From Ectocarpus siliculosus (lineage: Eukaryota > Sar > Phaeophyceae > Ectocarpales > Ectocarpaceae): a stretch of 32,642 nt of DNA. Positions 1 through 32,642 of the stretch are shown piece by piece (the first letter of the stretch is position 1; every line of letters begins with the position of its first letter). The stretch lies in contig FN649758.1 of assembly GCA_000310025.1 (NCBI GenBank), forward strand, positions 282,834-315,475, given 5' to 3'. The translations under genes were made by a program, and so were the position numbers. Under the pieces are notes generated by a model that saw only the letters and a program-made list of their open reading frames with translations, was not told the DNA's origin and made no database searches.

Positions 1-2
1 AG

Positions 3-176
3 CTCGTAACGAGAGAGATGAGCGGCAGAGAGCCGAGCGCGAGCAACGACAGCGATCCGGCGCAGGGGCGTTGCGTTGGTGGAGCTGACAAGATCTGCGC
101 CTCGGCCTCTTGCTGTGGCTCCCCGCGCCACTTCAATGTACGGGACTGCCATGCCAGTCGGGCTGCTCGGCGGAAG
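3..176 (+). CDS. Possible exon, cysteine-rich; degenerate EsV-1-7-like motif
   Basis: The third forward frame is open from the window edge and runs into a good splice donor (CGGAAG|GTGAGC) near 177, so this may be the 3' part of an exon whose start lies outside the window. The peptide has closely spaced cysteines followed by a P-R-H-F-N-V stretch and a basic end. This resembles the first half of the EsV-1-7 repeat that is abundant in brown-algal proteins (Cys, four residues, Cys, then P-x-F-N). The closing Cys-x2-His of that repeat is missing, so the match is partial and could be chance. No partner exon was found downstream. Confidence 0.2.
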
Positions 177-629
177 GTGAGCTCGTGTACATGAACATGT
201 TTACCAGGAGGGACGCCCTCCTTGGGCTGTTACTATAATATGACAAATTTGAATATCACCACTCACTAACCACAGACCACAAGGACTACGCGCTTGGATG
301 TGGCTTCCAGTTTGAACTGCTTGTGTTTGTAGTGTCTCCACGGCAGGCTTGCTTCAGCTGGTTACACAGAACAGCGTAAGACCGTCCCCATGCAAACTCC
401 TCGTGCGCGATTCTCCTCCGTCGCGCTGCGATGAAACGAACCCCCTTCTTTCCCCTGCCTTTTTGCTCGTTTTTTGCCTTTTGCTGTTTTTCGGGACAGC
501 CGGCGGAGAGGACGACGTCACCGACCTCACTTCTGTACAAGGAAACGGGGACGAGGAGGAGGAGGAGGAGGAGGAGGAGTAGGAGTAGGAGTAGGAGGAC
601 GGCCAGAATGCTGAGACACAGGAAGGTGA
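177..629. other. Stretch without a supported gene; GAG trinucleotide tract
   Basis: This stretch holds a pyrimidine-rich tract ending in a good acceptor (about 452-499, GGGACAG|CC) and then an interrupted GAG/GAGTAG repeat at about 549-597. Long Leu, Ser, Glu or Arg frames over the repeat are by-products of it. An exon starting near 500 is possible, but its frame cannot be chosen because all three frames look equally low in complexity. Confidence 0.4.
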
Positions 630-2458
630 CCACAAGGCCTCCGCGTGATTGACAGATGTCTTTGCCAGCAGACGGTGTTCCTCAACTTGACGAGCAAGTA
701 CCATGACTTTTCAAAGTGGAAAGCTACCGCTGCTGTACATTACCCCCGGGCCCCGGGCACTGATGCGCTGCAATTGTTCTTGACCACGCGTTGCGGTTAA
801 CCGAACATCCAGATGATTCCGGGAACAGCGGTGTCGCCGCGAGGCGGCCTGCCACGGGAGCGGCCGGTTCGGCAACCGGACAGGGCGCAGGAAATACACC
901 GGTGTCGAAGGCCTCGTGGTGAGCGGAACCTTCGCATGCCACGAGGCCCAATGTCTGTCCGCATATCTGCGTCATGTCGGTCGTGCGTCCTATGCAGTTC
1001 TAAGTTAGAAGTTGCGTGGTGGAGGTCCGGCACTCATCGATGCGGAACGGATATGCAGAAATCTGATGATGAAGAATCGGAGGGCACCCCCCCCCCGTCG
1101 CTTGAATCACGAAACAATGTCGGGGGTAGGCTAGCTCTCTTTTTATATATTTATATCGTAGTTGTGCGAACACGTCTGCTGGCGAGGCTTAGTAAAACAC
1201 GGTTTGAAAAACGTCATGCACATCGGCACGGGCTTGTTTCCAATTTACACCCACACACTTCGCCACATCACGGGTGTTGGCTGTATTATCCATGTTTAAC
1301 CCGTCGAGGAGAGGGCGGCATTGAGGGTTACCTCTGCTTGTTGCAGTACGATGTACTGTTCGGACCACAGCTTGGATTACCACCACCGAGTTGGCCTGAG
1401 AGAGGGATGCACCCCCCCCCCCCCCCCTCCTCCGCGTCCTTGAGTTGAGCGGATAAGGCGAGGCGTGGCGCATACCGTCACTGATGCATGCAGTACATAA
1501 GGGCTGTGATAGTGTTTTGCACAGGGATACATTATGGGAAGATATTTAGTTGTCCTTGGGTAAAATTTGCGTTTTCTCGCGTACGTAAGGATATTACGGA
1601 CACCACCGTATGTGCGTAGGCGTTTGCCAAAATCCATCGGTTAGGGTTAAACCAAGATATAACGAGTTCTTCAGTATGCCTAAATATCGTGGGTCAGCAG
1701 GCCCGACAAATACATGAGTTCAACAATGGGTAGGGGTGGTGTGTACGACATACACGCAACGCGTGTCAAAGTCAATAACATACGCCCAAAATTACAAACA
1801 CCACGCATGCGCCTCTTGTACGGCTGACCCCATACTGCTGCACCATTGCAGCCAAGGGACGTCCCGCAGCAGCAGCAGGAACGACGCGGACGTGCGAGGA
1901 GCTTCGTCGGGTGATGATGCGTCTGGCGGCCGGTCGACGCCCATAGGAAACAGGGGGAAGCGTACAACCGCTAACAAGACCCCGGCGTCATCGAATACCC
2001 GCAAGACAAGGCTAGCGAAGGAGGCCGAGGAGCAGGAGAAGATGAAGGCGTACGTCCGTCAGGCAGTTCAAGGCGGTGAAGCAGAGAGTTTCGGACTGCT
2101 TCACTGCAGCGACAACCAAGAAACATCGGGGTCGCGGGCAGGATTGACATCCCGCGACAATGATATCATGCAGGTTGCGGTGGCTGCAGCCGTCGCCCAA
2201 TCCCGCATGTCGCAGGGCCAGGCTCCCGGTGCCCAACAGACCCCGAACAGTAACCCCTTTGCCAATGGCATTGCTGGAGCTGCCGGGTTCATGCCCGCTA
2301 ACGGCATGAACCCGAGCGGGGTTGGCGGCCGCGCGAACTACGTGGCTTCCCAGGGCATGGGTGGATCCGTCGGAGTCTTTCCACAGGGCTTCGCGTGGCC
2401 TAGCAGCAACAACCCGTTCAATGGTAACATGTTCGGTAGAGGTCCCTATGGTAATTGA
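630..2458 (+). CDS. Hypothetical two-exon gene, Gly/Asn/Ser-rich C-terminus (5' part frame-broken)
   Basis: I do not recognise this gene. The last exon (1852-2458, TGA stop) encodes a Ser/Asp-rich segment, a charged helix (K-E-A-E-E-Q-E-K-M-K), then an Ala-rich and a Gly/Asn/Met/Pro-rich tail. The upstream exon ends at 918 on a GT donor (GTG|GTGAGC). It joins in phase 2 to the acceptor at 1851 (CATTGCAG|C), and both sides are Ser/Gly/Thr-rich of similar style, which supports the splice. Further upstream, 630-797 reads in another frame as a protein-like stretch (FLNLTSKYHDFSKWK, then DALQLFLTTRC) that ends in TAA at 798. Either there is a one-base frame break near 795-812, or two separate exons meet here. 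No start codon can be assigned. An 8-bp hairpin lies 25 nt after the stop. Confidence 0.4.
919..1851 (+). other. Intron of the hypothetical gene; contains poly-C runs
   Basis: This is a predicted 933-nt GT-AG intron between phase-2 exon ends. It contains two poly-C runs (about 1088-1096 and 1411-1426) and no convincing coding sequence. Confidence 0.4.
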
Positions 2459-2482
2459 CCTTGGAGTGGTGCTGACAATCTG

Positions 2483-2506
2483 CCGCAAAGAACTTCGTCT
2501 TTGCGG
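2483..2506. repeat. Hairpin, 8-bp stem, after the stop codon
   Basis: CCGCAAAG (2483-2490) and CTTTGCGG (2499-2506) are perfect complements around an 8-nt loop, 25 nt after the stop of the hypothetical gene. It may be part of that gene's 3' UTR. No function can be assigned. Confidence 0.5.
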
Positions 2507-3326
2507 GTCATAGTTCAGAAGCGTGGCGGGACCCCTTGTGGTGTTCGGTAACAAGGCGTGGACAGCAAAAGTAGCAAGTAGGTTCGCTCTGGTGCGGTGT
2601 TGGTCGTTGGCGGTTTGAAGGATTGCGTCAATGGCGACCACCGGTATAGCACGGCCGTCGAGGAAGCAGGTTACGCGGGAACGGGAAGTCTGTGTTAGTG
2701 CAGTGTCGATGGAATCTCGTGGTTGACTCGTAGCAATCTTTCCGTGGAGTCGAGACACCCTATGAAGTACAGCAGCGACAATCTGGATTTTACACACTAC
2801 TACGTTGCCACAGGTTCTTGTTCGTTCTGAGGAAAGCTACACAGCAGTAGCCGTGCTTTCATCGCAAGCACTAAATGAAGTCACACCTCGGTGTGTGACA
2901 TGCCAGAAATACAGAGCAAAACAACGGCCACATGCGACGGTGATCTCTGCGCATCTTCATGCGCTCCATGAAAGTTGAAGGGTGCCAAACCAAAATACAA
3001 AAATACTGCCGTTGCAGACATTGCCTAAAACAGCAGTTGTCTACAACAGCAGCATCTTCGAGGAGGACGGAGCAAAACACGTATCAACACAGAGGTGGTT
3101 GCGCCGGAGTCGTATCAGCAGAGGCTGTATGTGGACCGGTTATACAAAGCAGCGGCAAGACCCACCTGCACCTGGAGAGAAACCGAGAGAGCGACGAGCG
3201 GACCGCGGGGTCGAGTGGCCCGATGGTCCATTGGTCCATTTTTCGGCCTGTTCGTTCGCACTACGGTCTGTTCAAAACAAGCGACCTCACCTTCTCTGGG
3301 CGGACACGCGGGCACTCTGCTCTGCG
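2507..3326. other. Intergenic or 5' flank of the nuclease gene
   Basis: I found no supported gene. A Cys-rich stretch around 2885-3040 (for example R-C-V-T-C-Q-K-Y and K-Y-C-R-C-R-H-C) recalls a zinc-binding remnant, but the frame is broken by stops. If the neighbouring genes form a transposon, its left end should lie here or further upstream. I could not see a terminal repeat matching the sequence beyond 10542. Confidence 0.35.
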
Positions 3327-5031
3327 ATGGGCATCTTGTCGCTGTCAATATATGCGAAGAGTGTGGGGTCACTGAGCGTAAACCTGCAGCACGCCGAACA
3401 CGATGACCGTATCGTAGTGGACGGCGGCTTTCTCCTTCACCGCTGCTGTACAAGGAGGACAGCGGCACGCGATTTTTTGCTGCACGACGACGTCGCCCCG
3501 CTTGTCAAAGAGTGTGCTGCCGAGGTCTCGCGGTTCGAGTCGCGTGGTTTCAGGTCACCGTAGTCCTCGATGGAAGCACTCCGCCGGCGAAGAAGAGCAC
3601 TTCCGAAGCTCGCAGAACCAAGCCGGAGGCTGCAGCCAGTGAGGCCCGCGAGCTCCAAAGAACTGGGGGCCGACTTACGGAGATCAACAAGAAGGCCAGC
3701 AGTGCGTGCGTGTTCGACTCCCGCGTTGTCGCAAGGGTTGCGACGCTCTTGCGACCCCAGATAGCAGGAGAGGTTTACAGCGCTCCAAGGGAGGCCGACC
3801 CACAGATCGTGATTTTCCAGGACATCTACCTAGAGACGGGGTGTCCTGTGTATGTATTCGCGAACGATTCGGACTTGATCGTCCTCGGTGTTCGATCGTT
3901 GCTGTGGGACGTAAGAGGGACTGATGCGGGAAATCTCACGGAGGTGTGCATCACGTCGAGGTTGATATTCCAACCACCGGAGTGGGCTTTCGCGATGGAC
4001 GCCGAAGGCTACGCTTTTCTCCGGCAACTGCATGGGCTTCCCCGCGGGCACACGTCTAACTTACGCGCTTCTCCTCTTACCGAAGCCGCCGCCCGCCGTA
4101 GGCTGAGTTTGTTCGCCACTCTCGCCGGAAACGACTTCGCCGATTTCAAGAACATCGGCCCTGTCAAGGCGGCCAACGTGGCCTTCGAATTGATCGAACC
4201 AGATCCTCGGGGAACAGCCGCCGTTGTGCCTTTTGAGGCGCTTGTGGGCAACTTGGCAAGGATCGTCGAGCAGGACTCCAAGGAGGAGGAAACACCAGCG
4301 GCCCTAGAGGAGGAGGAGGAAAAGCTCAGGAGGTCTCATAAACATGTTCCACAATGCGGTGGTGTGGGACCCGTTGAAGAACACCCTCCGACATTTCTCC
4401 GGTGCTGCGTCTTCGCTGGCCATCACCAATGACACAGGTCAGAGTCGTGGGGATCGTGTATGTGTTACCTGCTCCTGTCACGCCAAATATCCCCCACCTA
4501 CGTGTAGTATCTCGGGGGTAACATGAATTCCTAGGAGTGGTATGTTGTTCGGTGTCTGTGCCTTCTCGTTCCGCGGTAATGCGTGTCGTCGACGTCGTGT
4601 CTATGTGCGTGCATGTGTAGTCTGCAGACAGAGTATTTAGGTCTTTCGTGCACATGCTGTGCAGCTTCTCCGTAAGATTATTGTTCGAAGCTGGACTTTG
4701 CCCATGTCGTGGCACCGGAACGAACGCAATATTTTTTCGCCGACTCTCTAGCGCGCCCGGAATTGCCGTGGGGCACTCTAGGCAATATACAACATACATA
4801 GTATTGTAGACGAGCTAGCTTCCGTTGTCTGTGTGTCGAACATGAAACAATACTGCTGTACCACGGTTGCTCCTGGTGTATTACCACAGGTACCCTGGAG
4901 TTTTCCTCTGTCGCCTCTGGCATAGCATCGGGGGAAGTTTCTCCTACCACGGGCCAGGTGTGGGCCCCGCCATTACTGGAGACCCGGATAGCACAAGAGT
5001 TTCGCCGTGCTACACGACGGCCGGGGAGCCA

Positions 5032-5066
<35 letters not shown>

Positions 5067-7031
5067 GACCGACGCCGAGGCCGGACCAGAGTACGAGCCG
5101 GAACAAGCGCTCTCGCAAGGCGGTGACTCACGACACCAACAACTACCATAAACACGGGTTTAGTCGTCTCCCCGGTGCCGAAGAAGACTTCAACAAGTGG
5201 ACAGTCGCACAGCTACGCGAATTCCTCAGCGTGAGTCCAGAAGTTGCTTTCATGGTTACGTTTGGCATGCATACGGGATATTTATTTCAAGGGTTGAACA
5301 ATGGCGTCGCAAACTGCCGCGCGGGAATTTTAAAGTAGTTTATCGCTTGGATTATGCTTAAATATGTTGGGCTTTCGAAGGACACGCATTAATCACAGGA
5401 ACGAGTGTACGAGGGCCCGTTTGTGTCGCGGCACCCCCACTGTTAACCGTTTGTCACGCGTACACGCACAGCGTGATGCGAAGAAAAAATCCCCCCACGT
5501 GGCCCCTGTCCTATACGTTGTACTCGTGGCAGGTTTTTAGGTGCCTCGACCACGCCGGCCACAGCGCGTACCTCAAGGGCCCCCTCGTCGAGCTGGCGGG
5601 GCAGATAGTGGCGATGATCAAGAAGTGCGGGTTGCTCAACAGCAACCAAGCGTTCCGCCATCCTGTCCCGGATCTCAGCTCTTTCCAAGACAAGGAGCGC
5701 ATGGCCATGCCCGAACTACCCGGCCCCCGCTCGCGGATCAGCGGCTTTGAACATCTACAGCAGCACCTCCCCGAAATGTCCAAGTCGGTGATTCTGCAGT
5801 TCCTCCGACAAGTCAACCCAATCTCTGGCGAGGGTTCGCGGGTTTGGTACAGGGGGATGCAGAAGGTTACGGATATGGGGAACCTGAACAGGTTGTGGGG
5901 CGTCCCGGCCAAGAACGGGTTGATGTATCTGGGGATGAGGTAAGTAGCCACTGGATAGTGCGACCGGAAGTTACCACGCGAGAGGACTTACTAATGTTGT
6001 ATCCTTTCGGCAGGCCTGTAAGCGCTTCTCCCACACCGAACGCAGTCTTACCACTACCAACTACATTCGACACGCATTTCGCACCATAGTTTTCAAGATC
6101 ACACCCACAACCGCCCCCCCCCCACCCCCTCCTGCATCCCTCATGCACTGGTAACTTCGTGGGTGCTCTTTTGGCGCAACCCACTAGTTCGCTTCTACGG
6201 TAAGAAGCCCACATTGTTATGCCATGCTCCTGACAAATGTATACCCACCAGCCCACTTAAACGGTAAGAAACCCACTTTTTTTTTTTCATGCTTCTGACG
6301 TAAATACGATCTTGCCTCGTCGATTGTACCTCACGCCATCTTCCCTCCGTCCACGCTCGCTTCTGGTCAGCGCCGGTGCCTCCTTCTCGGATACGAAAAC
6401 GTACGAGGTCCGCATACAATTGCGGGTGGAGGCGTTGGACGAGAACGCTCATCCCTCAGCAGCGGAGGAGGAGGGGCACGGGGTAGAATCTGGGCAATGG
6501 CCGAGACCGCCCCTCGTCGCCCTTGGTGTGGTCGCCGCTTTGTGCGAGTGTCCTGCCGGCATAAGCGGGGGATGCTCCCACACTGCAATGGTCCTCTTCT
6601 TGACTCGTCTGCTGCAGATGACCGAGGACGAACTAGCCACGTTCAACCCATCTACATGTACCGGTCGAGCTTGCAGTTGGATCATGCAGAACTGTAAGGG
6701 GGGCAGGTCGGGAGAGCAGTGTTCGTTGTATGGAGAACCTCTATCGCACGGCACGAATGTGGTCAGGCGGGATCCTCGGCGAGGCTTTGACGACGACGTT
6801 CCGGCGAAAGTACAGGGAGTAACCGCGATCGATCGAATGCAAGACTTCAACCCGCACCCCTCTGGAGGAAAGTGGGATGAACTGAAGCTCCACTTCGATG
6901 CTGGCAAGGATTTCAGTAGGTTCAAAATGGACAAGCTGCTGGCGTTCGTGGATTGTGCCAGGGGCGCGGATAACAGAGCAGTCGCCATGGATTACCTTCC
7001 GCCGCTCGTGCGTGAAGATTGCGACCTGTAG
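3327..7031 (+). CDS. XPG/FEN1-type flap nuclease fused to SAP and SWIM domains (frame-broken in exon 1)
   Basis: Predicted exons are 3327-4437, 4890-5230, 5533-5939 and 6371-7031. All three junctions are GT-AG and in phase, giving about 839 residues. The start was chosen because FEN1-family proteins begin Met-Gly-Ile. Exon 1 shows the XPG N-domain (V-V-D-G-G near residue 32; V-V-L-D-G-S-T-P-P-A-K near 82), the XPG-I acidic cluster (A-P-R-E-A-D, then N-D-S-D-L), and the helix-hairpin-helix (A-G-N-D-F...N-I-G-P-V-K-A). All expected metal-binding acidic residues are visible. Exon 2 has a polyproline linker and the start of a SAP motif (K-W-T-V-A-Q-L-R-E-F-L-S), which exon 3 completes (L-K-G-P-L-V-E-L). 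Exon 4 has a SWIM finger (C-E-C-P-A-G...G-C-S-H) followed by a C-T-G-R-A-C-S-W segment typical of SWIM proteins linked to YqaJ nucleases. Two one-base frame breaks (about 3551 and 4340) cancel each other. It probably acts on DNA in the nucleus as a transposon accessory protein (inference). Confidence 0.72.
5035..5064 (+). repeat. (CCG)n tract encoding polyproline
   Basis: An uninterrupted CCG repeat lies in exon 2 of the nuclease-SAP-SWIM gene. It encodes about eleven prolines between the XPG part and the SAP motif and acts as a flexible linker. Its length is likely to vary between copies. Confidence 0.85.
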
Positions 7032-8131
7032 CTTTGTGGTTCCTTTTCCGTTCAGAGTGTTTTGCTAGCGGCACTCTAATGTGGCCTCTCTTTGGTGACT
7101 TCTACGTAAACCTGTCTATAGGCTCGACCCTCAGAGGTTAGTGCAACAATATTTTGTGGTAGGTTCGTTTTATTGGGTGTCATGGGGGGGGGGGGGGGGT
7201 CTACGCACGGGTGCCACGTGGGACGTCTACGCACGGTAGGGTTGAAAGTACCTTTTCGCTTTGGGCGCGGCGTCATCCGTCCGTCGCGACCATGCACCCC
7301 ATTAATTTGTTGCAAGATGAAGCGGGGGACAAGAGCTACCAGCTCTCGCTAAATGCATGGGTTTCTTTGGCGAGTGCATGCTTTGCCTGCCGCCTTCGCT
7401 ACAATAGACTCTTTTTTTAGCTCGCTGCACGAGCTGCGTGTATTCGCCCCCTGAACACGGCCCTCGTGCCCATTTTACCGTTCATCATGTGTCGGCAGAA
7501 GAATCGTGCGATATGACGGAGGGTTACTAGTGATATTTTCCTGTTTTTCCCTGACACGCTTGCCTTCCGTCGACGGAATCCCAACTAAAAACAGAGAAAT
7601 AGAAAGAGCTAGAGTTACCGATCGGGGGTTGGTAGGTACCATGCGAAACCCGAAGCAGTCACTGCTGCCGACCTGCCCTGAACTCAAATCTGGTAGGATG
7701 GGATTTATGGTCATTGTTCCAGAACGTGATTACACAGCGAGGTTGTTGCACTGGTTCCATCAGCTCGGATGCTCTCTTACAAAATATTCACCATTTAGGA
7801 GGTGCTCCCCGCAAGCGAACACTGACAACCCCGCACTAAGCCTGGGGTACCCCTATATCTAGCAAGTACATCACCGTGTATGCTCACTCGCCCAGCACAT
7901 CCACCCGCCGAATATCTCCGGGTACTCTTGGACGTCTTCTACTATACGTACTACATAGAATTTTCCTCAAACCGCAAATGGCACAACACCAACAGAACAC
8001 CACACAACATGCGCTTCAACAGGAACTCTACCATAACACCACACAACAAGGATGGGAGAGCCAACGCCACGGGGCAGCACATCCGCGCGCATACAACGAC
8101 ACACGCACACACACCGTACACCCCGGTATCC
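7032..8131. other. Region between two convergent genes
   Basis: About 1.1 kb lies between the stop of the nuclease-SAP-SWIM gene and the stop of the THAP transposase. It contains a poly-G run (about 7184-7199) with a short direct repeat after it (CTACGCACGG at about 7201 and 7227). Open frames here have no protein-like pattern that I recognise. No YqaJ nuclease exon was seen. Confidence 0.5.
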
Positions 8132-10542
8132 CTAGCTCCGAAACGGCTGTTGCATCAAGTTTACCAAAGCAGCCACTACATGAAAGCACATCTCCAGGTG
8201 ATCGAGTTGCTTGTGATGGAACTTGGAGTCAACGATACTCCACTTCTTCATTGCTCCGATTGCGCGTTCTACGTGAATGCGCAAGTTGGCTACCTCCCAA
8301 TTTTGCTGCATGTCGGCTTTGGTGAACTGAATCTCGCCGTTAAACTTGAAGGGTGGCGCGCAATAGTGAATACCTTCCCTTATCAGCAAAGGCGAGATGA
8401 AGTTGAAACCCTTGTCGGCCATCACTTTGAAACCCATGTTAGATATACCGTTTTCCCTCATAGCGTCGACGAGACCAGACTTGCGAACAACCTCAACGTC
8501 ACTCATCCTCCCTGGGTACGCGGGTCCGATATAGCAAATGGCACCCCCGGGGGTTATCGCTACAAGAACTTTAGCCGTGTGCCTGCCCTTGTACGTGGAA
8601 GAAGACACAAAATTCATGTTTGTTTGCCACGACTTGGGGATCTCTATCTCCGTGGCATCCAACACCAACGCGCAATTCTCATAACCTAAGTCGTCGAAGT
8701 TCTTGGGGAGAAGGTCGACGACCTCTTTTGCCGAAGGCAACCGTATGACAGGACGGAGGCTGCGATAGAGGAAATTCAGCCACGTCGTGAAAGCCCTCCC
8801 CCCGGTACTCTCGTGCACACCGAATAGAGTCGACGCCACAACCAGCGGCACCGCCGTGCGCAACACCATCAACGTAAAAAATAGTCCGTTGACACCACGA
8901 AAAGTCTTGACTCGCTGGCTGTTTCCACCCGCTGAAACGCCTGCCCGTTCTCGCTGATCGAAAAACACCATGTTCTCCGCAGCGCCGTCGGCGTTCGCGA
9001 ACTCGTACAGCTTCTGCAGGGTAGGGGCGGGGAGATGGGAGAATAGCCACGGGTTATGCCGGTGAAGATTTTGTGGGCGGCTACGCGGTCAAAGCGGCGG
9101 AGCAATGCCGCTATTCGGCCGAAAGCGAAATGTTTGAGCAGAGGCGTCCACGGCTTGAGCGGAGGCGATAAAACTAAAAGCAATGACCGGCGGGAATGCA
9201 ATCATACGTTGGTCATAATTTAGCGGTAGCCGGTCCTATTTTTCTTTATGCGCTAACACGACTTTTCGCGGCAAAAACAAAAACGGCGGTACACCCGGTG
9301 TTGCCCGGTGTTTGTGTAGGAAAATTGGCGCCAGGTTAATTACCGACACCACTTGAAAAACTGAACAAAACAATGCTTCGATTCGATCTGATAATCACCA
9401 CTTGCCCTAGCCAGAAAACACACGAGGTTAACCGAAAATGCATGCAATTCTCGTTGGCGACAACCATCAACTTGGACTCGTTGAATTTCTTACTACTGCT
9501 GTAGTAGCCGATAGACGGGATGATGACAAACACCCTCACACCAGCCTATTGCTGTAGACCTGGACAGCTGTAAAACCAGGACATCACTCCTCTTGCCGTG
9601 GGCAAAACATTACACAACCACCGGCGCCCACCACTACCGTAGGACGCGCAGCAGGTAATCCATTCCCGATCATACTGGTAGCCTACTGGGGTTGTCTGCT
9701 GTAATATGTACAACATAGACTACATGCCAGCTGTGTACTACTGTAGTTTCGAGCGACATATCTTGAACGCACGAGCTCAGCTGCCACAACAGCAGTTAGT
9801 TGTAGACAACGTACGAACTAAATGCCAGTTTTTAGACTATGCAATGACGTGAAAAATGGGGCATGCGTTGTATCGGGGCTGCAGGTGAGGCGGGTGTGTC
9901 AATAAGAAATACAGACAATTTCCCGCAGTACAGAGCTAGCGTACAGCAGTCCTTACTTACCAGGAGAGCCTCGTGGGTGGGCACCCCCGCCAGGCAACGA
10001 ACTTCTGTCGGCGTCTTTCCACGGAGGATGTTGTGGTCGATCCCAACGTCCGCCGGCTGTGATGACCTGCCGTGTGCTTTCTGTTTATCCACCGCCTCCT
10101 TTAGCTCCGACTCTAGCAGGGAGATCCTTAGCCCCAAATCTCTACTTTTATCCTTGAGTCGTGCTTCCTCCTGAGCCCCACCTAGCAGCGCTCTCCGATG
10201 TCGGTCGTTCAAAGCTTCGAGCTTGAGACTCCTTGCCAGGGCACCACGAGAAGCTTTGAGCATCTCCTCGCTCGTTTGGCTTGGCAGTGCTCCCTCCTTC
10301 ACGTTAACCCCTACCGCTTCGCCGGTAAGGGATTTGCTCTTCACATCGGCTGCTAGGCTACCAGGAGGGAAGTGAGCGGTCGAAATCCTAGGGTCGCTCT
10401 TGGGGACTGGAAAGTCGTCTCGACCAAAAAGCGCGTTGCACCAGCTCTTGAACTTGCCAGCGTCTTTGGGCATCCGTATCGTCGCGTCTCCACCATCCTC
10501 CTCACAAAATTTTGTTTGGCAGATGCATCTATGTTTCCCCAT
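8132..10542 (-). CDS. THAP-HTH-DDE_Tnp_4 transposase (PIF-Harbinger/ISL2EU type), two exons
   Basis: Exon 1 runs 10542-9961 and exon 2 runs 9013-8132. The intron has a strong donor (CTCCTG|GTAAGT) and a pyrimidine-rich acceptor (CCCTGCAG), joined in phase 0, for about 487 residues. The N-terminus is a THAP-like DNA-binding domain (C-I-C-Q-T-K-F-C, conserved W in K-S-W-C, A-H-F-P), though the third zinc-ligand cysteine appears replaced by serine. A coiled coil follows (L-L-E-S-E-L-K-E-A-V-D). A helix-turn-helix then spans the splice junction (T-E-V-R-C-L-A-G-V-P-T-H-E). Exon 2 is the catalytic DDE_Tnp_4 domain: first Asp in L-V-L-D-A-T-E-I, then Y-K-G-R-H-T-A-K, second Asp in M-A-D-K-G-F, and the Glu in R-I-H-V-E-R-A-I-G. 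The gene looks intact and could be active. It cuts and rejoins transposon ends in the nucleus and is convergent with the XPG-SAP-SWIM gene. Confidence 0.92.
9014..9960 (-). other. Intron of the THAP transposase gene
   Basis: This is a predicted 947-nt phase-0 intron. It contains three of the recurrent CTGCTGTA/TACAGCAG octamers and no supported nested gene. Confidence 0.75.
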
Positions 10543-11034
10543 TGTAAGCGCTGAGGATCCCTACGGCTGCTGGGCGGAGTGTGTGTTGTGTGCTCACGTG
10601 TCACCAGGCGACAACCGACAAGAGAGAGCGGGCCTGCAGGTTGCTGGTACACCGCTTGTATCGCTCTGAAAATTATGCGCGGAGTCCCGAAATCTCGCCG
10701 CAAAAGGAGCTGACTAAAACGAAGCAGTACGCCGAGCTCTCCTTCGTGATGGGAATCTCTAGAGCATGCCAAGGGGCGTAGGAGTGTTCTGCTGTCCTAT
10801 CCTGGCGTTATCGTTGTTCGGTAAGTGGTGTCACGGCCTCCGCAGCTGCCAAGCCAGCGGCTTCAAGTTTTGAAAAGCCCTCCCCAATTCGTCTTGGTTT
10901 TAGAGTGCCCAAAACAGCGTATGCCCCCCCCCCCCACAGGCGATTTGACGAAAATGCGCGGCTATTGCAAGAAGCCTATGCACCCATAGCTGCATATGCA
11001 AGCCAGCTACAGCTTACAGCAACACTAAACTCAC
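10543..11034. other. Between transposase start and TRAPPC2 exon 1; transposon end and intron 1 of TRAPPC2
   Basis: This stretch is in intron 1 of TRAPPC2, immediately downstream of its exon 1 donor, and is also the 5' flank of the THAP transposase. It has a poly-C run (10923-10935). All minus frames were read for the next TRAPPC2 exon (expected Y-L-K-x-V-D-x-F-N) and it is absent. The right end of the putative transposon should lie here. Confidence 0.5.
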
Positions 11035-11216
11035 GTTGCCGGGGTTGACCACTGCTTTCTTTCCACCATGTCCAGCGCTGAGTGCACGATGAACTGGTTG
11101 AGGTGCGCCGATTCCTCGGAAGACCTCCCTGCGGTGCTGCTGTTCCCGCCGCCGCCAGAGCCGAGATCCGCCTCGTAGAGAGGCTCGTTCCTTCCCACGA
11201 TCATGAAGACAGACAT
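11035..11216 (-). CDS. TRAPPC2: TRAPPC2 (sedlin/Trs20), exon 1 only
   Basis: The exon starts at ATG 11216 and ends in a phase-2 donor (GGCAAC|GTGAGT). The 60-residue peptide has the hallmarks of the TRAPP complex subunit sedlin: M-S-V-F-M-I-V-G at the start, P-L-Y-E-A, a variable Gly/Ser loop, then H-L-N-Q-F-I-V-H-S-A-L-D-M-V. Sedlin is a small longin-fold protein (about 140 residues) of the TRAPP tethering complexes, working at ER-Golgi membranes. Only the first ~40% of the protein is encoded here. The next exon, expected to begin with the Y-L-K-x-V-D-x-F-N region, was not found at lower coordinates, where the THAP transposase starts 490 nt away on the same strand. Either intron 1 is longer than 11 kb and filled with transposons, or the gene is broken. 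Identification is firm; intactness is not. Confidence 0.92.
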
Positions 11217-12680
11217 GCTAGCAGCGCCGCTTCTCGTAAAAACTACGAGGGTGGTTCTGTCCAGAGAACGAGGAAACAGAACCCTCTGTCACACTACCCT
11301 GTGGACGAGTATGTGGAAGGGCGCACGACACGCAGGCACCGAGGAAGGAAGGTCGCGCACGCGCGGCTCGAAGTGGTGCCAGTGCTCAGCGTTGCACGCC
11401 TGATACAAAAAAAAAGTATGAGACATAACGCCTACTTTGGGGAAGGCAACCCCTGTTGAAACCCCTCGATTTTTGCGGCGCAACAACTCAAGACCTCGCC
11501 TCCCACCTCCCACAGCCAGCTGCATCGGGCGAAGCAGTGCCGGAAGCGACGATTTTCTGACTGAGATAGGTGGGCCAGCTGTGTGTCAACCGTGTGGCCT
11601 TTGTTTGACGGTCGGGGCTAGTCGGTAGGGGTAGATTTTCAGCTTTTTCTCTGAGCGTACAGTACAACCGTAGGACAGCTTGGAAATCCGCGAGTGAGGG
11701 TCGGACGCGCTGCAGTCTCTACACGATTCTAGCGTGTTGCAGCATAAAGTTGCCAATGTCATGCACCCAGGTACTGTTGCCATCTTTTGCAAAAGGTTTG
11801 GGGCAATTATGTGCTCCACAAGATAAGCATGTTTAGATCAAAGTTCAAAATTGTTGCTCTCTGGTTGTAAAGATCCGAAACACAGGTCTGCATGCAGGTC
11901 AAGCAGGTAGTGCTGGTACTGCTGTGTAGTACCCGTACCAGAATCTGCTGTGCTATGTGCTACATGTGCACGATACATTCGAAACACAGAGCAAGATCAT
12001 ATATCACGCGGCTCGATGTGCTCAATATCTAGCGGAAAAACAAAACTTGATGGAATTTGGTGAGCAAGAGATTCTAAACTCAAGACTTTAGTACGTAATG
12101 TCGAGAAGTTGCCGAATACGTGCAACAACGGACGCTTGTATCTTTGTGTCGGCTCCGCGGTACTTGTATGCTGTACACGAATCCCCCCTGATTCGTATCA
12201 TTTGGGTGTTTTACAATGCACCATAAACGTTTCGAGCAATCTTCTTCCAGGTATGAATACTTTATTGCACTTCTGTGTACTGCTGAAGCATTCAGCGGAT
12301 AAATTTTAGACACACCTGTCTTTCAGATGATATGAGCGACTGTCCGAGTACCAGTAACCGCCAATTGACTACTTCCTCTGTGTGCGTTACGACTTCAGGG
12401 TATCTTTGGCCTAGGATCTTTCCATAGAGGGAGGATTGAATCAACTCGCGATGAGACGTAGTAGGAGCAACGGACAACGGGTGGAGCGGGCGCGGCGACA
12501 AGAGCCGGACAGAGCAGACCGTGGCACCACCCGCGTCTCCTCGCCTTAAATGAAGACGCGGACGGACTTTCAGCCCAACAGGAATGCCACACCGAGGAGG
12601 ATGCGCCGCGAACTCCATCGCTCCTGTGAATGGTAGCAGCGGGGAAAGCATCATGGTACAATAGCATGTCAAGAGGGAGT
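11217..12680. other. 5' flank of TRAPPC2; no supported gene
   Basis: This stretch upstream of TRAPPC2 has no convincing coding exon. A - strand open frame at 12690-12292 (E-V-V-N-W-R-L-L-V-L-G-Q-S-L) has a protein-like end, with a possible donor (GACAG|GTGTGT) near 12320. I cannot connect it to anything. A small hairpin lies near 11910-11930. Confidence 0.35.
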
Positions 12681-12780
12681 GAGCGGTCATAGGACATCGC
12701 CGCCCGAAAAAGGGCGCGCGGCACTGGCGGCAGCGGCGGCGGCAGCAGCAGCAGCGGAAGGGGGGGGATTTTCCGGTGGG

Positions 12781-12981
12781 CCTCGGCCCGAACTATACGT
12801 CGGAGAGCGTGATCGAGGACATATACAGCGGGGTGCCGGTCCAGCAGACAGGGCCCCGAGGAGATCGGCGAGATAGGAAACAGGCCTCGGCCCGAACTAT
12901 ACGTCGGAGAGCGTGATCGAGGACATATACAGCGGGGTGCCGGTCCAGCAGACAGGGCCCCGAGGAGATCGGCGAGATAGG
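12781..12981. repeat. Perfect 97-bp tandem duplication (period 104)
   Basis: Bases 12781-12877 and 12885-12981 are identical by eye, separated by 7 nt. The second copy ends directly on a consensus splice donor (GATAG|GTGAGT); the first is followed by GAAACA and has none. This suggests a very recent duplication of the 3' end of a + strand exon. An Ala/Gly-rich frame precedes it (12679-12780). Neither strand gives a recognisable protein. Confidence 0.9.
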
Positions 12982-13149
12982 TGAGTTTCGGGGGCTGGGC
13001 TTGTCTGGCTTGATAGGCAGGACGGCAGCGGGGAGAGCAGGGCGTCGGTTTTCGGTGTCTAGGTTGTCGACCAGGCCCGGCCTCCCCAACCCCCCCGATT
13101 CCGTGATGTTTGTTTGATTCGAGTGCGCGCGTAGAGCGCCTGTTCATGA

Positions 13150-13515
13150 ATGATTAGGATAAATGTCTGCTTTGTTCTAGCACGTCCTTGGCACCAGATG
13201 CGGTTGCCCTCGACTGAGCTTGCTACCCTCATGATGCCACTGCTGTACTCACTCTGCCGCTCGAGCACCAGCTCGTGCCGGCTCCTGTGTGTCGTTCTTG
13301 GCACGAATGCTTTTTTCTCTGCTGCTGCTGCCGCCGCTGCTGCTGCTGCCGCCGCCGCTGCTGCTGCTGGCGCCCTGGCGGTCACGAAGGGAGTGTCCGC
13401 CGCCGACCGACGGAACGCTCCTCCCCGTTTTCGCGTTATCATACTAACACTTCCCGCTTCTGTTCTTGCGGTCCCTGGCCCAGTAGGACGCGCGGGTGCA
13501 GCTGGGCGCCCGTAG
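13150..13515 (+). CDS. Possible Ala-rich hypothetical exon
   Basis: This open frame contains a polyalanine tract (about 13319-13371, mixed GCT/GCC codons) following a short hydrophobic stretch (L-L-C-V-V-L-G). It ends in TAG at 13513-13515. Mixed codon use in the Ala tract is compatible with selection on protein but also with a decayed CTG/CCG repeat. I do not recognise it, and a non-coding repeat is equally possible. Confidence 0.2.
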   Translation: MIRINVCFVLARPWHQMRLPSTELATLMMPLLYSLCRSSTSSCRLLCVVLGTNAFFSAAAAAAAAAAAAAAAAGALAVTKGVSAADRRNAPPRFRVIILTLPASVLAVPGPVGRAGAAGRP

Positions 13516-14255
13516 AAAGCCCGTGGAGCAGGGAACGGATGTAGGAGTCGTGCCGCCGGCAGCGAAGCACGCCGCCCGCCAGGTGATTGTGACGTACATG
13601 GGTATTTTGCAGAGTACTGCCCGAATGTACTAATGTGGCACCATGTGTGGATTCCGTGTTGCTTTCCGAAGAGTTGTTGAAGTAGGGTTTTTCCTCTTCC
13701 GTCCAACTATTCTTTTATCTGGCTACCGTCTACTGTATGTCGGCAGACTCTTGTCGTTGGCGGTTGTAGGGTCCTGCGTCATGATCCTTCAGTACGTGAT
13801 CAACGCCTTTTGATCAGCGTACCCTACACCTCTGTCCTCCCTCCGTTTCCCTCGGTACACGCACTCGTGGGCGTTTCGTCGATGGCCGCCCCGTCGTTTC
13901 GACGGCACCAACCCCATCCAGTAATCATCTCTGTACGCTTCGCCGTAAGTAGGAGCAGCGGTCGCCCACGAAGCGCGGAGTCATTTGCGACAAGGGTGAC
14001 GATGAAGAGGGAGAGAATGACGGAGTGGGGCGGTAGGCGGCGGCGGCGGCGTTGACTGCCGCAGCAACGGTGTCTACGATAGAAGATCGGGGCAAGCCCG
14101 GGTAAGTAGGGGTCCAAGGGCAGGGAATAGGTGTGCAAGAAGACGAGGCAGCTCTCGAGGCTACGACCTCCGCCCCGGCCACGGTCGAGCCGTCGCTACT
14201 GTGGACGCCGGTTTGCAAGCGAACAAGATCAGCGGGTCGACGTCACTTTCTTTTT

Positions 14256-14318
14256 TTAAGAGACCCAGCAGGGGATGATGGCGATTGCGATACCGGTGAC
14301 GGTGCGGCTCTGGCGGCA

Positions 14319-14351
<33 letters not shown>

Positions 14352-14531
14352 GAGGCAGCGGCAACCACGGCAGCAGCGGCGGGCGAGAGAGGAGCCGTGG
14401 ATATTACGACGGCATCGTCGGACGAAGCTCCTTCGGCGGCGGCCAAGACGCAGACCGAGGCCCTGGCGGCGGCGGCGGCGGCGGCGGCAAAGGTGGTGGT
14501 AAAAGCCGCCGCATCAGCGACGCGCCACTAA
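14256..14531 (+). CDS. Possible last exon, Asp/Ala-rich hypothetical protein
   Basis: A pyrimidine-rich acceptor (CTTTCTTTTTTTAAG) at about 14243-14259 leads into a frame encoding D-P-A-G-D-D-G-D-C-D-T-G-D-G, two polyalanine tracts and an S-S-D-E-A-P-S segment. It ends in TAA at 14529-14531. Upstream in the same frame (14133 on) is a further acidic stretch that may be exon or intron. The acidic/Ala composition is common in brown-algal nuclear proteins, but no domain is visible. Confidence 0.35.
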
Positions 14532-15871
14532 GCGAAGGTCGACCGCAAGCGGGCCAAGCGGGCGTGTGATGAGGCTTGCTACCGCCGCCTGAACCCGCGC
14601 TTGTTGATATTTTGTCGCGCCGGTGCTGTTCCGAGCCCATATTTAGATGAAGCGGTCCAGCACGGAGTTGCTTGTTCACGCAAAATTTCACGGGTGTCTG
14701 CGTCTCGTTTCATGTGGTAGGATTCCTGGTAATAAATGCTTGAATAGTAACATTTCATCCAATGCCATAGTCCCCATTGGACATTGCTCAGGACGCCTAG
14801 CATTCGACCGCCGCCACGCTTGGATATTGACTTTTTCGCCCTATTTTCGGGTGCACCGGCGGCGGCGCCTGCGCCTTGCAGAATAGTCTTTATTTCTGTG
14901 TAGGTTCACCTGGTTGTCCCACATCAATCGGCAAGTGAAGCCGCGAGCCGAGTAGAGGGGGGGGAGGGGGACCAGAAAACGGCCGTGTGTGTGTGTGTGT
15001 TTTTTTTTCTGGTGTTTGATACTCTTGTTTTGTAGAGACATTCACACAACACTACTCCAGCAGCAGCGGTTTCTCCCGGAGTACAAAGGAAAATGTCCAC
15101 AACGGGGGTCTGCTGGCGACTGCTACTACTGCTGCTGTGTGCGCGTGCCGTATTTTTCAAGGCGTTTTTTTTTTGTATATCCGCGGACAGTCCGGACTGC
15201 TGACTGCTGTAATGTAAGAAGCGGTTCAACGATACGATAATATCCGTTCTCAAGTTCAAATATGTACGCACGCCTTTTGTAAGTACTCCACCTGTACTGC
15301 GTGTTGCACCAAAGTTCAAGTTGCAGAATAACCATGAGACACACAGCAAGCATATCCAACGTCTCCTATCGCTGCTGGCATGTCCAAACATAAGCATGCT
15401 AGATCCGCGTGAGGCCTCTTTTTCATCGCGATACGTACCTGTCTCGGTCTTGGAAGCACCTCTGGACACGAGACTCAAGACATCTACTAATGGGGGGACT
15501 ATTCGTACGTGTGTAAATTTTCGTGTCCATCGGTGTGATGTAGGGCGCGTTCTCGTGTTGATGTTGCCGAGGGTGGACGGTATAGGAGGTTGGACCGCAG
15601 CAGAGGCAGAGGCATGGATCACATTTTTTCGCGAGAATCTCAGAGCCCGCGCCGAGCAGTTCTCTCTCGCGCTGTAGTGAACGAAATCCAGTGAAACTAA
15701 GTTCCCTGGGTAGCTCCTTGTCTATTCTACTGCGGAATGCTGACAAAGGCGAGGGTGCGGACGTTGACAGCACACGGGCTTGCCAACTGCCACATGTTTC
15801 GTTGCGCCGCTTTTTCATCAGGCGCAGGGACCGCCTACGTAGACTACCGAGGCGCAGTGCTGTGCTGCGTG
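14532..15871. other. No supported gene; simple repeats
   Basis: This stretch contains a short (TG)n and poly-T tract (about 14984-15009), poly-G around 14957-14969 and several CTGCTGT motifs. Open frames on both strands are long but without recognisable domains. It ends at the target site of the MULE. Confidence 0.4.
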
Positions 15872-15880
15872 CTGCGAGCC
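15872..15880. repeat. Target-site duplication of the MULE, left copy
   Basis: CTGCGAGCC lies directly outside the left terminal inverted repeat. It is repeated exactly at 21929-21937, directly outside the right one. Nine base pairs is the usual Mutator/MULE duplication length. Confidence 0.92.
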
Positions 15881-15990
15881 GGGCGCGAATATTTGCAATC
15901 CATGGATTATAAAAGAGAACCACAGTCCAAACATCCGGACGGATCGAAACCCCGGGAAACCGCCCGGAGTGTCCCCGAAGAGGTTCTCCT
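15881..15990. repeat. MULE left terminal inverted repeat
   Basis: Reverse complement of 21819-21928 with about five mismatches: at 15912, three around 15937-15940, and one at 15988. It starts GGGCGCGAATATTTGCAATC. Long TIRs of about 100 bp are typical of MULEs. Confidence 0.93.
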
Positions 15991-16911
15991 CTCTCCCTCT
16001 CAAATTCAATATTATCTCGGAGCCTGGATCTAACGCCCGTTGTCTTCGGAAGCAGAGCTCTCGTCTGCAGCAACAGCCTCAACAGTCCATACTGCCATAC
16101 TGGCACATATTTCACGCCAAGGCCACCCTTCGCACCCGGGATGCCCAGGAGACGCTAGGCCTCAGAGGAACAGGAGGACACGACGACACACAACGCCCCG
16201 TACTTAGAGGAGTGCTCGTCTCTCTCTGTGTGTGTGTCTATCCGCGTGTGGTGCTGCTGTTGTTGTGCGTTTCTGCTGCTGCAAGCAATTGTTGCTGTAG
16301 ATTTTGTGAACTACATACAGCAGTATTCTTTTTTTGGTAGATATAACCTGCTGCACGGTGCTGCCGTGATGGATGTCAGTCATCATGGGGCCGTCAAAAT
16401 CTGTAGGCATCGTTTAGTTCGCACACCGCAGGCCCGCTCAACAAACTCGAGACGCGGCTCACACGGTTTTCTTCGCAGAGCACACAGGTCGACAAGCACA
16501 GATAGACGCAGAAAAAAACAAAACAGAACAATCAATATCCAACAGCGATTTGATGATAGACTGACCCCCACCAAAAAAATGAAAGGACCTGGATATGACC
16601 CCAACACGGCAAAAAAGGGGGCGGAAGAAAGAAAAGAAAAGGAAATGGAACAAAAGAAATAAAAACAGGACAGGAACCAGATGGCCCCATCGAACGCTAC
16701 ACCGCAACAACCAAATAGACATACAAACACAAAATCGACAACATCACAGACGGCGATCGGCGCAAAAACGCCGAAGCGAAAAATAAACACACCGAGCCTT
16801 GACCTGCCGCCGGGGGGGGACAAAACATCGTTCAGGCATATGCCCCGGTGACGTCGTAAACCTAGGGCCGCGTACCGCTACTCACGTACCCCAAAGTATG
16901 CAACACCGAAA
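15991..16911. other. MULE left subterminal region
   Basis: About 0.9 kb lies between the left TIR and the transposase 3' end. It has a (TG)n tract, T-rich then strongly A-rich sequence (16510-16760), and no supported gene. Confidence 0.5.
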
Positions 16912-17330
16912 CTAGAGTTGGGACCCCGAAGTCGCGGCTCTCTTGCTACCCCCTCTTGTGTATCTTTCTGCAGCGCCAGGTCGTCTTTTATTACTTGTCC
17001 TAGCGGGCAGGCGAACAGTTCCAGGGTTGGCCATGAAGAGAGCCGCCCCCCGCCCTCCCGTCGTTGTAGTTCCTACCCCGCCTGCTTGCACATTGACCAT
17101 CGTCAGAAATTGGTCCACGAGGGCTACGGCGACTGTCGGTGAAAAGCGATCAGACAAAATACTCGCGGCTTGCCCGAGCTTCTTCGTTACGTCGGCGTAC
17201 AACACTTGTCTATCCTGGTCCGTGGGCCCCTTCTCCTTCAAGTCCAACAGGACCGTCTGCACCGTCTGGCTGCTCCCAACGAAAGACTTCCATCTCCCGC
17301 TGCATCCCCCCACCCCCTCTCCCTCTCCCT
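16912..17330 (-). CDS. Probable C-terminal part of the MULE transposase, different frame
   Basis: From a Gly-rich stretch, this frame reads W-K-S-F-V-G-S-S-Q-T-V-Q-T, a helical segment (D-Q-D-R-Q-V-L-Y-A-D-V-T-K-K-L), then A-L-V-D-Q-F-L-T-M-V and a basic tail, with stop TAG at 16914-16912. It follows the SWIM exon on the same strand but in another frame. A short intron or a slip in the GGGAGA/poly-G tract at about 17303-17345 would join them. Coding character is good; the exact junction is unresolved. Confidence 0.5.
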
Positions 17331-20159
17331 CTCCCGCCGCCCCGTCCACTTCTCTCGCAGCGTGGCGGGTTGGATACCACCCACCGAGGGCGGGCGACAT
17401 CCGGCCAGTCCTGCTGCGGTGTTCCCCTCGCCTTTTCCGTCAGCCAGTGCTCGTGCAGGAGGCCTACGTGGAATCTGAATCGGGGGCTGTACATCATCGC
17501 CGCCCACACATGGCGACAAAATAGCCTGAGAGTTTGGAGTGTGCGGCACTGGCAGAGATGGCTACCGTCGGAAAAGAGCAAGACGAGGTAGTCGAAGGCC
17601 TTGTCATCACGCTGCTCGTGAATCCCGAAGACGTAAATGGCGTCGCAAAGCTTGTCCTCGATGTACTCGAACGTGCGCCCCGAAGCTGCCGCGCGTTCTG
17701 GTCCATCCACCTCCCCACCACCCATCTGGCAAAACGTGATGGCCGCGGTCATCTCTTGCTCCATGAACCGCCGCGGCCAGCCCGCGATGGAGAACTCGCA
17801 GGACTCGAGCACACTCTTGAAAGCGGTCGCTGGTGGAGCCGCCATCCGATTAGGCGGCAGATGGTCGATTGCGTCACGCAGCATGGCGGCATCCTTCTGG
17901 GAACAGATGATGCCCGAAAAGTACTTCGCCACGTCCAAAAGCGAGGAGCGCGAGTTGCACCTATCCCTGATGAGGGCGTTTTGGCCTGTTGTGTGTGCGG
18001 CGGACAAACACGCAAGAAGCGACACACAAACCAAACCGTAGGTTAGTGATTGGTGTCATCAGACATCGTTGAAGTCGCAGTACGCCAAACGACTGAAAGA
18101 GAAGCCTATGACTTGACGCACCCATCGCCACAGATGTATGTACACGTGAGCCGGACGATCGCAGTGCACCGACCAAGTACATCAATCCCGAACAACAGGG
18201 GCCGGACAACAGCCACATGTTTCGAAGAGGTCGTAAACATTAGCGTCATGTAGGGAGTTGTTTACTGGTCATCCACTGACGGCGTACGATAAATTCGTCC
18301 AGAAGCACTCACCAATGGCATAGTAAATAGGGGGCAAGGAAGATAGCCGCCCCCAACCCCTACAGACGTAGAAAAACTCCCAAAAACAACGACAACGCTA
18401 TATGCGCTGTCGTTCTCGAACAAAACGCTCATGATGGCAGATGACGCATACACGCACCTTCAACTCTTGATGTCGTCCACGAACCCACGGAGAACACCAG
18501 GGGCGACACATATTCCGCCCACCGTGCACGGTCGTCATATACTACTTGCATGTACTTCTCCGCCTTCGGGTACTTTTCGATGAGGGCGTTGAACTTCCGT
18601 TCGAACTTCGCCAATGACAGCTGCTGACGCACACACCTGAACTCGTCCATGAAAGGCTGCGGAAAACACAAACGACGTGGGCCGGGTGGGTGTTGCGTGA
18701 GTTGGGGCCTTTGCGATATGGGCTACCGGTCTGTACGATTGACTGCCACCAACAACCCCGTACACTTCGTTAGCGCTAAGGCGAGACGAGGAGAGGGTTG
18801 AAAAAACTCAGCGACATACCATTGGTGCTTACAACCTGCTGCTGCTGCTGCTGCTTTTTCTGTGTGCACTGGACGTCGTGAGGTATGTTTCCGTCGAAGC
18901 CGAGGTCGTCTCCGCATCACGGTCTACGCAGAGACGCTGGATATCACTCTTCCAAGTAGGCGACACTGATCCATGACAACGCACCAACTCGCACAGGGGA
19001 TACAAGCGGGAGTGGGGGAGGGGGGCTAGAGTGGGCAGCGTACGTCGCGCGACCAGGACAATACGAGAGGCCAGACTAACCACGCCAACACACACAGTAG
19101 AGCGCACCTTCATGTACCCACCAAGGACTTTAGCGAGGGCCTTGATAACGTTCTGGTTGAGGTGCCATAAATTGCGCCTCGCCAGCGCGTCCGGGAACAC
19201 CTCTCGCACCGCCGCCGTCATCGCCGCGTCCGCGTCCTGGATGAAGGTATCCGGCTGCTTCCCGCGAGACTCCAACGCACTCTTCAACATCCACAGGAAA
19301 GTGTCCGTTGTGGTGTCGGCCGTTATGCTTTGGCCGACGATCCGCGTCCGATACTCCGAATCGACGACAGCGAGCACACCGAGAGGCATACAGTATCTGT
19401 TCTTGACAGCGGTGTCGTCGTAGAGCGCAACGTGACCGTACCGATTCCAAAGCGCCACCTGCGTATTCGGAGCATGACGTCGAAGGGGATCGAGAGCACT
19501 TAATTGTGGGTGTGACGTGTGTTGGACGCGTCACAACGCACCCCCACCCTTGCCTACGGCGTGCTTTCGGTCAGACGTCCTACATTTGCGGACGGCGAAG
19601 CGGTACGTGCGAGATGCTAAAATGAAAGCAAACCTTCCGGCTGGGGAATATTCGTATGGGGCACAACGACCGGCGACCTACCTGCTCTCTCGTTTGCCAC
19701 CAGACGTGCGTCAGGCGGCCGCTGTCATCCATCTTGATCTCGCACACTCCGCCGTCGGCCGTCGCGGCCATGACCTGAAATTGCAACATGTTAAGCGCCC
19801 GGAAACATCGAGGGCATCAGCGCAAAACCACGACGACGGCACGGCACACATTTTTTACCTCCAACATTTCTTGGTTTGGTGTCATGGGGCATATATTCTC
19901 CCGGTTGTCACCTGCGATCGTATGTGTCTTGTCGCCCGGATACCGCCTTGAGCAAAACCCAACATCCCACACACAAACAAGAGAGGCAACAGTCTCAACG
20001 GACACATGGACACACCTCTTCGTACGCATCGGCAGCATCTCTCGGCTTCTCCGCCCCGTGCACAATGGCAGCTGCGTTCTGCACCGCGCGCTTGTTGATG
20101 TCGATGTCGCTGTCCTCGTGCAACGCCTTCATTGCTTTCGTCACCTCTTTTGGCTTCAT
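17210..20159 (-). CDS. MULE transposase (DDE + SWIM zinc finger), at least five exons
   Basis: Exons in order are about 20159-20016, 19774-19682, 19458-19108, 18656-18458 and 17985 to about 17300. All junctions are GT-AG and phase-compatible (three in phase 0, the last in phase 1). The MULE catalytic domain is clear: first Asp in A-L-Y-D-D-T-A-V-K-N-R-Y, second Asp in F-I-Q-D-A-D-A-A-M, and Glu in W-T-T-S-R-V-E-G, which is restored across the last junction. The SWIM finger follows (C-Q-C-R-T-L...F-C-R-H-V-W), then the usual H-x8-E-H-W. The transposase binds the TIRs and catalyses cut-and-paste in the nucleus. The first Met of M-K-P-K-E-V is only a possible start, because an acceptor just upstream (GGCGCAG) suggests more 5' exons, perhaps the duplicated Gln-rich segments at 20.7 and 21.2 kb. 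I see no inactivating stop within the mapped exons. Confidence 0.85.
18829..18960 (-). other. Open frame inside a MULE intron, (GCT)n tract
   Basis: This - strand frame ends in a serine/alanine tract from a GCT repeat at about 18837-18855. Joining exon 19458-19108 directly to 18656-18458 gives a natural transposase sequence (G-G-Y-M-K then P-F-M-D-E-F), so this piece is taken as intron rather than coding. Confidence 0.6.
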
Positions 20160-20370
20160 CCCATGACCTGCGCCGTATGGGAGAGCCGGGAGCACAAAAA
20201 TAAGTGGCGTGTCACAGACAAACAGGGTAACAATGTGGAGGCGACAGCAGTACCACGCTTCAAGGGCCGTTCGTCATGCGGCATCATGACTACCAACCAT
20301 GACAAACCGTGGGATACGACGGGAGCCACTGTAGACCTACTCCAACGAGTTCAATCTTCCTTGCCCCATA

Positions 20371-20811
20371 TTTGATTCACAAGACAAGACAAATGAAACG
20401 TTTCGCCGTCCACCGCTGAGTACACGAAAACAGCGAACCGAACGTGCACGCGTTGAAAGGCACGAGGTGCAGCACAGCAGGGACAATCAATTGGCGTGCT
20501 ACACCCACGAAAACAATGGCAGGGCCTCTACAGGGAGCCTTGATGTGGACCGGGGGAATGCCAGATACCGGTGCTCTTTTCATGGGGCCAAGGGGAACAG
20601 CAGCAGCAACATCAAGTAAAGCACACAAAAAAACATTGTGGGTGTCACGCCGAACGGCACGTGTCAAGCACCAACCCGTCTCGCCTGCGTTTCCGGCGGG
20701 GGGCTGGTGGTCAATGTCTGCTGCTGTTGTTGCTGTACGGGGTGGGCTTGTACAGGGTAGCCCGCAAAACCTCCGGCGGCCCCAGCATCGGGAGCACCCA
20801 CAGGGGCCGGA
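20371..20811. repeat. Tandem duplication inside the MULE, copy 1
   Basis: It is homologous to 20906-21216 in direct orientation. Both copies start TTTGAT(T)CACAAGACAAGAC and contain a - strand stretch encoding Y-P-V-Q-A-H-P-V then polyGln and T-S-P-P-P-E-T-Q-A-R-R. Copy 1 has about 125 bp (roughly 20514-20636) that is absent from copy 2. Confidence 0.88.
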
Positions 20812-20905
20812 GTTCCCAACGGCAGACCAGTGCGAGGTGAAAGCATGGCCTGCAACCGCACGCGAAACCCACCACGCGGCGGAATGGAAGGACACCATGT
20901 CAACG

Positions 20906-21216
20906 TTTGATCACAAGACAAGACAAATGAAACGTTTCGCCGTCCACCGCTGAGTACACGAAAACAGCGAACCGTACGTGCACGCGTTGAAAGGCACGAG
21001 GTACAGCACAGCAGCGACAATCCACTGGCGTGCTACACCCACGGAACAAACATTGCCGGTGTCACGTCGAACCGCACTTGTCAAACATCAACCCGTCTCG
21101 CCTGCGTTTCCGGCGGAGGGCTGGTGGTCAATATCTGCTGCTGTTGTTGCTGTACGGGGTGGGCTTGTACAGGGTAGCCCGCAAAGGCTCCCGCAGCGCC
21201 AGCATGACGAGCACCG
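20906..21216. repeat. Tandem duplication inside the MULE, copy 2
   Basis: This is the second copy of the segment at 20371-20811, lacking the ~125-bp internal piece. On the - strand each copy is preceded by a plausible acceptor (TTGCAG at about 20850; TTGCTAG at about 21254) and may be an alternative or repeated 5' exon of the transposase gene. Confidence 0.88.
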
Positions 21217-21818
21217 TAAGAGGCCGACAGAGCAGCACTGGATGGAAGCATTCCTAGCAATGACACTACCGCACGGCAGGCCACGGGTCCCACGACGCGA
21301 ACATGGAGGGTAGACACATGAAGTTAAGGGGTTGGGCAAGTGCGTGCACAATGCCTGCACCTCTACCAGCCCAGCACTGCTGTAGCACCACCATACAGCC
21401 GAGCAGCCAGAAGAAAAGACTCCGGACTATACGGCAAGGACAACAGGCAGGGCCTGGCCTGGCCTGACCACACCAGTGCAGGCACATGATCACCAACGTA
21501 CGTACGACGGCAACAACAGGTACAGAGCAGCATCGACACGTGGGACAGCATGAGGGAGGCTGCAACACAGGAGACAGACCAACACACACATGGCGCTGGT
21601 GCGGGTGCGGCCGTTGCTATTTTATTTCCAAAAAAAACATCACAGAGAGGGTGAGGGTGAGGCACAGACACAGAGGATGCACGGACGCCTGTCGGGACGG
21701 GATCTCACCAGTTATCGTTGTGTGTTGTCTCCTCGTCTTCCCCCAGCGTGCGGGTGCGTGTCGCCGCCTTCAGACGGCTCTCCGCCGCCGTGATTATCGC
21801 TGCTTTTATAGGAGAGGG

Positions 21819-21928
21819 AGAAGAACCTCTTCGGGGACACTCCGGGCGGTTTCCCGGGGTTTCGATCCATATGGATGTTTGGACTGTGGTTCTCTTCTAT
21901 AATCCATGGATTGCAAATATTCGCGCCC
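21819..21928. repeat. MULE right terminal inverted repeat
   Basis: This is the inverted partner of 15881-15990, ending ATTCGCGCCC. The shared amino-acid pattern R-G-H-S-G-R-F-P-G seen in translations of both ends comes from this repeat, not from a gene. Confidence 0.93.
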
Positions 21929-21937
21929 CTGCGAGCC
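21929..21937. repeat. Target-site duplication of the MULE, right copy
   Basis: CTGCGAGCC is identical to 15872-15880. Confidence 0.92.
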
Positions 21938-22117
21938 CATCGGCGTGCGTGCGGAGGGGACGTGCTATAATTCTAATCCCGGTCGCGTGCCCCCTCACAC
22001 GGACGGCGGCGGACAGTTTGCTCGTGCCTCTTAGCTTCTTTCTCGCGCTCCGAGTATATACTTATCGTTGGTTAGCTTCGCGTTCTTCCTCCGCGGGCGG
22101 TCTGCCTCCACTGCCGG

Positions 22118-22245
22118 TAGGTTACGTGGAAGTGACACATCAGGCCAGTAAGGAAGAGACAGACCTCCTTTCCCGAATCTCTCGAGATTCCGCCAGGCAG
22201 AAGGAACAGAGGGAAGCTGCGCAAAACCTGCTGGTGCACACGTAA
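22118..22245 (+). CDS. Possible last exon of an unknown gene
   Basis: After a possible acceptor (CCGGTAG|GTTACG), the frame encodes a charged helical peptide (E-E-T-D-L-L-S-R-I-S-R-D then R-Q-K-E-Q-R-E-A-A-Q-N-L-L) and stops at TAA 22243-22245. It lies 180 nt outside the MULE, so its upstream exons could lie left of the element or be interrupted by it. I do not recognise it. Confidence 0.28.
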
Positions 22246-22356
22246 TAACCGTGGGCCCGTAATTTTTTGGCGTTTACGGGAAGGCGACCTCTATCCGTCC
22301 CGCCAACAACAAGAGAGCGCAGCCGACTGCTGCCGGTGCGGCACACGACCAGCGCC

Positions 22357-22908
22357 ATGTCGAGAGTCGAGGAAGTCGACCACGTGGAGATGACCTCTGG
22401 AGAGGGGAAGGAAGAGGTGGCTCAGCTGAATGGCTCAGGTACGCTTTGGCTGTTTGGCACACGAACTGCGTCGGCTGCGGCTGCGATGATTGAACGGTCT
22501 TGTCGTACAACAGTTTTACTACATACGCTATCCACTATCCACGGGAAAGGGTGGCAGGCTTCTCGCCCCGTTTGTTTGCTCTCGAAAATGTCCGACACGG
22601 ATCCGATGTCGCCGACATCGCAGTTGCCCTGGCGTGCTGTGGTCGGAGACTAAATGTGTGCGTCGGGTTTCGCATTTCAGCATCCGCCGCAGTCCATTGC
22701 TGCGGCGGACGTGACTCACATCAACGTCACAGCACCTTCTACCCAACAACACAACACGGAAAACCGCGCACACAAAAATAATATTACGACTGCTCAGAGG
22801 CGAATCTCGAGGATTTTGCGCATGGATGCCACGGGCGAGAACACTCCAGTGAGACTGGGTTTTCTCCACGAAGCCTGTGACGCGGAAAAGGACGTGGCTT
22901 TGTGCTAG
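22357..22908 (+). CDS. Hypothetical two-exon gene (model uncertain)
   Basis: The first exon has ATG at 22357 in good context (GCGCCATGTC), an acidic peptide (M-S-R-V-E-E-V-D-H-V-E-M) and a donor (GCTCAG|GTACGC or GAAGAG|GTGGCT). A later exon starts after a clear acceptor (TCGCATTTCAG) at about 22680. It reads protein-like to TAG 22906-22908, with R-R-I-S-R-I-L-R-M-D and R-L-G-F-L-H-E-A-C-D-A-E. The better of the two frames needs a phase-0 donor, so the donor is ambiguous. No domain is recognised. Confidence 0.35.
22683..22709. repeat. Perfect 10-bp hairpin
   Basis: TCCGCCGCAG and CTGCGGCGGA flank a 7-nt loop immediately after a predicted splice acceptor. It would form a strong RNA stem at the exon start. 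No function is known to me. Confidence 0.6.
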
Positions 22909-24190
22909 CCGCAGTTCCGTTCCTGCAATTGGTGTGTTTGATACTACTCTTTTTTTCACGGAACTACATCATACATGAGAGAAACGCAACCCCAAGACGC
23001 GGAGGACTTTCCGCTCCCTTCGAAACAACGAGATGTCCAATAGATCCTTCGGCATTCTCTCCTGCAGGCAGAGACCCCCCAACACCAACAGCACTCCGCG
23101 CGACACTGGGCAGCAGGGCTCCCTTTCTCGGGACACGCCCGCACTGCTTTACTCAACGTCTGCGTCGCTTTTCACCCTTGCAGCACCATGGCACGATCGC
23201 CGACCCGATTCGGAGAGCCCTATTTTCCAAGTCGGAAGTATTTTTTTGGAAATTGTGCAACGACCCGAAGCATGTGCCCGCATTTTTTTGGTGGTATCCC
23301 TTTATACAGACGTACGGGAGCTCCACGGACCAATGCTCCCTCCGGAATTACAGCGTCTTGTCATTGCTTGTTACAGTATCTTGATTCCCCGTGGCTTTTC
23401 CACAGGAGCTGCCGCCCCCAGCATGGCTATAGCGGGAACATGCTCGTTTGGTGCGACGCCGCGGAAAGCTTTTGTTTGTGTGGTGTGGGTCTCGTTGTGT
23501 GTTCGATTCGATCACGGGGCGAAAAAGAATCCACGAAAATGTCGCAAAAATCTATCTCCTCGTGGGTGGTAGAAAATGACCACCACGAGGCTGCTGCACC
23601 TGCTGCTGCTGCTGTGTCGTGAGATGAAATGGCCTGGTGAAGTCACGCACACACAGAAACCGGTCCATTGCGGCTCATGTGAGAGAACAAAAGGTGTGTG
23701 TGATCTCCGGTCCGCGTTCCCTTCTGCGTGCAGCTGAGCCTTCTTGGGCACTGACTGCTGCTGCTGCTCTGTGCGGCTGAGTGTGCGTACCTCTGCTGGT
23801 TGAATCTTTGCTTGCCGCCAGCAAAGGTGCCTGAATCTTCGGATTCCCCTCTTTCCTCTCGTTTTCTTGTTGTTTTTTCCCACTCCCACCCCCACCTTCA
23901 CCTACCCTATTCGGTTGCTGCCCCGCCATGGCTTCGGTGGCAGATGAAGGTGTGTGGGACTTGGAGGCTAGTGGAGGCTACGCAAAGTCTAGGCTTGCTG
24001 TTGTGTTGATGGGGTAAGGGCTGTAGCACGCATACATATGTACACATGATTCCACGCCCCCCTCCGAACGGTGGTTCTTCCAGGTTGTTACTTTTCATCG
24101 TCCAACAAGTGAATGATACTTGTGTGTTGTGATTCCCGTGTAGATAAAACAAAAGGTTCGAATATTCGACTTACAGCAGCTGTAGTACCA
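22909..24190. other. Mostly unresolved; long + frame 23033-23572
   Basis: A 179-codon + frame at 23033-23572 contains L-P-P-E-L-Q-R-L-V-I-A-C-Y-S-I-L, but has no domain that I recognise and could be chance. A separate ATG in an excellent context (CCCCGCCATGGCT, 23929) starts a short + frame (M-A-S-V-A-D-E-G-V-W-D-L-E) running into a donor-like GGGGTAAGGG at about 24013. It may be a first exon, but no second exon was found. Confidence 0.22.
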
Positions 24191-24196
24191 ACCCAC

Positions 24197-24328
24197 CTGA
24201 GGTCGTTGCATACCTGCCCTCCTCGCTTGGAGGCAGCCCCATATCGCCTCGAGCACAATTTGAGGGTTGAAGGAGAGGGAGGCGCGCTGTTCCGCGTCTC
24301 GGAGTAGGTACCTCGGTCCCAAAGCCAT
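24197..24328 (-). CDS. Possible first exon of an unknown gene
   Basis: From ATG 24328, 44 codons read without interruption to a consensus donor (CCTCAG|GTGGGT), phase 0. The peptide looks protein-like (L-R-D-A-E-Q-R-A-S-L-S-F-N-P, then V-L-E-A-I-W-G-C-L-Q-A-R-R). The next exon on the - strand was not found. I do not recognise the family. Confidence 0.3.
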
Positions 24329-24623
24329 GTGTGTGTGTGAATCCAAATCCTCCCGCAGAACGCGTTGCCACACACGAGAAAAGAAAGACGTGAACGTGCG
24401 CGTACGTACGTTGTCGGTGTCACCTACTCCCTGTGATATCTTCTTGGATGGGTTATGTGTTTTTTGTGTCTCGAACTGCCTCTTTTGGCGCCTGCAGCAG
24501 CGTTCGTTATTGCGTGTTCACACTGCTGTAGCAGCAGCACTGCTGCTCTTGTCGGTGCCAAAATATTGTCTACAACTGGCATCATTCGTATTGTGGAAGA
24601 TTCGTTTTGTACATATCTTCTTT

Positions 24624-25015
24624 TAGTCATGTGCATATTCTACATATCGTACCCCCAGAGAAGGGAGCGGTACGCCACCAGCGAAGCCGCTCGCTCTTCG
24701 CAAAGCTGACTCCGGCGTGACCGTTTATAACTTCGTGATCAGGGTTATCGCCGCTTTGTTTGTGTCGCCGGCGTAACAGAAGACCTCTTCGCACGTACAC
24801 ACCCCCGTGCTACTTTCATATCGTCTATTAGTCATATGCATATTCTACATATCGTACCCCGAGCGAAGGGAGCGGTACGCCACCAGCGAAGCCGCTCGCT
24901 CCTCGCACAGCTGACTCCGGCGTGACCGTTTGTTACCTCGTGACCAGGGTTACCGCCGCTTTGTTTGTGTCGCCCGTGTAACAGAAGACCTCTTCGCACG
25001 TACACCCCCCCGTGC
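24624..25015. repeat. ~205-bp tandem duplication, two copies
   Basis: Copy 1 starts at 24624 (TAGTCATGTGCATATTC) and copy 2 at 24829 (TAGTCATATGCATATTC). Each is about 188 bp, about 92% identical by eye, and separated by a short spacer. Each copy has the partly self-complementary stretch GGAGCGG...CCGCTCGCTC. It does not look coding. Confidence 0.9.
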
Positions 25016-25606
25016 TTCTTTCTTTCCCATTCGACGGCATTCTACGCGATGTATTATCGGTAGATTCCACACTACGTATGTACGTTGCAATTTCAGGGAT
25101 GGATTCAGTGCTGCGCTTGCCTCTACAATGTTTTAATATCTCTACAATCTGTCAAGATTCGGTTCCGCTTGAAGCTGCCTTGATCTACAGCATGCAGTGT
25201 ATTCGTATGCCTGCATCCGGCGGGGGTTTTGATTCGAACCTCATGTGTTGGTGGCGGTTACATGTGCTCTCGCGCACGATAACGTAGCAAGCTCCCCCGC
25301 CCCGACCTGGTTATTGCTGCCTACGGCGCAATGCTTTTTATTTATGCATTGTCGAGACCAATAGGAGCGTATCACCTGTAGCGTATCACCTGTACGTGGC
25401 TGTTTTCGTTTTTATTTAGTTGTCGCCACAGAAGGAAATAATAAGGAAGGGATGGTATTATTAGTCATGCGGTAAGGCAACCGCGACTACTGCTGTACAA
25501 CCAAACCATGGTGGTAACGTCAGCCCTCATTTTTTGGAATATGCTTTGCGGCCTTGTTACAATGTGTGGGTTACAATAGTCGTCCCACGGATAGAGACGA
25601 GACAGA

Positions 25607-25610
<4 letters not shown>

Positions 25611-25649
<39 letters not shown>
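25611..25649. repeat. (GA)n microsatellite
   Basis: This is an uninterrupted GA dinucleotide run of about 39 nt. Long poly(Ser-Leu) or poly(Arg-Glu) frames over it are artefacts. Confidence 0.95.
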
Positions 25650-25651
<2 letters not shown>

Positions 25652-26128
25652 ATTGGCTCTGTGTGAGACATTGTGATAGCAACTCGACGAGTATCGTCGC
25701 GTTGCCTGTCTGAAGCTTTCCAGTTTTTTAGCGGTTAATAAAGTCGAGGGCGCACACCGCGACACGCTCGCACACCGAGCACGACAAAGAGTTCTGTACA
25801 CAAGAGTAGATGACATAAGATGTCACACCCCCTGAACATTTTTTTTTAATGTTCAAACGTGGACTAACATTATTAGCTGTGAATATCGATGATGCGATAT
25901 ATTTTGTTACCTCCTGCCGGTACATGCCATGCATAGGAACAAGGAGCACCCTCCATACTCCAAGTTCTTGTATTTATTTAGTAGTTGAAGAAACCTCTCA
26001 TTACTCATCCATGATGAAGTCGTTTCATACACGAATACTTCATAAGTGCTGCAAAAACTATCCATGGACGAACCCAGCAGTTCCGTTGTTGTTGTGTTCA
26101 AAATTAATTACACTCCCGTTCGTTCTGC

Positions 26129-26250
26129 TCTCTCTACCCTTTACCTTCTACCTTCTTCGTCTGTTCGGTACTATTATGTATGATAGTCTTGACACTTCAC
26201 GCGGTCGATTCCCGCCGTGGTCACAGGCTACCTTACCCCAAAAAAAAAAA
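26129..26250 (+). repeat. Dispersed repeat with B-box-like core, copy 1
   Basis: It matches the reverse complement of 28499-28590. Shared parts are CTCTCTACCC, CGCGGTCGATTCCCG and GTGGTCACAGGCTA followed by TTACCC and an A-rich end. The core resembles a tRNA-type B box (GGTTCGANTCC) lacking one T, and the A-rich end would suit a SINE. No A box was identified. Confidence 0.7.
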
Positions 26251-26400
26251 ACATACACGAAAATAATATTGACCCGAAGAAGGTTCCGCAAATCAACGAC
26301 AGATTAGTCTAGGACCCTCAGCTCGCTTCAAACGCTTGCGAGGTAGTAACCATAGACTGGGCAATAAAGCAAGAAAAGCAAAAGAAAAATAGAGGCGACC

Positions 26401-26532
26401 TCACGCGCACCCGAAAAAACCGTCAGTCTTCGACCGGCACTTCTCACTACGCCCATCCATGCGCATGCACTTTTTGGTGCCGAGGGACTCCATGCTTTCA
26501 AGAATGCCGCCAATCATCTCGTTGATCTTTTT
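26401..26532 (-). CDS. Last exon of an unrecognised gene
   Basis: On the - strand, an acceptor (AAACGACAG) is followed by 44 codons to TGA. The peptide has a regular amphipathic helix (I-N-E-M-I-G-G-I-L-E-S-M-E-S-L) and a Cys/basic segment (K-K-C-M-R-M-D-G-R-S-E-K-C). The composition is far more protein-like than surrounding frames, so I take it as a true exon of a gene whose other exons lie at higher coordinates. I could not identify them or the family. Confidence 0.4.
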   Translation of the reverse strand, partial: KKINEMIGGILESMESLGTKKCMRMDGRSEKCRSKTDGFFGCA

Positions 26533-26722
26533 CTGTCGTTTACATACATGTAGTACGCACGTCACACCCACCCGAATGAAAAGGAGACCACGCCAGAACG
26601 CGCTCTCCGCACGCTGGGAAAGAATCCGGTACTACAATTGTATATGAATGCGGAACCCAGAAGATGCGTAGTACGCGTTCCCCGTCATGGACATTTAATT
26701 AGAGTCGTATTGTGGTAGTGTA

Positions 26723-27199
26723 GTGGCAGGAACCTCTCTCTGCGATCAGGTCAGAAGGCCACCAGTCCCCGGGGCTTTTCTGTTGCACCCACCCATGGAC
26801 GGACGCAGCAGTAGTAGCGCATGTCCTGTAGGAGATAACGAAGTACGTTCTGCTGAAAATATTGGAGACCACGAATCCTACCGACAGGTGGGTCGTGGGT
26901 GGGCGGGGGACCCTAAGAAACAGCACGACTCAGCCAGTTTACATGTTTACATCCTTACAGTTTCTTGCAAGCAAGAACGAAGGACGATAAAAAAAGAGAG
27001 ACCGCCAGCGACAGTAAACGAAGAAGTAGAGGAGAGCAGAGCTAAGAAACAAGAGAAGAAACAAGCCCCCCTTGCAGCTCTGACCCACCGGAAGCTTTCC
27101 ATGTACCGCAGCAAACAGCAGGGGCAGCACCCACCACCTCACAACATGCAGTACCCGGGTACACGGACTGGTACGTATTGTAGTACTGTAGAAGTTTAG
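26723..27199 (+). CDS. Long open frame, hypothetical
   Basis: This is a 158-codon frame with a Lys/Glu-rich middle (E-E-V-E-E-S-R-A-K-K-Q-E-K-K). No domain and no convincing splice context were found. It may be chance. Confidence 0.15.
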   Translation: MAGTSLCDQVRRPPVPGAFLLHPPMDGRSSSSACPVGDNEVRSAENIGDHESYRQVGRGWAGDPKKQHDSASLHVYILTVSCKQERRTIKKERPPATVNEEVEESRAKKQEKKQAPLAALTHRKLSMYRSKQQGQHPPPHNMQYPGTRTGTYCSTVEV

Positions 27200-27450
27200 T
27201 CTTTTTCTCCGGCAAGAACAAAACGCCCGGGCGAACTTAAACTTGTAGTCACAAGAAATAGCGTCATGATCACGTATTCATTCTGCTTGCCGTGGGAGAT
27301 GCGCATCGTTACGCGGGGAAGGCGTTAACTCCTCGCACAGAATATGCTGCCGTAGACCCTATCCCTCAAGCTCAACCACAGCTACACCCGAAACATGGTA
27401 CCATCATATCCAGCTGTAGAAGAATCGACAAAAAAACTGTTTGACGTCGG

Positions 27451-27562
27451 TCTTATCCGCCGCAGGAGGTTGAAGCTATACTCAAAGTCGGGAAGGGGTC
27501 CTGACTTAGAATTTCCTGCGGGACCGTAGTTGAGGCGCCATGAGATTTGCACTGCCGTAGCC
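27451..27562 (-). pseudogene. Coding-like segment, paralogous to 28671-28781
   Basis: On the - strand it reads Q-I-S-W-R-L-N-Y-G-P, then P-L-P-D-F-E-Y-S and R-R-I-R-P-T. The segment at 28671-28781 has clearly related DNA and encodes K-I-S-W-R-L-E-Y-G and P-E-F-E. Both follow a CAG/ACAG acceptor-like triplet. I interpret them as diverged copies of one exon or of a repeat that once coded. The family is unknown. Confidence 0.4.
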
Positions 27563-28498
27563 GAGGTTATTGTAGTCGGCAAGAAAACACAAAAAACAAA
27601 ATTCATGGATTGGTTGGGTGAGTGGGGGGACCCCAAAACAATGAAACAGTCGCGGTTCGCGTTGTTCTGTAGCCCTACCGGCGAAAAACACCGTCGCCGC
27701 GCTGAACCGCTGGAAGCTGTCACACAGCACTGCATGTGCGGCGAACCGTAGGGGCAATGCGCATTGCTTGACGGAAAGAGGCGGCGCCCATCGCCTCACA
27801 TGCAGCAACCGGCTACACGGGTAGCCTCCTACTCAGCAAGATGCAAAACGATTGCCGTTGACGTTCGATGTTATTGGGACCCTAACGGCGAAAATGCAAC
27901 AGTGAGAGAGAGGTAGACTAAAGGAAGGGAGACTCGAGAAGACAAGGCATGAACTCTCGAGAAGACACCCACTCTCATCCCTCTGGCCCACTGCAGGCTT
28001 GAACACGTGTAACGAACGGCAACATCCGATGTGCGCTCAGCAACAACAAACACGACAAAATAAAAGTAGTCGTCGTTCCCGAAGTGCTGTGGAGATAGTG
28101 TAAGTTGGTGGAGACTTTCTTTCTTTTCTGGTATGAAGTGGCAACAAAGAAGAACACGACTATCTGTGTAGACTAGAAGCACGACGGACGAAGTATTTTC
28201 TCAATGCGCTTGCCGTCGCGATAGATGCGCACCGCTACCGCCATACGGACGAGCAGACTGTTGTCAAACCTGACTACGATAACGGCACGACCATTGCAGC
28301 ACATTCCGAGCATAACCGCAGCAACCGCAGCAGCAGCCGCATGTGTACAATCGTCGCTCAACAACAAACGCAAAAAATAAATAAAAAAAAGATGTGGCAC
28401 GCAGCGCGCAGGACCCTTTTTCGCTGTTCAACCGGCCGTTTCCAGTCGTTGATTCCTATTGACTTGCGGACCCCTCGGGGCCAGTTTGTTTGAGCGTA

Positions 28499-28590
28499 CA
28501 TTTTTAGGGTAAATTAGCCTGTGACCACGGGAATCGACCGCGTCAAGTGTTGGATCAGTACGGACATATGAAGGTACTGGGTAGAGAGAG
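28499..28590 (-). repeat. Dispersed repeat with B-box-like core, copy 2
   Basis: This is the inverted partner of 26129-26250. It lacks roughly 25 bp in the middle relative to copy 1. Confidence 0.7.
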
Positions 28591-28670
28591 ATCGGACCGG
28601 TTTTTAATGTGAAGACAACAACAACAACAACAACATCAATGGCGAAACAGGCAAGGAGCAGTCAAGGTCG

Positions 28671-28781
28671 ACTCTTGCCGGCCACAGGAGGCGGAAGCTG
28701 CTCAAACTCGGGGACGGCTCATGATTTGCGATTCCACACCGAACCATACTCGAGGCGCCACGAGATTTTCACTGTAGCTCG
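28671..28781 (-). pseudogene. Coding-like segment, paralogous to 27451-27562
   Basis: It has about two-thirds nucleotide identity by eye to 27451-27562 in the same orientation. The frame that matches is interrupted by a stop, so this copy looks decayed. Confidence 0.4.
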
Positions 28782-29159
28782 AGATGAGCATTTTAGACCG
28801 GGCCGGGCAAGGGGTGGGGCATGCGCATGAAACTTCCACGGATATTGAACGATGAGACTGAAGCTAAAGCTTCAGAACTCACGATTCCAGATGGCAAGCA
28901 AGAGTCAGAAACACTGAGCGGAAAAGGCAGAGGGGATTCCGAACAGAACCGGATTTGTTCCCCAACCCCTTCTTGTGTATTTTTTTTATTTTCTTAGTTT
29001 GACCCAACGAATCCATCTCTATCTAAGAAAAGCGTCAAAGACAGATTGGCAATGGATCTATAGCGTCAGCGAAAGCTACCTGTCTTTCCACGATTTCCCG
29101 AGCAGCACACAGCGATATCTCCCCTATATGGGTAACAGGCTCTCAACAAGACTGTACTT

Positions 29160-29332
29160 TTCTTAGTAAAAAACGCAACAAATATTCATCTCCTCGCTGA
29201 GATTTTTCTCAACAAAAAACGCTTCTTACTAAAAAACAATAAAAATATTCATCTCCTCGTTAAGATTTTACTTTATAAAAAACGCATCTTATTAAAAAAC
29301 AAAGCAAATTTTCATCTCCCCGTTGAGATGAG
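29160..29332. repeat. Minisatellite, ~63-bp unit, nearly three copies
   Basis: Units start at about 29160, 29223 and 29287. Each contains TTCTTA.TAAAAAAC and ATTTCATCTCCTCG.TGAGAT, where ATCTC and GAGAT form a short inverted repeat. It is AT-rich and non-coding. Confidence 0.85.
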
Positions 29333-30178
29333 AGTCCGTCTCCACTGGTAGCATGGTGGATTGATTATTCATTTAGCTTGAATTCACCGCGGTGTACGTA
29401 GCGCCCACCAACCTGTGTACAGCAGTATCGTGTGTCTTGGATTCCCCAACGGATACCTCCTTCGGCTCAATTCGGCTTCGTTATTTTTTCTCGGCTGCGG
29501 TTGATTTTATCGTCGAAGACACTGCCCGTCGAAGCACAGCAGTATCAAGTAGTTTGGAGTCCTTTTCTTTTTTTGTTCCTTTCAAGAACACGTTTACTTC
29601 GAAGTTTTAGCGGCTTTCGTTACCAGGTGGAGGTGCTACACTGAGAAAACGGATAAACGGGCTGGGGCTAAGGCCGGGTCTATCCCCCCGGCTACTATGC
29701 ATAAAAGCGTGCGTGTATGATAGTGATTGCCAAGTTTGTTTGGAGGATGTTTCTAGAAGCCGGCGCTCCGCTCTCTTGCAAGTTTTGCAATCCGGTAGTC
29801 TTCGTGCCCGGAGAGGCAAGCTACAACCGCAAACGTTATACGCTTCATGCGGCCGGCAGCACTACTACTGTGTGATGCGATGCCGATGGGAGAGTAAGTC
29901 AAGTGCTTGTTGCCCCGTGTTACTCTTGCCCTCCGCGTGCCCCCTCTCGTTTGCCAACTTCCCCGATTGCTTGCTTTATCCAACATGTCTCTGCTGAATA
30001 GAAAACGCTTTTGAGGGCTACTGGTCAGTGCTTTTATCGTGTGTTCTTTCTGTTGGGTAGTCTTACGTTCATCCTTTGCTCATGTATTCGTACTTCTCTT
30101 TTGTTTTATTGTGGTTCTCCCCCCCCCCCCCCTCCTGCGACAGGTGCACACAAGAGCAGTTCGAGCGTCGCGGGCGCC
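29333..30178. other. 5' flank of the Ca2+-ATPase gene
   Basis: No supported coding gene. A TATA-like GCATAAAAG is at about 29699, a possible donor (GGGAGA|GTAAGT) is near 29893, and a polypyrimidine/poly-C tract ends in an acceptor (CTGCGACAG) at 30143. Together these would suit a promoter, a 5' UTR exon and a first intron of the ATPase gene, as inference only. Confidence 0.3.
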
Positions 30179-32642
30179 ATGAGTGATATGGTGGCAAAGG
30201 ACAAGCTTTTGGCCCTCGTCAGCTCGGCACAGGTGTGCGTTCGTTGTTCTTGTCTCTCTCCCAGACCGTACATTGTAGTGCCCTTGGTACGAGTAATAGT
30301 GGGCTCTCAACAACTCCAGTTGAATATTACCCGTTGCCCTGTATATCGCCGGTGTAATTGCTGGGGAAAACCCAACATCAAGTCATTGAATCGCCAAGCC
30401 ATTCCATACTTTGAATAGCGCTGGTCGCTCGAAAAAGCACCTGTCAGATTCGCCCAGCGCATACTGGCGTTATTGCGGGTCCTCTAATGTAATCTTGACT
30501 ACCGCACGCTGAGACAGACATGTGCGTGACCATGTTCTCTTGCATCGCTACCTGGAGGCGAAAGTGGCCAAACTCCCAAGGAATGGATGTATTCATACTG
30601 TTTTTGTTGTCTTCGCGATGCTGCGAGAGGTGCTCGTGTTTGTGTTGCTCGCCACGCGTCAAGGATAAGGGCTTGCGTTGTTCTTGTCGCATTCGGTGCG
30701 TCCTGCTCCCTTTGTCCTTGCCCCTTGGTTCCCACACTCAGCAGTCATGCCCGCTTTATAGATGGGCCAAGATTGAGGACAACTTGCCGCTGAAATGGAC
30801 ACCATGTTTGCTACAATTGTGGTGCCCGCCCCGCGGAATGTAGAAATACTAAGGGGTCGGTTGTTATTGACCCCTCGCCGCTTCAAGGGGAACTCACTTT
30901 GTAGCCATGAGTGTCCTTCAAGCGGGGATGACTGCTGTGCACTCTTCCACACACATGCCCCACGTCCACATTTTGGTTGATTGTGTCCTTCAAGCGGGAT
31001 GACTGCTGTTTCGCATTCCTCCACGCTTTGCTCCACCTCCACGTTGGCGTTAATTGTTATTTGTTTGGCAGGAACAAGAGGAAAACAGAAAACGATTGGA
31101 TGAAAACTTTAACGGAACAACGGGACTGGCGAAAAGCCTCAGAGTCGACCTCAGCCAGGGGCTAGCTACGGGACAGGTAGACCGGACACGCGCGCATGCT
31201 CTCTTCAGTGCCCTCTCGTTTTTTTGTGGCCGCTTGGTTTTGTCTTTCGTTGCTCCACAGCGAAGAACGTTGCAGCTGCAGCTCGGGCTTTGGAAAGGAT
31301 TTTTTGTACGTACGCTCGTTGTCCGCCTTGGTTCAATTGATCCATGGAGACCTAAATTTCGGTTTTCCTGTTATTTAGGTGAACACGTTGGATACAGCAT
31401 GCAATCGGGGAAGTTGGGTCAGGGATAGGGTCTGCACACCCCTCCTTGTTGTATTTCCTCACAAAACGTAGTTTCTCGCGAAGGCGGTTCTTCCCGAGTC
31501 ATGAGTTTTCCCATGGAACAAGCGCCTCGTCTGATGTCTGGACATGGCTGCCGTGTAGGTGGAACTCCTGCGGGAGGCGTACGGGGCAAACGCTTTTCCG
31601 GAGATCCCGATGAAGGGTTTCTGCATGCTATTCGCTGAGGCGTTCAACGACACCATTCTTCTCGTGCTGATCGCGGCCGCCATCGTGTCGCTTATCATCG
31701 GGCTCATTGATCACCCCGACATCGTGAGTAACAAACCTGTTGTTGATGTTGTTGTTTGTGGTTGTCGGTTGTTGCTGTTGACATGGTCTATGATCCTGTC
31801 GTTGGTGGTCCTGCTGCATTCTTGTTGGTTGTCACGGCTTCTGTGTTTTTTCTTAAGTTGGTGGTGCTGCGTTGCTGTTATTAATGATTCATGTTTTCGG
31901 TGACGTAATTATGAAGTGCGATGCAGCATAATGTGCTTTGAGCCTTGGCTACCGCGATGCGTTACACCCTCGAACCAAACCTTTTGCTGGCACCAACGCA
32001 CGGAGCACTACCTGCCATCTTTGACCTTCGGGCACGACAACCTCCCCAGCCCCTCGCTCGTGGATGTCGCCGAGCCCGCAGATCAAAGATGGCAGTGTCG
32101 GATGGGGTGGTGCTAGTCAGGCTTGCTTGGTGGGCGTAACGCATGACAGCGGACAAGCACATGATTCTGCATGGCAATGTCGCTTCTTCGTAGGCTTTTA
32201 AATTGAAGAGCTGAAAGTACGGCAGTATGGTGCATCGTCGTTGGGCCCTTCGTTTCAGCCGTTTATTCATCGAAGTACGTACGTAGAAGAGAGGGCCACC
32301 GTGTGAAGTCATTTTGTGCTGTGTCTTCACAGCACCCGTCTAGATCAAGGCGAAAGTGGCATATGGCATGTCCACGTGTTGGCGACACACGGTCCTCCGT
32401 GTCCCCCACGACCCGCTGTGCATCACGCCTCCTTTTCGCGTTGTCTGGGAACTAGGGATGGATCGATGGAGTCGCGATTCTCATGGCCGTGCTTATCGTG
32501 GCCCTGGTGACGGCTGGCAACGACTATAGCAAGGAGCTGCAGTTCCGTGCCTTGGAGAAGACTTCGGAGGAGGGTATTCGGGTCATGGTGCTGAGGGATG
32601 GTACTTCGCAGCTGGTGAGACTACGAGCGCGCGCGGGGGGGG
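30179..32642 (+). CDS. P2B-type (plasma-membrane) Ca2+-ATPase, N-terminal exons, gene continues past the window
   Basis: Exons are 30179-30232, 31072-31176, 31559-31723 and 32456-32614, all joined in phase 0 by GT-AG introns of 839, 382 and 732 nt. The donor after 32614 (CTG|GTGAGA) shows that the gene continues. The protein starts M-S-D-M-V-A-K. The N-terminal region has G-L-A-K-S-L-R-V-D and R-E-A-Y-G-A-N-A-F-P. The first membrane helix is I-L-L-V-L-I-A-A-A-I-V-S-L-I-I-G-L, followed by W-I-D-G-V-A-I-L and the second helix, then N-D-Y-S-K-E-L-Q-F-R-A-L. This pattern is diagnostic of PMCA/P2B pumps, which expel Ca2+ from the cytosol. The catalytic D-K-T-G-T and calmodulin-binding parts are outside the window. 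The ATG is preceded in-frame by an exon with an acceptor at 30143, so an upstream start is possible. Confidence 0.93.
30909..31055. repeat. Two-copy ~75-bp tandem repeat in ATPase intron 1
   Basis: Units at about 30909 and 30984 both begin GTGTCCTTCAAGCGGG, continue with GATGACTGCTGT and a TTCCNCAC-type stretch, and end TTGRTT/GTTAATT. It is diverged and non-coding. Confidence 0.75.
31952..32152. mobile_element. Foldback (MITE-like) element in ATPase intron 3
   Basis: Two arms of about 75-80 nt are inverted complements around a central loop. ATGCGTTAC (31957-31965) pairs with GTAACGCAT (32136-32144), and CTGCCATCTTTGA (32012-32024) pairs perfectly with TCAAAGATGGCAG (32083-32095). Intervening sequence is also partly complementary. 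It has no coding capacity. No target-site duplication was identified, so the exact ends are approximate. Confidence 0.75.

Follow-up and report, generated by a model that had tools for sequence, protein, structure and literature searches.

Does the XPG-type nuclease gene that faces a transposase gene in the brown alga Ectocarpus siliculosus belong to a mobile element, and does it hold the position that a YqaJ exonuclease holds in transposons of the ISL2EU type? As far as they are described in PMC4482050, ISL2EU elements combine a THAP-HTH-DDE transposase with a nuclease in a second open reading frame, which in most autonomous elements contains a YqaJ exonuclease domain, and they are flanked by inverted repeats and a 2-bp AT target duplication. 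The window analysed here, a stretch of 32,642 nucleotides from contig FN649758.1 (assembly GCA_000310025.1), probably contains most of a damaged copy of a PHIS-superfamily DNA transposon, an ISL2EU-like element that pairs an XPG/EXO1-SWIM gene with a convergent transposase gene. In this PHIS ISL2EU-like element, the accessory nuclease is most likely an EXO1-type enzyme that is predicted to stand in place of YqaJ. We are highly confident in the anatomy of the element as described below.

As proposed in an earlier note on this DNA, the two genes are convergent, with the accessory gene on the plus strand, the transposase gene on the minus strand and 1.1 kb between them (Table 1). The transposase, previously taken to be an intact THAP-HTH-DDE_Tnp_4 protein, indeed reads through 487 aa without an internal stop and contains clear HTH_Tnp_4 (E 3e-10) and DDE_Tnp_4 (E 3.8e-31) domains, but its THAP-like domain stays below the Pfam cut-off (E 0.016 and 0.025), and the corresponding family-3 exon has no match.

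Table 1. Features of the element copy in the window (positions are those of the window).
Feature	Position	Strand	Remarks
Left part of element, possible third gene	1..2458	+	no Pfam family
Accessory gene exon 1, XPG/EXO1-type nuclease domain, starts MGILSL	3327..4437	+	frame breaks near positions 3551 and 4343
Accessory gene exon 2, low-complexity linker, then TNNY..SRLP..TVxxLREFL half SAP-like motif	4890..5230	+	borders common to family 2
Accessory gene exon 3, conserved region (VFRCLDHAG...), fold unassigned	5533..5939	+	dN/dS 0.29, families 1 vs 2
Accessory gene exon 4, SWIM-type CxCx7CxH finger, CxW motif, C-terminus	6371..7031	+	
Transposase exon 2, HTH_Tnp_4 and DDE_Tnp_4 catalytic domain	8132..9013	-	Pfam matches over cut-off
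Transposase exon 1, THAP-like domain	9961..10542	-	THAP E 0.016; donor GTAAGT, in phase with next exon
Right terminal inverted repeat, about 310 bp	10669..10977	.	outer end AGGCTTCTTGCAATAGCC, minus-strand reading
AT, inferred to be the right-hand copy of the 2-bp target duplication	10978..10979	.	parse from another copy's empty site

The borders of the element emerge from a comparison of its copies. The right terminal repeat of the window copy is 95% identical, in inverted orientation, to the left end of the copy on C13; its own left end falls within an assembly gap, a stretch of N immediately ahead of window base 1. The suggestion that both genes, without YqaJ, form a unit within a single set of terminal repeats holds for five elements (C13, C53 and C390 of family 1, C15 of family 2 and C261 of family 3), although it had been considered that the pair might never be found in this arrangement. 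The full element measures 12-15 kb. A search for family-1 ends yielded 16 pattern matches, compared with 4 for a backward-pattern control, and in all of the 12 ends that were read, AT lies outside the outermost A. An empty site, known for the C53 insertion only, was found as two paralogous copies in L011 (CCATGG, compared with CCAT[element]ATGG at C53); it establishes an AT duplication for this insertion, in line with the predicted common ends with inverted repeats and a 2-bp duplication, and rules out a TA duplication with GG ends there. In families 1-2 the ends are AGG next to an AT duplication, the outermost base being an A before GG, and in family 3 they are (G/A)GACC; ISL2EU repeats usually start with GG. 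The element has evidently moved recently, since the C390 and C53 copies share 99.2% identity across 8.3 kb and differ in their flanks. In the left part, about 2.4 kb of the C13 copy are absent from the window copy at about position 2107. The reading frames of this part are Cys/His-rich and of low complexity; a Pfam scan of three frames from family 1 and one from family 2 returned no family over cut-off, and the C13 left-part frames of at least 50 aa found no match in the fetched left parts of families 2-4.

The nuclease occurs at 17 loci in the genome, 13 of which have a convergent DDE_Tnp_4 transposase within about 11 kb (the partner at C122 was checked as locus L038); at the remaining four, a gap, the end of a contig or broken sequence interrupts the locus. 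The fraction of convergent DDE_Tnp_4 neighbours expected by chance is 0.009. Because the copies are related, the pairing is more fairly stated as four of four families. These families are divergent and nevertheless retain the gene pair, with 34-51% identity in the XPG region between families. Families 1 and 2 are 51% identical in XPG, 62% in SWIM and about 74% in DDE, and more distant pairs share 34-39% in XPG, 35-38% in SWIM (window vs family 3) and 40-52% in DDE (short C12 row excluded; the family-1 copies L003, L005 and L006 were left out of the DDE matrix), so that, by their sequences, the three regions diverge in step. Between families 1 and 2, dN/dS, estimated from 2-5 sequences per exon, is 0.24-0.25 for XPG and 0.09-0.10 for DDE (see Table 1 for exon 3); the SWIM exon gives a pN of 0.24 and a saturated pS of 0.79. 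Within families, dN/dS ranges from 0.39 to 1.03, indicating that many copies drift, and the loci C12 and C200 contain the transposase and SWIM parts without an XPG match. A host XPG gene might have come to lie beside an unrelated transposase by chance, or the nuclease might be passenger cargo, and host-type XPG-family matches do exist at 5 places elsewhere in the genome. However, these Pfam XPG_I places are on other contigs than the 17 nuclease loci, and the recurrence of the pair at 13 of 17 loci in four families, the enclosure of both genes by one pair of terminal repeats and the purifying selection between families render this explanation scarcely credible; chance adjacency or a host XPG gene is refuted by the repeated copies. 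Two scans of viral contigs that used the XPG and SWIM exons of family 2 turned up 8 and 7 pattern matches and no relative.

The class of the nuclease follows from homology far above chance. When a profile of the XPG region (nine pieces from four families) was compared with the PDB, the top match was human Exonuclease 1 (E 1.7e-17), followed by XPG and FEN1, with 3qea among the matches, which places the predicted protein in the EXO1/XPG/FEN1 class. The expected Pfam domains are recovered over cut-off in sibling copies, XPG_N in L002 and L007 (two families) and XPG_I in L012 (a third family), whereas the window's own pieces score below the cut-offs. The acidic motifs said to be visible in the sequence are indeed there: VDG, FDG or LDG, EAD, DSD and GND are found in copies of families 1-4 (taken from separate frames in families 3 and 4) and presumably act as metal ligands, as assigned from FEN1. 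In a family-2 copy on C239, the catalytic Glu has been lost (GKAD). This loss, the damage to the window copy and the weak Pfam scores might suggest that the domain no longer cuts DNA and only serves as a module binding particular DNA structures. Given that the better copies of families 1-4 keep the acidic motifs and that XPG shows a dN/dS of about 0.2 when families 1 and 2 are compared, we consider such a loss of activity improbable. The element's protein thus resembles Exonuclease 1, FEN1 and XPG in its N-terminal and I-region homology and its acidic motifs, but these are host repair enzymes and not mobile, and we know of no SWIM finger in them.

The XPG nuclease and the SWIM finger are very likely parts of a single fused protein, given that the splice borders match and purifying selection acts between families. 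The 839-residue spliced product originally proposed is borne out in its GT-AG borders and in four exons that add up to exactly 840 codons, but not in its continuity: the reading frame of exon 1 is interrupted, and the splice contains 10 premature stops, all within this exon. By eye, the breaks listed in Table 1 are two offsetting length differences relative to sibling copies, and exon 1 is a single open exon in the copies on C390 and C131. It is unlikely that, within the same transposon, two separate neighbouring genes encode the nuclease and the SWIM protein. Such an arrangement draws on the broken frame of exon 1 in the window and the lack of a consensus acceptor before exon 2 in the C390 copy; it is at odds with donor and acceptor positions and phases that agree between families 1 and 2 (51% identical in XPG), with the sum of 840 codons and with an order of XPG, exon 3 and SWIM that is constant across families 1-4. 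The SWIM finger of the putative fusion protein is upheld by its motif, with cysteines and histidine that are the same in all 7 aligned rows and CxCx7CxH also present in family 4, although Pfam SWIM gave no match. The proposed SAP motif, located in exon 2, did not reach significance: it is a half-match only (profile positions 1-15 of 37, E 0.014-0.081, under cut-off), which was neither extended nor raised over cut-off when this exon was joined to exon 3. Structure predictions of two window exons without an alignment reached mean pLDDT values of 37.2 and 35.0 and were not used.

A Pfam scan of the accessory exons did not detect YqaJ, nor did it return a YqaJ match after the SWIM finger in exon 4. 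Genome-wide, one YqaJ place was found, a 214-aa frame adjoining a helicase-like frame on C16 that is unrelated to the element; none of the listed DDE_Tnp_4 places is on C16, and it was rejected as the element's partner. Two histories could account for the resulting architecture. In one, which is possible but doubtful, the whole PHIS clade replaced YqaJ by an EXO1-type nuclease with matching 5'-3' polarity on the same SWIM carrier. In the other, to which we would give slightly less than an even chance and which is compatible with the anatomy, a separate PHIS branch joined XPG to SWIM independently and YqaJ was never present. YqaJ/lambda-type exonucleases act with 5'-3' polarity, as EXO1-type enzymes do, and because of this shared polarity an EXO1-type enzyme could fill YqaJ's post. 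ISL2EU second proteins also contain a SWIM finger, and its presence in the second protein here would speak against an independent origin. So does the co-occurrence of a THAP-like domain and an AT duplication, the combination that PMC4482050 describes for ISL2EU. On the other side, YqaJ is missing from the examined copies, its sole match in the genome is located elsewhere, and the element departs from the ISL2EU description in PMC4482050 in several respects: it is larger (12-15 kb vs a mean of about 4.8 kb), has longer repeats (about 310 bp vs 6-259 bp) and lacks the preference for A|AT|T targets, with the base outside AT being A in 3, C in 7 and T in 2 of the 12 family-1 ends. All 25 ISL2EU families reported in that 836-genome survey are from animals (PMC4482050), whereas the element resides in Ectocarpus siliculosus, and PMC8204020 lists a 908-bp stretch annotated as ISL2EU in Phytophthora parasitica. 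The genome contains 75 DDE_Tnp_4 places, and among 20 further ones fetched for comparison beside the element loci, 3 belong to the element's transposase clade and 17 fall outside it (E 0.009 or worse, or no match). The absence of the A|AT|T preference, together with a size and host range outside those of ISL2EU, lowers the odds of a replacement and raises those of an independent branch.

AcademX transposons, like our element, bring a nuclease of their own, which may be XPG-type, but they differ in their unrelated transposase superfamily and their 3-4 bp duplications. A literature search for Academ together with XPG yielded no paper. That AcademX DNA transposons encode a nuclease is reported in PMC10045372. 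Variation of the accessory nuclease between lineages of one transposase superfamily has a precedent in Kolobok, whose lineages, according to the account in PMC9587614, carry differing nucleases (PD-(D/E)xK, DEDDh, His-Me) or a RecQ helicase; Kolobok is a different superfamily, and no XPG/EXO1-type enzyme is among the nucleases listed there. By term counts, none of the literature matches listed brings an XPG or flap endonuclease together with ISL2EU or YqaJ in a transposon of eukaryotes, in a search with Repbase and most subscription journals outside its range.

We tentatively propose that the accessory nuclease processes 5' ends. The transposase would cut the element out at its ends and join it to AT sites, while the THAP-like and SWIM fingers would keep both proteins bound to chromatin or element DNA. 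On 5' ends, the nuclease could act in either of two ways: it could trim short 5' flaps where the new joints form, or it could resect the donor break, so that repair from a sister copy would restore the element.

Our findings suggest that such elements need an end-trimmer, though which enzyme provides this function can differ. If the replacement did take place, 5'-end resection or flap trimming would be a required step of transposition that is supplied by the element itself. An unrelated nuclease on a SWIM finger offers a natural comparison in this regard: if the two enzymes share only their polarity, then polarity would be what the element needs. As a well-defined and recently mobile element, it allows nuclease-dead and nuclease-exchanged versions to be compared.

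An earlier note took the nuclease and transposase genes to be parts of a single transposon, and both indeed lie inside one set of terminal repeats in the elements of contigs C15 (family 2; repeat of about 380 bp, its outer bases nearly as in family 1) and C261 (family 3; about 207 bp). In family 1, the two ends of the elements in C13 (14.3 kb), C53 (15.2 kb, of which 1.9 kb is a run of N) and C390 (12.2 kb) carry a 21-base end pattern in inverted orientation; no terminal repeat was found in the stretches fetched for family 4 (C187). The left end of the C13 element matches, in inverted orientation, the right end of the window copy (95% over 312 bp), whose own left end is concealed in a run of N preceding the window. 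The left part of the window copy matches C13, and about 2.4 kb of C13 is absent from it at a junction whose two sides share TGC only, resembling an internal deletion by short homology. The family-1 left part also contains a Cys/His-rich frame (HCRACGHLVHNLC..FCGGLAC), which has no Pfam match and is perhaps a third zinc-binding protein.

The 2-bp target-site duplication expected for such an element is seen in C53, whose element is inserted in a repeat with two empty copies in L011, a stretch of C122. Comparison of the empty copies (CCATGGCG) with the filled site (CCAT[A...T]ATGGCG) therefore identifies an AT duplication. AT lies outside the outermost A at 12/12 family-1 ends read. One base further out, A is present at only three of these 12 ends, so the insertions do not keep to the ISL2EU target A|AT|T. 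The C390 and C53 copies, which occupy different sites, are 99.2% identical over 8.3 kb, indicating recent movement of family-1 elements. The repeat around the C53 element also occurs in the window (see table), and the flanks of the C15 element look leucine-rich-repeat-like by eye, being 73% alike over 108 bp in opposite orientation.

Features of the elements and their surroundings (window positions unless a contig, C, or fetched stretch, L, is named)
Feature	Location	Strand	Remark
Accessory gene exons	3327-4437, 4890-5230, 5533-5939, 6371-7031	+	GT-AG borders, sum 840 codons
Transposase exons	10542-9961, 9013-8132	minus	in phase, open for 487 residues
Window copy, right end	10977		
Window copy, left part	1 to about 2107		
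Site of 2.4-kb loss	about 2105-2107		
Cys/His-rich frame	L018 895-1659; window 1-300		
Repeat shared with C53 and L011	28113-28744, 28838-28877, 28994-29155		
C15 element flanks	L025 2040-2190, L009 9700-9840		
YqaJ frame with the helicase-like frame after it	L027 4908-7029 (C16:4382500-4392000)		YqaJ frame 214 aa
copia-like reverse transcriptase frame	L016 3455-5773 (C4)		773 aa, by eye
Paired XPG loci	C33, C71, C390, C53, C407, C13, C178, C131, C15, C122, C94, C261, C187		convergent DDE_Tnp_4
Other XPG locus	C376		stops at contig end
Other XPG locus	C372		enters assembly gap
Other XPG locus	C4		cut short
Other XPG locus	C239		homology lost after SWIM exon; convergent DDE_Tnp_4 match 15 kb off

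A search of the genome (189 Mb, 492 contigs; repeat counts are lower bounds) placed the XPG exon at at least 17 loci, 13 of which have a convergent DDE_Tnp_4 gene within about 11 kb, with other sequence intervening in C122. The window itself corresponds to C33:282834-315475 of this genome. The chance fraction of such pairing is 0.009, given 75 DDE_Tnp_4 places in the genome; because the copies are related, the fair count is four of four families. Transposase and SWIM exon occur with no XPG match in C12 and C200, C114 retains the transposase side only, and the copies in C223 and C454 end at, or at most 0.3 kb from, contig ends. The copia-like frame of C4 lies about 1.4 kb past the truncation point of the family-3 nuclease gene.

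The domain assignments of the earlier note fared unevenly. A profile of nine nuclease pieces from four families had human Exonuclease 1 as its top match (E 1.7e-17), with structures of XPG and FEN1 next; HIV Rev rows of low score in this search matched a short basic stretch. Matches above the Pfam cut-off were to XPG_N in L002 and L007 and to XPG_I in L012; XPG_I also exceeded it at five other genome places, all on contigs without these elements. The Academ nuclease may be of XPG type. The SWIM-type finger gave no Pfam SWIM match in exon 4, but its CxCx7CxH motif, followed by CxW, is conserved in 7/7 aligned rows from three families, and CxCx7CxH is retained in family 4. Of the proposed SAP motif, only half of the profile was matched, and it is not upheld. 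The transposase is open throughout, with DDE_Tnp_4 (E 3.8e-31) and HTH_Tnp_4 (E 3e-10) matches and a weak THAP match (E 0.016), and converges with the nuclease gene as described, with 1.1 kb between gene ends.

The four-exon model holds in its splice borders, but exon 1 of the window copy contains 10 premature stops, caused by two length differences that offset each other (near 3551 and 4343, placed by eye); it is open in the sibling copies of C390 (371 residues) and C131 (370 residues). The exon 1 donor, the exon 2 and 3 borders and the exon 4 acceptor have identical codon positions in families 1 and 2, between which half of the nuclease residues differ; in the C390 copy, exon 2 is not preceded by a consensus acceptor. 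For this pair of families, exon 1 has a dN/dS of 0.24-0.25, exon 3 of 0.29 and the DDE exon of 0.09-0.10; exon 4 has a pN of 0.24, with pS (0.79) close to saturation. Because these ratios are low and those within families reach 0.39-1.03, the sequences indicate that selection maintained both genes during family divergence, while individual copies decay.

The elements share with ISL2EU, as characterized in a survey of 836 genomes, the THAP-HTH-DDE transposase plan and the AT duplication (PMC4482050). That survey describes 25 ISL2EU families, all from animals, with AT duplicated within A|AT|T and, in most, a second ORF with YqaJ; their repeats measure 6-259 bp and the elements average about 4.8 kb. 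A 908-bp stretch annotated ISL2EU is listed for Phytophthora (PMC8204020). Because the present elements show no YqaJ in the accessory exons scanned, do not follow A|AT|T and fall outside these size ranges, they are best classed as ISL2EU-like rather than as members. One YqaJ match turned up in the genome; it lies in a frame of its own in C16, directly followed by what by eye is a 510-aa intronless helicase-like frame; this stretch is perhaps a large-DNA-virus insertion rather than a transposon. Elsewhere, the accessory nuclease is described as varying within the Kolobok superfamily (PMC9587614), and the AcademX lineage as bearing a nuclease (PMC10045372).

For elements established as a unit, with their ends, target-site duplication, domains and selection, family knowledge suggests that the DDE transposase would carry out excision and insertion. 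Enzymes of the EXO1/FEN1 type work in the 5'-3' direction and have 5' flaps among their substrates; YqaJ/lambda exonuclease shares the 5'-3' polarity. In the simplest account, the element would supply its own 5'-end processing enzyme, which may trim joints or resect the donor break, and whose fold would be free to vary provided that its polarity is kept.
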